The notes beneath the pieces were generated by a model. The model worked only from the letters and a program-made list of their open reading frames with translations, did not search any database and was not told the origin of the DNA. Of a DNA stretch of 64,000 bases, positions 1-64,000 are shown piece by piece. Each line of letters starts with the position of its first letter. Within the stretch, counting starts at the first letter, position 1. The position numbers were made by a program, and so were the translations under genes. The stretch covers positions 1 through 64,000 of the forward strand of contig NZ_FOQM01000012.1 of assembly GCF_900113735.1 (NCBI RefSeq), written 5' to 3'. This stretch comes from Bradyrhizobium sp. Gha. GTDB taxonomy: Bacteria; Pseudomonadota; Alphaproteobacteria; Rhizobiales; Xanthobacteraceae.

Positions 1-343
1 GATCAACGGCGAATGCTTCTGCGCTTATGTGAAGCACGTTCTCCTGCCAACCCTGCGCGAAGGCGACATCGTCATTCTCGACAATCTCGGAAGCCACAAG
101 TCGAAAGCTGTCAGGCAAATGATCCAAGCTGCTGGCGCCAGGCTCTGGTACCTGCCGCCATACTCGCCCGACCTCAACCCGATCGAACAGGCATTCTCCA
201 AGATCAAACACTGGATGCGGCAAGCTCAGAAGCGCACCATCGAGGACACTTGGCGCCACATCGGTCACCTCATCCAGGGCATCCAGCCTCGCGAATGCGC
301 CAACTACTTCGCCAACGCAGGTTATGCTTCCGTCAAAATGTGA
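1..343 (+). mobile_element. IS630-family transposase, C-terminal part (cut by window edge)
   Basis: The reading frame is already open at base 2 and ends with TGA at 341-343, so only the last ~113 residues are present. They carry the DDE-superfamily core of IS630 transposases: 'DIVILDNLGSHKS', then 'LPPYSPDLNPIEQAFSKIK' with the conserved Asp, Asn and Glu, and a C-terminal helical tail. The part seen is intact, without stops or frameshifts. Whether the full element is active cannot be judged because the N-terminal half and left end lie outside the window. A TCTAGA palindrome follows the stop, but no inverted terminal repeat can be paired. Confidence 0.9.
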
Positions 344-471
344 AACGCTCTAGAGCGCAACCCGGCCGAGGGGCGCTATCGTGATCGTCGCGGGCATGTG
401 TGTCGCGAGGATGCCAAAACGTGTCTGCAAGACAGATGCGAGTTGGAGAACGACCGTGTCACCCCACACTC

Positions 472-558
472 CGTCATTGCGAGGAGCCCTTGCGACGAAG
501 CAATCCAGCGTCTCTCCGCGGAGCGATTCTGGATTGCTCCGCTTTGCTCGCAATGACG
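472..558. repeat. Palindromic intergenic repeat (type 1, complete)
   Basis: The element starts CGTCATTGCGAGGAGC and ends GCTCGCAATGACG, with internal arms CAATCCAG and CTGGATTG, so it forms a long imperfect hairpin. It is a dispersed repeat of a kind I know from Bradyrhizobium and relatives. It lies between the transposase and the minus-strand ATPase gene. A half copy sharing 'ATTGCGAGGAGCCCT' occurs at 5106-5120. Confidence 0.8.
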
Positions 559-595
559 ACGGAGAGAGCGCGTATCCGCGACGTCCGTCCGTCGC

Positions 596-1363
596 CTATT
601 CCGCCAGCATCGCCTCCACGAACCCGCGCGGATCGTCGCAGAATTCGCGCATCACCCTGTAATGATCGGTCTCCTCCACGCTCGTCGGCTCCAGCCCGTA
701 CTTCCCGAGCCGCAGCAACCGCGCATTTGGATAAGCCATCAGCATCGGCGAATGGGTCGCCATGATGACCTGGCAGATGCGGGAGTCTTCCATGCGCTGC
801 AGCAGCTTCAAAAATTCGATCTGACGCGCCGGCGACAACGCGGATTCCGGTTCGTCGAAGATGAAGATGCCCTGGCGCTGGCAGCGCTCCTCAAAAAAGC
901 GCAGGAAGCCTTCGCCATGGGAGTGCGACAGGAAATCGGGACCAGCCTGACCAGCATCACGCGCAGCCTTGTCCAGATATCGCGCGACCGAGAAAAAGCT
1001 CTCGGCGCGAAAGAACCAGCCGTTGGTGATCTTCGGAAGCCAGCTCGCGCGCAAGGCCCTGGAGAGCTGGCCGCCCATCTTCTCGCGCGCCTCGGAGTGA
1101 TCCACCGGCATGTAGCCCTTGCCTCCACCGGCGTCGTCGTAGCCGGCGAGTGCTGCAATGCCCTCGAGGATCGTCGACTTCCCCGTGCCGTTCTCTCCAA
1201 CGATGATCGTGATCGGTGTCTCGAAATTGAGCTCGAAATCATCCGGAAAGATCGGCAGGCAAAATGGATAGGCCTCGCGATCGCGAACTTGCGATGGATC
1301 GAGCCAGACCCGTTTCAGATATGGCGCAGGTAGGTTGATTGTCCGATTGCCTCTCCGCGCCAT
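596..1363 (-). CDS. Stand-alone ABC-type AAA family ATPase
   Basis: A 255-residue soluble ATPase. Walker A is GENGTGKST (about residues 56-64), a signature-like LSHSHGEG lies at 146-153, Walker B is GIFIFDEPES (about 166-175), and the switch histidine sits in MATHSP (about 202-207). This order is that of SMC/RecF-like single-domain ATPases annotated only as 'AAA family ATPase'. The start at 1363 is preferred over one five codons upstream because GGAGG lies 7 bases before its ATG. It has no partner gene beside it; the neighbours are a repeat, an IS fragment and an unrelated operon. The cellular role is unknown, and an overcoming-lysogenization-defect-type nuclease is excluded because no TOPRIM domain follows. 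Confidence 0.85.
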   Translation of the reverse strand: MARRGNRTINLPAPYLKRVWLDPSQVRDREAYPFCLPIFPDDFELNFETPITIIVGENGTGKSTILEGIAALAGYDDAGGGKGYMPVDHSEAREKMGGQLSRALRASWLPKITNGWFFRAESFFSVARYLDKAARDAGQAGPDFLSHSHGEGFLRFFEERCQRQGIFIFDEPESALSPARQIEFLKLLQRMEDSRICQVIMATHSPMLMAYPNARLLRLGKYGLEPTSVEETDHYRVMREFCDDPRGFVEAMLAE

Positions 1364-1450
1364 CGCCAGCCTCCGCATCCCGATACACGGAACATATCAG
1401 GAACATTGGAATTGGATAGGGGTATCTCGCACGGCACTTGGGCACGGAAG

Positions 1451-2311
1451 CTACTCCAGCGCCTCCAGCACCAGCTCCATCGTCATCAACACGGGATTGT
1501 CGCCCCGGATCAGCCGGCCCTCGGCGATGCCGCCGCTGTAGTCGATCAAGGCGACGTCCAGCGCGGTTTGCAGCGCGCCGGAGGCGTCAGGCGCGATTGT
1601 CCCGGCCGATATCGCAAGCTCCGTCGCAAACGGTTCGGTGACGCCACCATGGGTGAAGCGTGCGCCGATGGTCGAACCGACGCCGCCGTGGATCCTTGCG
1701 CGCGCTATGCCATGCGCCTTGCAAAAGGCTTCGAGGCACAAAGCGAAATCCTGGTTGGGCCGCAGCCGCAGCGCGAAGGCACGGCTGGTCGTGCGCGCGC
1801 CGGTGCTCGCTGTGGCGACCGGTCCGAACAGCTTGAAATTCGTCTCCGGGTCAGGCTCAGCACGAAACATCGCGCCCTCAAGGCCAAACGCCCGGACCTC
1901 GAATGGTTCGGCCACGATCGTCTGGTCCGGCAGCATGTGGCCGCCGCTCGCCTTGCCATCCGCTTCCGTCCACAGGCCGTGGCAATGAAAGAACGGCGCG
2001 CCGTCGCGCTCGCCCAGCGTCATGCTGCCGAGCCGGGTGCGCGTCACGCCCGCGGGCCGGTGCGTGTCGCTATAGAACGCCGCATTCTCGCCGGTCTTCG
2101 ACAGCGCCGGCATCACATAGCCGAACGGTCCGAGCGCGCCGTGGCCGAAATTCAGCACGCCGCTCGCAAAGCCTTCCGCGGCAAAACCGCGGCGCGCGGC
2201 TTCGAGCAGCGGCAGACCAGCCTGAAGCCTGAACGAAAAGGCGCGGCCCCTCGCCACCACCCATTGGATACGCTCGGTGACGGGCGCGCCCGGCTGCTTG
2301 ATGCTCCGCAT
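1451..2311 (-). CDS. Double PPC (DUF296) domain protein
   Basis: 286 residues. Two halves (about 15-165 and 172-283) each look like a PPC/DUF296 domain, the fold also found in plant AT-hook proteins. Both begin with the same strand-helix pattern ('FSFRLQAGLPLLEAARRGF' and 'FALRLRPNQDFALCLEAF'). The first half keeps the His triad (H109, H111, H125) that binds metal in bacterial PPC proteins; the second half has no equivalent histidines. The gene begins 9 bases after the acyl-CoA synthetase stop, so the two are almost certainly co-transcribed. The biochemical role is unknown; the neighbour suggests a link to acyl or aromatic acid metabolism. Confidence 0.75.
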   Translation of the reverse strand: MRSIKQPGAPVTERIQWVVARGRAFSFRLQAGLPLLEAARRGFAAEGFASGVLNFGHGALGPFGYVMPALSKTGENAAFYSDTHRPAGVTRTRLGSMTLGERDGAPFFHCHGLWTEADGKASGGHMLPDQTIVAEPFEVRAFGLEGAMFRAEPDPETNFKLFGPVATASTGARTTSRAFALRLRPNQDFALCLEAFCKAHGIARARIHGGVGSTIGARFTHGGVTEPFATELAISAGTIAPDASGALQTALDVALIDYSGGIAEGRLIRGDNPVLMTMELVLEALE

Positions 2312-2320
2312 GATCAGCGC

Positions 2321-3928
2321 TCAGCCTGTCTTCGATTTGTCGAGGTCGAGCAGCCCGCGCGCCTCCAGCTCATCGCGCACCATGCGTTTCGGCACCTTGC
2401 CATAGCCGGATTTCGGCAACGCCTCCCAGAAGAAGAAGCGCTTCGGCATCTTGTAGCGCGGCACCTTCGGCGACAGAAACGCCGCCAGCTCCGCTTCGCT
2501 CACGGCCTTCTCGCCGTCACGCGCCACACAGATGGCGACGCCGACCTCGCCCCAGGTCGCATCGGGCACGCCGAGCACGGCGACTTCGCCGACCGCGGGA
2601 TGTGTCAAGATCTTCTCCTCGATCTCGCGCGGATAGATGTTGGAGCCGCCCGAGATGTACATGTCCGAAGCGCGACCGGTGATGTAGAGGAACCCCTCCT
2701 CGTCCATGTGGCCGAGATCGCCAGTGCGGAACCAGCCGTTGCGGAACGCCTTCGCATTGGCCTCGGGGTTGTCGTAATAGCCGGCAAGCACCGCAGGACC
2801 GATCACGCAGATCTCGCCGCTCTGGTTCGCACTGAGCTCGCGGCCCTCGTCGTCCTGGATCGAGACCTGCATGCCGGTGCGCTCGAAGCCGCAGGTGCCG
2901 ATCTTGGCGTGCGGCCCGTCCTCGGGATCATGCAGCGCCGCCGGCAGCACGGTGATGTTGCCGGTGACCTCGCCGAGGCCGAAATACTGCACGATGACCT
3001 TCCCGAGCTTTTTCAGCGCAGCCTTCTGGTCCTCGCGATACATCGGCGCGCCCGCGTAGATCACGTGGCGCAGCGAGGAATGATCGTATTTGTCGGCCGC
3101 GGGGTGCTCGACCATCATCTTGAGGATCGTCGGCACCGTGAACAGATTGGCGATGCGATGCTTTTCGATCAGGCGGTACGCCTCGTCGATATCGAATTTC
3201 TCGGTCGGCAGCAGCACGGTGCAGACGCCGCGCGCGGTCTGCACCAGTTGATGCACGCCGGCGCCATGCGACAGCGGCGCCACCACCAGCGACGCATCGG
3301 CTTCCGTGACGCCGGGGGTGAGATCGGCAAGATGGTTGGTGACGACAAAGCCCATCTGGCCGTGGGTCAGCACCGCGGCCTTGGAGCGGCCGGTGGTGCC
3401 TGAGGTGAAGAAGAACCAGCAGGGATCGTCATGCTCGACTGCGACATTCTCGACCACAGCTCCGCCCTGCGAGGCGATGGCGTCCGCCACCGACGTCTCG
3501 CCGAACGAGGCCTTGCCGTCGATACACCAGGTGAATTCCAGCGCGCCGCCCTTCACCGCTGCCACATGCTCAGGGAAATCGACATGGCACAGAAACGCCT
3601 TCGCGCCGGAGGCCTGTCCAAGATAGGCCACCTCGTCCGGCATCAAGCGGAAATTGGTCGGCACCCAGACCGCGCCGAGCCGGAATGCCGCGAACATCGA
3701 GACGAACATCTCGTCGCCATTCTTGGAATGGACGAGGATGCGATCACCCTTGGCGATGCCGCGCGCAGCAAGTGCGGCAGCCAGTGCCGAGACCTGCGCA
3801 TCGATCTCGCGCCAGGTCCAGGATTTGTGTCCCCAGACGAACCCGGGCCGAGATCCATGACGCCGCGCATTCTGCGTCAGCATATGAGCGAGATTCATGA
3901 CACGGCGGGACATGCGGAGCGGCTGCAT
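2321..3928 (-). CDS. Acyl-CoA synthetase (AMP-forming, ANL superfamily)
   Basis: A 535-residue adenylating enzyme predicted to activate a carboxylic acid to its CoA thioester via an acyl-AMP. Visible motifs are the P-loop FFTSGTTGRSKAAV, the aromatic YFGLGEVTG motif, the hinge region GWFRTGDLG, and a C-terminal KVPRYKMPKR...GYGKVPKR, where the catalytic Lys normally sits. The start at 3928 has AGAGGAAG five bases upstream and begins MQPLRMSRR; a longer 19-codon extension lacks such a site. Substrate cannot be read from sequence; short to medium chain or aromatic acids are typical. It is the first gene of a two-gene unit with the PPC protein. Confidence 0.9.
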   Translation of the reverse strand: MQPLRMSRRVMNLAHMLTQNARRHGSRPGFVWGHKSWTWREIDAQVSALAAALAARGIAKGDRILVHSKNGDEMFVSMFAAFRLGAVWVPTNFRLMPDEVAYLGQASGAKAFLCHVDFPEHVAAVKGGALEFTWCIDGKASFGETSVADAIASQGGAVVENVAVEHDDPCWFFFTSGTTGRSKAAVLTHGQMGFVVTNHLADLTPGVTEADASLVVAPLSHGAGVHQLVQTARGVCTVLLPTEKFDIDEAYRLIEKHRIANLFTVPTILKMMVEHPAADKYDHSSLRHVIYAGAPMYREDQKAALKKLGKVIVQYFGLGEVTGNITVLPAALHDPEDGPHAKIGTCGFERTGMQVSIQDDEGRELSANQSGEICVIGPAVLAGYYDNPEANAKAFRNGWFRTGDLGHMDEEGFLYITGRASDMYISGGSNIYPREIEEKILTHPAVGEVAVLGVPDATWGEVGVAICVARDGEKAVSEAELAAFLSPKVPRYKMPKRFFFWEALPKSGYGKVPKRMVRDELEARGLLDLDKSKTG

Positions 3929-4107
3929 GGGGCTTCCTCTTCGATAGCGGATGGCACGCTGGCCTTCCCCGATATTGCGGCCCATTTATCGCCATCGAGA
4001 ACGGCCTCGCAAGGCCGCCAAGCCGCCGTCATCCTTGCGGTGGTTCAGGGAATTTTAAACATGATCGGCGCAACCTGCATCAGTCCTCGCGTACAGAGTG
4101 CCGCATC

Positions 4108-4422
4108 ATGGTCAAAGCGCCCGCGTTCCTGCTGTTGTCGTTGGCGCTTGCCGGCTGTGCTGTCGCACCGCAAGCGCAGTTGGCCTCCGATCCCGCCTTT
4201 ACGCCCGGGCGCTATGCCTGGGATGGCGCGGGTCAGGACCCCAATCGGCCGCACTCAACTCCCGGCCCTTCACGGGCAACGCGCGCCGCTGCCCAGTCGG
4301 AGAGCGACGGCAACGATGCCGAGCAGGACGCCAAGGTCAATCGTTCGCTCGTCATCTGCCAGGGCTGCCTTCGTGCAAAGCCACAGCCGGACGATCCGCG
4401 GCTTGCCAAAGCGGCCGATTGA
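4108..4422 (+). CDS. Small putative lipoprotein
   Basis: 104 residues starting with a positively charged, hydrophobic signal (MVKAPAFLLLSLALAGC) that ends in a clear lipobox LAGC, predicting cleavage before Cys17 and lipid anchoring. The mature part is Pro-, Ala- and Asp-rich with one further CxxC pair (CQGC) and no recognisable domain. The function is unknown. It is monocistronic as far as spacing shows; a decayed gene follows 93 bases downstream. Confidence 0.7.
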   Translation: MVKAPAFLLLSLALAGCAVAPQAQLASDPAFTPGRYAWDGAGQDPNRPHSTPGPSRATRAAAQSESDGNDAEQDAKVNRSLVICQGCLRAKPQPDDPRLAKAAD

Positions 4423-4514
4423 ACCGAACCCCGCTTGGGTCGGTCTACAGGGATATAGCGTTGACATCAGCCGTTCCGGCCTATGGTCGCTCGCCATCAT
4501 CTGAGGGACGATCC

Positions 4515-4811
4515 ATGCTCACCCGCCGCAGCCTAATTGCCGCCTCTGTCTTCGCCGCCGCCAAGCCCGTCCCGTCACCAATTCGCAGGAACCCGACGTG
4601 AAGTCGTTGAAGGTTGACGCGGAGAAGACCGAGGCCGACAAGGCGACGCTGGCGGTGAGGCCGCCGCAACGACCGCAAACCTGCCGACCAGATCGTGCGT
4701 TATGACTTCGTGCGAGAGGCCAACAGCTGGAAGATCGACGACATCAAGGGTTCCTCCGACGGCGAAGGCTGGTCGATCCGCAAGATGCTGACGGACGCAC
4801 TGAAAAATTGA
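4515..4811 (+). pseudogene. Decayed gene for an exported protein (possibly DUF3828-like)
   Basis: The 5' end encodes a signal-type start (MLTRRSLIAASVFAAA) resembling a Tat leader. The frame then shifts: the downstream sequence reads coherently as VTNSQEPDVKSLKVD...TLAVR up to about 4653, and after a second shift as RRNDRKPADQIVRYDF...MLTDALKN, ending with TGA at 4809-4811. The three pieces lie in different frames and the mature N-terminal half is missing, so this is a gene with an internal deletion plus frameshift. The tail resembles DUF3828-type periplasmic proteins; that match is from memory and tentative. Confidence 0.7.
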
Positions 4812-4822
4812 GCGGAGATATC

Positions 4823-5098
4823 ATGACCGACGTGATCAACAACAGGGCTCATCACCGCTATGAGCTCGAGGTGGAAGGCCATCTCGCGACCGAGCACTAC
4901 AAGCTCGACGGCGATGTCATCACATTCGAGCATACCGACGTGCCGAAAGAGCTCGGCGGCAAAGGCGTCGGCTCAAAGCTGGTGCAAGGCGCGCTCGACC
5001 AGGTCCGCGCCAGCGGCTTGAAGCTGATCCCGGAATGCCCGTTCGTGAGAGCCTGGATCGAGAAGCATCCGGACTATCAGGACCTGGTGAAGGTCTAA
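4823..5098 (+). CDS. Small GNAT-type N-acetyltransferase (NATD1/YjdJ-like), copy 1
   Basis: 91 residues matching the minimal acetyltransferase family PF14542 (NATD1/YjdJ type). It shows the YELEVEGH start, the acetyl-CoA loop LGGKGVGSKL, and the PECPFVRAWIEKHPDY tail with the conserved Cys. The ATG at 4823 has GCGGAG upstream; a TTG 15 bases earlier overlaps the pseudogene stop and is less likely. It is followed 106 bases later by a diverged paralogue. The acceptor substrate is unknown for the family. Confidence 0.85.
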   Translation: MTDVINNRAHHRYELEVEGHLATEHYKLDGDVITFEHTDVPKELGGKGVGSKLVQGALDQVRASGLKLIPECPFVRAWIEKHPDYQDLVKV

Positions 5099-5105
5099 CC
5101 TCCTG

Positions 5106-5120
5106 ATTGCGAGGAGCCCT
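5106..5120 (+). repeat. Half copy of the type 1 intergenic repeat
   Basis: ATTGCGAGGAGCCCT is identical to one arm of the palindromic element at 472-558, but the opposite arm is absent. It looks like a truncated relic lying between the two paralogous acetyltransferase genes. Confidence 0.5.
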
Positions 5121-5204
5121 GATCTTCATCTTCGCCCCAAAAAGAAGTGGACAGGGTTCAGGCGCCTCGATCAGGGAACAAGCATCGCTTCGGAAGGGTC
5201 AGCC

Positions 5205-5492
5205 ATGGCAACAGCGGTTCGGGACAACAAGGACAGGAGCCGCTTCGAGCTCGATGTCGGCCAGGGGACTGGTCACGAGCTGGCCTTCGCCAATTACCGC
5301 CTGACGCCCACTGCCGTCATCATCACCCACACCGAGACGCCACGTGCATTGCGCGGCCGCGGTATTGCGTCGGAGCTGATCAAGGGCGCACTCGAGCTGA
5401 TCCGCCACGACGGCCACAAGGTTATCGCGGGCTGCGGCTTCGTCGTCGACTATCTCGACAAGCATCCGGAGGACGCCGATCTCGTCGCCTGA
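5205..5492 (+). CDS. Small GNAT-type N-acetyltransferase (NATD1/YjdJ-like), copy 2
   Basis: 95 residues, paralogous to the gene just upstream. It shares the FELDV start, the acetyl-CoA loop LRGRGIASELIKGAL and the GCGFVVDYLDKHPE tail with the conserved Cys. GAAGGG lies six bases before the ATG. The two copies differ at most positions outside the motifs, so the duplication is old. A strong hairpin terminator starts four bases after the stop. The role is unknown. Confidence 0.87.
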   Translation: MATAVRDNKDRSRFELDVGQGTGHELAFANYRLTPTAVIITHTETPRALRGRGIASELIKGALELIRHDGHKVIAGCGFVVDYLDKHPEDADLVA

Positions 5493-5497
5493 CCGAA

Positions 5498-5523
5498 AAG
5501 GGCCCGCGAGTTCGCGGGCCCTT
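5498..5523. terminator. Bidirectional hairpin terminator
   Basis: AAGGGCCCGCGA and its exact complement TCGCGGGCCCTT form a 12-bp stem with a two-base gap. It sits between the plus-strand acetyltransferase and the minus-strand DUF3597 gene, with an A-run on one side and TT on the other, so it can serve both converging genes. Confidence 0.85.
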
Positions 5524-5546
5524 GAGCATTGACCAATGGTAATCGG

Positions 5547-5960
5547 TCAGTGCTTGATTTCCGGCGGCAGCTTGCCGCCATTGGCGGCGAGCTTGGACAT
5601 CACCTGCTTGTGCAACCAGACATTCATGCTGGCGGAGTCGTTCATGTCGCCGGTGTAGCCGAGCTCCTTGGCGAGATCCTTGCGCGCGGCAAGGCTCGAA
5701 TCGACGTCGAGCGCCTTCATCAGGTCGACGATCGAGGTGCGCCATTCGAGCTTCTCGCCCTTGTGCGCGGCGGCGGCCGCATCAACGATCGCAGCGACAT
5801 CGACAGTTGCCGGAGGCGCGGATGCGGGTGCAGACGCCGGCGCCGATGCGCCTGGCGAGCCTCCTGCCGGCGCGCTGCCCGCGGGTGCGCCGCCGGCGGA
5901 CGTACCGGAAGCCGCGTGGCTGCCGAAGATCGCGCCCATGATTTTCCCGAAAATGCTCAT
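5547..5960 (-). CDS. DUF3597 domain protein
   Basis: 137 residues beginning MSIFGKIMGAIFG, the typical start of DUF3597 proteins. A low-complexity Ala/Pro/Gly linker (about 17-55) is followed by the conserved helical domain (VDVAAIVDAAAAAHKGEKLEWRTS, then LMKALDVDSSL and a C-terminal WLHKQVMSKLAANGG). The start at 5960 has GGGGAA nine bases upstream. The family has no known biochemical function; LysM-linked versions suggest an envelope role. The 333 bases upstream (5961-6293) hold no further gene. Confidence 0.85.
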   Translation of the reverse strand: MSIFGKIMGAIFGSHAASGTSAGGAPAGSAPAGGSPGASAPASAPASAPPATVDVAAIVDAAAAAHKGEKLEWRTSIVDLMKALDVDSSLAARKDLAKELGYTGDMNDSASMNVWLHKQVMSKLAANGGKLPPEIKH

Positions 5961-6293
5961 GTCTGTTCCCCGAAAAGGATCCGCTGTAAGGTCCTGAGTG
6001 ACACTTATAGACGAAGTTACGTTGTCGCGCCCGCCAAGTCCCTGCGAACCAACAAACAGCATGAGCTTATCTGCGGCGAAATGACGACCGGATGACGTCA
6101 TCGGGGTTGCACTGCGGCATCGATTTTCACCCAAGCGTGAGGGACAGGACTCGGAAATAGGCGTACGCTTCTCGTTCAGCTCGCGATGCCGTCCGGAATT
6201 CGCGTCTGGTTGACATCGTGAAACTCAGAAGAGCGGCCGCTTGCGCCGTTGTCGGCGCCGAATTCGGCTGCATGGCAAGGGAGCAAGCCGACC

Positions 6294-7196
6294 ATGGCCA
6301 CACTCTACCAGGGCAATGTCCCCACGGTGGGCCGGACCGCAAACGCGGCCGGACCGATCATCCGAACCATCCAACTGTCCGACCTGCACGACGCGCTCAA
6401 GCGCGGTTGGGAAGATTTCAAGGCCGTTCCAAGCCACGCCATCATCCTCTGTGTGATCTATCCGGTGCTGGGCCTCGTGCTCGCCCGCGTGGCGATGGGC
6501 TATTCGGTCATACCGCTGCTGTTTCCATTGGCGGCGGGTTTCGCCCTGATCGGCCCGTTCGCAGCGCTCGGCCTCTACGAGCTCTCGAGCCGTCGTGAGC
6601 GCCATGAGGAAGCCAGCGCCTGGGATGCGCTGGACGTGCTGCGATCGCCCTCCTTCGGCGCCATGCTTGGCCTCGGTACGCTGCTGCTCGCCTTGTTTGT
6701 GACCTGGGTCGCGACTGCGCAGGCGATCTATGTGGCGGCGTTCGGCTATGAGGGTGTCACCGGAATCTCGGATTTCGTGACGCGCGTGCTGACGACATCG
6801 CAGGGCTGGTGGCTGATCCTGATCGGCTGCGGCACGGGCTTCCTGTTTGCGCTCGCCGCGCTCTGCATCAGCGCCGTATCATTCCCGCTGATGCTCGACC
6901 GCCATGCCGGCGCGCTGGAGGCGATGGTCACGTCGCTCCGCGTCGTCGCCAAGAACCCGGTGCCGATGGCGGCCTGGGGCCTGATCGTCGCGGTGCTGCT
7001 GGCGCTCGGCACGATCCCCGCGTTCCTCGGCCTTGCCGTCGTCATCCCCCTCCTCGGTCACGCCAGCTGGCATCTCTACCGCAAGGTCATTGTCTCCGAG
7101 CCCGGTGCACGGCCGGTGCCGCCGCCGCCGCAGCGCCCGCGCAAGCCCGCGGCCGATTTCCCTGCTAACCTCTTCCCGTGGCGGAACAGGGAATAG
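6294..7196 (+). CDS. DUF2189 family integral membrane protein
   Basis: 300 residues with about six membrane segments, matching the DUF2189 family: an N-terminal soluble strip with LSDLHDALKRGWEDFKAVPSH, then paired hydrophobic helices, and a Pro-rich cytoplasmic tail (RPVPPPPQRPRKP). The ATG at 6294 is preceded by GGGAG; a TTG 45 bases upstream is possible but less likely. In other rhizobia such proteins are sometimes associated with cytochrome oxidase genes, but nothing of that kind is nearby. The function is unknown. Confidence 0.8.
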   Translation: MATLYQGNVPTVGRTANAAGPIIRTIQLSDLHDALKRGWEDFKAVPSHAIILCVIYPVLGLVLARVAMGYSVIPLLFPLAAGFALIGPFAALGLYELSSRRERHEEASAWDALDVLRSPSFGAMLGLGTLLLALFVTWVATAQAIYVAAFGYEGVTGISDFVTRVLTTSQGWWLILIGCGTGFLFALAALCISAVSFPLMLDRHAGALEAMVTSLRVVAKNPVPMAAWGLIVAVLLALGTIPAFLGLAVVIPLLGHASWHLYRKVIVSEPGARPVPPPPQRPRKPAADFPANLFPWRNRE

Positions 7197-7359
7197 AACG
7201 GACGCCTCGGCAAGAAGAAGCGTCTGACGATATTGCTACAGCCCCTCCTGCCCCGTCCCCCGGGCTGGAGCGGCTGACTGCCATGCGCCTTGCTTTGGCC
7301 GCGGTTACATCCGACATTACTTCGCCGGTCATGTCACTTCACGGAATCAATTACCTCTG

Positions 7360-8184
7360 ATGACCCTGACGAATTCTCGTCTCACGCTTGCAGCCCTCGT
7401 CCTCTCAGCCTCAATCGTATTCGTCGAGCCCGCTCTGGCCGCGGTCGCCTGTGGTTCGGGCAATTTCGACGCCTGGCTTGCGGACTTCAAAACCGAGGCC
7501 GCGGCCAAGGGCATTTCGCAACAGGCCATCACCGCCGGACTAGCCGGCGTCACGCTGGACCAGAGCGTCCTCAACCGCGACAAGTCGCAAAAGGTCTTCA
7601 CCCAGACCTTTGAAGAATTTTCCGGCCGCATGGTGCCGCCGCGGATGACACGCGGCTCCAACATGATGAAACAATACGGCTCGGTGCTGTCGCGCATTGA
7701 GCAGACCTATGGTGTGCCCGGCGAGATCCTGGTCGCGATCTGGGGTCTGGAGACCGATTTCGGCGTCAACACCGGCAAGTTCGCGACGATCCGCTCGCTG
7801 GCGACGCTGGCCTATGATTGCCGGCGGTCCGAGCAGTTTCGCGGCGAGCTGATGGATGCGCTGCGCATCGTCCAGCGCGGCGATCTCGCGCCCTCCGAGA
7901 TGAAGGGCGCCTGGGCCGGCGAGCTCGGCCAGACCCAGTTCATGCCGTCGTCCTGGATGAAGTACGCCGTCGATTTCGACGGCAACGGCAAGCGGGACCT
8001 GTTGCACAACGCACCTGACGTGCTGGCCTCGACGGCCAACTATCTCGCCGGCTATGGCTGGCAGAAGGGCAAGGACTGGCAGCCAGGCAGCCCGAACTTC
8101 GCGGTGCTCCAGCAATGGAACAAGAGCGAGGTCTATTCAAAGACCGTGGCCTATTTCGCCACTCAACTCGCGCACGCCCCTTAA
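7360..8184 (+). CDS. Lytic murein transglycosylase (MltB/SLT_2 family)
   Basis: 274 residues with a Sec signal (to about residue 27, ...EPALA). The SLT_2 domain shows the catalytic Glu131 in LVAIWGLETDFG, followed by GELGQTQFMPSSW and the DFDGNGKRDLLHN segment typical of MltB-type enzymes. It should cleave the MurNAc-GlcNAc bond in the periplasm, forming 1,6-anhydro ends. There is no lipobox, so it is soluble, and no C-terminal peptidoglycan-binding domain. It is monocistronic and ends at a hairpin. Confidence 0.92.
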   Translation: MTLTNSRLTLAALVLSASIVFVEPALAAVACGSGNFDAWLADFKTEAAAKGISQQAITAGLAGVTLDQSVLNRDKSQKVFTQTFEEFSGRMVPPRMTRGSNMMKQYGSVLSRIEQTYGVPGEILVAIWGLETDFGVNTGKFATIRSLATLAYDCRRSEQFRGELMDALRIVQRGDLAPSEMKGAWAGELGQTQFMPSSWMKYAVDFDGNGKRDLLHNAPDVLASTANYLAGYGWQKGKDWQPGSPNFAVLQQWNKSEVYSKTVAYFATQLAHAP

Positions 8185-8201
8185 GACGCAGGGAAACAAA
8201 T

Positions 8202-8228
8202 AGGGCCGATCGCCCTGCGACCGGCCCT
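8202..8228. terminator. Hairpin between converging genes
   Basis: AGGGCCG and CGGCCCT form a 7-bp GC stem with a 13-base loop just after the transglycosylase stop and 26 bases before the end of the minus-strand gene. There is no strong T-run, so Rho-independent function is only probable. Confidence 0.5.
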
Positions 8229-8253
8229 CCCTTGAGTGCGTTGACCTACCCTC

Positions 8254-8517
8254 TTATTTGCCCATGGTGGCGTGCATCGCCTTGTTCAGGTGTATGCCGC
8301 ACGCGCCCATTTTGCCGTTGAGCATCGAATCCTGCGCGGAGGCGACTTCCTTCTGAGCGACGATCTTGCCGTCGCCATCGGGCATCCCTTCGACCGCAGT
8401 CTCGGTCTTCTCAAGATTGCCCGAGCTGCAGCCACCCGCGCTGTGCTTGGTTGCTTGAACCGGCGCGACGGCGAAGGCGACGGCAGCAATGGCGATAACC
8501 CCGAGTAACTTCGTCAT
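8254..8517 (-). CDS. Small secreted protein, unknown function
   Basis: 87 residues. A signal peptide of about 22 residues (MTKLLGVIAIAAVAFAVAPVQA) precedes a ~65-residue mature part with two Cys (GGCSSG and MGACGIH), which could form one disulfide. AAGGAAAG precedes the ATG at 8517. A longer upstream frame exists but lacks a signal and contains non-coding-like sequence. I do not recognise a named domain; similar 80-90-residue secreted proteins are common in bradyrhizobia. Confidence 0.75.
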   Translation of the reverse strand: MTKLLGVIAIAAVAFAVAPVQATKHSAGGCSSGNLEKTETAVEGMPDGDGKIVAQKEVASAQDSMLNGKMGACGIHLNKAMHATMGK

Positions 8518-9211
8518 GACGTTACTTTCCTTCTCTTGTTTTTGTGACAGATCCAGCGACATCGCGGGAATCCGCAACACGACTTTGCTGCCGACGTGGC
8601 AACTTGCCGCAATAAATTCCCCGCGAGAATCGCGTGATGTTGCGTGCGGCGCAGAGGCGCATGCGAAATTTCTGATTTTCATTACAACTTCGTAATCAGG
8701 TCTTGCACGCTCAGCGTGTGTGCGACGCACAATGGCTTGCCGCCTCGAGATTGGACCGGAGGAGCGGTCCGGCACCAGGTGAAGCACCGAAGGCCATTCT
8801 TGGGATGGGCTCCTTCAGAGATTTAGGCGCGGCTGCAATCCATCACGTCGAAATGAACATTAATTCATATCTTGGAAACCTACTTCATGTGAGTTGCGCA
8901 TGACGAACTTGGGTTTACATGCTGACTGAGCAGCGCTCCGTATCAGCGAAATGTAACCTGCCACGGCAAGGTTCGGCATGATTGAAATCGCATAATCTAA
9001 TGACATCGCAGAGACTTATTCCAATTATCGTCCTATCTCACCCAGGCGTTTGACGCGAGTGCCGATGGGTTAATCGTTCCTTACTAGTGCTATGCGTTGT
9101 TCGCTTAGCTGCATCGCAACATATGAACTTTCGCGACGCACCACTCTCACTTATATTCATTTCAACGATGACGCCTCGGCAAAGGCTGAATCGAACTACA
9201 GGAGACTACAA
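8518..9211. other. 694-base intergenic region with stacked hairpins
   Basis: No convincing protein gene is present. AT content is higher than in the neighbours from about 8840 to 9100. At 8706-8770 there are adjacent inverted repeats: CACGC-TCA-GCGTG, then TGTG-CGACG-CACA, then GGACCG-GAGGAG-CGGTCC. Read on the minus strand, the last hairpin exposes CTCCTC in its loop. The region must also hold the promoters of the minus-strand secreted protein and of the DUF1127 gene; no consensus -35/-10 pair could be assigned with confidence. Confidence 0.45.
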
Positions 9212-9364
9212 ATGCTGCTCTCGCTCATCCGCATGATCCAGGCCTTCCGGGACTATCAGCGCAACGTTGCCGAGCTGTCCCAGCTCAGCGATCGCGAACT
9301 GGCCGACATCGGCCTTGATCGCTCGGACATCCCGCGTGTTGCTGCCGGTCAGTTCCAGGGCTGA
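9212..9364 (+). CDS. DUF1127 domain small protein
   Basis: 50 residues, MLLSLIRMIQAFRDYQRNVAEL followed by the hallmark LSDRELADIGLDRSDIPRVAAG of DUF1127 (YjiS-like) proteins. CAGGAGA lies eight bases before the ATG. Short DUF1127 proteins in alphaproteobacteria have been linked to RNA metabolism and phosphate or carbon responses; nothing here shows which applies. A hairpin follows 34 bases downstream. It has a long upstream region of its own. Confidence 0.92.
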   Translation: MLLSLIRMIQAFRDYQRNVAELSQLSDRELADIGLDRSDIPRVAAGQFQG

Positions 9365-9398
9365 TCTCGTTTCAGCCCTTCACCGGTCGAACCGATAG

Positions 9399-9417
9399 CG
9401 CCCGCCTCGTGCGGGCG
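9399..9417 (+). terminator. Hairpin terminator after the DUF1127 gene
   Basis: CGCCCGC-CTCGT-GCGGGCG forms a 7-bp stem with a five-base loop, followed by TTGT. It separates the DUF1127 gene from trmFO. Confidence 0.7.
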
Positions 9418-9491
9418 TTGTCGCATCTGGTGGCAGAAAACTCGATTTCGGCGATTCCACTCACCGCTGAAAAGCGCTACCTGTCCGCCCC

Positions 9492-10919
9492 ATGACAGGA
9501 TCTCTATCCAATATTGTGCACGTCATCGGCGCCGGCCTTGCCGGTTCCGAGGCGGCCTGGCAGGTGGCCAAATCGGGCGTGCCCGTCGTGCTGCACGAGA
9601 TGCGGCCAGACCGCATGACCGAGGCGCACCGAACCGACGGGTTCGCCGAGCTCGTCTGCTCCAATTCGTTCCGCTCCGACGATGCCGCCAACAACGCTGT
9701 CGGCCTGCTGCACGCCGAAATGCGCCGCCTCGACTCGCTGATCATGCGCGCGGCCGATGCCAACCAGGTGCCCGCCGGGGGAGCACTCGCGGTCGACCGC
9801 GACGGCTTCTCCGCAGCGGTCACCAAGGCGCTGAACGACCACCCTCTCATCGAGATCGCCCGCGGCGAGGTCAAAGGCCTGCCGCCGGCCGATTGGAGCA
9901 ACGTCGTTATTGCGACCGGCCCCCTCACCTCCGCCCCGCTGGCCGAGGCCATCCGCGAGTTGACCGACGAGAACGCGCTCGCCTTCTTCGATGCGATCGC
10001 GCCGATCGTGCACCGCGACTCCGTCGACATGTCGGTGGCATGGTTCCAGTCGCGCTACGATAAGGTCGGCCCCGGCGGTACCGGTGCCGATTACATCAAC
10101 TGCCCCATGACCAAGGAGCAGTATGACGGCTTCGTCGCCGCACTCATCGGCGGCGAGAAGACCGAGTTCAAGGAATGGGAGACCAACACGCCCTATTTCG
10201 ACGGCTGCCTGCCGATCGAGGTGATGGCGGAACGTGGGCCCGAGACGCTGCGCCACGGGCCGATGAAGCCGGTCGGCCTCACCAATCCGCACGATCCCAC
10301 AACAAAGTCCTATGCGATCGTGCAGCTGCGCCAGGACAACAAGCTCGGCACGCTCTACAACATCGTCGGCTTCCAGACGAAGCTGAAATACGGCGAGCAA
10401 CAGCGCATCTTCCGCACCATTCCCGGGCTGGAGAAGGCCGAATTCGCCCGTCTCGGCGGGCTGCACCGCAACACCTTCCTCAACTCGCCAAAGCTGCTCG
10501 ATGGCCAGTTGCGCTTGCGCGCACAGCCGCGACTGCGCTTTGCCGGCCAGATGACGGGCTGCGAAGGCTATGTGGAGTCCGCCAGCGTCGGCCTGATCGC
10601 GGGCCTCTACGCGGCTGCCGACGCGCGCGGCGAGACGCTTGCGAGCCCACCAGGCACGACCGCGCTTGGATCGCTGCTCGGCCACATCACCGGCGGCCAC
10701 ATCGAGGCCATCGAACCGGGCACGCGCTCGTTCCAGCCGATGAACATCAATTTCGGCTTGTTCCCGCCGCTCGCGAGCGCTCCCACGAAGAAGCCCGACG
10801 GCACGCGCTTACGCGGCAACGAGAAGACGGTGGCCAAGAAGCAAGCCATGAGCGCTTTGGCGCTCGCCGATCTCGATCGCTGGATCGCCGATCATTTGCG
10901 TATCGCCGCAGCCGCGTGA
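9492..10919 (+). CDS. trmFO: tRNA (uracil-5-)-methyltransferase, folate/FAD-dependent
   Basis: 475 residues, close to the usual TrmFO length. The N-terminal Rossmann motif [14 protein letters not shown] binds [32 protein letters not shown] and the later [17 protein letters not shown] with the second catalytic Cys are TrmFO signatures. It makes ribothymidine at position 54 of tRNA, taking the methylene carbon from 5,10-methylene-THF. This is the folate-dependent alternative to TrmA and is typical of alphaproteobacteria and Gram-positives. The next gene starts seven bases after its stop, so the two are probably co-transcribed. Confidence 0.97.
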
Positions 10920-10926
10920 GTTTTCG

Positions 10927-12021
10927 ATGAGCCTCCCGAAAAACGACGCCGCGGTGCTCTCGGCGCGCTGGACCGAGGGCGTGTTGCTCAAGCGCGACGT
11001 GTTCTCGACCGTCGAGCGCGGGCGCTTCCGCGCCGATGACGGCGAGGTCGAGGCGGTGCTGCGTCGCCTCGATGAAGTGCCCTGGTGGTCGTTCCTGCTG
11101 GCACGTCATCTGTTTGCGCGCGAGAAGCACGCGCTGTCGCTCGCCAAGGGCCTCGACGTCGGTCCTGAATTGCTCTGGGCCGGTCGCCGCGCGCTGGTGC
11201 GTGGGTTCATCGACGGCGTCGCGCTGCATCTGGCAAAGCCGCATGGTGACGTCGCCTATTTCCGCTCGGCGAAGGACGTACTGCGCCGCCTGCGCCGCGC
11301 AGGCATCTGCCACAACGATCTTGCCAAGGAACAGAACTGGCTGATGGGCCGCGACGGGCGCGCCTATGTGACCGATTTCCAGCTGGCGGCGTGCTTCAAG
11401 CGGCGTGGCCGGCTTTACCGCATCCTCGCCTATGAAGATCTCCGGCACCTGCTCAAGCACAAGCGCACCTACGCGCCCGAGGCGCTGACGCCGCGCGAGC
11501 GAAAGGTCCTGGCGAAGAAGTCCTTTGCCGCCAGCCTGTGGCTCGTGACAGGCAAGAAGGTCTATCGCGCGATCACGCGCGGCCTGTTCAACTTCACCGA
11601 CCGCGAGGGCGGCGGTCGTCGGCTCGTCAACGATGCGCCGGTGCTTGCCGAGCTGATCCGCAAGAATCCCGCGGTGCGCGACACCGCCATCGTCGCCTTT
11701 GCCGACCGTCGCTCAGGTGTTGGGCTCTATGCGTTTGTGGAAGCTGATCAGGCTACGCTCGAGGGCCAGTTGCGGAACGAGCTCACGGCCGCCAAGGGGC
11801 CAAAGCCGCCGGAACACATCCAGGTGGTGCACGCGTTGCCGCGCGACACCAGCGGAAAGCCGCGCACCGAGGTCCTGCAACTGGTCGCGATGAATCAGCT
11901 CGACCTGATCGAGCCGATGATGAGGAACGACCAGGACCGCGCGTTCCTGAAGGACATCCTGGAGCAACGCAAAAACCTGCGCGATCGCTTCAACTTCGAG
12001 GCGGACCTGCCAACCGGTTAG
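10927..12021 (+). CDS. Kinase-like protein fused to an AMP-binding-C-like domain
   Basis: 364 residues in two parts. The N-terminal part (about 15-165) looks like an atypical kinase fold: a catalytic-loop-like HNDLAKEQN (H129, N130, D131, N137) and TDFQLA (D150) in place of DFG, but no clear glycine-rich loop. The C-terminal part (about 240-325) resembles the small C-terminal domain of ANL adenylating enzymes: NPAVRDTAIVAF, then LPRDTSGKPRTEV, where K311 lies at the place of the catalytic Lys of those enzymes. A large adenylation domain is absent. It starts seven bases after trmFO. Usually annotated as a serine/threonine kinase; its substrate is unknown. Confidence 0.7.
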   Translation: MSLPKNDAAVLSARWTEGVLLKRDVFSTVERGRFRADDGEVEAVLRRLDEVPWWSFLLARHLFAREKHALSLAKGLDVGPELLWAGRRALVRGFIDGVALHLAKPHGDVAYFRSAKDVLRRLRRAGICHNDLAKEQNWLMGRDGRAYVTDFQLAACFKRRGRLYRILAYEDLRHLLKHKRTYAPEALTPRERKVLAKKSFAASLWLVTGKKVYRAITRGLFNFTDREGGGRRLVNDAPVLAELIRKNPAVRDTAIVAFADRRSGVGLYAFVEADQATLEGQLRNELTAAKGPKPPEHIQVVHALPRDTSGKPRTEVLQLVAMNQLDLIEPMMRNDQDRAFLKDILEQRKNLRDRFNFEADLPTG

Positions 12022-12112
12022 GCGGGCTGCGTTGCGCCTTGAAGCGTCCACAATGCCGGTAGAGAAGCCGGGGACCACGCTGACTTGGGGAACAATGAAT
12101 CGTTGGGGGACC

Positions 12113-12670
12113 ATGAGGCGCCGCGCGCCCCTGCTAATCGCAGGTCTGGTGCTGCTGACTGCGGCGCCTGTGATGGCGGCCGAGTCGGCCGCCGAACAGA
12201 TCTCCAGCTTCCGGCTGAAGCATGGCGAGGGCCGCGTCATACGCGACGCAACGCTCGACCGCATTGCCATGGACCAGGCGCGCGCGATGGCGGCCAAGGA
12301 TGATCTCAGCCACGACGCCCTCGGCCCGTTCAACAAGCGCGTCGCACCGTCAGGCGCGGGCCGCGCCGCCGAGAACATCGCCTATGGCTACGACAATTTC
12401 GAGAAGACGCTGGGACAGTGGATCGACTCCTCCGGGCACCGCAAGAACCTGCTGCTCCACAACGCCTCCCGAGTCGGAATCGCGAGCGCGAAGAATGCCA
12501 GCGGCAAGCGGACCTATTGGGCCATGGTGATTGCCGGCGATTACGAGCCGAAGCCGGGAAAGGGCAAGAAGGATACCGAACCGCTGGTCGCCCTGAGACG
12601 CGAGACCGCGCCCGCAAGCAAGCCCAAATCCAGCAACTGCCACATCAAGCTGCTCGGCCTCTGCATCTGA
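12113..12670 (+). CDS. Secreted CAP (SCP/PR-1-like) domain protein
   Basis: 185 residues. A signal peptide (MRRRAPLLIAGLVLLTAAPVMA) precedes a CAP domain with the expected residues: H67 in LSHDAL, E87 in AENIAYG, W103 and the GHRKNLL motif around H109. The tail is Lys-rich and ends with a Cys pair (NCHIKLLGLC) that could be disulfide bonded. Two in-frame ATGs (12095 and 12113) both have G-rich sites; the later gives the more typical signal length. Bacterial CAP proteins are extracytoplasmic; the activity is unknown. Confidence 0.85.
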   Translation: MRRRAPLLIAGLVLLTAAPVMAAESAAEQISSFRLKHGEGRVIRDATLDRIAMDQARAMAAKDDLSHDALGPFNKRVAPSGAGRAAENIAYGYDNFEKTLGQWIDSSGHRKNLLLHNASRVGIASAKNASGKRTYWAMVIAGDYEPKPGKGKKDTEPLVALRRETAPASKPKSSNCHIKLLGLCI

Positions 12671-12764
12671 AGCGAACGCCAAGCCCGTCCCTCGCGGCCT
12701 CCGTCTTGCTCGCCCTCCCCAGCGCGTCTAATCCATTCAGCAGGATTGCGAGAGGGAGGCCCAC

Positions 12765-13943
12765 TTGATCGACATCCACCGACTTCGTGCCGACACGCCG
12801 GCGGCCTCCCGGCTTGCCTATCTGCACAACGCGGGCGCGGCGCTCATGCCGGCGGCCGTCGTCTCGGCGATGAAGCAGCATATCGATCTGGAGAGCGAGA
12901 TCGGAGGTTATGCGGCCGCCGACCGCGAGTCTGACCGGCTCGATGCGGTCTACGGCTCGGTCGCGCGCTTGCTGAACGCCGCACCGGACGAGATTGCGCT
13001 CATGGAGAACGCAACGGTGGCCTGGCAGATGGCATTCTATGCGCTGCCGTTTCGCGCCGGCGATCGGATTCTGACCGCCGAGGCCGAATACGCCGCCAAC
13101 TATGTCGCGTTGCTCCAGGTCGCCAAGCGAACCGGCGCCGTCATTGAGATCGTGCCGAGCGACGCAAGCGGCGAGCTCGATGTCGATGTGCTCGAACGCA
13201 TGATCGATCATCGCGTGAAGCTGATTGCGATCACCTGGGTTCCGACCAATGGCGGGCTCGTCAATCCCGCCGCGGCAATCGGCAAAATCGCGCAGGCGCA
13301 CGGCATTCCCTATCTGCTCGATGCCTGCCAGGCAGTCGGCCAGATGCAGGTCGATGTCGAAGCCATCGGCTGTGACATGCTGTCCGCCACGGGTCGCAAA
13401 TTCCTGCGCGGACCGCGCGGCACCGGCTTTCTCTATGTCCGCCGTGAGCTGCTGCAGCAGCTTGAGCCACCGATGATCGACCATTTTGCTGCGCCCTGGG
13501 TCGCGCGGGACCGCTATCAGCTCCGCGACGATGCGCGCCGGTTCGAGACCTGGGAGAACAACTACGTGGCCCGGCTTGGCCTCGGCGTTGCCGTCGACTA
13601 CGCTCTTGCGATCGGCCTCGGCCGGATCGAGCGGCGCTGCCGCTTGCTTGCGGACCGTCTCCGCCGCGGTCTCGCCGCGATCAGTGGCATCATCATTCGC
13701 GACCTCGGTCATGCGCCGGGCGCGATCGTCAGCTTCACGATGGAGGGCCGTGAGGCCGACACCATCGTCAGCAGCGCCGCTGCGGCCGGTATCACCATCG
13801 GCGCCTCGCATCCGTCGAGCACCCGCATCGACGCGGAAGTCCGGGCGCTGCCGGTGGTCGTTCGCGCCTCCCCGCATTACTACAACACGGAAGCCGAGAT
13901 CGATCGGTTGATCGACCACCTCGCGGAGCTGGCAGCGCGATAG
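12765..13943 (+). CDS. Class V aminotransferase-fold PLP enzyme
   Basis: 392 residues of the class V / cysteine-desulfurase-like fold. The PLP Lys is K212 in SATGRKFLRGPRGTGF, with the pyridine-binding D186 in LLDACQAVGQ and an ENATVAWQMA phosphate loop. The start is TTG at 12765, with GGGAGG eight bases upstream; no in-frame ATG fits. It lacks the mobile Cys loop of IscS/SufS, so cysteine desulfuration is unlikely. Isopenicillin-N epimerase-like or ergothioneine-type lyases belong to the same group; the substrate is not determinable. It ends six bases before the converging threonine ammonia-lyase gene. Confidence 0.88.
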   Translation: MIDIHRLRADTPAASRLAYLHNAGAALMPAAVVSAMKQHIDLESEIGGYAAADRESDRLDAVYGSVARLLNAAPDEIALMENATVAWQMAFYALPFRAGDRILTAEAEYAANYVALLQVAKRTGAVIEIVPSDASGELDVDVLERMIDHRVKLIAITWVPTNGGLVNPAAAIGKIAQAHGIPYLLDACQAVGQMQVDVEAIGCDMLSATGRKFLRGPRGTGFLYVRRELLQQLEPPMIDHFAAPWVARDRYQLRDDARRFETWENNYVARLGLGVAVDYALAIGLGRIERRCRLLADRLRRGLAAISGIIIRDLGHAPGAIVSFTMEGREADTIVSSAAAAGITIGASHPSSTRIDAEVRALPVVVRASPHYYNTEAEIDRLIDHLAELAAR

Positions 13944-13949
13944 CGCTGC

Positions 13950-15194
13950 TCAGGTGCAGCGCGCGCTCAGTCCGGAGGCGCTCAGCTTGGCCATGACCTC
14001 ATCGAGATGCGCACTGTCGCGGGTCTCGATGACGAGCTGCAGCAGCGTCGCCTTGGCCGGCAGGTCGGAGAAGGTCCGCTGGTGCGAGACCTCGATGATG
14101 TTGGCGCCGGCCTCGGCCAGCAGCGAAGCCACTGCCGCGAGCTGGCCGGGCCTGTCGGGAATATCGAGCGAGAGCTGCGTCAGCCGTCCCTCGCGCGCGA
14201 GCTCCCGCGTCAGCACCGAGGCGATCAGCCGGGTGTCGATATTGCCGCCGCTCAGCACAAGCCCGACCTTCTCGCCGGCAAAGCGCAAGGGATCGGACAT
14301 GATCGCCGCAAGTCCCGCAGCACCGGCCCCCTCGACGACCGTCTTCTCGATCGAGATCAGGGTCGCAACCGCGCGTTCGAGCTCGGCTTCGTTCACGAGC
14401 GCGATGTCGTCGACGAGACTGCGGACGATTTCACTGGTGATCTTGCCCGGCGATTTGACAGCGATGCCTTCGGCAAGCGTATCGCCGCGCGCCGGCAGAT
14501 TGCCGCCGTGGATGGCGTTGTACATGGAGGGATAGAGCCAGGCCTCGACGCCGAGAATGCGCACCGACCGCTTGATCGATTTCGCGGCGATGGCGATGCC
14601 GCTGATCAGGCCGCCTCCGCCGATCGGAACGACCAGCGTATCGAGCTCCGGCACGGCCTTGAGCATCTCCAGCCCGACCGTACCCTGGCCCGCGATGACA
14701 AGCGGATCGTCGTAGGGATGGACGAAGATCATGCCACGTGCTTCGCCGTGGCTCCGCGCAAACGCAGCCGCCTCTTCCAGGGTCGCCCCCGTGACGACCA
14801 CTTCAGCGCCGTGGTGCCTGGTGTTCTCGACCTTCACCATCGGCGTGCCCACCGGCATCACGATCGTGGCGGGAATGCCGAGCCGCTTGGCGTGATAGGC
14901 GACGCCCTGCGCGTGGTTGCCTGCCGACATTGCGACGACGCCATGCGCACGCTCTTCCGCGGTCAGCGCAGCGAGGCGATTGAGAGCGCCGCGCTCCTTG
15001 AACGAGGAGGTGAATTGAAGGTTTTCGAATTTGAGCCAGAGCTCGCAGCCGCAGATGCTGCTCAACGTGCGACTGTAGCTACAGGGCGTATCGACGACGG
15101 CGCCGTGAATGGTCGCGGCGGCGGCGTGAACGTCAGCCGGTGTAACCGGAAAGCCGCCCAGATCGGGGATTGCGGTTGGGGACATGTCGGCCAT
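13950..15194 (-). CDS. ilvA: Threonine ammonia-lyase (with ACT domain)
   Basis: About 414 residues. The PLP Lys is K66 in FTSSFKERGA, the phosphate loop is PIGGGGLISG, and a C-terminal ACT domain (about 335-414, LSLDIPDRPGQLAAVASLL) provides allosteric control. This 400-residue form with one ACT domain is the 'catabolic-like' TdcB/IlvA type and deaminates threonine to 2-oxobutyrate. The start is uncertain: ATGs at 15194 and 15185 and a longer upstream frame exist, none with a good ribosome site. It begins 45 bases after the squalene-synthase-like gene on the same strand and could be the tail of the sec operon. Confidence 0.92.
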   Translation of the reverse strand: MADMSPTAIPDLGGFPVTPADVHAAAATIHGAVVDTPCSYSRTLSSICGCELWLKFENLQFTSSFKERGALNRLAALTAEERAHGVVAMSAGNHAQGVAYHAKRLGIPATIVMPVGTPMVKVENTRHHGAEVVVTGATLEEAAAFARSHGEARGMIFVHPYDDPLVIAGQGTVGLEMLKAVPELDTLVVPIGGGGLISGIAIAAKSIKRSVRILGVEAWLYPSMYNAIHGGNLPARGDTLAEGIAVKSPGKITSEIVRSLVDDIALVNEAELERAVATLISIEKTVVEGAGAAGLAAIMSDPLRFAGEKVGLVLSGGNIDTRLIASVLTRELAREGRLTQLSLDIPDRPGQLAAVASLLAEAGANIIEVSHQRTFSDLPAKATLLQLVIETRDSAHLDEVMAKLSASGLSARCT

Positions 15195-15239
15195 GGGACA
15201 GCATAGAGCATTTGGCCGGTCCGGGCGATAAGCCAAATG

Positions 15240-16103
15240 CTATTTGGTAAATTCCCGCGATCGTGACGCCCGCCACAGCGTCCATAGCGCGCGTAGCCGC
15301 GATAACGGCTGCGGCGCGAACGGATTGCGCCCGGGCCGCGACAGGCGATCGAGATCAGCCCGCGCCTGACTCAACGGGAGGAACGCCGGCCGCACCGAGG
15401 GCGGCAGTTGCACCAGCAGCGACGAGGCCATCGCCAGATGCTGCCGGGCTTCGCCGATGAGCTGGTCCAGCACGGCATGGAGGTTGGGCGTCTGCTTGCC
15501 GGCGAACACATCTTCCGTGGCGCAGCCATGGCTGGTCAGGAATTGCTGCGGCAGAAACAATTGGCGATGGGACGAGTCCCGTGGCAGGTTTGCGATCACC
15601 TGCGCGATGCCCTGCGCCAGCCCCGCGTGGCGCGCGAGGTGCCCAGCCGCCTCCGAAACTTCGCCCATGATCCGCGCCGCCAGCACAAACAACGCCGAAG
15701 AGGTCGCGGCCAGATAGCCCTCGAGCGCCGTCATGGTCGGCATCGGGTCGTTGTAGAGATCGAACTGATGCTCGTCGACGAGCAGCGACAACGGCTCGAC
15801 CGGCAGGTCAAAATCGGCGATCGCGCGCAACAGCTCCGCTGCCACCGGATTGCCCTCGGCGCTGCCGTGGACAAGGCCCGAGAGCAGATCGGTCCACCAT
15901 TGAAAGCGGATCTCGCCGGGCAAGGGCTGGCTCACCTGGTCGCGGACGCGGACGATCTCGACATTGAAGGCGTAGAGCGCCAGCAGCGCGCGGCGCTCGG
16001 CAGCCGGTGCAAACAGCGTCGCGGCATAGCGTGGAAAGTCGTGGCTGCGCACCAGATCGGCGCAGAAGGTCACGCTGTCGGCCGGCGTCGCAGCGCTGCT
16101 CAT
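15240..16103 (-). CDS. Squalene/phytoene synthase-like protein, NDUFAF6-type (active site degenerate)
   Basis: 287 residues with the all-helical trans-isoprenyl synthase fold. The two Asp-rich metal motifs needed for catalysis are not kept: the first region reads IVRVRDQVSQP (about 50-60) and the second ANLPRDSSHRQLFLP (about 171-185) without the DxxxD pattern. Such degenerate members include NDUFAF6, a mitochondrial complex I assembly factor. The ATG overlaps the stop of the Mth938-domain gene by four bases, and that gene is a homologue of NDUFAF3. I therefore infer a role in NADH dehydrogenase assembly rather than carotenoid or hopanoid synthesis. Confidence 0.75.
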   Translation of the reverse strand: MSSAATPADSVTFCADLVRSHDFPRYAATLFAPAAERRALLALYAFNVEIVRVRDQVSQPLPGEIRFQWWTDLLSGLVHGSAEGNPVAAELLRAIADFDLPVEPLSLLVDEHQFDLYNDPMPTMTALEGYLAATSSALFVLAARIMGEVSEAAGHLARHAGLAQGIAQVIANLPRDSSHRQLFLPQQFLTSHGCATEDVFAGKQTPNLHAVLDQLIGEARQHLAMASSLLVQLPPSVRPAFLPLSQARADLDRLSRPGRNPFAPQPLSRLRALWTLWRASRSREFTK

Positions 16104-16483
16104 GGCACGGCAATCAGCGCAGCCGCGACGCGGCGCCGTTCGCCGATCATGATGTTGTAGGTGCGAACGGCGGGGCCGGTCTGCATCGTATCCAGCACCA
16201 CCCTCACCGCCTTCAGCGCCTGGCGCAGCTGCGGCGGCGGCAGCCAGACGCCGGTTCCGGTCCCGACCAGCAGCGTATCGATGCTGTTGGCGGCGGCGAA
16301 AACCCGATCCAGCGAATAGCGGTCGATCTTGGTGGGATCGGTCACGTCCCAGGCCCAGATCGCGTCGGGCAGGCAGAGCAGCGATCCGCGATGCGACATG
16401 CCGGCGAAGGCAAAGCCGCCCTTGCCATAGGCCTCGATCGGCGCGGAGCGCGGGAAATGGGGAGCGTTGGGATCGCCGGCCAT
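16100..16483 (-). CDS. Mth938-like domain protein (NDUFAF3 homologue)
   Basis: 127 residues of the DUF498/Mth938 family: PIEAYGKGGFAFAGMSHRGS, then the IDTLLVGTGTG segment, and the C-terminal VRTYNIMIGERRRVAAALIAV. The mitochondrial member NDUFAF3 is a complex I assembly factor. It lies between secF (60 bases upstream) and the NDUFAF6-like gene, overlapping the latter by four bases (ATGA), so the pair is translationally coupled. No catalytic residues are known for the family. Confidence 0.88.
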   Translation of the reverse strand: MAGDPNAPHFPRSAPIEAYGKGGFAFAGMSHRGSLLCLPDAIWAWDVTDPTKIDRYSLDRVFAAANSIDTLLVGTGTGVWLPPPQLRQALKAVRVVLDTMQTGPAVRTYNIMIGERRRVAAALIAVP

Positions 16484-16543
16484 GAGCCTCGTCCGAATGA
16501 GCTGACTACCCTCGCAAACTCATGCGAGGGCAAGCGGTTCGGA

Positions 16544-17569
16544 TCATGCCTTGATTTTCTTCGCCGGCGCAGCCGTTTCCTTCGCATCCTCGCGATGCTC
16601 GCCAACGCCGAGATAGATCAGAATCGGCGCCGCGATGAAGATCGAGGTGTAGGTACCGACCAGCACCACGCCGAACATCATGACGGCCGTGAAGCTGTGG
16701 ATGGCATGACCGCCGAACAGCAGCAGCGCCAGCAGCGCCAGCGTCACGGTGAAGTGGGTGATGATCGAGCGCGACAGCGTCGAGTTGATGGATTCGTTCA
16801 GCAGCTGCGGCATCGGCATCTTCTTGTAGCGCCGCAGCATTTCACGGATGCGGTCATAGATGACGACGGTGTCGTTGAGCGAGTAGCCCAGAATGGTCAG
16901 GAGCGCCGCGATGCTGGTCAGGTCGAAATCGACCTGGCTGATCGACATGAAGCCGATGGTCAGCACGATGTCGTGCACGTTGGCGATCATGGCGCCGAGC
17001 GCGAACTGCCATTCGAAGCGGAACCAGAGATAGACCAGGATCGCGCCGATTGCGAGCATCAGGCCGGCCATGCCCCACCCCAGCAGCTCGCCGGAGACGC
17101 GCGGGCCCACCACCTCGACGCGGCGGTATTCGACGGACTCGCCGAGGGCGCCGCGAACCTTGTCCACCGCTTCCTGCTGGGCCTTGTCGCCGCCCGGCTG
17201 CTCGGCCACCCGAAGCAGCACGTCGGCGGCGCTGCCGAACTGCTGCAGCTGGACTTCGCCGAGGCCGAGGCTGCCAAGGGTCGCGCGCATCTGCGCGAGA
17301 TCGGCGGAGCCCGACTTGGCCCGCACCTCCATCAAGGTGCCCCCCTTGAAGTCGATGCCGAAGTTCAGGCCGTGCGTGAAGAACAGCGTGATGGCGACGA
17401 TCGACAGCGCGGCCGAGATCGGGAAGCTGATGCGGCGAAAGCGCGTGAAGTCGAAATGCGTGTTGTCCGGGACGATGCGCAGCGACGGCAGGAGGCCGAG
17501 CACGCTGACCACGGTCAGCACGGCAATCAGGACGCCGAGAGAAATGAGAACGATTTGAGTAGTGGTCAC
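16544..17569 (-). CDS. secF: Protein translocase subunit SecF
   Basis: 341 residues with six predicted membrane helices. It shows the GINFGIDFKGGTLMEV-type strand after helix 1 and the DTVVIYDRIREMLR loop typical of SecF. With SecD and YajC it forms the proton-driven accessory complex that helps SecYEG release exported proteins. It begins 16 bases after secD, as in most bacteria. Confidence 0.97.
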   Translation of the reverse strand: MTTTQIVLISLGVLIAVLTVVSVLGLLPSLRIVPDNTHFDFTRFRRISFPISAALSIVAITLFFTHGLNFGIDFKGGTLMEVRAKSGSADLAQMRATLGSLGLGEVQLQQFGSAADVLLRVAEQPGGDKAQQEAVDKVRGALGESVEYRRVEVVGPRVSGELLGWGMAGLMLAIGAILVYLWFRFEWQFALGAMIANVHDIVLTIGFMSISQVDFDLTSIAALLTILGYSLNDTVVIYDRIREMLRRYKKMPMPQLLNESINSTLSRSIITHFTVTLALLALLLFGGHAIHSFTAVMMFGVVLVGTYTSIFIAAPILIYLGVGEHREDAKETAAPAKKIKA

Positions 17570-17585
17570 GGTCGGCCTCGAATGA

Positions 17586-19184
17586 TCAGATCGGCACAGT
17601 CTTCGGCCGCTTCCACTGCACCCACCAGGCCACGATCAGACGGGTCATGGTGAATGCGGTGAACACAGTGGTGATGATGCCGATGCCGAGCGTCACTGCG
17701 AAGCCGCGCACCGGACCGGTGCCGATCATGAACAGCACTGCAGCGGCGATGAAGGTGGTGATGTTGGAATCGAGAATGGTGGCAAGCGCCCGCTTGAAGC
17801 CTGCGTCGATCGCCGAGATCGGGCTTCGCCCCCCGCGCAGCTCCTCGCGGATGCGCTCATAGATGAGCACGTTGGAGTCGACCGCGATGCCGACGGTGAG
17901 CACGATGCCGGCGATGCCGGGGAGCGTCAGCGTGGCGCTGAGCAGCGACAGCAAGCCGAAGATCATGGCAACGTTGATCGTCACCGCGATGTTGGCGAAC
18001 ACGCCGAACAGCCGGTACGTCAACAGCATGAAGACGACGACCATGATCGAGCCGACATAGGCCGCGAGCTCACCCTTGTCGATCGAGTCCTGGCCGAGGC
18101 CGGGACCGACCGTGCGTTCCTCCACCACCGTAAGCGGCGCAGGCAGCGCGCCGGCGCGCAGCAGGATCGCGAGGTCGTTGGCCGACTGCACGGTGAAATT
18201 GCCGGAGATCTGGCCCTGCCCGCCGGTGATCGGCTCGCGGATGACCGGCGCCGAGATCACCTTGTTGTCGAGGATGATCGCGAAGGGCACCCCGACATTC
18301 TCCTGCGTGGCCTGCGCGAACTTGCGCGCGCCCGAGGTATTGAACTTGAAGCTGACGACCGGCTCATTGGTCCGCTGGTCGAAGGTCGCCTGGGCGTCGG
18401 TCAGATCGCCGCCCGCAACCAGCACCTGCTTCTTGACAACGTAGCCGGACGGCGGCGGCGTGGCGGCCGGCAGGAACTCGGTGTCCGGCGGCAAACCGCC
18501 CTGCTGCGCCTGGTCCGGCGGCACCGAGGGATCGACCATGCGGAATTCCATCTTCGCGGTCTTGCCCAGCAGTTCCTTCAAATGGGTCGGATCCTGCAAA
18601 CCCGGCACCTGCACCAGGATGCGGTCGTTACCCTGACGCTGGATGATGGGCTCGACGGTGCCGAGCTCGTTGACGCGCTTCTCGACGATCTGGATCGACT
18701 GCTCGATGGTCTTGCGCAAACGCTCGATCATCGCGGTCTCCGGAATGCTGAGGCGGATCAATCCGCCGCCGGCATCCGAGACGTCGATGTCGCGCTGACC
18801 GCTGGATCCCATCAGGCCGCCAATCGGCTGTGCAAGCTCACGCAACTTGGCGAGCACCGTCTGGGCGTCCGCGTCCTTGACGCGCACCTCGACGGCATCG
18901 CTCTTCGTGACGAGACCGGTGTAAACGATCTTGGCTTCGCGCAGCACGCGGCGGACGTCGTCGCGGATCTGGTCGAGCTTTTCCTTTTTCACATAGTTGG
19001 AGTCGACCTCGAGCTGCAGAGAGGAGCCGCCCTGCAAGTCGAGACCCAACACCAGGCGCCGCTGCGCCCACGTGGGCCAGGTCTTGACCTGCGCCTCGGG
19101 GAAGAAGTTCGGGACCGCGCAGAGGCACACGATCAGCGCCGTCAGGATAATCCCGAGCGCCTTCCACCGCGTGAAATACAACAT
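17586..19184 (-). CDS. secD: Protein translocase subunit SecD
   Basis: 532 residues: one N-terminal helix, the LVLGLDLQGGSSLQLEVD motif, a large periplasmic domain (about 60-340), then five helices with AVDSNVLIYERIREELR, the RND-type segment. It partners SecF, encoded directly downstream, and YajC, encoded 49 bases upstream. Length and order match the family. Confidence 0.97.
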   Translation of the reverse strand: MLYFTRWKALGIILTALIVCLCAVPNFFPEAQVKTWPTWAQRRLVLGLDLQGGSSLQLEVDSNYVKKEKLDQIRDDVRRVLREAKIVYTGLVTKSDAVEVRVKDADAQTVLAKLRELAQPIGGLMGSSGQRDIDVSDAGGGLIRLSIPETAMIERLRKTIEQSIQIVEKRVNELGTVEPIIQRQGNDRILVQVPGLQDPTHLKELLGKTAKMEFRMVDPSVPPDQAQQGGLPPDTEFLPAATPPPSGYVVKKQVLVAGGDLTDAQATFDQRTNEPVVSFKFNTSGARKFAQATQENVGVPFAIILDNKVISAPVIREPITGGQGQISGNFTVQSANDLAILLRAGALPAPLTVVEERTVGPGLGQDSIDKGELAAYVGSIMVVVFMLLTYRLFGVFANIAVTINVAMIFGLLSLLSATLTLPGIAGIVLTVGIAVDSNVLIYERIREELRGGRSPISAIDAGFKRALATILDSNITTFIAAAVLFMIGTGPVRGFAVTLGIGIITTVFTAFTMTRLIVAWWVQWKRPKTVPI

Positions 19185-19233
19185 CGACTGGACCTGTCAG
19201 ATCAGGAGATTTGAGATGCTCGCGGGAAAGCGC

Positions 19234-19602
19234 TCACTTCGCCGCGGCGTCGTCCTTGGCGCTTTCCTTCGCGCTGTCCTTGGCCGGCTCGCCCTTGGCG
19301 CGCACGCCCGAGATCATCGAGCGCATCTGGCGCACGCGGACGCCGTCGGAGATTTCGAACTCGATCTGGTCGTCATCGACCACCTTGGTGACCTTGCCGA
19401 CGAGGCCCCCCGACGTCACGACGGTGTCGCCGCGGCGGATGTTCTTCACGAGTTCGGCGTGGTCCTTCACCTTCTTCTGCTGCGGACGCAGAATCAGGAA
19501 GTACATGATCACGAAGATCAGGGCGAACGGCAGCAGCGACATCAACATGCTGTTGGTGTCGCCGGCGCCCGCAGCCTGGGCATACGCAGGGGTAATCAGC
19601 AT
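19234..19602 (-). CDS. yajC: Preprotein translocase subunit YajC
   Basis: 122 residues. A single membrane helix (LLPFALIFVIMYFLILRPQ) is followed by QQKKVKDHAELVKNIRRGDTVVT, the YajC signature, and a charged Lys/Ala/Asp tail of about 20 residues. It is the first gene of the yajC-secD-secF-Mth938-NDUFAF6-like run. The 180 bases upstream separate it from the divergent DUF815 ATPase gene and should contain both promoters. Confidence 0.95.
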   Translation of the reverse strand: MLITPAYAQAAGAGDTNSMLMSLLPFALIFVIMYFLILRPQQKKVKDHAELVKNIRRGDTVVTSGGLVGKVTKVVDDDQIEFEISDGVRVRQMRSMISGVRAKGEPAKDSAKESAKDDAAAK

Positions 19603-19781
19603 TCGGACGATCCTCGTGGAAACGGGGGAAGCCGGTCAGGCCTTGACGGCGACCGGCTCGGTCAAATTCGCGCGGACTATAGCGACCACCGCCCCAATTG
19701 CAACGCTGCCAGACCGCCCTTTTGACCACCTTGCGGCGCGCCGTCAGGCCCGATAAGGCTGCATTCTCAGGAACTTCGGAC

Positions 19782-20774
19782 ATGCCCAAAAAACCAAGCA
19801 AAAGCCCGGCCGGCAAAGGCCCCCGTACCCCTGCCATGAAGGCCGCCCAGGTCGCGGCAAAACGCCCCAAGGTGGTCCAAAAAACCTCCCTCCAGGCAAC
19901 CCCGGACCTCACCCAGGAGCGCATCGTCCGCGCGCTGGAAACGATTGCGACCCACCTCGCCGCCCAGGGTATGCCGGCCGCCGAACGCGAGTCGTTCAAG
20001 CAGGCGGACGCCTATGTCTGGCATCCGGACGGCCGCCTCGCCGCGGTGCCCCGGGTCAGCCGCGTCGAGCTGTTTCTGCTCAAGGGTGTCGACCGGATGC
20101 GCGATATCCTGATGGAGAACACCGAGCGTTTTGCAGGCGGCCTGCCCGCCAACAACGCCCTGCTCTGGGGCGCGCGCGGCATGGGCAAGTCCTCGCTGGT
20201 GAAGGCGGCGCATGCCAGCATCAACGCCGACCGCAAGCCGGCCGACAGACTGAAGCTCATCGAGATCCATCGCGAGGACATCGAAACGCTGCCGATGCTG
20301 ATGGAGCAGCTCCGCGACGCCGACTTCCGCTTCATCGTGTTCATCGACGACCTCTCCTTCGACGGCAATGACGCGTCCTACAAATCGCTCAAGGCTGTAC
20401 TCGAAGGTGGGATCGAGGGGCGGCCCGAGAACGTCATCCTCTACGCCACCTCCAACCGCCGCCATCTGCTGGCGCGCGACATGATCGAGAACGAACGCTC
20501 GACCGCGATCAATCCGGGCGAGGCGGTCGAGGAAAAGGTCTCGCTGTCGGATCGGTTCGGTCTCTGGCTCGGCTTCCACCGCTGCAGCCAGGACGAATAT
20601 CTCGCCATGGTGGGGGGCTATTGCAGCCATTTCGGCATCAAGGTCGACGACGAAGCGCTCGAGCGCGAAGCGCTGGAATGGTCGACCACGCGCGGCGCGC
20701 GCTCGGGCCGGGTCGCCTGGCAGTTCGTGCAGGAGCTGGCCGGACGGCTCGGCGTGAAGCTCGCGGCGAAGTAG
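19782..20774 (+). CDS. DUF815 family AAA ATPase
   Basis: 330 residues. A basic, Lys/Pro/Ala-rich N-terminal tail (1-40) precedes the DUF815 AAA module with Walker A LLWGARGMGKSSL (about 128-140), Walker B RFIVFIDDLSF, and sensor segment VILYATSNRRHL. The start at 19782 (MPKKPSKSPAGK) has AGGA nine bases before it; an upstream ATG lies inside the yajC promoter region. The family is widespread, of unknown function. It is divergently arranged from yajC, a frequent pairing in this group. Confidence 0.88.
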   Translation: MPKKPSKSPAGKGPRTPAMKAAQVAAKRPKVVQKTSLQATPDLTQERIVRALETIATHLAAQGMPAAERESFKQADAYVWHPDGRLAAVPRVSRVELFLLKGVDRMRDILMENTERFAGGLPANNALLWGARGMGKSSLVKAAHASINADRKPADRLKLIEIHREDIETLPMLMEQLRDADFRFIVFIDDLSFDGNDASYKSLKAVLEGGIEGRPENVILYATSNRRHLLARDMIENERSTAINPGEAVEEKVSLSDRFGLWLGFHRCSQDEYLAMVGGYCSHFGIKVDDEALEREALEWSTTRGARSGRVAWQFVQELAGRLGVKLAAK

Positions 20775-20798
20775 TCGAGGCTGTCGCTGCACCCGCAA

Positions 20799-20902
20799 TT
20801 GTCATTCCCCGCGAAGGCGGGGAATCCAGTATTCCAGAGACGATTGTGACCGATCGAGAGGCCGCCTGCGTACTGGATCGCCCGCTTTCCCGGGCGATGA
20901 CA
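20799..20902. repeat. Palindromic intergenic repeat (type 2)
   Basis: The element contains GTCATTCCCCGCGAAGGCGG and AATCCAGTA on one side, TACTGGATCGCCCG and CGGGCGATGACAG on the other. The outer and inner arms (TCATT/ATGAC, CCAGTA/TACTGG) pair, and each half has its own small GC hairpin. It lies between the converging DUF815 and nlpD genes and may also stop transcription. Confidence 0.8.
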
Positions 20903-20942
20903 GCGTCTTTGTGGCGATGTCCTGCCTTACTCTGCAGAGGCC

Positions 20943-22331
20943 TCACGCCCCATTCAAGAACTGAAGCGGGTCGACCGGGCTCGATCCCTTACGGATCTCG
21001 AAGTGGAGCTGCGGTGATGCCACCTCGCCGGATTGACCCGACTTGGCAATGACCTGACCGCGCTTGATGGTATCGCCGCGCTTCACCAACAGCTCGCTCG
21101 CATGGGCATATGCGGTGACGTAGCCGTTGGCGTGCCGAACCAAGACCAGATTGCCGTAACCTTTCAGCTCGTTGCCGGAATAGGCAACGACGCCGTCTTC
21201 AGCCGCCTTGACCGGCGTACCCTCGGGCACCGCAACGTTGATGCCGTCATTGGACTTGCCATTGGTCTTGGCGCCGTAGCTCGTGATCACCTTGCCACGC
21301 ACCGGCCAGCGGAAGGTCGGCAGGGAACTCGTGGTCTCCGCCGCTTTCGCCGGCGCCTCGGCAGCGGGCTTCTCGTCGATATTGGCGGTGGCCTGGGCGA
21401 GGCGCGCGCTCTGCGCGGGTTGGGCAACGGCGGCCATCTTGGTCGTAGGCGCGGGAGCGGCCGCGACCGGCTGCAACGCAGCCGCAACGGGTGCCGCGGC
21501 GACGGGCGCGGGAGCCAGCGGCGCAGCAACAGCCGCGGTCCTGGCGCCCGGCACGGTCAGCTTGGTGCCGAGCTTGAGCTTGGTCGACGGATCGAGACCG
21601 TTGGCGCGAGCGAGTTCGGCGGCGGAGATGTGGTTCTTGCGTGCGATGCTGGCGAGCGTGTCGCCGTGATTGACGAAGTGGAAGCTCGACGGCGCGGCGA
21701 CGGCTGCGACCGGCTTCGGCGCCATCGCAGGAGCCGCGGCAACCGGGGTCATCACGGGCGCCGGCGCAGCTGCAACAGCACCGGGATGCGGGATGACGAG
21801 CTGCTGACCAGGAGAGAGCGCGCGCGGCCCCTTGTAGCCGTTGGCGGCGAGGATCGCCTGCGGAGTTACGTGGTAGCGCTTGGCGAGCACGTCGAGCGTG
21901 TCACTGGTGCCGACGATGATCTTGGTCCCGCCGGCAGGCTGGGCGGCCACCACCGAGCGCTGCGGCACCGTGCCGGTGGCTTCGAGACGCGGCTGGGCGG
22001 GCGGCGTGTAGGAGCCGAGCCCGCGACCGCCTCCCGATACGCCGCCACCCGCTGCAACCGGATAGGATTGCGGCGCGGCAACCGCCGGCGCCAACGGCTG
22101 GGACTGATAATTGCCCTGCTGGGTCTGCGGCCGGGCATATTGCGGCAGCTCGCGCTGCGGCGGCGGGGCCTGCTGCACCGAGCCGGTCGATTCAAAGGGG
22201 TTAGAGAAGTTCGACTGGGACAGGCGCGACGACATGTCGGCGCTACACCCTGCGAAACCAAAAGAGATCAGCGCCAGCACCGCGACCTGCGGTACGCGGC
22301 GCGAGTAAAGCAACTCGGCGACAACTGACAT
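20943..22331 (-). CDS. nlpD: LysM and degenerate M23 domain lipoprotein (NlpD-like amidase activator)
   Basis: 462 residues. A lipobox FAGC gives Cys29. Two LysM domains follow (about 135-178 and 217-262), with Pro/Ala-rich linkers, then an M23/LytM domain (about 350-460). The first zinc-ligand motif is replaced by NDGINVAVPEG, as in NlpD/EnvC proteins that are non-enzymatic activators of cell-wall amidases; only AYAH and QLHFEI keep histidines. Gene order surE-pcm-nlpD, as in enterobacteria, supports the name. It begins about 110 bases after pcm on the same strand. Confidence 0.85.
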   Translation of the reverse strand: MSVVAELLYSRRVPQVAVLALISFGFAGCSADMSSRLSQSNFSNPFESTGSVQQAPPPQRELPQYARPQTQQGNYQSQPLAPAVAAPQSYPVAAGGGVSGGGRGLGSYTPPAQPRLEATGTVPQRSVVAAQPAGGTKIIVGTSDTLDVLAKRYHVTPQAILAANGYKGPRALSPGQQLVIPHPGAVAAAPAPVMTPVAAAPAMAPKPVAAVAAPSSFHFVNHGDTLASIARKNHISAAELARANGLDPSTKLKLGTKLTVPGARTAAVAAPLAPAPVAAAPVAAALQPVAAAPAPTTKMAAVAQPAQSARLAQATANIDEKPAAEAPAKAAETTSSLPTFRWPVRGKVITSYGAKTNGKSNDGINVAVPEGTPVKAAEDGVVAYSGNELKGYGNLVLVRHANGYVTAYAHASELLVKRGDTIKRGQVIAKSGQSGEVASPQLHFEIRKGSSPVDPLQFLNGA

Positions 22332-22440
22332 GGTTACTCACTCGTACGCAACAGAACTGGTGTTTTAAGTAAACACGCGCCGAGTAAATAACGGCTTAAC
22401 CCTCCCAATAAGATGTTGGATGCGTTGCCGATCCGGAATT

Positions 22441-23106
22441 CTACAGCTCCCGCGCCACGCCAGGCAGTGCCGGCACGAAACGGACCTCGACGAGTTCCCT
22501 GCGCTCGATCCCGGCCTCGGTGCGGTTGAGGCGTGTCAGTGTCTGCACGCCCTGATGCGGCCCCACCGGTGCGATCAGGATGCCGCCGACCTCGAGCCGC
22601 TCGATCAGGTTCTCTGGAATTTGCTCCACCGCGGCGGTGACGATGATGCGGTCGAACGGGCCGATATTTGCAGGCAGATTGAGGCCGTCGCCGAGCATCA
22701 CCTCGACATTGTGACAGCCCAACTTTTCAAGCCTGGCGCGCGCGGCATCCGCGAGCTTGCGGTAGCGCTCGACCGTCAGCACCTCGCGCGCAAGCTTCGA
22801 CAGCACGGCGGCCTGATAGCCGGAGCCCGCGCCGATCTCAAGCACGCGGTGGCTCTTCTGGACCTGAAGCTGCTCGGTCATGTAGGCGACGACGAAGGGC
22901 TGGCTGATGGTTTGCCCACAGGCGATCGGCAGCGCGCTGTCGCGATAGGCGCCGTCCCGATCAGAGGCCTCGACGAACAACTCGCGCGGCACCTCCTCCA
23001 TCGTCCGCAGCACGGTTTGATCGCTGATCCCGCGACGCCTCAGCGTGAGCTGAAACATCATCTTTTCCGGCGGGTGCTGATTGGAGGTCATCGCGGGCTG
23101 TACCAT
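22441..23106 (-). CDS. pcm: Protein-L-isoaspartate O-methyltransferase
   Basis: 221 residues. It shows the SAM-binding [15 protein letters not shown] and the repair-enzyme motif [19 protein letters not shown]. It methylates isoaspartyl residues in damaged proteins so that they can return to aspartate. The neighbours surE (upstream, beyond a plus-strand insert) and nlpD (downstream) reproduce the classical stress gene order. ATG at 23106 is favoured; another lies five codons in. Confidence 0.95.
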
Positions 23107-23329
23107 CTTCGTCGGGGTCCCGGATGATGGCTCGGCGCCAGGATCCGGGCTGGAATCTTGTTCCTGCTCAGGAACCCGTATAGTGTTCTATCCGGGCATT
23201 TGACCACAAATCGGCTTGCAGCGGACAAGCCGCGCGGGCCATTTTCAAGTATCGTTTGGCCGAAACGCGCATTGCGTCGATAAGCGTTATCTGCGAACGT
23301 TTTCGGGAATGGGCAAGGACTCAACGACA

Positions 23330-23701
23330 ATGACTGCGACAGGGCTTTCCGGCCGCTCTGTATTCCTCGTCGAGGACGAGGTGATGATCCGAATGATGGT
23401 GGCGGATATGCTCGAAGAGCTCGGCTACAAGGTCGCGGCCGAAGCCGGAGATATCTCAGAGGCAATGCGGCTGGCCCAGGCGACCGAGTTCGACATCGCC
23501 ATCCTCGACGTCAACGTCAACGGCAAGGTCATCTCCCCGGTCGCCGACGTCATCAAGGCCAAGGGCTGCCCCTTCATCTTCGCGACCGGCTACGGCTCGT
23601 CGGGCCTGCCCGAGCAATATCGCGACCGTCCGGCGCTTCAGAAACCGTTTCAGCTTGACGCGCTCGGCAAGACCATCGAAGCCGCGCTTCGCGGCGGCTA
23701 G
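23330..23701 (+). CDS. Single-domain response regulator receiver
   Basis: About 123 residues, only a CheY-like receiver. It has the acidic pair in LVEDEVMIRMM, the phosphoacceptor Asp in DIAILDVNVNG, the Thr in FATGYGSS and the Lys in LQKPFQ. No output domain follows. ATG at 23330 has AAGGA ten bases upstream; one at 23309 is also possible. The NVNG-type motif is common in rhizobial receivers paired with HWE/HisKA_2 kinases; no kinase lies nearby. It sits on the opposite strand between surE and pcm and ends 19 bases before the end of surE. Confidence 0.9.
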   Translation: MTATGLSGRSVFLVEDEVMIRMMVADMLEELGYKVAAEAGDISEAMRLAQATEFDIAILDVNVNGKVISPVADVIKAKGCPFIFATGYGSSGLPEQYRDRPALQKPFQLDALGKTIEAALRGG

Positions 23702-23720
23702 CCGCTGGTAGCAAGCGCCT

Positions 23721-24488
23721 TTACTTCAGAGTAGCGCTCAGCTCTTCGGAAAACGCTTCGTTGGTACGATCGAGCCGGAGCGGCGTGACCGAGACATAAT
23801 GCTCGTGAAGCGCTGCCAGGTCCGTGCCTTCGGCCGCCGTGTCCATCATCGCCGTGCGCTCAAAGCCGATCCAGAAATAGGGGTTGTTGCGGCCGTCCCT
23901 GCGCTCGTCGATCCTGAGAAAACCGAGATTGCGCTTGCCCTGTCGCGTGACACGAATGCCGAGCACATCCTCCGGCGCACAGGACGGGAAGTTGACGTTG
24001 ATGACGGTGTCCTTCGGGATGCCGGCCTTGATCACCTTGCGCAAGATATCAGGACCGAATTTGCGCGCGGTATCCCATTGCGGCCGATCGCGCGTCTCGA
24101 CGCTGAATTCCTGCGACAGCGCAAATGACGGGATGCCCAGAATGGTGCCTTCGAGCGCGCCGGCGATGGTGCCGGAATAGACCACATCCTCGGCAACGTT
24201 GCGGCCCTTGTTGACGCCGGAGAGCACGACGTCGGGGAGCTGCGCACCGAGAATATGGCGCGCGCCCATGATGACGCAGTCGGTCGGCGTGCCGCGCACC
24301 GCGAAGTGCCGCGGCCCAACTTCACGCAGGCGCAACGGGTCGTTCAGCGACAGCGAATGCGATACGCCGGACTGATCGAGCTCGGGCGCCACCACCCAGA
24401 CGTCGTCCGACAGCGCGCGTGCGATCTCCTCCACGACCTTGAGGCCGGGAGCGTGGATACCGTCGTCATTGGTGCAGAGAATGCGCAT
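23721..24488 (-). CDS. surE: 5'/3'-nucleotidase SurE
   Basis: 255 residues beginning MRILCTNDDGIHAPGL, with the metal-binding Asp pair, then VVAPELDQSGVSHSLSL and VLSGVNKGRNVAEDVVYSGT, all SurE hallmarks. It dephosphorylates nucleoside monophosphates and exopolyphosphate under stress. Length is normal. The neighbours on this strand are a small hypothetical gene and serS upstream and pcm downstream. Confidence 0.96.
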   Translation of the reverse strand: MRILCTNDDGIHAPGLKVVEEIARALSDDVWVVAPELDQSGVSHSLSLNDPLRLREVGPRHFAVRGTPTDCVIMGARHILGAQLPDVVLSGVNKGRNVAEDVVYSGTIAGALEGTILGIPSFALSQEFSVETRDRPQWDTARKFGPDILRKVIKAGIPKDTVINVNFPSCAPEDVLGIRVTRQGKRNLGFLRIDERRDGRNNPYFWIGFERTAMMDTAAEGTDLAALHEHYVSVTPLRLDRTNEAFSEELSATLK

Positions 24489-24620
24489 GCCGGAGGTCGA
24501 TTCCTGATCTGGAGTGAGGCCGTCTTATCCGGCCGGGACCGATCAGGCAAACCGGCTTCGGCGCAGACCTCACCCGCGCCGACGTTCATTGCCGCAGCGC
24601 AGCAATCGAGTCCATTCGCT

Positions 24621-24986
24621 TCAGCGGCGGACTCGCCATTGCGGCAGGAAGCGCGCGAGCCTGCCCTCGGCGCGCAGCTGCATCGCAGGCGCGACGACCG
24701 GGCTCACGACCGGGGTCTCAACCACACCGAGCGCCTTCAGCTGCGCAAGGAACGGCGCAGATACCGCCGTCTCGGGAAAACGCTCGCGCGCCATCGTCAG
24801 CGCCCTGTCGAAGTCCTCGGCATTGACCCCGGGCTTCGCCCGCCGGCTCTGCACCAGGCCCTCGTCCCAAAGACGCGCAATGTCGATGTCAAGCACGCCA
24901 CGCAAACGCTGATCGACGGCCTGGATGCCGGCACCTGTCACCGCCCATTGTCGGCCGATCCAGAAGATATCGCGGTGCAAGGCCAT
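24621..24986 (-). CDS. Conserved hypothetical protein between serS and surE
   Basis: 121 residues, starting MALHRDIFWIGRQWAVTGAG, soluble and without signal or helix. A central acidic/basic stretch (VNAEDFDRALTMARERFPE) looks helical and the tail is basic (WRVRR). I do not recognise a domain. The start codon and codon bias are like the neighbours, and it lies in the same direction inside the serS-surE block, which favours a real gene. The 98 bases upstream separate it from serS. Confidence 0.7.
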   Translation of the reverse strand: MALHRDIFWIGRQWAVTGAGIQAVDQRLRGVLDIDIARLWDEGLVQSRRAKPGVNAEDFDRALTMARERFPETAVSAPFLAQLKALGVVETPVVSPVVAPAMQLRAEGRLARFLPQWRVRR

Positions 24987-25084
24987 GGACGGTTGGTTTC
25001 GCGTTCGCGGGCAGCCGTCAGGATAGCCGGCCGCCCGATCTTCGCAACCAAACGTTTCTACATTTCAGTGGCCAACGCGAATTC

Positions 25085-26514
<1,430 letters not shown>

Positions 26515-26553
26515 ATCATTGGCTGTACTGCGATATGATAGGACGAAAGTGCC

Positions 26554-27366
26554 CTACTCCGCCGGATTGGCCGGCGTCGACACGTCGGTGCCGGTGGCCG
26601 CCTTCGACGCGGCCGCCTTCTTCTCCACCATGGACACCGCGATGATCGAGCCCTCATAGAGCGCCAGCAGGGGAATCGCGAGCGAGCACTGGCTGAGGAT
26701 ATCAGGCGGCGTCAGGACTGCGGCGATAATGAAAGCGAGAACGATGAAATAGCGGCGCTTGTCGCGCAGCATCTTCGAGGTGATGATGCCGACCCTCCCG
26801 AGCAGCGTCAGGATCACCGGCAGCTGGAAGGCGATGCCGAAGGCGAAGATCAGCGACATCATCAGCGAGAGGTATTCACCGACCTTGGGCAGGAGCTGGA
26901 TCTGCGCGGTCTCGTCACCGCCCATCTGCTGCATGCCGAGCGAGAAGCGCACCAGCATCGGCAGCACGACGAAATAGACCAACGCCGCGCCGAGCACGAA
27001 GAAGAACGGGGTCGCGATCAGATACGGAAGGAAGGCCTGCTTCTCGTGCTTGTAGAGGCCGGGCGCCACGAACTTGTAGATCTGGGTTGCGACGATCGGG
27101 AACGAGATGAAGCCGGCACCGAACAGCGCGAGCTTGAGCTGGGTGATGAAATATTCCAGCAGCGCAGTGTAGATGAATTTCGAGTTCTCCGCGCCTGCGA
27201 CCCACACGAACGGCCAGACCAGAACGTTGTAGATCTGCTTGGCGAAGAAGAAGCAGAAGATGAAGGCCACGCCAAAGCCAAGCAGCGCCTTGATCAGCCG
27301 CGAACGCAGCTCGATCAGATGGTCCATCAGCGGAGCTTTGCTGGCCTCGATATCGGCGTCGCTCAT
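26554..27366 (-). CDS. tatC: Sec-independent translocase subunit TatC
   Basis: 270 residues with six membrane helices and the TatC start [19 protein letters not shown], the conserved cytoplasmic Glu in that segment, and [12 protein letters not shown]-like loop ([13 protein letters not shown]). It recognises twin-arginine signals with TatB. Its ATG overlaps the tatB stop by four bases. A C-terminal extension of about 30 residues ([20 protein letters not shown]) is variable in the family. Confidence 0.97.
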
Positions 27367-27926
27367 GACGCTTTGGCGTCCTTGATCGCTTCGGGTGCGG
27401 TGTCCTGCGCAACCGGTGTCTGCTCGACCTCGCTGATAATCGCGAGCGGCTCGTTCACCGCCGCGTGCCCCTCGGCTTCCACGAAGATCTCCGGCGTCGG
27501 AGCTTCCGGTGTCGTGGGCGTGGCCGGCGCTTCACTTGAAGTCGCCGGCGCTTCACTTGAAGTCGCCAGCGCTTCACTTGAAGCCGCAGGAGGTTCGACG
27601 GAGGTCGTCGCCGACGTCTCAGCCGGCTTGTCGAGCGCATCGACGCGGAGTGCGTCGCTGACGTCCTTCTGGAGCGAGGTCATCAGGCCACCGCTCGTGA
27701 AACCGGAAGCGGCTTCCTTGACCTCGTCAAAGCTCTTCTTGAGGTCGGCCATCTCCGCCTCGCGCATCGCTTCCTGGAACTGGCCCTGGAATTCGGCGGC
27801 CATCTTGCGGGCCTTGCCCATCCACTGACCGACCATGCGCAGCACGCCCGGCAGCTCTTTCGGGCCAATGGCGACCAGGGCCACGACCCCGATCAGAACC
27901 AGCTCACTCCAGCCGATGTCGAACAT
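27363..27926 (-). CDS. tatB: Sec-independent translocase subunit TatB
   Basis: 187 residues: the short membrane helix and [25 protein letters not shown] hinge, then an amphipathic helix (about 30-70), then a long Thr/Ser/Glu/Pro-rich tail. The tail includes three near-identical heptads (ATSSEAP type) encoded by 21-base direct repeats at 27526-27588. It forms the receptor complex with TatC, whose gene overlaps its end. Confidence 0.95.
27526..27588 (-). repeat. Three 21-base direct repeats inside tatB
   Basis: The plus-strand unit GGCGCTTCACTTGAAGTCGC plus one base occurs at 27526-27546 and 27547-27567, with a slightly diverged third copy at 27568-27588. The unit is a multiple of three, so copy-number change would keep the TatB frame and only alter the tail length. 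Confidence 0.85.
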
Positions 27927-28014
27927 GACGTCTTCCGTTCACGCGAAGCCACGATCGGCCCAATCCCTCACGCGCAGGATCGGGGCCGTTTCCCGCGTCT
28001 CGCGTGCTCCTGGC

Positions 28015-28248
28015 TCAGACGGCCTTGCTGCCGACGTCGGACCGTGCCGCGGTCGGCGCGGCATTGTGCTCGATGGACTTCGAGGGCTCCTGCTTCTCGG
28101 CGGGCTTGTCGTCGTCCTGCATGCCCTTCTTGAAGGCCTTGATGCCCTGAGCCACATCGCCCATCAGATCCGAAATCTTGCCGCGGCCGAACAGCAGCAG
28201 GACCACTGCGATCACCAGGATCCAGTGCCAAATGCTAAGTGAACCCAT
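28015..28248 (-). CDS. tatA: Sec-independent translocase subunit TatA
   Basis: 77 residues starting [20 protein letters not shown], then [24 protein letters not shown], the TatA hinge and amphipathic helix, and a charged tail. It forms the size-adaptable export pore with TatBC. ATG at 28248 follows a GGGTTGCAGG-type site. The 88-base gap to tatB is small, so the three tat genes form one operon downstream of scpB. Confidence 0.96.
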
Positions 28249-28414
28249 CCTGCAACCCTCCAAACGCGTATGGCCGGGACCCGGCCGATCTTGACCGGAA
28301 CGTAGGCTTCGCAAGCCTCAAAAACAAGGATTAAGGCAGCGCCAATTCGCTGTCGGCGCTACGTAATCTTGCTAGTGTTAACCTGTCGCAGGGGACCTGT
28401 CGAAGGCCGGAGGA

Positions 28415-29167
28415 TTACTCCTCGCTCCCGCCGTCGCCGCCCTCATTGCCGCCTTCCGGCGGCGGCTCGGGCTCGACCGCAGGCGCCAAGGCAAGATCGA
28501 GCTCCTCGCCCGGTTCCAGCGGATCCTCGTCCTCCCGCAACGCTGGATCATCCGAGGGCGTCGGGACACTGAATCCGGTCGGCAGACGCGAATCCAGCAG
28601 GCCCGTGCCCTTCAGCTCCTCCAGCCCCGGCAGATCGCCGAGCTGTTCCAGGGTGAACTGCGACAGGAAATCCTCGGTGGTTCCGAAGGTCAGCGGACGG
28701 CCCGGCGTCTTGCGACGGCCACGGGGCTTGATCCAACCGGTCTCCAGCAGCACGTCCAGCGTGCCCTTCGAGGTCACCACACCGCGGATTTCTTCGATCT
28801 CGGCGCGCGTCACCGGCTGGTGATAGGCGATGATCGCCAGCACCTCGATGGCCGCGCGCGACAGGCGCCGGGTCTCGGTGCTCTCGCGCGTCATCAGCCA
28901 GGAGAGGTCGCCGGCGGTGCGGAACGTCCATTTGTTGGCGACCCGCACGAGGTTGACGCCGCGCGAGGCATAGTCGGCCTGGAGCTGCTCGAGCGCCGCC
29001 TTCACGTCGATGCCCTCGGGCATGCGCTTGGCGAGCGTCGCGGTATCCAGCGGCTCACTCGAGGCGAACAGCAGCGCTTCCAGCAGCCGCAATTCTTCGG
29101 GACGTGCCTGGGGTTCGTTCTCCATCGGCTCGGCCTCTTCTACCCGCACTTCAGCCAGGCTTGCCAT
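28415..29167 (-). CDS. scpB: Segregation and condensation protein B
   Basis: About 250 residues. It has the two winged-helix domains of ScpB: LRLLEALLFASSEPLD, then RAAIEVLAIIAYHQPVTRAEIEEIRGV, and the DFLSQFTLEQLGDLPGL segment. The acidic Glu/Pro tail is extra. ATG at 29167 has AAGGAG eight bases upstream; a GTG 21 bases earlier, overlapping the scpA stop, is less likely. It binds ScpA and the SMC ATPase in chromosome segregation. Confidence 0.95.
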   Translation of the reverse strand: MASLAEVRVEEAEPMENEPQARPEELRLLEALLFASSEPLDTATLAKRMPEGIDVKAALEQLQADYASRGVNLVRVANKWTFRTAGDLSWLMTRESTETRRLSRAAIEVLAIIAYHQPVTRAEIEEIRGVVTSKGTLDVLLETGWIKPRGRRKTPGRPLTFGTTEDFLSQFTLEQLGDLPGLEELKGTGLLDSRLPTGFSVPTPSDDPALREDEDPLEPGEELDLALAPAVEPEPPPEGGNEGGDGGSEE

Positions 29168-29188
29168 GGCAGCTTCTCCTTCTTGCAC

Positions 29189-30028
29189 TTAACCGACCGG
29201 CGCATCGGGCGCAGGAGCTGCGTCCACGACCGGTTTCGGGCGCCCCTTCCGGAAGTAGATTGGCGCAAACGCTTCTTTCTGATTCAGCTCCAGCTGACCT
29301 TCACGCACGAGCTCGAGCGCAGCGGCGAAGCTCGAGGCGAACACCGTCGCGCGCTGCGTCGGATCCGCGACGTGACGGATCAGGAAATCATCGAGAACGC
29401 CCCAGTCGTCCTGTTCGGTGATGCTGCCGACCAGCCGCTCCAGCGTGGCGCGTGCCTCGGCCAGCGACCACACCGTGCGCTTGGCCAGATGCACGCTCGC
29501 CAGCACGCGGGACTGGCGCTGAGAGGCATAGGCCGTGAGCAGGTCGTACAGCGTCGCGGTGTATTTCGGATGCCGGATCTCGGCGATCTGCTCGGGCTCG
29601 CCGCGCGGAAAAATGTCGCGCAGCAATTGCTGGCGGTTCATCAGCCGGTTGGCCGCTTCGCGAATGGCCTCCAGGCGGCGCAGACGGTTGGCGAGCGCTG
29701 TCGCCATCTGTTCGGCGCTCGGCCCCTCGGCGCTCGGCGGCTCCGGCAGCAAGAGGCGCGACTTCAGAAAGGCGAGCCAGGCCGCCATCACCAGATAGTC
29801 GGCAGCAAGCTCGAGCCGGATCTTTCGCGCAGCTTCGATGAAATGGAGGTATTGATCGGCCAGCGCCAGGATCGATATCTTGGCGAGGTCGACCTTCTGT
29901 TGGCGGGCCAGCGCGAGCAGCAGGTCGAGCGGGCCTTCATAGCCCTCGACGTCGACGACCAACGCCGGCTCACCCTCGGCGAGCTCTGCGGGCCGGCCGG
30001 TCTCAAACGATAGAATTTCTGCGGTCAT
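29189..30028 (-). CDS. scpA: Segregation and condensation protein A
   Basis: 279 residues: VDVEGYEGPLDLLLALARQQ, then KVDLAKISILALADQYLHFI and LVMAAWLAFLKSRLLLP, the kleisin N-terminal helices, and a C-terminal winged helix. It bridges the SMC heads together with ScpB. The ATG overlaps the stop of the upstream nagZ-derived frame by four bases, and scpB follows 21 bases after the stop. Confidence 0.96.
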   Translation of the reverse strand: MTAEILSFETGRPAELAEGEPALVVDVEGYEGPLDLLLALARQQKVDLAKISILALADQYLHFIEAARKIRLELAADYLVMAAWLAFLKSRLLLPEPPSAEGPSAEQMATALANRLRRLEAIREAANRLMNRQQLLRDIFPRGEPEQIAEIRHPKYTATLYDLLTAYASQRQSRVLASVHLAKRTVWSLAEARATLERLVGSITEQDDWGVLDDFLIRHVADPTQRATVFASSFAAALELVREGQLELNQKEAFAPIYFRKGRPKPVVDAAPAPDAPVG

Positions 30029-30456
30029 GCGGATGCCGTGTTTGGGGTCAATGCGTCCAGTTCCGCATTGTCGTTGCTGTGAAGCGGCGTGCCGGCCCTG
30101 GACCTGGCGCGACTTCGCTCGCCAATGCTTCCCACTAACGCCTTCCCCGGCCCGTCGTTACTCGTCAACAAACCCTGGAACCCGATTGCGCTGCGAATCA
30201 CCTGAGCAATCATTGTCGCAGAAGTCGTCGCCAGATGGACCCGCTCGGCGGCGCCATCCACGGGAATGCTGAGGCCAGCGGGATCAGTCGACCGTCGCGC
30301 GGTCAATTCCCAAAGAGGGGCTGCAACTTGGAGCGAAATCTCAAAGCTGAGCCCGAAGGGCATGGCACCCCGTGCAATTTCGGCACGGACAAACGCCCGC
30401 TCGGCGGCCGTCAGTTCCGTTCCGGATACGCCGGTAATGAAGGCCCGCGTGCTCAT
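30025..30456 (-). pseudogene. nagZ: Internally deleted, diverged nagZ (beta-N-acetylhexosaminidase) remnant
   Basis: 143 residues in one open frame. The first ~27 residues (MSTRAFITGVSGTELTAAER and onward) and a later part (ATTSATMIAQVIRSAIGFQG, then SIGERSRAR) match the two ends of alphaproteobacterial NagZ. Everything between, including the catalytic His-Asp and substrate-binding region, is missing, and the intervening ~50 residues are poorly related. Normal NagZ is about 340 residues. Position upstream of scpA, where nagZ commonly lies, supports the identity. It has no stop or frameshift and still overlaps scpA by ATGA, so translation may persist to couple scpA, but glycosidase activity is not expected. 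Confidence 0.7.
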
Positions 30457-30502
30457 GAGGGCCGATTAACCCTGCCCCAAGAGGGGGTCAAGGAAACGGC
30501 CG

Positions 30503-32014
30503 CTAATTCCTCTGGACGAAGCAGGACGGCAGGCCAGCAGATTTCAGATTGTTGCAGGCCTGCACCGCCTCGTCGGCCGAACCGTACGGCCCGGCGAAGG
30601 CGCGGTAGACGATTCCCTTGCCCTTGTCAGTCAGGTCGACCCGCTTGATGACCGGCGAACGGCCGCCGAGCACGCTCCCATATTTACTCTGGAGCACCCG
30701 GTAGGACGCAGCCGCACTATCCTCACTCTGCTGCGAGGACACCTGCACGACGTAGCCGCCGCCGCTGGGCGCAGGCGCAATCTGCGTCGGGGCGGTCGCA
30801 GCCACGCGCTGCGGCGGCTCGGACGGCGTAGGTGCCAGCGAGAGCGGCTGGGTGACGCTGGCGTTGGCAGAGGTCGGCGGCATACGCGGCGCGGCGGCCG
30901 CTTTCGACGCCGGCGCTGGCTTGACCGGGGGCGGAGCTGCGGCTTGTGGTGCGGTGCTGTCGGTCTGGTCGCCCCTCACCGCCACGGTCTTGATCGTGCG
31001 CGGCGCATTGTTCGGCATCGTGCCGTTACTCGGAACCGGACCGGCGGTTGGCGCCGGAACATTGGATGGCGACACGCTCGCCACCGGCGGCGGGTTTGCA
31101 TTCTGGTTCAGCGCCGGAAATACCACGCGGGGACCGGCAGCCTTGGCATTGACATCGACCGGGGCCTCCTCGCGCGGCACGATCTTCTCGCCACCGTCAC
31201 CGGCCACCATGCGATCCGGCACCTTGGTGGAGGAGTCCGATGGCGCCGGTATGATCTTGGTCGGCGTATTGTCGGCCTTGATGATGGGGGGCTCGCCGCT
31301 ACGGGGCGAGCCGATATAGGTCTTGTAAGCGAAGGCCGCACCGGTTCCGACCACAGCGAGAGCAAGGATCGCAGCAACGGTCATCATGCCGCCGCGCGAC
31401 TTCCTGGGCTCGTCGAGATCGGCTTCGGCATATTCGCTCTGGAACGCGTAAGGATCGTCCGGATAGGCCGCCTCACGCTGGAAATCCTGCTCTCCTGACT
31501 CAAGCCGGCCATAAAGCGCATCATCATAACGCGCCGGATCCGGCTGCTCGTATGGGGCCTCGTAAGCCTGGGCCGGCTCCTGACCATAGGCTTGATCCTG
31601 ATAAGCGTGGTCCTGATGGGCCTGCGGCTGGCGATATTGCGGCTCGGGCGCAGCCGGCTGAGCCGCATAGCGATGCAGCGGATGAACCGGATTCACTGCG
31701 ACGGGATAGTCAGGCTCGGGCGCAGGCTGCGGCTGCACGTTGGCGCGCCGCATCCATGAGGGCGGCCCCGGCTGAGGGGGCGCGGCCTGCTCAGCGTAGT
31801 CGGGCTGATCATCGTCGCGCGAATAATCGTCGTGCTGATAGGCCTGCGTGGGTGCCGCCGCTGCAACCGGGCGGCCCTGGGCTGCAAACGGATCGGTCTG
31901 TCCGATCAGGCGGGCGAGCTCGGCCAACGGATCGTTATCCGCCCTCCCATGCTGGTCGGCTCCGCGACCATAGTCATCGGAAGGAAGCGGTCTGTCGTGA
32001 TATCGATCGGCCAT
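30503..32014 (-). CDS. SPOR domain membrane protein
   Basis: 503 residues. A Pro/Gln/Tyr/Asp-rich cytoplasmic region (1-205) with the start MADRYHDRPLPSDDYGRGAD precedes a single helix (MMTVAAILALAVVGTGAAFA), then a Pro/Ala/Thr-rich periplasmic linker and a SPOR domain (about 430-503, YVVQVSSQQSEDSAAASY...). SPOR domains bind denuded glycan strands at the septum, so this is a probable division-site protein. It is 46 bases upstream of the nagZ remnant and downstream of argS. Confidence 0.9.
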   Translation of the reverse strand: MADRYHDRPLPSDDYGRGADQHGRADNDPLAELARLIGQTDPFAAQGRPVAAAAPTQAYQHDDYSRDDDQPDYAEQAAPPQPGPPSWMRRANVQPQPAPEPDYPVAVNPVHPLHRYAAQPAAPEPQYRQPQAHQDHAYQDQAYGQEPAQAYEAPYEQPDPARYDDALYGRLESGEQDFQREAAYPDDPYAFQSEYAEADLDEPRKSRGGMMTVAAILALAVVGTGAAFAYKTYIGSPRSGEPPIIKADNTPTKIIPAPSDSSTKVPDRMVAGDGGEKIVPREEAPVDVNAKAAGPRVVFPALNQNANPPPVASVSPSNVPAPTAGPVPSNGTMPNNAPRTIKTVAVRGDQTDSTAPQAAAPPPVKPAPASKAAAAPRMPPTSANASVTQPLSLAPTPSEPPQRVAATAPTQIAPAPSGGGYVVQVSSQQSEDSAAASYRVLQSKYGSVLGGRSPVIKRVDLTDKGKGIVYRAFAGPYGSADEAVQACNNLKSAGLPSCFVQRN

Positions 32015-32154
32015 CGTGATGATGCGTCCCTTCGGGAAAGCCGCGCACCCCTCGACCAAGGCGCGGCTTTCGACCCACAAGGCTTTCAACCAAGTCTAAG
32101 CGATCCGGCTTCTGCCGGTACCCCCAAAATTCCCGTTAAGTAGTTCGCCCCAAA

Positions 32155-33945
32155 CTACCGCATCTCGTCCGGAGCATGGACGCCGAGGATGGCGAGGCCC
32201 GATGCCAGGACAGAGACGACGCCCTGGACCATGGCCAGTCGCGCCTTTGTTAGAACTGCATCATTATTGATAATGAAGCGTAAATAGGGCAGATCGCGCC
32301 CCTTCGTCCAAAGTGCGTGAAATTCGCTCGCTAAGTCATAGAGATAAAAGGCAATACGGTGCGGCTCATGGGCCGCAGCGGCGGCCTCCAGCATCCTCGG
32401 ATAAATTGCGAGGCGCTTGAGAAGATCAAGTTCGATGGGGTCCGACAGCCGTTCCAGGGCCGACTCACCGAGCCACGCGATCCGCTTTTCGGAATCCTCG
32501 GGCAGGTCCGGGAACACCTCGGCCCGCGCGTTGCGGAAGATCGAGTGGCCACGGGCGTGGCCGTACTGGACGTAGAACACTGGATTGTCGCGCGACTGTT
32601 CCATGACCTTGGCGAGGTCGAAATCAAGCACCGCGTCGTTCTTCCGGTAGAGCATCATGAAGCGGACGGCGTCCTGGCCGACTTCATCCACCACCTCACG
32701 CAGGGTGACGAAGTCCCCGCTCCGCTTCGACATTTTCACCGGCTCGCCGTTGCGCAGCAACTTCACGAGCTGGACGATCTTGACGTTGAGCGAGCCTTTG
32801 CCCGAGGTCGTCGCCTTCACCGCCGCCTGCATGCGTTTGATGTAGCCGCCGTGGTCAGCGCCCCAGACGTCGATCATCTCCGCAAAACCACGGTCGAACT
32901 TGTTCTTGTGGTAGGCGATATCGGAGGCGAAGTAGGTGTAGGAATTGTCCGACTTGATCAGCGGACGATCAACGTCGTCGCCGTAAGCGGTCGCCTTGAA
33001 CAGCAATTGCTCGCGGTCTTCCCAGTCCTCGACCGGCGCGCCCTTTGGCGGCGGCAGGCGTCCTTCGTAGATGTCGCCCTTGGCCTTCAAGAAGTCGATG
33101 GTCTCGGCGACCTTGTTGTTGCCGGTCTCGATCAGCGAGCGTTCGGAGAAGAACACGTCGTGGCGGATGTTGAGGGCGGCGAGATCGTCCTTGATCTCGT
33201 CCATCATCATCGCGATCGCCTTGGCGCGGACCGTTGGCAGCCACTGCGCCTCACTCATCGTGGCGAGCTTATCGCCGTGCTCCTTGGCGAGCGCCTGCCC
33301 GACCGGCTTGAGATAGTCGCCGGGATAGAGGCCTTCCGGGATGGCGCCGATGTCCTGGCCGAGCGCCTCGCGGTACCTGAGGAAGGCGGAGCGTGCGAGC
33401 ACGTCGACCTGGGCGCCGGCATCGTTGATGTAATATTCGCGGGTGACGTCGTGGCCGCCGAACTGGAGCAGGCTTGCCAGCGCATCGCCGAACACGGCAC
33501 CGCGGCAATGACCGACATGCATCGGTCCGGTCGGGTTGGCCGAGACGTATTCGACGTTGACCTTTGAGCCGCCGCGGACACGGCCGTAATCGGCGCCCTC
33601 GCGCAGCACCGTCCGCAGCGCCTCGGCCCAAGCGGTGGGTTGCAGCGTCAGATTGATGAAGCCAGGACCGGCGACGTCGACCTTGGCGATCAGCGCGTCG
33701 GTGCGGAGCCGTTCGGCAATCTGCTCGGCGAGGTCCCGCGGCTTCGCCTTTGCCTCTTTCGCAAGCACCATGGCGGCGTTGGTCGCCATGTCGCCATGGG
33801 AGGCGTCGCGCGGCGGCTCGACCACCACGCGGGAGAAATCGATGCCCTCGGGCCAGTCGGCTTCCACCGCGAGTGCGCGGCAGGCGGCATGCACGCGGGC
33901 GAGCACGTCGGCGAACAAATGCGGGCTTGAGGATGTATCGGGCAT
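32155..33945 (-). CDS. argS: Arginyl-tRNA synthetase
   Basis: 596 residues. It shows the class I HIGH-type motif in [14 protein letters not shown] and the KMSKS-type [14 protein letters not shown], an N-terminal additional domain, and the C-terminal anticodon-binding DALR domain ending at APDEMR. It charges tRNA-Arg. ATG at 33945 is chosen; the 12-codon upstream extension would overlap dgt. Confidence 0.97.
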
Positions 33946-33955
33946 GGGCCGCCGC

Positions 33956-35152
33956 CTAACGCAAATCCGGGGTCGAGTCAAAGAGCCGCTGATGCTCGGT
34001 CAGCGCGAAACGGTCGGTCATTCCGGCAATGAAATTGCCGATCCGCCGGGCCCGCTCGCCCTCATTGTCGGCCTCTGACCCGACCAGCCATTCCGGCGGC
34101 AGGTCGGCCGGCGATGTCAGGTATTTCGCGAACAGGTCGAACACGATCTGCTCCGCCTCGGCCATCACTCGCATCACCCTGGTGTGCCGGTACATGTGTC
34201 CATAGAGGAAGCCCTTGATGGCGGCCTCCTCCTCGGCGACCTCAGGCGGGAACGCGATCAGCGCCCTATTCTGCTGGCGCACGTCCTGGGCCGATTGCGG
34301 CCTGACGGCGGCAATGTTCTTCTGCGCCTCTGTGAACACCGCGCCGATCAGATGCGAGATCAGCTCACGTACCAGCTCGGCCCCGCGCCTGACGTCTTCG
34401 AGATCAGGGTAATGTGCCGAGGTCTCGGCAATGATCTCCGCCGTCAGCGGCATCACCTTGAGGTCGTCGAGGTGGAACAGGCCCGCACGCAGGCCATCAT
34501 CGATATCGTGGGCGTCATAGGCGATGTCGTCGGCGATCGCCGCGACCTGGGCCTCAAGCGAGGCGAAGCTCCAGAGCTCGAGGTCGTATGTCTTGATATA
34601 GTCGGCGATGCCGACGGGAACGCCGTGCTCGCGATAACGGCCAATTGGCGCGCCGCTGCGATCGGTCAGTGGGCCATTGTGCTTGACGATGCCTTCGAGC
34701 GATTCCCAGGTAAGGTTCAGCCCATCGAATTCAGGATAGCGATGCTCCAGCGCGCCGACGACGCGGAGCGCCTGGGCGTTGTGGTCGAAGCCGCCGAAAT
34801 CCCTCAGGCAGGCGTCCAGCGCCCGCTCGCCGGCATGACCGAACGGGGGATGACCGAGATCATGGGCGAGCGCCAGGGTTTCGGTGAGGTCCTCGTCCAG
34901 CCCAAGCTGCCGGGCCAGCGCGCGGGCGATCTGCGCCACCTCCAGCGAATGGGTCAGCCGTGTCCGGTAATGGTCCCCCTCGTGGAACACGAACACCTGG
35001 GTCTTGTACTTCAGGCGGCGGAACGCGGTGGAATGGATCACCCGGTCGCAATCCCGGCGGAACGGGCTCCGGGTCCGGCTCGGCGGCTCCGCGACCAGCC
35101 GGCCGCGGCTGCGATCGGGGTCGCAGGCATAGGGCGCGCGGGGGGCTGCCAT
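33956..35152 (-). CDS. dgt: Deoxyguanosinetriphosphate triphosphohydrolase-like protein
   Basis: 398 residues with the HD phosphohydrolase core: [20 protein letters not shown], the metal motif [16 protein letters not shown], and [16 protein letters not shown]. It hydrolyses dGTP or other dNTPs to nucleoside and triphosphate. ATG at 35152 is preferred; a GTG 12 bases upstream is possible. It ends ten bases before the argS ATG and forms the start of the minus-strand housekeeping block. It is divergent from erpA. Confidence 0.95.
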
Positions 35153-35285
35153 TCCGACGGACACGACGAATTTAGTCCCTATCCATTTGATTCTGCGTAT
35201 TCTTGCACTTAACTATGCCGGACGCGGGATACCAAATGAATTGGCCAAGCGAATTTGGTATGACGCGGACGACCGGAGATGAGAC

Positions 35286-35615
35286 ATGACGACTGCCGTG
35301 ACCATCAGTGACCGCGCCGCACGCCGGATTGGGGAAATCCTCAAGGGCGAAGGCACAGGCGCGATGCTGCGTATCTCGGTCGAGGGCGGCGGATGTTCCG
35401 GCTTCCAATACAAGTTCGACATCGACCGCGACCGCACCGACGACGATCTCGTCATCGAGCAGGAGAACGCGGTGGTGCTGGTCGATTCCGCCTCGCAGCC
35501 GTTCCTGGCGGGCTCGCAGGTGGATTTCGTCGACGACCTGATCGGCGCCTCGTTCCGCGTCAACAATCCAAACGCCACCGCGTCCTGCGGCTGCGGCACC
35601 AGCTTCTCGATCTAG
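35286..35615 (+). CDS. erpA: Iron-sulfur cluster insertion protein (A-type carrier)
   Basis: 109 residues of the HesB/IscA/ErpA family with the three cluster-ligand cysteines: C37 in EGGGCSGFQY and C101, C103 in SCGCGTSFSI. It carries Fe-S clusters to apo-proteins. In alphaproteobacteria the dgt-divergent copy is usually called ErpA. A GGAGATGAGAC site precedes the ATG. A GC-rich perfect palindrome lies 40 bases after the stop (35655-35668). Confidence 0.95.
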   Translation: MTTAVTISDRAARRIGEILKGEGTGAMLRISVEGGGCSGFQYKFDIDRDRTDDDLVIEQENAVVLVDSASQPFLAGSQVDFVDDLIGASFRVNNPNATASCGCGTSFSI

Positions 35616-35802
35616 CCCCAACGCAAAACTGCAAAACAACCCCATGCACAGTAGCCGGGCCGGCCCGGTGCGATTCGGCTTTTGCGAAAATCCGTTGACC
35701 CGTCGGGCAAAACAGGGGTAGGATGCCATCATCGCGAGATCACGAAGGGCGACGAGTTCGACCAGATCGCACGCGCTGAATCCGCCCTGACGCGTCTTCA
35801 TT

Positions 35803-35920
35803 GAATGCCTTTCAGGGTCATACTCTGCAGGCGTCCCGCTCCAGAAGGCTCTCAGTGCGCCGGCCAGATCGCGCGGATTGTCTTCCTGGACGTTATGGCC
35901 CGCGTCAGCGATGTTGCGGG
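35803..35920 (-). pseudogene. Alpha/beta-hydrolase C-terminal fragment
   Basis: In one minus frame the sequence reads RNIADAGHNVQEDNP, then RDLAGALRAFWSG. This is the terminal catalytic-His segment (AGHNVQED) of haloalkane-dehalogenase-like alpha/beta hydrolases. No hydrolase core lies upstream, and the natural stop has been lost, since the frame runs on for 600 bases across erpA. It is therefore a scrap. The rest of 35616-35979 holds nothing recognisable. Confidence 0.6.
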
Positions 35921-35979
35921 GGCCTCGCTTGGGCCCGGGCTTGCAGCGTGAAGCGGGCGATCTCGGCTCGCAACAGGCT

Positions 35980-36276
35980 TTATTTCAAAGACAAGATAAC
36001 CGGGCCCGCAACCGGATCGGTGACTCCGATACCGCCGCCGAGGTCTTCGAGCGTATCGCGAAAAGAATTGAGAGTGGAAATCATGTCTGGCCGCGCCTTG
36101 ATGCACGCGTCCATGCTTTGCCACTCGGCGATAATGCAGTAGGAACGATCACCGGTCTTAATTATGTTGGCATGCAATAAACCCTGCCAAGTCGCTCCGA
36201 TTGTCTTGTGTGCGTCCAAAAACTCCTGATCGCGCCCCGGCTTCACTCGAAAACGCACTGCATTGAAAGCGGTCAC
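35980..36276 (-). CDS. Antibiotic-biosynthesis-monooxygenase-like (ABM) domain protein
   Basis: 98 residues with the ferredoxin-like dimeric alpha/beta-barrel pattern: NAVRFRVKPGRDQEFLDAH, then SYCIIAEWQSMDACIKARPDM and the C-terminal helix. The ABM-type start and the EWQSMDA strand fit the superfamily. The role is unknown; some members degrade haem or quinones. It ends close to the alpha/beta-hydrolase scrap, suggesting a formerly larger accessory cluster. Confidence 0.72.
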   Translation of the reverse strand: MTAFNAVRFRVKPGRDQEFLDAHKTIGATWQGLLHANIIKTGDRSYCIIAEWQSMDACIKARPDMISTLNSFRDTLEDLGGGIGVTDPVAGPVILSLK

Positions 36277-36394
36277 GGTCTTCTCCCATAGTCCCCTGAC
36301 ATTCCCGAAGATAAATCGCGTCTATGCGTTCGCGTGAGTTGAAGCGCACATCCGCGGCCTGCCTTGTTGCGATCACGGATCGACCAGACCGGAC

Positions 36395-36577
36395 CTACTG
36401 AGTCTTGATCATCTTTGCCAACTCACGGCGCAATTCCGGGCTATCTTGATGGCCATGTACCGAGGTTGCGTGTTGAACCGCCGCTTCCAAAAGCTCCTTT
36501 TTGGTATCGGCTGAAATCGCGATCGTGCAGTTCATCTCACTTGGATAATCTCGGCAATCCACAAACATTCTGGCCAT
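36395..36577 (-). CDS. DUF1059 small protein
   Basis: 60 residues, MARMFVDCRDYPSEMNCTIA at the start with the family's DCRD and NC residues, then AVQHATSVHGHQDSPELRREL. GGGAGG lies six bases before the ATG at 36577, which settles the start against a longer upstream frame. DUF1059 proteins are predicted small cytoplasmic proteins of unknown function, often near stress genes. Confidence 0.9.
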   Translation of the reverse strand: MARMFVDCRDYPSEMNCTIAISADTKKELLEAAVQHATSVHGHQDSPELRRELAKMIKTQ

Positions 36578-36729
36578 ATCGACCTCCCTAATTGCGATCA
36601 TACCGATCTTCTCGTTCATTGCCTCGCTCAAGTAGGAGGCATTATCGAGCGTATCATACATTGTGAGAGTGACATGCCGGCCCCTCGCCCTTTTCGTCTG
36701 TCCGGGAGTCAAACGCCCGGACACCGGAA

Positions 36730-39700
36730 TTACGAAAGTCGCGCGGTGGTCGCACGACGCAGAGATGCGCCGAGCGCATCGATACGCATGTCGATTTCGG
36801 TCGCAGCCGCTAGAACTAGATTAAGGGCGCTTTCATCGGTCTCGCCTGCTTCGCCCCTGCCGCGACGTGCCAGCATTTTGCCGCGTTGGGCCACCCAGGA
36901 CGCGTAGATCAGCGGCTCCTCGGCCATGCGAACAAGCAGTGCATCGGCGTGCCTGTCGACCTCGTTCCAATCCTCCAACAGCAGGGCTCTTTCGATGCCG
37001 TAGCGTCGAAACCAAAAATGGTTGTGGCCGACGGATCCCCGCTCGAGCAGCCCTTCCGCAGCGCCGAGAGCGGCCTCCTGGTCGCTTCGCTGCTCCTCCA
37101 GTAAGGCAAGGAGACCTAAAACGATCGGGCCCACAAAACCGGGGCCGGTCTCCTCCGATATGTCCCGACCTCGACGAGCGAGCGCCAAGGCCTCCCCCCT
37201 CAGCCCCTTTGCCAATGCAACCTCCGCGCAATGACACAGAATGACGGCCTCGTATCGCCGCGCCTTCAGCGTGCGCGCCAGTTCCAGCGCCTGGGGTTGC
37301 ACCTTGTCGGCCTCGGAATACCGGCCCGCCGCGGTCAGGCAGAAACCGATCGAGTGTATGGCGAACATCTCTGCATGCCGATTGCCGATCCTCACGGCGA
37401 CCTCCATCGCCGTGCGCATATCTTCCAGTGCGAGATCAAACGCGCAGGTATAGATCCGACAATGTCCCATCATGACGCGGTTAGGCACCCCGATCCGGGT
37501 CAGGCCATGTGCTTCGCAGAGATCAACACAGTCGACAAAGTGACGAAGCGCCGTCGCCATTCGACAATCCATGTACTGCGCGTCCGCGAGACCGCTCAAG
37601 GCACGGGCTTGCCATTCCGGCGAATCCACACCTCGCGCGGCTTGCAGAGCCAACTCGTGTTCGCTGCGGCACTCGACCAACTGTCCGCGCGCAAAATGCA
37701 GATTGCCCCTGATGTAGTGGATCTCCGCCAGCGCACGATTGTCGTCACGAGAGCTGGCCAGGGGTTCAGCCTCGGCCAACGCAGAAAGGGCGTTGTCGAG
37801 GCGCGCGGTCAATCGATTGGACGCAGCACAGCCGATCAGAGCGCGGCACCGGTCAGCCTCATCAGCGGATTCGGATAATGCCCTGAGATAGGCGTCCAGA
37901 GCCTCGGTGCCTCGACCGGCATCCTGCTGAAGATCGCCCAGCAGAATAGCGAGCTCAAATCCTTCACGCCCTCGACTGGCAAGGGAAAGGCCGCGTGCCG
38001 CAAGATTTATGGCCTGATCGTGCCGAAACAGGCTTGCCTGCATTCTTGCCGCAGCAAAATAGGCGCGCGGGGCCGCTGCATCGCCGGCGCGGTCCAGGTG
38101 CTCGGCCCGTAATACCGGATCATCGGCGAAAATCGCCGCAGCGGCAGCGTGCAATTCCCGCTTGCGCGCGTTGGTGAGCGAGCCGTAGACACCCTCACGC
38201 ACCAGGGCATGGGCAAACGACAGCCCGTCGCGCGTCGGGCGCAAGAGCACGTTCCGCACCAACGTATCGCAGACAAAATGCGGCTCCTGCAGCAGCGTCC
38301 TGAGTTGAGGCAGATTGAAGCGCTGGCCGAGCACTGACGCTGCCTGGATGGCGCGCCTGTCGTGGGGGGAAAGCAGATCGGTGCGGGCTAGCACGACACT
38401 CTGAATCGACGCAGGGAGACGTCCATCGGTCAGGTCACCCGCGCCCCGAAGCAGTTGCTCGAGGAAAAGAGGATTGCCGCCCGCCCGCTCGACGCATTGG
38501 TCGGCGAATGTCGAGACGTCGATGAAACGCCGCGCGATCGACCTCGCATCCTCAGGCGATAGCGGAGCGAGATCGATCGTAACCACCGTCCCCTCGCCGG
38601 CCATGCTGCGCCAGTGACCATCGAGCTTGTCACCCTCCAGCCGCGAGGTCATCACAAGTACCGTCCGACTCAGCGCGGTGGCGCGACTTACCGCGGCCAA
38701 AAGGCTGAGTGTATCGGGATCGGCCCAGTGCACGTCTTCGACTGCGATGAGAAGTGGCCGGCGGTCTGCCGCGGACTTTACCAGCGCGGTGACCACGCGC
38801 TCCTTGCCGTGGGTTCGTGCTGCGGAATCCATCGCCTCATAGAGCTTTCGGGTCGCGTCAGAGTGCCGTATCTCGAGTAAATCCTGCAGATAGAGCGCGT
38901 CGTCCTGACGCAGTTGCGATTCCTGCTGCAGTTTTTCGATCGCGCTTTCGGCGACATCCACGGTCGTATTGGCCCCAAGTCCCAAAAGACTGGCAACCAC
39001 GGTGCGCACGGCGCCATGCCCGCGCGCGGTGCCGAAGTCGAGAACAAAGCCGGCTGTGCAAGTCATGCCGGATTTTGCGGCCACTGATTGCAATTCATCC
39101 ATGAGCCGCGTTTTACCGATACCGGCCTCACCTCTGATCAGCAGGGTCGTACCGGACGAACCGTTGATGCATGCATCCAGCACCGCCCGGAGTTGACCGA
39201 GCTCGGAGCGGCGGCCGACCAATGCGTGGACGTCCGGAGCCGCGCTTCTCATTGCCGTTGGTCGCCAGGCCTTGATGCGATTTTCGACACCCTTCAGCGC
39301 CAGCGGACCCACAGCTTCGTACATAACGACATGGTTCGTTGCCTGGTAGACTGCATCGGAAACCAGGGTTTCGCCGCCGGTTGCCCGGTCCAGCAGACGC
39401 GCGGCGACGTTCGCGGCTTCGCCGGTCACGGTGTAGCGGCGGTGATGTTGGCTTCCCACCGAACTCGCCATGACCTCGCCAGCCGCAATGCCGATGTGAA
39501 CGGCGAGGGTCGAAGGCAGGCCGGAGGCGAGCGCCGGAACGGAAGCCTGTATCTCCAAAGCGGCGCGGACCGCCCGCTCGGCATCATTGCCCCGGGCCAG
39601 CGGCGCACCGAACAGCCCCATTGCCGCGTCACCTATGTGCTTGTCGATCGTTCCTCCGAAGCGGTCAACCGTTGCATCGACGAGCGCAAAAAAGCGCTCC

Positions 39701-39990
39701 AGCAAAGCATGCACCTCTTCGGGGTCCAGCACAGAGGAGAGGCGCGTATAGCCGACAAGATCGCAGAACAACACCGTAACCGGACGGCGATCTCCCTCAG
39801 GTTCGGCAAGGGCTGTCCCCTTTGCGCCGGCATTGATTTCGACAAGCCCGCGACCGCATCCCCCGCAAAAACGCGCCGCAGCCTCGTTCGCAAAGCCACA
39901 ATCGCCGCAGAGCTCCGGCAAGGCGGAGCCGCATGACGCACAGAATTTGCGTCCATCCCGATTTTCGTGTTCGCAACCGGCACACCGCAC
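36730..39990 (-). CDS. Double zinc-ribbon, class III cyclase and AAA-ATPase/TPR regulator
   Basis: 1086 residues with a GTG start and a GGAGGG site upstream. Two zinc ribbons (C3, C6, C17, C20; C28, C31, C42, C45) are followed by a class III nucleotidyl cyclase domain (about 70-240: VTVLFCDLVGYTRLS with the first metal Asp, IDKHIGDAAMGLFG with the second, and GEAANVAARL). Then an AAA_16-type ATPase (Walker A LIRGEAGIGKTRL, about 280) and a ~450-residue helical TPR-like region. The catalytic residues of the cyclase appear complete. This adenylate cyclase/ATPase layout is common in bradyrhizobia and resembles signal-transducing STAND proteins. It is monocistronic; the ligand is unknown. Confidence 0.9.
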   Translation of the reverse strand: MRCAGCEHENRDGRKFCASCGSALPELCGDCGFANEAAARFCGGCGRGLVEINAGAKGTALAEPEGDRRPVTVLFCDLVGYTRLSSVLDPEEVHALLERFFALVDATVDRFGGTIDKHIGDAAMGLFGAPLARGNDAERAVRAALEIQASVPALASGLPSTLAVHIGIAAGEVMASSVGSQHHRRYTVTGEAANVAARLLDRATGGETLVSDAVYQATNHVVMYEAVGPLALKGVENRIKAWRPTAMRSAAPDVHALVGRRSELGQLRAVLDACINGSSGTTLLIRGEAGIGKTRLMDELQSVAAKSGMTCTAGFVLDFGTARGHGAVRTVVASLLGLGANTTVDVAESAIEKLQQESQLRQDDALYLQDLLEIRHSDATRKLYEAMDSAARTHGKERVVTALVKSAADRRPLLIAVEDVHWADPDTLSLLAAVSRATALSRTVLVMTSRLEGDKLDGHWRSMAGEGTVVTIDLAPLSPEDARSIARRFIDVSTFADQCVERAGGNPLFLEQLLRGAGDLTDGRLPASIQSVVLARTDLLSPHDRRAIQAASVLGQRFNLPQLRTLLQEPHFVCDTLVRNVLLRPTRDGLSFAHALVREGVYGSLTNARKRELHAAAAAIFADDPVLRAEHLDRAGDAAAPRAYFAAARMQASLFRHDQAINLAARGLSLASRGREGFELAILLGDLQQDAGRGTEALDAYLRALSESADEADRCRALIGCAASNRLTARLDNALSALAEAEPLASSRDDNRALAEIHYIRGNLHFARGQLVECRSEHELALQAARGVDSPEWQARALSGLADAQYMDCRMATALRHFVDCVDLCEAHGLTRIGVPNRVMMGHCRIYTCAFDLALEDMRTAMEVAVRIGNRHAEMFAIHSIGFCLTAAGRYSEADKVQPQALELARTLKARRYEAVILCHCAEVALAKGLRGEALALARRGRDISEETGPGFVGPIVLGLLALLEEQRSDQEAALGAAEGLLERGSVGHNHFWFRRYGIERALLLEDWNEVDRHADALLVRMAEEPLIYASWVAQRGKMLARRGRGEAGETDESALNLVLAAATEIDMRIDALGASLRRATTARLS

Positions 39991-40493
39991 GGCGTCAGGT
40001 CCCTCCCGCGAGAGTGAGCCCTCTCACCGCAAGGCCAAAGGCGGATGCTCAATCGCCCAAGACGCTGCGACTTCCGGATCAACCATAGCACTTTCAGGAC
40101 GTTCTGACCGACCAGGGCGAATATCCAATGCTTCTCAGACGTCACCTGACATGAACGTGTATCTCTGCCGAGGACAGCAAGGCGGGCATTTGTGCGATTG
40201 TACGCTGCCAACTCATGAAATTACGTAATTTCTTCAAATAGATAAGAGAATGAGCAAGACCGCGGGTAACCGCGTGGCTGAGCGGCCCCAAATACGCATG
40301 GTCCGCTAGTGAATCCATCGGCTTAGCTGACAAACTGTCGGACGTAGTAGAGCAAGGGACCGAGCTTGCGCATTACGACCGGGAGCGACAACCAACAGCT
40401 AAGGGATTCCCGGGCCGACCTGGGGCTACTCCAGAATCTTTGACGAGCTGATTGATTAGGTCGTCGCCCGAACCCGAGCCGTACGATGCCTCT
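39991..40493. other. 503-base intergenic region, no gene seen
   Basis: Neither strand has a frame with convincing coding character, and no tRNA, repeat or strong hairpin is visible. It contains the upstream region of the cyclase/ATPase gene and the downstream region of mctP. The section 40200-40330 is AT-richer. Confidence 0.5.
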
Positions 40494-42047
40494 TCAAGTC
40501 CGCAGCGGCGCCCGGTATTCGGCCGCGAGCGTCTCATCGGCCGAAGTGCGGCTGACCAGATTGAACAGCGGCGTGAGGACGAGCGTCAGAACGAGGTTGA
40601 GGACCACGGCGTACAGCGCCGAATAACCGGGAAAGGTGAAGCCGCCGACCGCAAGAGCATAGGTCGGAGTGAGGTTTGCGGCGATGAACATCGCGCTGCC
40701 TGCGACGATTCCCGCGGCCCATCCGATGAGGAGCGCCCAATCGTTGAACCAGCGCGTGTAGACGCCGAGCATCACGGCAGGGAGCGTCTGGATGATCCAG
40801 ATTCCGCCGAGGAGCTGCAGGTAGATCGCAAATTTCGATGGCACGAACACGATGAAGGCCAGCGCGCCGAACTTGACGATGAGCGACACCCACTTTGCCA
40901 TCTGCGCCTCCTGCTTGTCGGTGGGCGCCCCGTTGATGAATTCGCGGTGAATGTTGCGCGTGTAGAGATTGGCGGCTGCGATCGACATGATCGCGGCCGG
41001 CACGAGCGCTCCGATGCCAATGGCCGCAAAGGCAATGCCGACGAACCATGACGGGAAGCTGTGCAGGAACAGGGCCGGCACCGCGAAATTGTTGCCGAAC
41101 TGCTTGAAGCCGGTCGCATATTCGGGAAGCGAGCCGACGCCCGCGGCAATTGCGAAGAAGCCGACCAGCGCAAGCAGGCCAAGCATGAATGAATAGGCCG
41201 GCAGAAGGGCCGCGTTGCGCCTGACGGCATGTCCGCTGCTGGCGCTCAGGATGCCCGTGATCGAATGGGGGTAGAGGAAAAGCGCCAGCGCCGATCCGAG
41301 CGCCAGCGTCGCGTAGGCGCCGTACGCGCCGGTGGTGTCGGCGCCGGGCGAAGCCAGCAGCAGTTTCGAGGCCGGTACAGCAGCAAAGATCTTCTCAAAG
41401 CCGCCAAGCTGGATGGGAACGGCGACGATTGCCGCGAAAGCCGTGATGTAGATCAGGATGTCCTTGACGATGGCAATCGACGCGGGGGCCCGTAATCCGC
41501 TCGAATAGGTGAAGGCTGCGAGAATGATGAACGCGAGCAGCAACGGCAGATCGCCGGTGTAACCTTCGCCGGAAACGCCCATTGCTCCGATCACGACCTG
41601 AAGCCCGACGAGCTGAAGCGCAATATAGGGCAACGTCGCGACGATGCCGGTGACCGCCATCGCCAGCGCGAGCCAGCGGTTGCCGAAGCGCCCGCGAACG
41701 AAGTCGGCGGCCGTGATGTAGTTGTGCCGGTGGCAGACGTACCAAAGCCGCGGGAAAGCCAGGAAGAGAATGGGATAGGCAATGATGGTATATGGAACAG
41801 CAAAGAAGGCGACCGCGCCGGCCCCGAAAGCCAGCGCCGGAACGGCTATGAAGGTATAGGCGGTGTAAAGGTCGCCCCCGATCAGGAACCAGGTGACGAC
41901 TGTCCCGAAGCGACGTCCGCCGAGTCCCCATTCGTGCAACTGATCGAGGTCGCCCTTGCGCCACCGCGCCGCGGCAAAGCCCAGCCACGTGATCAGGCCA
42001 AACAGCACCAGGAAGATGATCAAGGCGGTCCAGTTGACGTCCTGCAC
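40494..42047 (-). CDS. mctP: Sodium:solute symporter, monocarboxylate permease type
   Basis: 517 residues with about 13 membrane helices, of the SSF family. It shows GLGGRRFGTVVTWFLIGGD and YTAYTFIAVPALAFG near the start and AAIMSIAAANLYTRNI, features of MctP, which carries lactate, pyruvate and other monocarboxylates in rhizobia. The small DUF3311 gene 63 bases upstream is the usual partner of such transporters. Substrate is inferred from the family. Confidence 0.85.
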   Translation of the reverse strand: MQDVNWTALIIFLVLFGLITWLGFAAARWRKGDLDQLHEWGLGGRRFGTVVTWFLIGGDLYTAYTFIAVPALAFGAGAVAFFAVPYTIIAYPILFLAFPRLWYVCHRHNYITAADFVRGRFGNRWLALAMAVTGIVATLPYIALQLVGLQVVIGAMGVSGEGYTGDLPLLLAFIILAAFTYSSGLRAPASIAIVKDILIYITAFAAIVAVPIQLGGFEKIFAAVPASKLLLASPGADTTGAYGAYATLALGSALALFLYPHSITGILSASSGHAVRRNAALLPAYSFMLGLLALVGFFAIAAGVGSLPEYATGFKQFGNNFAVPALFLHSFPSWFVGIAFAAIGIGALVPAAIMSIAAANLYTRNIHREFINGAPTDKQEAQMAKWVSLIVKFGALAFIVFVPSKFAIYLQLLGGIWIIQTLPAVMLGVYTRWFNDWALLIGWAAGIVAGSAMFIAANLTPTYALAVGGFTFPGYSALYAVVLNLVLTLVLTPLFNLVSRTSADETLAAEYRAPLRT

Positions 42048-42110
42048 TGCAGTCCTCCCGATTGGCCCTCCTCGTTGTCGTCTTCCCTCTTGTGCGGTAG
42101 GGCCCGCGGT

Positions 42111-42362
42111 CTAATCGTCCGTCGCGAAATATACGATTGCGGTCAGGATGGCTCCAATGATGACCCAGAGAAGCTGGTACCAGTAGAAAAATGGGATGCC
42201 GATGAGTTCAGGTTCGGCCATGTTGTAAAACGGTGGCCAGAGAACGGCGATGAACTGGATGAGCAGGAGCAGGTACCACCAGCTCCATCCGGCGCGCACG
42301 CCGTCCAATCGGCCAGGGGCTGCTTCCCGCATGCCTTGTCTCGAACCGACGCCATTCGACAT
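42111..42362 (-). CDS. DUF3311 small membrane protein (symporter partner)
   Basis: 83 residues with two helices (WSWWYLLLLIQFIAVLWPPF and YWYQLLWVIIGAILTAIVYF) linked by PFYNMAEPELIGIP, the DUF3311 hallmark. GGAGG lies six bases before the ATG at 42362. The genes for DUF3311 proteins lie next to SSF symporters (compare YhdT/PanF), implying a small accessory subunit. It precedes mctP. Confidence 0.9.
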   Translation of the reverse strand: MSNGVGSRQGMREAAPGRLDGVRAGWSWWYLLLLIQFIAVLWPPFYNMAEPELIGIPFFYWYQLLWVIIGAILTAIVYFATDD

Positions 42363-42500
42363 GGAGGCCTCCTTCATCGAGGTGCGCCGCCGTCGGTGTA
42401 ACGCATCGCCTGTTCCCGGGTTCCATCCCACTTTCGCCGACTTCTTTGATCGTGCGAAGAAAAGCGCCGCCGCAATCGGCGGCTCAAGCTTGCGATCCTC

Positions 42501-43277
42501 TCATGACCGGCGAAACGGACTCACGGCGATGCCGGCGCGATCGATACGCAGGAAGCTCTGCGGCGGAACGGAGTCCCAGCCGGTATTCGCGTCGTCGATC
42601 GGCTCGGACACGATGAGCGCATCGCGTCCGGACCCGCGCGTGTTGACGTAGAGCGTCGGCGGGCGCAGATCGCTGGCATAGCGGATCGCATAGAGCTTCT
42701 CGCCGTCCGACATCGCGGCGGTGAGCCGCAACGGTTCATTGACCGCGCTCGCGGCCATCTGCTGCTCGATCAAGTCGATAACCGCAGCGAACGCGCCCTC
42801 GGCATCGGATGCAAACCCGAACGCCAGCAGGAGAAGGAAGATCACTTCGCTGTCGGTCGTGCCGTGGCGACTGGCGTAGTGGTCGTCAGGGATATGCGCT
42901 TCCAGGGCGCGGCGTACGCGTTGCCAGCCGCCGATCTGGCCATTGTGCATGAAAAGATAACGATCCGCCGCGAAGGGATGACAGTTGTTGCGGATGGTCG
43001 CAGTGCCGGTCGCAGCACGCACATGCGCGAGAAACAGCGAGGAACGAATCTGGTGCGCGATCGACAGCAGGTTCTCGTCGCTCCAGGCGGGCCGCACGTC
43101 GCGAAACAGGCCGGGCCGCTCGCGTTCGCCGTACCAGCCGACCCCGAAACCGTCTGCGTTGACCTCGGACTTGGCCTCGCGGCAATGGCGGCTTTGAGCG
43201 ATCAGGCTCTGGCACGGCTTTGCGATGAAGTCCTCAAGGAAGACCGGCGTGCCCAGATAGGCCAACCATCGGCACAT
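42501..43277 (-). CDS. Class II glutamine amidotransferase (EgtC/YafJ-like)
   Basis: 258 residues. The N-terminal nucleophile is Cys2 (MCRWLAYLG), exposed by Met removal; conserved segments are NADGFGVGWYG, LAHVRAATG and NNCHPFAADRYLFMHNG. It should hydrolyse a gamma-glutamyl amide. EgtC family members act in ergothioneine synthesis, but no egtB/egtD genes are nearby, so the substrate is open. It is 30 bases downstream of the DUF6356-like gene and probably in the same transcript. Confidence 0.9.
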   Translation of the reverse strand: MCRWLAYLGTPVFLEDFIAKPCQSLIAQSRHCREAKSEVNADGFGVGWYGERERPGLFRDVRPAWSDENLLSIAHQIRSSLFLAHVRAATGTATIRNNCHPFAADRYLFMHNGQIGGWQRVRRALEAHIPDDHYASRHGTTDSEVIFLLLLAFGFASDAEGAFAAVIDLIEQQMAASAVNEPLRLTAAMSDGEKLYAIRYASDLRPPTLYVNTRGSGRDALIVSEPIDDANTGWDSVPPQSFLRIDRAGIAVSPFRRS

Positions 43278-43307
43278 GTTGCTTCCCCGGCTCCCGATCG
43301 CGACCGG

Positions 43308-43541
43308 CTACTCGGCCGACTGGAGCGTGCGGCCGCGGCGCGCGATGCGCTCGTGCATCTGCCGGATCATGCGGCTGGCGGTGGTCTCGAACAGGCAGGG
43401 GATGAGGGCGTGCACCAGCGCCGCCAATGCGGCGCCGAACAGGCGCGCCGCGAAGCCGGACGCGACCAGGAAATGCTCGCCATAGGACTCATCGACGCTT
43501 TCAGGATGGGACAGAAATAGCCGGTGCAGGGTGGTTTGCAT
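43308..43541 (-). CDS. DUF6356-like small membrane-associated protein
   Basis: 77 residues: MQTTLHRLFLSHPESVDESYGEHFLVA, then a hydrophobic segment (GAALAALVHALIPCLF) and a basic tail with MHERIARR. The HPESVDESYGEH motif is typical of a small family (DUF6356) found next to other envelope genes. TGGAG lies eight bases before the ATG. The function is unknown. It is first in a two-gene unit with the amidotransferase. Confidence 0.8.
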   Translation of the reverse strand: MQTTLHRLFLSHPESVDESYGEHFLVASGFAARLFGAALAALVHALIPCLFETTASRMIRQMHERIARRGRTLQSAE

Positions 43542-43618
43542 GCGGGACTCCAGGGCGCGGTTGCGCCTTCGATCCCTAGTGGATTCGAGCCAAGAAGATG
43601 TCCCAAACATCACGCTAT

Positions 43619-43649
43619 TTGCCGTCTTTTGGTTGAATTTGGACGACAA
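43619..43649. promoter_or_regulatory. Candidate Lrp/AsnC operator in a divergent promoter region
   Basis: TTGCCGTC and GACGACAA form an imperfect inverted repeat (7 of 8) spaced by 15 bases, with AT-rich sequence between, ending 21 bases before the Lrp/AsnC start. It lies between the regulator and the divergent DUF6356-amidotransferase unit, as expected for an autoregulated local regulator. It is inferred, with no direct evidence. Confidence 0.4.
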
Positions 43650-43669
43650 TCTAACGTACTATTGGGATA

Positions 43670-44143
43670 ATGGATGAAACAGATCGCAAACTCCTCAACC
43701 TGATCCAGCATGACGCAGCCCTGTCGCTGGACGAGCTCAGCGAGCGGGCGGGGCTTTCCCGCAATGCCTGCTGGCGCCGCATCAAGCGGCTGGAAGATGA
43801 CGGCATCATCAAGGGCCGCGTGACGCTGCTCGATGCAAGCCGTATCAACGTCGGCCTGACCGCGTTCATCGCGCTGCGCACCACCGAGCACAGCGCGAGC
43901 TGGCTCGCGCAGTTTTCGAATGCCGTGCGCGACATTCCCGAGATCATCGGCGTCTACCGCATGACCGGCGATGTCGATTACCTGCTGCAGGCCGTCATCC
44001 CTGACGTTGCCGCCTATGACCGCCTCTACCAGCGCCTGATCGGGAGGATCACGCTCGCGGACGTATCCTCGTCATTCGTCATGCAGGAGATCAAGGCGAC
44101 GACGGTGCTGCCGCTCGACTATACGCCGGAGCGGCGCGGGTAA
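43670..44143 (+). CDS. Lrp/AsnC family transcriptional regulator
   Basis: 157 residues: an N-terminal winged HTH (MDETDRKLLNLIQHDAALSLDELSERAGLSRNACWRRIKRLED, positions 1-45) and a C-terminal RAM/AsnC ligand domain (about 65-145, VGLTAFIALRTTEHSASWLAQF). These form octamers that respond to an amino acid. It is divergent from the DUF6356-amidotransferase unit, which it may control. Confidence 0.95.
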   Translation: MDETDRKLLNLIQHDAALSLDELSERAGLSRNACWRRIKRLEDDGIIKGRVTLLDASRINVGLTAFIALRTTEHSASWLAQFSNAVRDIPEIIGVYRMTGDVDYLLQAVIPDVAAYDRLYQRLIGRITLADVSSSFVMQEIKATTVLPLDYTPERRG

Positions 44144-44273
44144 AGTCGTGGCATCCGGCTGGGGGTCTCATGCACACGATCGATCCGGTTCGCGCCATCA
44201 AACCGCCTGCGGAGTCCGGTTCACCTGAAAGCGATTGCCGCGCGAGTCTACGCAAAACCGTGACGGCGCCAGT

Positions 44274-46604
<2,331 letters not shown>

Positions 46605-46739
46605 TCCAAGGAACCTTTTCGGTATCCATGACTGCGGCCGGCTTAAGCCGGGTTAATTTTGTGGGAGATTTTGCGGCGTTCTTGACGGGGGCGTTGGCGG
46701 TTTGTTCTAACCATGCCCCTTGGTCCGGAGCCCGCCGAC

Positions 46740-47537
46740 ATGCCCATCAGAGTTGCCACCTGGAACGTGAATTCGGTCCGGCAGCGGATTGATCTCCTCC
46801 TGACCTGGTTGAGGGAGTGTCAGCCCGACATCGTCTGCCTGCAGGAGATCAAATGCGTGGACGAGGCCTTCCCGCGGCTGGAGATCGAGGCGCTTGGCTA
46901 CAACGTGGTGACGCACGGGCAGAAGACGTTCAACGGCGTCGCCCTGCTCTCCAAGCTCAAATTCGACGAGACCAAATCGGGCCTCGCAGGCGACGACGAG
47001 GATGCGCATGCCCGCTTCCTCGAGGGCGTGGTGACGCTCAAGTCTGGCGTGCTGCGCATCGCCTGTCTCTATCTGCCCAACGGCAATCCGGTCGGGACAG
47101 AGAAATATCCCTACAAGCTCAAATGGATGTCGCGGCTTCTTGAGTATTCGAAGGAGCGTCTTCAGACCGAGGAGCCGCTGATCCTCGCAGGCGACTTCAA
47201 CGTCATTCCGCACGCCCGCGACGTCCACAATCCCGCCGCCTGGACCGAGGACGCCCTGTTCAAGGCCGAGACACGGGAGAGCTTTCAGTCGCTGCTCGGC
47301 CTCGGCCTGACCGATGCCTTAAGAGCCGTCACCGACGAGGGCGGGCTCTACACCTTCTGGGATTACCAGGCCGGCGCCTGGCAGAAGAACCATGGCCTGC
47401 GCATCGACCATCTCTTGCTGTCGCCGCAGGCCAGCGACCGGCTCGCCAATGTCGGCATCGACAGCTATGTGCGGGCCTGGGAGAAGCCGTCCGACCACGT
47501 GCCGGTCTGGGCGGATCTGGATCTGGAGGCGGCGTAG
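46740..47537 (+). CDS. xthA: Exodeoxyribonuclease III
   Basis: 265 residues of the ExoIII/APE family: RVATWNVNSVRQR at the start, LQEIKCVDEAFP with the metal Glu, AGDFNVIPHARDVHNP with Asp/Asn, and the final SDHVPVWADLDL catalytic His. It repairs abasic sites and removes 3' blocks. ATG at 46740 is favoured by GGAG nine bases upstream; an in-frame ATG at 46713 is less likely. A type 4 repeat starts 11 bases after the stop. Confidence 0.95.
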   Translation: MPIRVATWNVNSVRQRIDLLLTWLRECQPDIVCLQEIKCVDEAFPRLEIEALGYNVVTHGQKTFNGVALLSKLKFDETKSGLAGDDEDAHARFLEGVVTLKSGVLRIACLYLPNGNPVGTEKYPYKLKWMSRLLEYSKERLQTEEPLILAGDFNVIPHARDVHNPAAWTEDALFKAETRESFQSLLGLGLTDALRAVTDEGGLYTFWDYQAGAWQKNHGLRIDHLLLSPQASDRLANVGIDSYVRAWEKPSDHVPVWADLDLEAA

Positions 47538-47548
47538 CCATCAGCGTC

Positions 47549-47650
47549 GTCATTCCCGGGCGGCTCGAAGAGCCGAACCTCAGGTGCGCAATTGCGCACC
47601 GGGGAATCTCGGGATTCCGGGCTCGATGCTTCGCATCGCCCCGGAATGAC
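47549..47650. repeat. Palindromic intergenic repeat (type 4)
   Basis: GTCATTCCCGGGCGGCTCGA on the left and GCATCGCCCCGGAATGAC on the right pair as outer arms. Inner hairpins GGCTCGAAGAGCC, GGTGCGCAATTGCGCACC and CGATGCTTCGCATCG lie in between. The element is between the converging xthA and exoR-like genes and is distinct from the three other intergenic repeats. Confidence 0.85.
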
Positions 47651-47662
47651 AGCGCAATGTTA

Positions 47663-48487
47663 TTATTCGCGGCGGCCCTGCACCCATTGCTCCAGCATTT
47701 GCAGGCACATGGCGCGGTCGTCGTTCGACGCCCTGGCGAAGGCGCGGTTGTAGTTTTCCTTGATCCAGATCTCGTCGGCGCCGGCGCTGTCACGCGCGAG
47801 CGTCAGCCACATCAGGCCGCGCGCGGCCTGCCGCGGCAGACGGTCGCCGTTGAACAGCATCTGGCCAAGCAGCGCCTGCGCCTCGTGCTGACCCTTCTGG
47901 GCGGCAAGGCCGAGCCAGCGCGCGCCGTAGCGGAAATCCTCGCGCGAGGCGTCCGGCGTCTTCAGATACAGCCGGGCGAGATCGTATTGGGCATCCGCGT
48001 TGCCGAAATAGGAGGCGGCATAGGAGAACATCTCCCGCGCCCTGTCAGGATCGGCCTTGACCTTCGAGTTCGGGATCCCGCTCAGATAATAGCGGCCAAG
48101 CGCCACGAAGGCATTGGCCACCACCTGCGCCTGCGGCGCCGAGGGGCTGTCCTCGGCATGCGCATTTGCGATCCGGGTGAAATAGTCGAAAGCACGCACG
48201 TCGTCCTGGGCCACGCCGTCGCCGCTGGCGTACATGCGGCCGAGCTTCCACTGCGCAATGGGGTGACCGCCCTCGGCGGCATATTGCAGGGCGCTGAGCG
48301 AGCTTTCCGGGGTCGCGACCGGCGGCACGGCTTTGCGCACAGCTCCTGCGGACCCGGGCAAACTGGTCACCACGGGGATGGTCGCATCTTTCGGATTGAC
48401 CGGCGCGCCGTCGAAGGCGAGCGCCGGCGCGGCCAGCGCGATAGCCCCCAACACAAACGCAACTATGGCACGCCTAGATGTCCGCAT
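47663..48487 (-). CDS. exoR: Sel1-repeat periplasmic protein, ExoR-like
   Basis: 274 residues. A signal peptide ([24 protein letters not shown]) precedes a mature start FDGAPVNP and four to five Sel1-like repeats: [19 protein letters not shown], then [15 protein letters not shown] and [17 protein letters not shown]. Layout, length (ExoR of Sinorhizobium is ~268) and spacing match ExoR, the periplasmic inhibitor of the ExoS-ChvI two-component system that controls exopolysaccharide and motility. The first 14 bases overlap the 3' end of ilvD, so it is probably translated from the ilvD transcript or a promoter within ilvD. Confidence 0.78.
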
Positions 48488-50210
48488 AGCACTGTTTCTC
48501 GTGCGCGCCGCCTGGATGGGTTACTGCCCCATCGACCGCTGGTCCAACCTGCTGGGCATATTTCCAGAGCGCACCCGACGTATGGTTAGTCGCGCGGGGG
48601 CTCCATTTGGTTTTGCGCTGAGCCAGCTCAGCGTCGCTCAAATTTACGTTAAGGATACCGGCAACGGCGTCGATCTCGATGATGTCGCCATCCTGCAACA
48701 AAGCGATCGGGCCGCCGATCGCCGCCTCGGGCCCGACATGGCCGATACAGAAGCCGCGCGTGGCGCCGGAGAAGCGGCCGTCGGTGATGAGCGCGATCTT
48801 GCCGCCCATGCCCTGCCCGGTCAGCGCCGCGGTGGTCTGGAGCATCTCCCGCATGCCGGGGCCGCCCTTGGGGCCCTCGTAGCGGATCACGATGACTTCG
48901 CCTTCCCGGTAGGTACGGTTCTGGACTGCCTCGAACGCGTCCTCCTCCCGGTCGAAGCACCTGGCCGGACCGGTAAACTTGAGGTTGGACATGCCCGCGA
49001 CTTTCACGATCGCACCTTCTGGCGCCAAATTGCCCTTCAGACCGACCACACCGCCCGTGACGGTGATGGGCTTATCTGCCGGGTGCACCACGTCCTGGTG
49101 CGGATTCCACTTCACGCTTTTGAGGTTTTCGGCGATCGTTCGACCGGTGACCGTAATGCAGTCGCCGTGGAGAAATCCGTTGTCGAGCAGCGTCTTCATC
49201 AGAAGCGGGATGCCGCCAACTTCAAACATGTCTTTGGCGACATAACGGCCGCCGGGCTTCAAATCCGCGACATATGGTGTCTTTTTGAAGATTTCGGCGA
49301 CGTCGAATAAGTCGAACTTAATGCCGGCTTCGTGGGCGATCGCCGGCAGGTGCAGCGCAGCATTGGTCGAGCCGCCTGAGGCCGCAACCACGGCAGCCGC
49401 GTTCTCCAGCGCCTTGCGGGTGACGATGTCGCGCGGCCGGAGATTGGACGCGATCAACTCCATCACCTTCTCGCCCGCAGTCATGCAGAATGCGTCGCGG
49501 ATTTCATAGGGTGCCGGGGCACCGGCGGAGTAAGGCAACGCAAGGCCGATGGCCTCCGAGACGGTCGCCATCGTGTTGGCCGTGAACTGCGCGCCGCAGG
49601 CGCCCGCCGAGGGGCACGCCACGCGCTCGATCTCGTCGAGGTCCTCGTCCGACATGGCGCCGACCGAGTGCTTGCCGACGGCCTCGAACATGTCCTGCAC
49701 GGTGACCTGCTGCCCGCGGAAACTGCCGGGGAGGATCGAGCCGCCGTAGATGAAGATCGAAGGCACGTTGAGACGGACCATCGCCATCATCATGCCCGGC
49801 AGCGACTTGTCGCAGCCGGCGAGCCCAACCAGGGCGTCATAGGCGTGGCCGCGAACGGTCAGTTCGACGGAGTCGGCGATGCATTCGCGCGAGGGCAGCG
49901 ACGAGCGCATGCCGTCATGGCCCATCGCGATGCCGTCGGTGACGGTGATGGTGCAGAATTCCCGTGGCGTACCGCCGGCGGAGGCAACGCCCTTCTTCAC
50001 CGCCTGTGCCTGGCGCATCAGCGAGATGTTGCAGGGCGCGGCCTCGTTCCAGCACGAGGCGACGCCGACGAACGGCTGGTGGATCTGCTCGGTGGTCAGA
50101 CCCATGGCGTAGAAGTAGGACCGGTGGGGCGCGCGCGCAGGACCTTCCGTCACGTGACGGCTCGGCAGCCTCTGCTTGATGTTGGTCTTGGTATTGGCCT
50201 TGGCGTCCAT
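48474..50210 (-). CDS. ilvD: Dihydroxy-acid dehydratase
   Basis: 578 residues. It carries [16 protein letters not shown] and [16 protein letters not shown] with the Fe-S cluster cysteines, and [17 protein letters not shown] near the C-terminus. It makes 2-keto acids for valine and isoleucine synthesis. The nucleotide frame runs past a typical C-terminus with a ~20-residue tail ending YADI that overlaps the next gene by 14 bases. Upstream 400 bases to rcnR lack other genes. Confidence 0.97.
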
Positions 50211-50588
50211 CGCACCAGTTTCCTTGGCTAACCCTTTCAGACCCGAAAAATCAGCGCCGAGATTTGAATCGACCTTGGGATTTTTTCGCCGCCTGCAAGG
50301 GGCCAGCCCAGCCCCGAAACATTAGAGTGATTTTATTCATGTTCGGGTGTGGCCAAAAAGCGGCGCTGATGCGAACGACCGGGCGACGCCGGTGAAATCC
50401 CACAGGAATGTTGCACGGGAAGCACAATCGTTACCGGGAAGACACGGGAATTCCTACTGCGATACCTCGCAGAGGTGAAAGCCCACAACCTCGGATTTCA
50501 AGACATGAGACGCGTGCAATTTTTGCGGCGACGGCGCTCGGATCGTGATTGTCGGCGCGGGCGCGCACGACCGGTGGGTTTGACAGTT
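50211..50588. other. 378-base intergenic region between ilvD and rcnR
   Basis: No gene is seen. It must hold the ilvD promoter (minus strand) and the rcnR promoter (plus strand). A stretch at about 50388-50490 contains short G/C-rich paired segments, but they do not make a recognisable riboswitch. Confidence 0.45.
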
Positions 50589-50605
50589 ATAGGGTACCCC
50601 CCTAT
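50589..50605. promoter_or_regulatory. RcnR/CsoR-type operator
   Basis: ATAGGGTACCCCCCTAT consists of inverted ATAGGG/CCCTAT arms around a G/C tract, the form recognised by RcnR and related regulators. It lies 9 bases before the rcnR start, so binding of apo-RcnR would block initiation of the rcnR-rcnA transcript until Ni(II) or Co(II) releases it. Confidence 0.75.
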
Positions 50606-50614
50606 CTTATCGGC

Positions 50615-50893
50615 ATGTCCCACACGATCCAGCACAAGTCGAAGCTCATCGGCCGCGTCAGGCGCATCAAAGGTCAGCTCGAAGCCGTCGAGCGCGCGCT
50701 CGAGTCGGAGATCGGCTGCGCCGACGTCCTGATGCTGGTGGCATCGGTGAAAGGCGCGATCAGTGGCCTGACCACCGAACTGCTGGAAGATCACATTCGC
50801 CATCATGTCGTGGATCCCGCGCACGAGAAGGATCCGGAGAAGGCCAAGGGCGCTGCCGACCTCATCGACGTCGTTCGAACCTATTTGAAGTGA
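50615..50893 (+). CDS. rcnR: Ni(II)/Co(II)-responsive transcriptional repressor RcnR
   Basis: 92 residues of the CsoR/RcnR all-helical family. The metal ligands of E. coli RcnR, His3, Cys35, His60 and His64, are all at the same positions (MSH..., C35 in EIGCADV, HIRHH at 60-64), which argues for nickel/cobalt rather than copper or formaldehyde. ATG at 50615 follows the operator; rcnA begins close to the stop. Expressed as a two-gene operon. Confidence 0.93.
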   Translation: MSHTIQHKSKLIGRVRRIKGQLEAVERALESEIGCADVLMLVASVKGAISGLTTELLEDHIRHHVVDPAHEKDPEKAKGAADLIDVVRTYLK

Positions 50894-50898
50894 ACGCC

Positions 50899-51960
50899 AT
50901 GACCGACCTGTCCTCTCTGCTCCAGCAGAGCAGCGCACATGCTTGGCTGTTCGTGCCCAGCGCCATCCTGCTTGGCGCGCTGCACGGTCTCGAGCCCGGC
51001 CATTCCAAGACGATGATGGCCGCGTTCATCATCGCCGTGAGGGGCACGGTGCTTCAGGCTGCGCTGCTCGGCCTGTCGGCGACCATCTCGCATACGGCGA
51101 TCGTCTGGGCGGTTGCGCTCGCCGGGTTGTATTTCGGCCGGGAATTATCAGGGGAACGCAGCGAAGCCTGGCTGCAACTGGCGTCCGCCGCCATCATCAT
51201 CGGCATCGCCGGCTGGATGATCTGGCGCACCTGGCGCGAGCAGAACCACGACCACGATCATCATCACCACGACGAACCGCAATCCATCTCGCTCGCGGGA
51301 GCCTCGCTCCTGCTGGAGGTGTTCGAAGACGGCGTGCCGCCGCGCTGGCGTATCAGGAGCGAGAACGGTACGCTTCCCTCCGCCGATGAGATCACGGTGA
51401 CCACCATCCGCGAGGATGGCGCGGAGCAGACATTCGCGTTCGCTGCGCGCGACGGATACCTCCAAAGCGTCGAAGAGATCCCCGAGCCGCATGCGTTCAA
51501 GGCGCGCATTGCGCTTGCAGGCGACGCCACCGAGCGCCTGTTCGAAGAGCACGATCGCGACCACATGAATCTCGGCGACGAGGACGACGCGCACGCCCGC
51601 GCCCACGCCGCCGACATCCGCAAGCGCTTTGCCGGGCGCAACGTGACGACGACACAGATCGTCCTGTTCGGTCTCACGGGCGGGCTGATCCCCTGTCCCG
51701 CCGCGATCACCGTGCTGCTGCTCTGCATCCAGCTGAAACAGTTCAGCCTTGGCTTTGTCCTGGTGCTGTCCTTCGGCATCGGGCTCGCGATCACGATGGT
51801 GTCGGCAGGCGTTCTGGCGGCGCTCAGCCTGCGCCACGTCGAACGCCATTGGAGCGGCTTCAGCCGCTACGCCCATCGCGCGCCCTACGTCTCGGCGGCG
51901 CTGATCGTGTTCGTCGGTCTCTACACCGGCTGGACCGGATTGCACGAGCTGATGGTTTGA
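50899..51960 (+). CDS. rcnA: Nickel/cobalt efflux protein RcnA (with long loop insertion)
   Basis: 353 residues, longer than E. coli RcnA (~274). The NicO-type helices are present: LGALHGLEPGHSKTMMAAF (metal-binding HxxxxGH-like) near residue 30, and TGGLIPCPAAITVLLLC near 270. Between them, after a His-rich HDHDHHHHDE patch, lies a soluble insert of about 110 residues (LLEVFEDGVPPRWRIRSENG and onward, then EEHDRDHMN). A GTG at 50890 overlaps the rcnR stop; ATG at 50899 is chosen. It exports Ni(II)/Co(II) from the cytoplasm. Confidence 0.92.
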   Translation: MTDLSSLLQQSSAHAWLFVPSAILLGALHGLEPGHSKTMMAAFIIAVRGTVLQAALLGLSATISHTAIVWAVALAGLYFGRELSGERSEAWLQLASAAIIIGIAGWMIWRTWREQNHDHDHHHHDEPQSISLAGASLLLEVFEDGVPPRWRIRSENGTLPSADEITVTTIREDGAEQTFAFAARDGYLQSVEEIPEPHAFKARIALAGDATERLFEEHDRDHMNLGDEDDAHARAHAADIRKRFAGRNVTTTQIVLFGLTGGLIPCPAAITVLLLCIQLKQFSLGFVLVLSFGIGLAITMVSAGVLAALSLRHVERHWSGFSRYAHRAPYVSAALIVFVGLYTGWTGLHELMV

Positions 51961-52081
51961 GTGTCCCGACGTCTTGCGGTGTCCTCGGGATCCCACATAG
52001 AATGCGGCCGAGGGGACAAGGCAGACTCCTCGTGAGACTTCGGTCCAAGTCTGCGCAGCACGCACTTCGTGGAGCTTGCGC

Positions 52082-52365
52082 ATGGACACAAAATCCTCTC
52101 GCCGATATTCCGTAGCCATTGTTTCGCGGGGCGATGCCGAGGCGCGCCGCAACACAACCGCACAGAACAGCCGCTTCGTTCGCGTCTTCGACGCCCTCGC
52201 CGCCGCCGGCATCGCGGCGCAACCGGCGATCTACGCGATGCCGATGGCGCCGACAGCTACGTTCTCTGCGAGATCAATGCGAGCTCGTGCTTCGCGATCC
52301 CCGATGAGGCGCCGGCGGCGATCGCGCGAACGGTGCGCGAGGGGCTGGTGGGTGCGAGGCCGTAG
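52082..52365 (+). pseudogene. Cj0069-type ATP-grasp gene, collapsed by internal deletion
   Basis: The first part reads SVAIVSRGDAEARRNTTAQN and onward to AAQPAIYA in one frame; the last part reads RDADGADSYVLCEINASSCF, then AIPDEAPAAIARTV, in another frame, ending at TAG 52365. These are the two ends of a Cj0069-family ATP-grasp protein that is normally ~330 residues; the middle ~240 residues are absent. The join lies near 52227, where the sequence CGCGATGCCGATGG spans both ends. It sits between rcnA and the MerR gene. Confidence 0.7.
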
Positions 52366-52390
52366 TTGCTGCAAAGCAAGCGGGTCGCAT

Positions 52391-52792
52391 TCAACCGCAA
52401 CACGCCTGGCTGGGCTGCAGGATCACGCAGTCCGGCGCGGTGCTGCCACAGCATGTCGTCTCGCAGCCGCTGACCAGCCCCGCCACTGTCGTCTCCAGCG
52501 TACGCAGCTCCGCGATCTTCTTTCTGATCGAGCGGAGGTGCTGCTCGGCAAAAACCTTGGTGTCGCTACAGGGCAAGCGCCGCTGCACTGAGGCGAGTAT
52601 GTCGCTGATAGCGTCGAGCGAAAAGTCGAGATCGCGGCAATGCCGGATCAGGCTGAGCACCTTGACGTCTTCGCTGCCGTAGACGCGCTGGCCGCCCTGC
52701 CGCGCCGGCGGCGTGAGCAGTCCGATGCTCTCGTAGTAGCGGATGGTGGGAACCGAAACGCCGGTGGCTTTGGCGAGCACGCCAATTCTCAT
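52391..52792 (-). CDS. MerR family regulator with Cys-rich C-terminus
   Basis: 133 residues. The N-terminal MerR HTH and wing reads MRIGVLAKATGVSVPTIRYY, followed by the dimerisation helix and a Cys-rich tail with C110, C114, C115, C122, C131 and C132 (plus C75). Cys at about 75 and 110-122 occupy the region used for Cd/Pb/Hg binding in CadR/PbrR/MerR. It is divergent from a membrane protein gene with a Cys pair, across an 85-base gap that holds an operator-like palindrome. ATG at 52792 is taken. Confidence 0.88.
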   Translation of the reverse strand: MRIGVLAKATGVSVPTIRYYESIGLLTPPARQGGQRVYGSEDVKVLSLIRHCRDLDFSLDAISDILASVQRRLPCSDTKVFAEQHLRSIRKKIAELRTLETTVAGLVSGCETTCCGSTAPDCVILQPSQACCG

Positions 52793-52817
52793 GGAAGCTC
52801 TCACTTTTCGCTTGAAC

Positions 52818-52832
52818 CTCAAGTGGCTTGAG
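52818..52832. promoter_or_regulatory. MerR-type operator palindrome
   Basis: CTCAAG-TGG-CTTGAG is a perfect six-base inverted repeat in the gap between the divergent MerR-family gene and the CC membrane-protein gene; a TTGAAC hexamer precedes it at 52812-52817. MerR-family regulators bind such dyads inside long -35/-10 spacers. The exact -10 is not assigned. Confidence 0.6.
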
Positions 52833-52877
52833 GGCGTAGCGATCGGGTCCGAGACGCACAAGCATGAGGAGAATCAC

Positions 52878-53312
52878 ATGAGCGTTATTGGACCGTCTTG
52901 CGGCCTACCCTCCGAGGCGTCGCCCGCATGCGGCTGCGCGGCCAAGTCCGGCGGCGGCAGGGCCGCGGGCACGGCGGTTGTAACCGCTGTTGTCGCGACA
53001 GCCTGCACGGCATGCTGCGTGCTGCCCTTCACATTGCCCGCTGTCGTGCTCGCCACCGCGGGAAGCTTGATCGCCGTGCTCGACCATGCGCATGGCCTGA
53101 TGACAATACTCTCGATCGCGGTCGTGCTCGGCGCATGGAGCTGGATCGTGTGGCGATGGCGAATGACGGGCCTGAAGATCCGCGCAGGGGTGCTGGCAGC
53201 GATGTGCGCGGCGACCGTGCTGACGGCGACGGCTGCGCTGTGGCCGGTGATGGAACAGGCCGTCTTCCACGCGCTCGGCGTTGCCAAGAAGCCGAAGCCG
53301 CTGGCCGGCTGA
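52878..53312 (+). CDS. MerT/MerC-like membrane protein with Cys pair
   Basis: 144 residues. A Cys-rich N-terminal strip (SCGLPSEASPACGCAAKSGG) precedes four hydrophobic segments, the first containing ACTACCVLPFTLPAVVL, with a Cys pair in the helix as in the mercury importers MerT/MerC. GAGGAGAATCAC precedes the ATG. No merP or merA is nearby, so the transported metal is open; the flanking Ni/Co genes make another soft or borderline metal equally possible. Divergent to the MerR regulator. Confidence 0.65.
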   Translation: MSVIGPSCGLPSEASPACGCAAKSGGGRAAGTAVVTAVVATACTACCVLPFTLPAVVLATAGSLIAVLDHAHGLMTILSIAVVLGAWSWIVWRWRMTGLKIRAGVLAAMCAATVLTATAALWPVMEQAVFHALGVAKKPKPLAG

Positions 53313-53388
53313 TGGACGGCCGCACCACCGTTCGGCTTTGTCGAGACGGCCAGGACGACAATCGCGTTCCGGCGATGGCTCGCAAGCT

Positions 53389-54156
53389 TCAGGCGCGTTG
53401 ATCGAAACGCGCGAACATCGCGCTGGTCAGACCGCCGAGCAGCGTCCAGAACACCAGGCTCGTCACCGTCACCGCGGTGACGAACTGATGCGACAGCGAC
53501 GACGGCACGTTGGTTTCGATATTGGCGAGATCAGGTGCGCCGATCAGGTGGGGCAGGATCAGCAGGATCACGCCTGATATCGCCGCCGGCACCGAGCGGC
53601 GGAAGGCGATCAGGGCGAGCCCGCCTGCCGCCGCCAGCACGGCCGCCAGCCACCAGATCTGGCGCGACAGCAACGGCGCGACCGGCACGCCGGGGAGTTC
53701 GGGCGGCAGGCCGACGCCAGGCGCCAGGGTAAAGACTGCAAAGCCCGCCAGGCCCCACAGCAGGCCTTCGTGCCAGCGGACGCTCGCCCCGGTGGCGCCG
53801 CTGCGCAGGGCGAAGAAGCCCGCCAGCAGCAGTGCAAATCCGATCGCGGTCAGGACGTTGGCGGCGGCGGTATAGGCGTTGCGCTCAAAACCGTCGCGCG
53901 GCTCCCACGCCCCGGCGCCATGGTCGTGGTCGCCGGCGCCATGCTCGTGCGCCGCATGGTCGTGACCGGCGCGGTCATGACCAGCCGCAGCGGGCTGCGG
54001 CGTCGCCTCATGCTGGTGCGTCTCTGCCGCCTTCTCGAAGACTTCCGCCTTCAGGATCAGGGGGACGGTGCCGAACTGCTGGACGACAGTGACGATGAGA
54101 CCGACGATGAGGCCTGATATGACCGACGCGAAGACGATCGAGCGAAACGTGCTCAT
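53389..54156 (-). CDS. cbtA: CbtA-family cobalt transport-associated membrane protein
   Basis: 255 residues with five to six helices starting FRSIVFASVISGLIVGLIVTVVQQ, and a His-rich metal loop HDRAGHDHAAHEHGAGDHDH (about 58-78) typical of CbtA. It follows cbtB by ten bases. In many bacteria cbtAB lies under a cobalamin riboswitch and is thought to import cobalt; none is seen here. Confidence 0.9.
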   Translation of the reverse strand: MSTFRSIVFASVISGLIVGLIVTVVQQFGTVPLILKAEVFEKAAETHQHEATPQPAAAGHDRAGHDHAAHEHGAGDHDHGAGAWEPRDGFERNAYTAAANVLTAIGFALLLAGFFALRSGATGASVRWHEGLLWGLAGFAVFTLAPGVGLPPELPGVPVAPLLSRQIWWLAAVLAAAGGLALIAFRRSVPAAISGVILLILPHLIGAPDLANIETNVPSSLSHQFVTAVTVTSLVFWTLLGGLTSAMFARFDQRA

Positions 54157-54166
54157 CCCATCGCGG

Positions 54167-54367
54167 TCAGTGGCAAGGGAACGCGTTCGAGTGGCGCACG
54201 TCGTGGGCGGCGTTGTGGACGACGTCGATCTGCGAGAAGCCGACCATCCCGATGACGAACACGCCGAGCACCATGGCCATCACAGCCTGAGACAGCCGTC
54301 CCACCTGCCCGGCGGCGACCGGAAGCGTGACCGGGGTCGTGGCGTTGGCGAGCTGGGACTGGCTCAT
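54167..54367 (-). CDS. cbtB: CbtB domain small membrane protein
   Basis: 66 residues with one helix (AVMAMVLGVFVIGMVGF) and the CbtB C-terminal metal motif VHNAAHDVRHSNAFPCH. The ribosome site GGAGA overlaps the stop of the upstream gene, so the two are translationally coupled. Partner of CbtA, encoded ten bases downstream. Confidence 0.92.
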   Translation of the reverse strand: MSQSQLANATTPVTLPVAAGQVGRLSQAVMAMVLGVFVIGMVGFSQIDVVHNAAHDVRHSNAFPCH

Positions 54368-54370
54368 GAT

Positions 54371-54676
54371 CTATTCTCCATCGGCGATTTGGGCGTCTTG
54401 TAGCAGCTTCCGGGCGATATCGCGACTGGTAAGATGCAGACTTGTTCCGGGCAAAATGCCCCTGCGGGCGATCTTGCTGGCGGCCGCGGCCCGGAAGGCC
54501 AGCTCAAACCGCTGGAAATAGCCGAGACAGGCCTGCGGCGTGGGCTCGGCGCCCAACAGCGTCCGGAACGCGCCGCGATGGACGGCGCAGATCGCGCCAT
54601 GACCGGTGACGGCAAAGACCAGCGAGGCGATATCGTCGCGCCAATGCACCTCGCTGCTCAAGCTGTCGCGCGCCAC
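54371..54676 (-). CDS. DUF1488-like small protein coupled to cbtB
   Basis: 101 residues with a GTG start. A beta-strand and helix layout (LVFAVTGHGAICAVHRGAFRT, then the helical FQRFELAFRAAAASKIAR) resembles DUF1488 proteins, whose partner is unknown. It ends in TAG at 54371-54373, three bases from the cbtB ATG; the intervening GGAGAATAG is the cbtB ribosome site. No weight can be placed on function. The start codon is uncertain because the upstream ribosome site is weak. Confidence 0.6.
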   Translation of the reverse strand: MARDSLSSEVHWRDDIASLVFAVTGHGAICAVHRGAFRTLLGAEPTPQACLGYFQRFELAFRAAAASKIARRGILPGTSLHLTSRDIARKLLQDAQIADGE

Positions 54677-54760
54677 GTGAGCACCACGGATAATCGCACC
54701 ACGGATCTTCTCCTGGCGACAACGCTATCACAAGCATCGACGAATTCCGCCAGGGCGCAA

Positions 54761-54982
54761 TCAGGGCCGCCCCCGCTCCGCGCGCGCCTTGATCTTGGCG
54801 CGCTCGCCGGCATCCACGAGCTGGCCAATGCCGGTGCGGCCCGTCAGCGCACACCGGATGATGTTTTCGGCCACCAATTTGCGGAAGCCACGATCCTCGC
54901 CAGCGGGGCGATGGCGGCAGACCCGGTCCAGCGCCAGCTTCATGTTGATCCGTGTGCGGGTGTCGAAATGCTCGCTGATCAT
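54761..54982 (-). CDS. Conserved small hypothetical protein
   Basis: 73 residues starting MISEHFDTRTRINMKLALDR, then VCRHRPAGEDRGFRKLVAENIIRCA and a basic tail. The LALDRVC...VAENIIRCA pattern matches a short helical family common in rhizobia. ATG at 54982; a longer frame with TCC-rich N-terminus is not favoured. No known function. Confidence 0.7.
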   Translation of the reverse strand: MISEHFDTRTRINMKLALDRVCRHRPAGEDRGFRKLVAENIIRCALTGRTGIGQLVDAGERAKIKARAERGRP

Positions 54983-55101
54983 GCGCCCAGTCCCGGTGCG
55001 TTTGCTGTCAGGGCAGAAACGCCCCGAGGGGTAGCCGCGTTCCAAAACCCATGCTCGTCCTCTTGAGCCGGGACGGGTGATCTAGACCCGAGACGGCCGA
55101 G

Positions 55102-55359
55102 CTATGCTCGCCCTCTTGGTCGCTGCGCCTGGGTCCAGGCCGCGGTGACGTCACGCGGCGGAACGTCGATGCGCTTGATCGGGGTCAGCTCACCGGAGGC
55201 GGAGATGATGGCGGTCTCTTCGCGTCGGCAGCGTGGACAGACGAAACGCACCTCATGCGGCTGGGCCGACCAGCTCGTCCGTTTCACATTGGCCGCCATC
55301 GGCCATGCCGCACACTGCGAGCAAGACACCAGAAACCGACCGGGATCGAGCATACCCAT
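55102..55359 (-). CDS. Small zinc-ribbon-like protein
   Basis: 85 residues with CSQC near residue 13-16 and CPRC near 41-44, two CxxC pairs that could bind one zinc, followed by a charged tail. The start MGMLDPGRFLVSCSQCAAWP resembles small bradyrhizobial proteins I recall as hypothetical. Nothing nearby suggests a role. Confidence 0.6.
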   Translation of the reverse strand: MGMLDPGRFLVSCSQCAAWPMAANVKRTSWSAQPHEVRFVCPRCRREETAIISASGELTPIKRIDVPPRDVTAAWTQAQRPRGRA

Positions 55360-55621
55360 TCCATAGGACTCCGTGTCCGGCCCCCTTTTCTAATGATTAA
55401 CCCATGCAAATCGTTCCGGTGTCTTGGCACCGCCCCGGGCGCACTCAGCGGTCGCTGTTCCCCGGTCGCGGCCACATCGCGCCACGTTCCATCGCGCATC
55501 ACCAGCGCCTGCCAGAGTGTTGCCGCGATGTGCAAGCCACGACGGCATAGACGAGCAACGCCAGCGCGTCGTGCTCGACCTCCCCGGCATGTAACGATGC
55601 TTGCGCGGTGCGCCGTGCACC

Positions 55622-55834
55622 TCAGTGCGCGCCCCTCAGCGTGCAGGCCGTGGTGCACGTGACCGTATTGCCGTGGTCGCACGATTTGCAGGCGGCAACG
55701 CACTGGTTCATGTCGCGGGGATTGTAGGAGCCGTAGCTGCGCATCGGACAAATCTGAGTCGAGCCCGTGACGTCCTGCTCCTGGTTGCAGGCTGCCGTCA
55801 TGAACGCAAACAAGATCACCGCCAACAGACGCAT
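55622..55834 (-). CDS. Small Cys-rich lipoprotein
   Basis: 70 residues. A signal MRLLAVILFAFMTAAC ends with a lipobox TAAC, giving a lipid-anchored mature part of about 55 residues that holds six further Cys (QICPMRS, NQCVAACKSC, TCTTACT), probably three disulfides. The preceding 262 bases (55360-55621) hold no clear gene. Unknown function. Confidence 0.72.
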   Translation of the reverse strand: MRLLAVILFAFMTAACNQEQDVTGSTQICPMRSYGSYNPRDMNQCVAACKSCDHGNTVTCTTACTLRGAH

Positions 55835-56062
55835 GGGATGCAAACCATCAAACGAGCAACGTTCGTGGCAACGTTGCACGGCAACCTTGCCCCAGGCATT
55901 CCCACCGCCGGGAACCGCACTGCGCGGCTCCCTGCTTCCCCTCGAGGATGCAGCTCAATTATTAAGAACGGATTGCGACCGGGGACTTCTTGCGATCAGA
56001 CGGAAGCCCGCATCGCGCCTCGCTCAGCCGGGAACCCTGGGCTATCTCGAGCGGCAGCGTTT

Positions 56063-56254
56063 TCAAGCGGCGGCTTTTTCAGCGGCAGCCTTGGTCGCGA
56101 TCGCCTGGCGCATGTCCACCGCGAGCTGGCGGTACTGCTCGCCGAGCCTCAGGTAGAATTCGCGCTTTTTGCTGTCGGTGGCGAGCTTGGCAATCAGCTC
56201 GCATTCGGCGGTGAGCGTCTCGAACCGCTCCAGCCTGTCCTCATGTTCTGTCAT
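56063..56254 (-). CDS. Small helical hypothetical protein
   Basis: 63 residues beginning MTEHEDRLERFETLTAECEL, followed by a Lys/Arg/Glu-rich helix and an Ala-rich end (KAAAEKAAA). It looks like an all-helical cytoplasmic protein. ATG at 56254 is chosen because the longer frame lacks coding character. Codon use fits the neighbours; the function is unknown. Confidence 0.6.
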   Translation of the reverse strand: MTEHEDRLERFETLTAECELIAKLATDSKKREFYLRLGEQYRQLAVDMRQAIATKAAAEKAAA

Positions 56255-56360
56255 CGGCGTATCCCCATCAAACGCCTTAGGGACGACAAACCTAAGCCCG
56301 GAAATTACGTCACGGCGAACATCGTTATAGGGTAGAATCAATTATTCACGGCGCCGACGG

Positions 56361-58097
56361 CTATTTGCTGTCCATGCGCCAGGCGCCGTCCCAATCGGCC
56401 GCCGGCGGACTGGTCTCGAACTGCGCGGTGCGCGCGAGCATCGCGCGCGACGGGCCATCGCCGGGGATGCTCTCGAGCGCAGCGTTGAACGCGGTGCGTG
56501 CGTCGTCGAAGCGGCGCGCGCGATAAGCGGCAAGGCCCTCAGCGTAGCGCGCGCGCAGGCTCTCCTGCGCCGAAGCAAGTGCAGCCGCGCGGCCCATCAC
56601 TTCGAACACCGGCTGCGGCGTGCTCTGTCCCACCACGGCAAGGCGATCGATCTCGCGCAATTCGAGCCGCGATCCGATCGCCTCGGCCGTGGCCTGCGAG
56701 ATCAGGATTCGCGTACCGTAGACCTTGTTGGCGGCCTCCAGGCGCGAGGCGAGATTCACGGCGTCGCCCATCACCGTGAAGCTCATCATCAGCTCGGAGC
56801 CGATGCTGCCGGTCAGGACCTCGCCGGTGGCAATGCCGATGCGCAGGTCGCAGGGTACCGGCATGGAGCGGATGCCGAGCAGATCCGGGAGTTGCTTCTG
56901 CAGCGCCGGCACCTGATCGGCCATGTCGATCGCCGAGAGACCCGCGAGCAGCGCCTGCTCGTCCTCCTCGATGAAGGGCGGGCCCCAATAGGACATGATG
57001 GCGTCGCCGATGTATTTGTCGATCACACCGCGGTTGTGCCTGATAGGGCCGGACATCACGGTGAAATAGTGGTTCATCACCTTGACGAGACCGCGCGGGG
57101 TCATGCCCTCGCTCATCGAGGTGAAGCCGCTCATGTCGCAAAACATGATGGTCATCACCCTGCGCTGACCGTCGATGGCGACTTCGGGCTTGTCGATCAG
57201 GCCCTGCACCACCTTGGGATCGATGTAGCGGCCAAAGGTCTCGCGAATGCGCTCGTTGTGGCGCAGCTGCTCGATCATGCGATTGAAGGCCGCCGCGAGT
57301 TCGCCGATCTCATCCTGGGTCGAGACGGTGATGCTCTTGTCGAAGCGGCCGGCCTCGACCTCGCGGGCACCGGCGAGCAGCAGCCGCACCGGACGGGTGA
57401 TGCCGCCCGAGACGAGCAGCGCAAAGGCAAATCCGACGACGGCTGCGAGCAGCGTCACGATGCCCGAGATGATGATCGCCTGCCGCTGGTGGCGGACCAC
57501 CGTCGACGTACTCGCGTAGACCTGCTTGAGCATGTCGGCGCGTGTCGCGTCGATCCTCTGGTTGAACTGATCGCGCAGCGCATCGATGTGCTCCAGCGTG
57601 CTGCGCGCCTCCACCATCTGCTTGGCCTCGATCTGCTTGAGGAGTTTGGCGTGGTCCTCATTCATGCCCTGGCGCAGTTCGTGGACGGCGGTCTCGATGC
57701 GGGTGTCGATCCGTGCCAGCGCGGCATTGTCCGACGGCGTCCTGGGATCGTCGATGATCGCGTTGATCAGCTTTTGCGCGGCCGAGCTCTCTTCCTCGAT
57801 CTTGCGGTCGGCCTCCTCGAACTCCTTGAGGCGCGCCGCATAGGCCTCCTCGTCCGTCGAGTCCTGCATCTTCACCATGACCATCCGCCGCAACGCCAGC
57901 GCGCGCTCCAGCGAGCGGATATTGGCGCGCGCCAGATCGCCATAGGCCGGTATGTAGCGGTTGGTCAGCTCGTCCAGGAGGATGCCGACCTGGCTCGACA
58001 TCACCATCGACAGGATCGAGGTGACGAGCATCAGGACGATCAATCCGAGGGCGATGCCGACGATCTTGCGCCGGATCGACTGGTTGAAAAGCGGCAT
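56361..58097 (-). CDS. Membrane adenylate/guanylate cyclase with HAMP
   Basis: 578 residues: an N-terminal helix (about 10-32), a periplasmic four-helix-type region (35-195), a second helix (195-220), HAMP (TRPVRLLLAGAREVEAGRFDK), then a class III cyclase domain (about 315-490) with VMTIMFCDMSGFTSMSE, GVIDKYIGDAIMSYWGPP and GDAVNLASRLEAANKVYG holding both metal Asp. A C-terminal ~70-residue TPR-like helix follows. It is the second full cyclase in the window. ATG at 58097; upstream it faces the lytic transglycosylase gene. Confidence 0.93.
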   Translation of the reverse strand: MPLFNQSIRRKIVGIALGLIVLMLVTSILSMVMSSQVGILLDELTNRYIPAYGDLARANIRSLERALALRRMVMVKMQDSTDEEAYAARLKEFEEADRKIEEESSAAQKLINAIIDDPRTPSDNAALARIDTRIETAVHELRQGMNEDHAKLLKQIEAKQMVEARSTLEHIDALRDQFNQRIDATRADMLKQVYASTSTVVRHQRQAIIISGIVTLLAAVVGFAFALLVSGGITRPVRLLLAGAREVEAGRFDKSITVSTQDEIGELAAAFNRMIEQLRHNERIRETFGRYIDPKVVQGLIDKPEVAIDGQRRVMTIMFCDMSGFTSMSEGMTPRGLVKVMNHYFTVMSGPIRHNRGVIDKYIGDAIMSYWGPPFIEEDEQALLAGLSAIDMADQVPALQKQLPDLLGIRSMPVPCDLRIGIATGEVLTGSIGSELMMSFTVMGDAVNLASRLEAANKVYGTRILISQATAEAIGSRLELREIDRLAVVGQSTPQPVFEVMGRAAALASAQESLRARYAEGLAAYRARRFDDARTAFNAALESIPGDGPSRAMLARTAQFETSPPAADWDGAWRMDSK

Positions 58098-58419
58098 GAG
58101 GTGTGGGCAAAGGCTGAAAAACTGGTCCGGGAACTCAATACACCGGATTTCCCCCGGGGAACACGCGCAATCGAGGCGCTCGCGGCGCTGGGAGGCACCC
58201 GCAACCGTGGCGCGAGGCCCGATCGTTAACAAAGGCTAAAGCCGCCGCCCCTTCGCGTATGCGCGGTTCCCAAGTTCCAATCCGTATTTTGCCGCATTGT
58301 TGCGGCAGCGTGATCAATGCGAAACGATGTCGTGGCATCGTTTTGGTGTCGTTTTTGATTCTCAAGCCGCATGTCGTCGCGGACCTTGGTTTGTAGTGGT
58401 TTCGCAGGGGGACCATCGA

Positions 58420-60603
58420 ATGAACCAGTGCCTACGCTCGCTCGCGTGTGTCGTTGCCGTGGCCGCTTTGGCCCTCCTTCCCACCGAGCTGGCGGCAAAG
58501 AGCAGCCACAAATCATCCGCGTCGAAGAAAACGCATGAGGCGAAGGCCGGCAAGCCGCGCCATGCCGCCGGCAGCAGGCACGGCAAACACGCCGAGGCCA
58601 AGCGCAAGTCGAAGAAGCAGGAGGTCGAGCCCGCCGACAAGCCGGCGCCGCCGGCCCTGACGGGCGACCTCGCCGCGCTGAAAGACGCCATCGACCTCGC
58701 GCGCAAGGGCAAGACCGATGACGCAGGCGCGGCCCGCGACCGCATCGCCGATCCCGCCGGACAAAAGCTCGCCGACTGGTTCATGCTGCGCCATTCCGAG
58801 AGCACTGCGCCGTTCAAGCGTTACGCCGCCTTCCTCGCCGCCAATCCGGACTGGCCGAGTGCTGCGCTGCTGCGCAAACGCGCCGAGGCGCGGCTGTGGC
58901 AGGAGAAGAGCGACGCCGCCACCGTGCACGCCTTCACGATGGACCGGCCGATCAGCGCCAAGGGCAATTTCGCGCTCGCGCGCGTGCTGATCACTGAGGG
59001 CGACAGCGTCAGGGCCGCGCGTCTCGTGCGCGAGGCCTGGCGCTCGGAGGAACTGTCCGAACGCAGTGAGGAAGATTCTTACGAAGCCTTCCACGATCTC
59101 CTGACCTCTGAGGATCATCGCGCCCGCATGGACATGCGCCTCGGGGCCAAGGATTACGCCGGCGCACGGCGTGCCGCAAAACGTCTCGGCGACGGCGCGC
59201 TCGCGATCGTCAAGGCCTGCGCCGCCGTCAACGGCAAGGCCGACAAGGCCAAGGATTATCTCGAGGACGTGCCAGCCGACGCACGCCGCGACCTCGGCTA
59301 TGTCCTGTGCCGGGCGCAATGGCATCTCCAGAAGGACCACGTCGACGATGCGGCCGAAGTGATCCTCGCAGCCGCGCCCGACACGATGGCGGATCAGGAC
59401 ACCGACGCGTGGTGGCGCGAAAGGCGCCTGCTGGCGCGAAAACTGCTCGACCAGGGCAAATTCAAAACCGCCTACGACGTGGTACGAACGGCCGCGGTGC
59501 CGGAGAAGGAGGTCTATCGCGTCGACTATCACTTCATGTGCGGCTGGATTGCGCTGCGCTATCTCGACGATCCCAAAACCGCGATGGCGCATTTCGCGGC
59601 GATCGACGAAGGCTCCGCCAATCCGATTGCTTTGTCGCGCGCCCATTACTGGCGCGGCCGTGCGGCCGAAGCCATGGGGGCCACGACCGATGCGCGCATG
59701 AGCTACAAGGCCGCCGCGCGCTATTCGACCGCCTATTACGGCCAGCTCGCCCGCGCCAGGCTCGGCCTCGACGGAATCGAGCTGCGCGCGCCCTCACCCG
59801 TGCTGGCCGCAGCCGACACCCCTCAGGCCGACGAGCGCGTGCGAGCCGCCGACATGCTGTACGGCATCGGCGAGCGCGACGTGGTGGTCTACTATGCCGA
59901 GGATTTCGCCAAGGAGAGCACCGACGTCTCGGCGCTCGAAGCGCTCGGCGAGCTCGCCAGACGACATAACGATGCGCGCGTCATGCTGGAGGTCGGCAAG
60001 TCGGCGCTCGCACATGGGCTCGCGCTCGACCATTACGCCTTCCCGACCATCGGCATCCCCGAGCACAAGCAGGTCGCGCCCGCGATCGAGACCAGCGTGA
60101 TCTATTCGGTGGCGCGCACCGAGAGCTCGTTCGACCAGCGCGACAAATCGGCTGCCAATGCCGTCGGCCTGATGCAGGTTACGCCGGAGGCCGGCCGCGA
60201 CACCGCAAAGCGCTTCGGCGTGACCTTTGATTGGGACAGGATGGTTTCCGATCCCGTCTACAACACGCAGATGGGCGCAGCAGAACTCAGCGCGCTCCTA
60301 TCGGAATATCGCGGCAACCAGATCATGACCTTCGCCGGCTACAATGCCGGCCGCGGCCGCGTGCGCGAATGGGTGCAGGCGCACGGCGACCCGCGCGATC
60401 CCAGGGTCGATCCGGTCGACTGGGTCGAGCGCATTCCGCTTTCGGAGACGCGCAACTACGTCCAGCGCGTGATGGAGAACGTGCTGGTCTACCGCGCGCG
60501 GTTCGAGGGCAACGGCATGGTCGCCGGCAAGAGCGACCAGCGCGTGGTGACGCACGAAATCGGCGCAACAGCCCCCGTGGCTGCCGCAGCACCCGCTCCC
60601 TAG
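58420..60603 (+). CDS. Slt-type lytic transglycosylase
   Basis: 727 residues. A signal (MNQCLRSLACVVAVAALALLPTELAA) precedes a basic Ser/Lys-rich linker (to about 85), a long all-helical superhelix like Slt70 (about 90-540), and a C-terminal SLT goose-lysozyme-fold domain with catalytic Glu in SVARTESSFDQRDKSAANAV, then GLMQVTPEAG and AGYNAGRGRVREW. AGGGGGA sits before the ATG at 58420. It acts on peptidoglycan in the periplasm, releasing anhydromuropeptides, and is a second transglycosylase beside the MltB-type protein at 7360. Confidence 0.95.
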   Translation: MNQCLRSLACVVAVAALALLPTELAAKSSHKSSASKKTHEAKAGKPRHAAGSRHGKHAEAKRKSKKQEVEPADKPAPPALTGDLAALKDAIDLARKGKTDDAGAARDRIADPAGQKLADWFMLRHSESTAPFKRYAAFLAANPDWPSAALLRKRAEARLWQEKSDAATVHAFTMDRPISAKGNFALARVLITEGDSVRAARLVREAWRSEELSERSEEDSYEAFHDLLTSEDHRARMDMRLGAKDYAGARRAAKRLGDGALAIVKACAAVNGKADKAKDYLEDVPADARRDLGYVLCRAQWHLQKDHVDDAAEVILAAAPDTMADQDTDAWWRERRLLARKLLDQGKFKTAYDVVRTAAVPEKEVYRVDYHFMCGWIALRYLDDPKTAMAHFAAIDEGSANPIALSRAHYWRGRAAEAMGATTDARMSYKAAARYSTAYYGQLARARLGLDGIELRAPSPVLAAADTPQADERVRAADMLYGIGERDVVVYYAEDFAKESTDVSALEALGELARRHNDARVMLEVGKSALAHGLALDHYAFPTIGIPEHKQVAPAIETSVIYSVARTESSFDQRDKSAANAVGLMQVTPEAGRDTAKRFGVTFDWDRMVSDPVYNTQMGAAELSALLSEYRGNQIMTFAGYNAGRGRVREWVQAHGDPRDPRVDPVDWVERIPLSETRNYVQRVMENVLVYRARFEGNGMVAGKSDQRVVTHEIGATAPVAAAAPAP

Positions 60604-60680
60604 TCGACGCCGCCGGGGCTGGACGCCGGCGCCCTCCGAGATTGCGTTGCTGCGGCTTCCACGCGAGTGCAGTCGCGCAG

Positions 60681-61022
60681 CTAGGTGTCACCTCCCTCCG
60701 TCGTGATCAGATCGCGACCGTCCAGATATGCGCCGGCCAAGGCTCTCGCGAAGGTCCAGCCCAGCATCGTGCAGCTCCAGCATGAGACGGCACTCAGGAC
60801 CGCCAACAACTCGATCATGTTCAAGGCAGCCGGTCCTTTGCGCCCAGGCATCCACCACGGCATCAACAGCGTCGCGTGTTCGCCGCGCCGATAGCAATCG
60901 TAGTCACAGTAACGCAGCTGTGTCCGCGCGTGACGAACGTAGCCTGACTGGATCAACCGCGAGCATGTGCTGCACGTCGCCGCGCTTGACGGGGGCTCGT
61001 GATTGACCAGCACGAATTTCAT
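60681..61022 (-). CDS. Small Cys-rich membrane protein (third of overlapping operon)
   Basis: 113 residues: MKFVLVNHEPPSSAATCSTC, then GYVRHARTQLRYCDYDCY, a Cys4-like zinc-binding pattern, and a hydrophobic segment (LNMIELLAVLSAVSCW, then FARALAGAYL). Its first ~45 residues match the product of the upstream overlapping gene. The ATG overlaps that stop by four bases (ATGA). Unknown function, but conserved in appearance. Confidence 0.75.
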   Translation of the reverse strand: MKFVLVNHEPPSSAATCSTCSRLIQSGYVRHARTQLRYCDYDCYRRGEHATLLMPWWMPGRKGPAALNMIELLAVLSAVSCWSCTMLGWTFARALAGAYLDGRDLITTEGGDT

Positions 61023-61207
61023 GACGCCGCCCTCACGCGATCTTCCGCGAAGGTCTCGCAGAACAACGTGTAGCACCGATAATCGCAATACGGCAGACGG
61101 GTCGCCATATCGCGGAGATAGCTGCCGCTGATCGCCTCGCAGCACTGCATGCACCAAGTCTGCCGAGACGGGGTCCGGCCATTCACCAGCACGAAGGCGA
61201 ATTTCAT
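61019..61207 (-). CDS. Small Cys-rich protein (second of overlapping operon)
   Basis: 62 residues, MKFAFVLVNGRTPSRQTWCM followed by QCCEAISGSYLRDMATRLPYCDYRCYTL. The CxxC/CDYxCY array resembles a short zinc or treble-clef knuckle and is paralogous to the start of the downstream protein. The start overlaps the upstream stop and its stop overlaps the downstream start, each by ATGA. Unknown function. Confidence 0.75.
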   Translation of the reverse strand: MKFAFVLVNGRTPSRQTWCMQCCEAISGSYLRDMATRLPYCDYRCYTLFCETFAEDRVRAAS

Positions 61208-61596
61208 GTCGCACCTCCCAAAGCGAAGCAGTAGACGCTGTCCAACGGAGACAGAGCCGGCGGTGGGGCGCAAAGATGGTTTCGGCCGTCCGGATTATCC
61301 CTGTTCCGCTCGACTTTTTGCGGCGGAACCGGGATGTATCTTCCGTCCTCCCTGCGCCGCGCATAGATCTGGCCGTCGACGTATTTGATGTCGGTCGGAT
61401 AACAGTCAGCGCTGTTGCAGCAACTGAGACTCGGGTTATCAGGCATGCGCCAGGTCGAATAGAACTTCTCGTGCAGCGCCTGGTCCTGGGGTGGATGCTG
61501 GCGATGAACAGCACCGTTTCCCGTCTCCTGCGCCTGGATTGTCGCGGTGGAGCACAAGAGAACGATCGAGCACAGGAGCTTGCATGAGCGGTTCAA
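61204..61596 (-). CDS. Secreted small protein (first of overlapping operon)
   Basis: 130 residues from a TTG start at 61596 with GGGAG ten bases upstream. A signal peptide (MNRSCKLLCSIVLLCSTATIQAQ) leads to a mature domain with SLSCCNSADCYPTDIKYVDG, RREDGRYIPVPPQK and NHLCAPPPA; four mature Cys probably form disulfides. An in-frame ATG does not exist near the signal. Similar proteins, also known from rhizobial genomes, are of unknown function. It is the head of a three-gene chain. Confidence 0.75.
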   Translation of the reverse strand: MNRSCKLLCSIVLLCSTATIQAQETGNGAVHRQHPPQDQALHEKFYSTWRMPDNPSLSCCNSADCYPTDIKYVDGQIYARRREDGRYIPVPPQKVERNRDNPDGRNHLCAPPPALSPLDSVYCFALGGAT

Positions 61597-61651
61597 GGCA
61601 TGGGCTCCCGGATCAGGCCTGCGGAACGATGTCAGCTCTTCCAGTTCAGCC

Positions 61652-61861
61652 TCACGCGCACTGAGCTCGAAACAACCACCGGCGGTCGCGTTCGCGGCGT
61701 GTGCGGAAGCGGTCGACGCACTTCTTGGAACAGAGCGCAGTGCGCCACGAGTAGTAGCGGATCAAACCAAATTTGCCGCCGCACACCGCACAGCCTTTGG
61801 CTGAAGAGCACGGTCTGCACTCGGATTGGCCAACCTCAGGAAGTACGGATGCATCACACAT
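61652..61861 (-). CDS. Small Cys-rich protein near the overlapping operon
   Basis: 69 residues with an ATG at 61861. The sequence CAVCGGKFGLIRYYSWRTAL, then CSKKCVDRF, has a CxxC plus CxxxC pattern like a zinc knuckle; a basic tail follows. It lies 55 bases upstream of the secreted-protein gene, in the same direction, so could be first in one transcript. Unknown function. Confidence 0.65.
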   Translation of the reverse strand: MCDASVLPEVGQSECRPCSSAKGCAVCGGKFGLIRYYSWRTALCSKKCVDRFRTRRERDRRWLFRAQCA

Positions 61862-62261
61862 TGTTGTCTCCCTTTGTTGCTTGCCGTTACGCCCGCTTGC
61901 GACTGGCTGATCGACATTCCCCGATTGGTCGTGAGGTTAGTCCGCTGGCCACGAAGCGCTCAATTGTACGGAGGTAAATGACCGGCATGACTAGGGTTGG
62001 AGGAGCTATACGTAGGTTTGTCCGTAGTCGCCCGGGGCTTCCGCGCTCGTTCATGTTCAACGAGACGGCGCACGATGCTCCGGCTGCACGGTGACCGTGA
62101 GAATCCTGCTGACGCGGCTTAGCTGATGTGCCGCGATGGCGAAGCGCCAACGGGACGACGGGGCAAGCGTCGTAATGGCCATCGGGCTCTGGCCGGAATT
62201 GCCCCTCTGGCGGCAACGTGCTCTACTTATGTGCACGCAGAGAGCGGCGGGAGCGTCTGCG
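61862..62261. other. 400-base intergenic region before the sensor kinase
   Basis: It separates the minus-strand Cys-rich genes from the plus-strand histidine kinase and should hold divergent promoters. A possible minus-strand 41-codon frame (62057-62179, start [20 protein letters not shown]) looks somewhat protein-like, but has no other support. Confidence 0.4.
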
Positions 62262-64000
62262 ATGAAGAATGGGCGGGCAGCAACGTTCGGGAAGTCGGCC
62301 GCGCAATTCCTTGTCGGCTGCGTCAGGCAAACTGTCGCCGTTAAGCCGCATACCAAACCCGATGGCGACTTGCTGGAGGCCGTCAAGCAGTGGCAGCAAG
62401 TCTTCGAGCACAATCCGGTCATGTACTTCATGGTCGATCCGGCAGGAACTGTGGTCAACGTAAACACGTTCGGCGCGGCGGAACTGGGCTATACGGCCGC
62501 AGAGCTGATCGGCCGATCGGTGCTGGATGTCTTCTTCGCCGAAGATCGCGACTTTGTCCGCGCGTGTGTTGCACTGTGTCTCGAGACGGTCGATCAATCC
62601 CACACCTGGGAAATCCGGAAAGTTCGCAAGGATGGCTCGGTGCTCTGGGTGCGCGAGAACGCCAAGACCATGCTGCGGGCCGATGGCGGACCCATCGTGC
62701 TGGTCGCCTGCGAGAACATCACGGCGCGCAAGGAAGCGGAGAATGCTCTGCAACAGAGCGAAGCCTATCTCGCCCAGGCGCAGGAATTGAGCCACACCGG
62801 TAGTTTCGGCTGGAGCGCAGCAACCGGCGAGATCACGTGGTCCAAGGAGACGTATCGCATCTTCGCCTGCGATGAGAACTCCAAGCCGAAGATCCCGGTC
62901 ATGCTCGAGCGGATCCATCCGGAGGACCGGCTCGACGTGCAACTGACCACGGGCCGGGCGGCGCGCGAGGGAAAGGACTACGACCACGAATACCGGCTCC
63001 TGATGCCCGATGGTTCCATCAAGTACGTTCGAGCGGTGGCCCGCGCCACGCGAGATTCCGCCGGTCACGTGGGGTTTGTGGGCTCGGTGAGCGACATCAC
63101 CGCGACCAAAGAGGCAGAGCGCAGGCTGCGCGAGAGCGAGCAGCGCTTTCGCGATTATGCCGAAACCGCATCCGACTGGTTCTGGGAGACGGGGCCAGAC
63201 CACCGCGTCACCCTGATATCGGAACACACCGATTCCGTCGCGATGCCGGCGGGCCTGATCGGGCTTACGCGTTGGGACATCGCTCCGGACGCGGATCTCG
63301 AACCCGAAAAATGGCGGCAACATCGGGCCGCGCTCGACGCCCACCTCCCGTTCCGCGACCTGGTGTATCGCAGCAGGGACCGCAACGGACAGCCGATCTA
63401 CGTCCGGACCAGCGGCAAGCCGTTCTTCGACGCCGACGGTGCTTTTCTGGGCTACCGTGGCGTCTGCACCGACATCACTGCGGCGATCCGAGCCGATCAG
63501 GCCGAAGAGGCGTTGCGCAAGGCGCAAGCCGAGCTCGCCCATGTAACGCGCGTCACGACGCTGGGCGAGCTGACGGCTTCGATCGCCCATGAAATCAACC
63601 AGCCGCTCGCCGCACTGATCGCAAATGCCGATGCCTGCCTCACCTGGCTGCAGCGGAGTCCGCCCGATTTCAAAGCGGCCCGCCGCTCCCTGGAATGGAT
63701 CATCGAGGACGGCACGCGTGCAAGCGACGTGATCCGTCACGTTCGGGCTCTCGCCAAGCGGACCGACATCGAGATGGTTCCACTCGACGCCAACGCGGTG
63801 GTGCGCGAGGCCGTCGCGCTCGTTCAGCGCGAGATGGCCAGCCACGCCGTGTCGGTGCGAATGGAGCTGTCGTCCGTCCTGCCCAAGATCTTTGGCGACC
63901 GTATCCAACTGCAGCAGGTCCTGATCAACCTGATCATGAACGGCATCGAGGCCATGGAAGGCGTCGATGATCGCCCGCGCGAACTGGCCATCCACTCGGC
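62262..64000 (+). CDS. Multi-PAS sensor histidine kinase (cut by window end)
   Basis: About 579 residues are present and the frame is still open at base 64000. Three PAS regions (about 30-160, 175-290 and 295-410; [48 protein letters not shown]) precede a HisKA-like domain with His in [20 protein letters not shown] and the beginning of HATPase_c ([16 protein letters not shown], the N box). There is no N-terminal membrane helix or signal in the portion seen, so it is probably cytoplasmic. GGGAG lies nine bases before the ATG. The domain set resembles FixL-type or NtrB-like kinases; whether a PAS binds haem is unknown. Confidence 0.88.

Follow-up and report, generated by a model that had tools for sequence, protein, structure and literature searches.

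Two genes that follow yajC, secD and secF in Bradyrhizobium sp. Gha encode a DUF498 protein and an NDUFAF6-like protein, members of the families to which the mitochondrial complex I assembly factors NDUFAF3 and NDUFAF6 belong. They are probably the bacterial equivalents of these two factors and would act as non-catalytic chaperones of Nuo assembly, unneeded by a complex I in which NuoC and NuoD are fused (NuoCD). From the families, the loss of the active site, the fold, the separate clade, the gene order and the distribution described below, we infer the chaperone role, its partners and the order of events. The names NDUFAF3 and NDUFAF6, as applied to the bacterial genes, are based on family membership, the literature and background knowledge.

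Defects in NDUFAF3 and NDUFAF6 lead to severe mitochondrial disease. The role of NDUFAF6 is entered as not known in a table of PMC8348117, and a cryo-EM review (PMC10910544), in the passages drawn on here, has NDUFAF3 down as a factor without structural data. Bacteria would be convenient models for both factors if their relatives of the two proteins have the same task.

The locus and its gene order

The window, that is, the whole stretch of 64,000 nucleotides that was analysed, contains the following features:

9492..10919, plus strand: trmFO (TIGR00137, 550.3 bits)
13950..15236, minus strand: threonine ammonia-lyase gene (TIGR01127, 435 bits)
15240..16103, minus strand: NDUFAF6-like protein, 287 aa, with an SQS_PSY fold but no catalytic Asp motifs (PF00494, 194.9 bits)
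15576..15602, minus strand: second Asp motif site, QVIANLPRD (residues 168-176) in place of NILRDxxED
15891..15908, minus strand: family signature RLQWWR, in the window RFQWWT (residues 66-71)
15939..15953, minus strand: first Asp motif site, VRVRD (residues 51-55) in place of DDIAD
16100..16103, minus strand: ATGA overlap of the NDUFAF6-like start with the DUF498 stop, read from the sequence
16100..16483, minus strand: DUF498/Mth938-fold protein, 127 aa, NDUFAF3 family (PF04430, 103.7 bits)
16544..17569, minus strand: secF, with the first GTG in frame as putative start (TIGR00966, 303.3 bits)
17586..19184, minus strand: secD, with SecDF P1 domains (TIGR01129, 494.6 bits)
19234..19602, minus strand: yajC, first gene of the cluster (PF02699, 94.0 bits; TIGR00739, 89.4 bits)
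19698..20774, plus strand: DUF815 ATPase gene, before yajC on the opposite strand (PF05673, 347 bits)

The YajC, SecD and SecF domains all exceed their Pfam cut-offs, and Pfam and NCBIfam agree on the three genes. The DUF498 protein is matched in Pfam only and receives no NCBIfam name; its PF04430 match spans model positions 1-109 of 109 (cut-off 33), and its solved relatives include 2fvt (E 7.6e-62) and 2fi9 (E 1.8e-31). For the PF00494 match of the NDUFAF6-like protein, the cut-off is 26. Open reading frames, Pfam matches and motifs bear out the description in an earlier note on this DNA, according to which an Mth938-fold gene and a squalene-synthase-fold gene with degenerate Asp motifs follow secF and overlap by ATGA. 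A scan for promoters and terminators gives one promoter-like site upstream of yajC, with 0.7 expected, and carries no information. The threonine ammonia-lyase gene lies on the same strand directly past the NDUFAF6-like gene and could be co-transcribed with it. DUF498 is matched once in the genome (8.25 Mb in 95 contigs), which carries nuoD on a different contig from the yajC-secD-secF cluster, so that no nuo linkage is seen at this locus.

The strand and order of yajC, secD, secF, DUF498 and the NDUFAF6-like gene in the window are those of other alphaproteobacteria. Two sets of loci were surveyed. Set 1 consists of 80 stretches around DUF498 from 78 alphaproteobacteria, drawn from the 108 DUF498-positive genomes of the class sample; two genomes gave a second copy, and removal of one of these second copies (L101), which the clean profile does not match as DUF498, left 79 loci. 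Set 2 consists of 80 named loci, and the same species may occur in both sets. This survey, proposed in the earlier note, places secF directly upstream of DUF498 in 72/79 loci of set 1 and 72/77 of the named set, counting loci with room to tell, and the adjacency is beyond chance. The NDUFAF6-like gene follows DUF498 on the same strand in 47/70 and 38/48 loci, respectively, that have at least 5 kb of room.

The usual order is DUF815 (other strand), yajC, secD, secF, DUF498 and the NDUFAF6-like gene, mostly followed by trmFO, which comes after the NDUFAF6-like gene in 35/49 (set 1) and 33/51 (named) loci, always on the opposite strand. In some loci, sodB, or hpnC-hpnD-hpnE on the other strand, is found between DUF498 and the NDUFAF6-like gene. 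Among the loci with both genes, sodB occupies this interval in 16/49 (set 1) and 21/51 (named) and hpn genes in 10/49 and 6/51, and the two domains lie at most 150 nt apart in 5/49 and 6/51. The ATGA overlap of the window is thus an unusual arrangement among its relatives. The names trmFO, superoxide dismutase, hpnC, hpnD and hpnE were checked on examples by profile; for superoxide dismutase and one hpnC example, the best match does not reach the cut-off. Opposite-strand hpn genes occur in the interval in L023, L040, L045, L048, L073 and others; in L023, hpnD and hpnE exceed the cut-off and hpnC falls just under it. The NDUFAF6-like pseudo-enzyme may have originated beside its catalytic relatives.

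Outside this arrangement, the genes occur in other company. In six loci of a single alphaproteobacterial family, f23 (L205, L206, L226-L229), yajC, sodB and the NDUFAF6-like gene stand together, and secD, secF and DUF498 are absent there. Upstream sequence is available for 12 non-alphaproteobacterial loci; DUF498 is without adjoining secDF in nine of them (L211-L214, L217-L221) and lies beside secDF in three (L210, L215 and L216, from families f146, f165 and f143).

These neighbourhoods bear on the possibility that the pair is a general helper of the Sec translocon or of membrane-protein insertion, with complex I as one client of many. The frequent position of DUF498 behind secF, in the three non-alphaproteobacterial loci as well as in the two alphaproteobacterial sets, is what such a role would lead one to expect. 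However, Sec is general, and DUF498 and strong NDUFAF6-like matches are absent from the 16 genomes of the class sample that lack NuoD; moreover, the NDUFAF6-like gene persists without adjoining secDF in the six f23 loci, as does DUF498 in the nine loci outside the class. A general Sec role is therefore judged quite unlikely. Position is likewise the one argument for the earlier suggestion that SecDF-YajC couples membrane insertion to Nuo assembly, and the linkage is broken in several lineages; in many genomes, moreover, DUF498 and the NDUFAF6-like gene are parted by genes of the opposite strand. The Sec linkage is real as a position; a functional coupling to Nuo assembly is possible.

The linkage as such has a history. 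Saada et al. (2009; Am J Hum Genet 84:718) reportedly used gene conservation to link NDUFAF3 with the SecF/SecD/YajC cluster and with C8ORF38, the cluster so reported having the same yajC-secD-secF linkage with homologues of NDUFAF3 and C8orf38. The central idea of the earlier note is thus already published.

A squalene-synthase fold without catalytic residues

The NDUFAF6-like protein has a squalene-synthase fold minus the catalytic residues and forms a clade of its own. The first profile built for it also caught the hopanoid synthases HpnC and HpnD, and was replaced by a profile from alignment A1. DxxxD at either motif site is found in none of 90 aligned NDUFAF6-like rows, whereas the HpnC/HpnD rows of the same comparison keep the first motif in 31/33 and the second in 32/33. 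The NDUFAF6-like rows are marked instead by R66 (90/90, against 9% of HpnC/HpnD), W69 (96% against 0%) and W70 (90/90 against 61%). In a tree of 45 + 33 sequences, the NDUFAF6-like proteins are parted from HpnC and HpnD by a single branch (support 100/99); the tree has some long branches and a bootstrap that had yet to settle.

The AlphaFold2 model of the NDUFAF6-like protein has a mean pLDDT of 92.6. Its closest solved structures are CrtM-like proteins and dehydrosqualene synthases, with Z 29-32 and rmsd 2.1-2.7 over 270-276 residues; the best match is the CrtM-like 8isa (Z 31.8, rmsd 2.1 over 270 residues). Among NCBIfam models, the window protein matches HpnD best (129.6 bits, cut-off 278.6), followed by HpnC (53.1, cut-off 250.45) and three CrtB models (27-51, cut-offs 480-550), and no synthase model that it matches reaches its cut-off.

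The close structural match to a CrtM-like enzyme and the HpnD match could suggest a working prenyl or squalene synthase whose link to complex I is indirect, via lipids or quinone. Against this stand the absence of both Asp motifs from all 90 rows, scores that stay below the cut-offs of all synthase models with a match, and the existence of HpnC and HpnD as separate genes, which in some genomes adjoin the NDUFAF6-like gene. Such an enzyme is very improbable, and a catalytic role for the NDUFAF6-like protein was rejected on the missing Asp motifs. A conserved active site for isoprenoid synthesis in the second protein, which the earlier note had named as speaking against its idea, is thus absent. 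In two genomes (L233 of G654 and L245 of G717), frames of 580 and 583 aa match the HpnC/HpnD profile and carry two DDxxD motifs, which would fit a fusion of hpnC with hpnD.

Loss of the active site is what the bacterial protein shares with its mitochondrial relatives. NDUFAF6 (C8orf38) and fungal NDU1 are alike to it in the SQS_PSY fold and in the loss of both DxxxD motifs; the bacterial protein differs in having no mitochondrial targeting, and the likeness is one of description rather than of direct comparison. The parts of PMC8007014 drawn on here describe NDUFAF6/NDU1 and their orthologues as being without the DxxxD motifs, and use four bacterial orthologues as outgroup of NDU1. HpnC and HpnD of the hopanoid pathway share the fold and superfamily, and in some relatives they are encoded next to the NDUFAF6-like gene; unlike the NDUFAF6-like protein, they keep both metal-binding motifs, and they fall on the opposite side of the 100/99 branch.

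NDUFAF3 belongs to the PF04430/Mth938 family. NDUFAF3 (C3orf60), a factor of the Q module, and bacterial DUF498, which keeps to genomes with NuoD apart from one exception, are alike in their family, a likeness by membership rather than by direct sequence comparison; the bacterial gene differs in that it adjoins secDF. The DUF498 profile also matches the structure of human C11orf67 (2ab1, E 9.8e-7), which we take to be AAMDC and which is the one human relative that it finds among solved structures. Profile searches at E 0.01 yielded no solved NDUFAF3 or NDUFAF6 chain, a negative result that does not speak against kinship.

Co-occurrence with complex I

The class sample comprises 192 alphaproteobacterial genomes that are at least 90% complete. 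A strong NDUFAF6-like match was defined as E 1e-34 or better with the A1 profile, a threshold too strict for diverged genes, the one in G132 being an example. NuoD is matched in 176/192 genomes, over the cut-off in 164. DUF498 is present in 108/192 and a strong NDUFAF6-like match in 104/192, every one of these genomes having a NuoD match. None of the 16 NuoD-less genomes has DUF498 or a strong NDUFAF6-like match, and weak NDUFAF6-like matches in the HpnC/HpnD range occur in two of them; all 16 are small (0.8-1.8 Mb), so that genome size confounds this test.

Both genes are found in 91 genomes, DUF498 alone in 17, the NDUFAF6-like gene alone in 13 and neither in 71 (Fisher 1e-22 for joint presence, kinship ignored). 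This joint presence has to be weighed against inherited inertia, in which the genes between yajC and trmFO simply stay where they are and their position is silent on function. The presence of sodB, hpnC, hpnD and hpnE, for the most part with opposite orientation, within that interval and the likewise conserved flanks trmFO and DUF815 agree with such inertia, yet it leaves unexplained why 91 genomes have both genes and 30 a single one, and why the genes are linked with the kind of complex I (see below). As an account of the locus it is unlikely.

Neither gene is detected, by the thresholds used, in 55/176 NuoD-positive alphaproteobacteria, and the pair is therefore dispensable. NuoD exceeds the cut-off in all 16 named alphaproteobacterial genomes and is found in 137/139 genomes of family f54, which we think is Caulobacteraceae. 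In the four sampled genomes of one genus of this family (g55: G052, G328, G443, G454), NuoD is present and DUF498 absent, while other f54 genera have DUF498; the absence is probably a recent loss.

In a sample of 299 genomes from the whole phylum, DUF498 is present in 168, and NuoD is matched in 261, over the cut-off in 251. A NuoD match accompanies DUF498 in 167/168 genomes (Fisher 5e-14, kinship ignored). The phylum sample has 38 NuoD-less genomes, and among the 20 listed, ten have 4 Mb or more, which makes size a lesser problem here. The co-occurrence with nuo genes that the earlier note proposed to look for thus holds in the class and in the phylum. The one genome with DUF498 and without NuoD, G243, also lacks a NuoC match; it has 1.5 Mb and is listed as 100% complete (locus L222). 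Three further genomes (G309, G338, G352) have DUF498 with weak or partial NuoD matches only.

Mth938, the namesake of the fold, is archaeal. Among 14 control genomes, PF04430 is matched in three, Caulobacter vibrioides, Thermus composti and the archaeon Methanosarcina acetivorans; all three match the NuoD model, as do eight controls without DUF498. The E. coli control has no PF04430 match.

This distribution supports the proposed ancestral complex I assembly module in part. In the samples searched, the two genes go together with complex I, and the active site is lost; on the other side stand the dispensability of the pair, G243 and the archaeal PF04430 protein. The pair as such was not seen in organisms without complex I, whereas DUF498 by itself occurs without NuoC and NuoD in G243.

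Fused and separate NuoC and NuoD

NuoC corresponds to NDUFS3, NuoD to NDUFS2 and NuoH to ND1. In the sections drawn on here, NDUFS2, NDUFS3, NDUFS7 and ND6 are listed as core partners of NDUFAF3 (PMC4992684), NDUFAF6 is said to act on ND1 (PMC8007014; ND1 also appears in the table of PMC8348117), and splitting of the E. coli NuoCD is reported to abolish complex I activity (PMC7050243). Together with the missing PF04430 match in E. coli, the NDUFAF3 partners NDUFS2 and NDUFS3 and the split-NuoCD defect fit a factor that joins NuoC and NuoD.

Both bacterial proteins would act as non-catalytic chaperones in early Nuo assembly. The DUF498 protein may hold separate NuoC and NuoD together while the quinone-binding module forms, and the NDUFAF6-like protein, its metal-binding aspartates lost, may stabilise NuoH or present it to this module at the membrane. 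The gammaproteobacterial complex I, as in E. coli, with NuoC and NuoD on one polypeptide, would need neither factor. Adjacency to secDF may provide steady co-expression and would not be essential. The link with the kind of complex I leads to a specific prediction: the two factors might help an E. coli strain with split NuoCD, in which complex I is inactive.

Outside the alphaproteobacteria, NuoC was searched in 42 hand-picked genomes, one to three per family. Fused NuoCD is found in 0/19 genomes with DUF498 and NuoC, compared with 11/22 without DUF498, all 11 fusions having been read (Fisher 2e-4, kinship ignored). Within the class, 12 DUF498-positive genomes with long NuoD frames were considered as candidate fusions and rejected, as all 12 read as unfused. 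NuoC and NuoD are also unfused in the other 11/22 genomes without DUF498 outside the class, and unfused examples that speak against a need for the genes exist within it (G125, G153, G052, G328). Separate NuoC and NuoD thus do not require the DUF498 and NDUFAF6-like genes.

Family f23 was picked since one member lacks NuoD. It is probably Acetobacteraceae, because it has many genera (77 among 90 genomes) and a mixture of complex I kinds; the passages of PMC10715153 drawn on here mention nuo13 and nuo14 operons for Acetobacteraceae. The NDUFAF6-like profile was run on all 90 genomes, and NuoC was searched in 34, namely all 20 judged negative for the NDUFAF6-like gene, 6 with weak matches and 8 of those with strong ones. 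NuoC is separate in 14/14 tested genomes with the NDUFAF6-like gene. Nine of these 14 NuoC/NuoD pairs were read, and all are separate; G132, G491, G666, G684 and G706, whose pairs are not among the nine, have NuoC frames of 208-294 aa, which leave no room for NuoD. Among the 20 genomes without the NDUFAF6-like gene, NuoC is not matched in seven, NuoCD is fused in ten and the two are separate in three (G680, G687, G691), which are exceptions to the pattern (Fisher 1e-6, or 3e-5 among NuoC-positive genomes, kinship ignored). Each of the ten fusions (L190-L199) has the NuoC and NuoD Pfam domains together in a single frame, 592-625 aa long. The f23 genomes without complex I have 1.9-2.6 Mb and are not extremely reduced.

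In 19/20 negative genomes (all except G687), the best remaining A1 match has intact HpnC/HpnD motifs, and four genomes supply five such proteins that score above the cut-off for HpnD or HpnC. In the HpnD subtree, six NuoC-less f23 genomes form one clade and the fused ones another, which holds one further NuoC-less genome; the f23 pattern may thus go back to no more than two or three independent events. The four f23 members of the phylum sample (G021, G132, G465, G491), three of which have separate NuoC, gave no DUF498 match, and DUF498 is present at the f23 locus of G662.

Fused NuoCD and the gene surveyed, the NDUFAF6-like gene in f23 and DUF498 outside the class, coincide in no tested genome, the two halves of this argument thus concerning different genes. 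This exclusion is apparently new: no statement on the gene order in bacteria or on the fused-NuoCD pattern came up in searches of the open-access literature. To our knowledge, the contrast of fused and separate NuoC and NuoD is absent from Saada et al. (2009).

A NuoD profile built from the ten f23 fusions scores 701-748 bits on the eleven fused non-alphaproteobacterial NuoD of the gammaproteobacterial kind, compared with about 360-413 bits on most unfused, alphaproteobacterial NuoD. These f23 genomes therefore carry a different, gammaproteobacterial lineage of complex I, and their native complex I has probably been replaced through transfer. NuoCD fusion and complex I lineage are consequently confounded. 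The distribution suggests that DUF498 and the NDUFAF6-like protein serve one complex I lineage only.

In a stricter version of the chaperone role, the module would be specific for a complex I whose NuoC and NuoD are separate polypeptides. It would join the two subunits, and NuoH, and the fusion of nuoC and nuoD would itself make it dispensable; bacteria without complex I or with the fused kind would therefore have lost it, and mitochondria, with NDUFS3 and NDUFS2 separate, would have kept it. This version is doubtful, and a lineage-specific dependence in which NuoCD fusion plays no role fits equally well. The broader reading, in which both proteins would be non-catalytic Nuo-assembly chaperones that a fused-NuoCD complex I does not need, is the one we favour.

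One MAG among the loci (L179) is titled Asaia bogorensis; its family search gave 16 genomes, unlike the large f23, and the title may be wrong. Around it, NuoD is matched in 16/16 genomes of the family and in 21/23 of the order.
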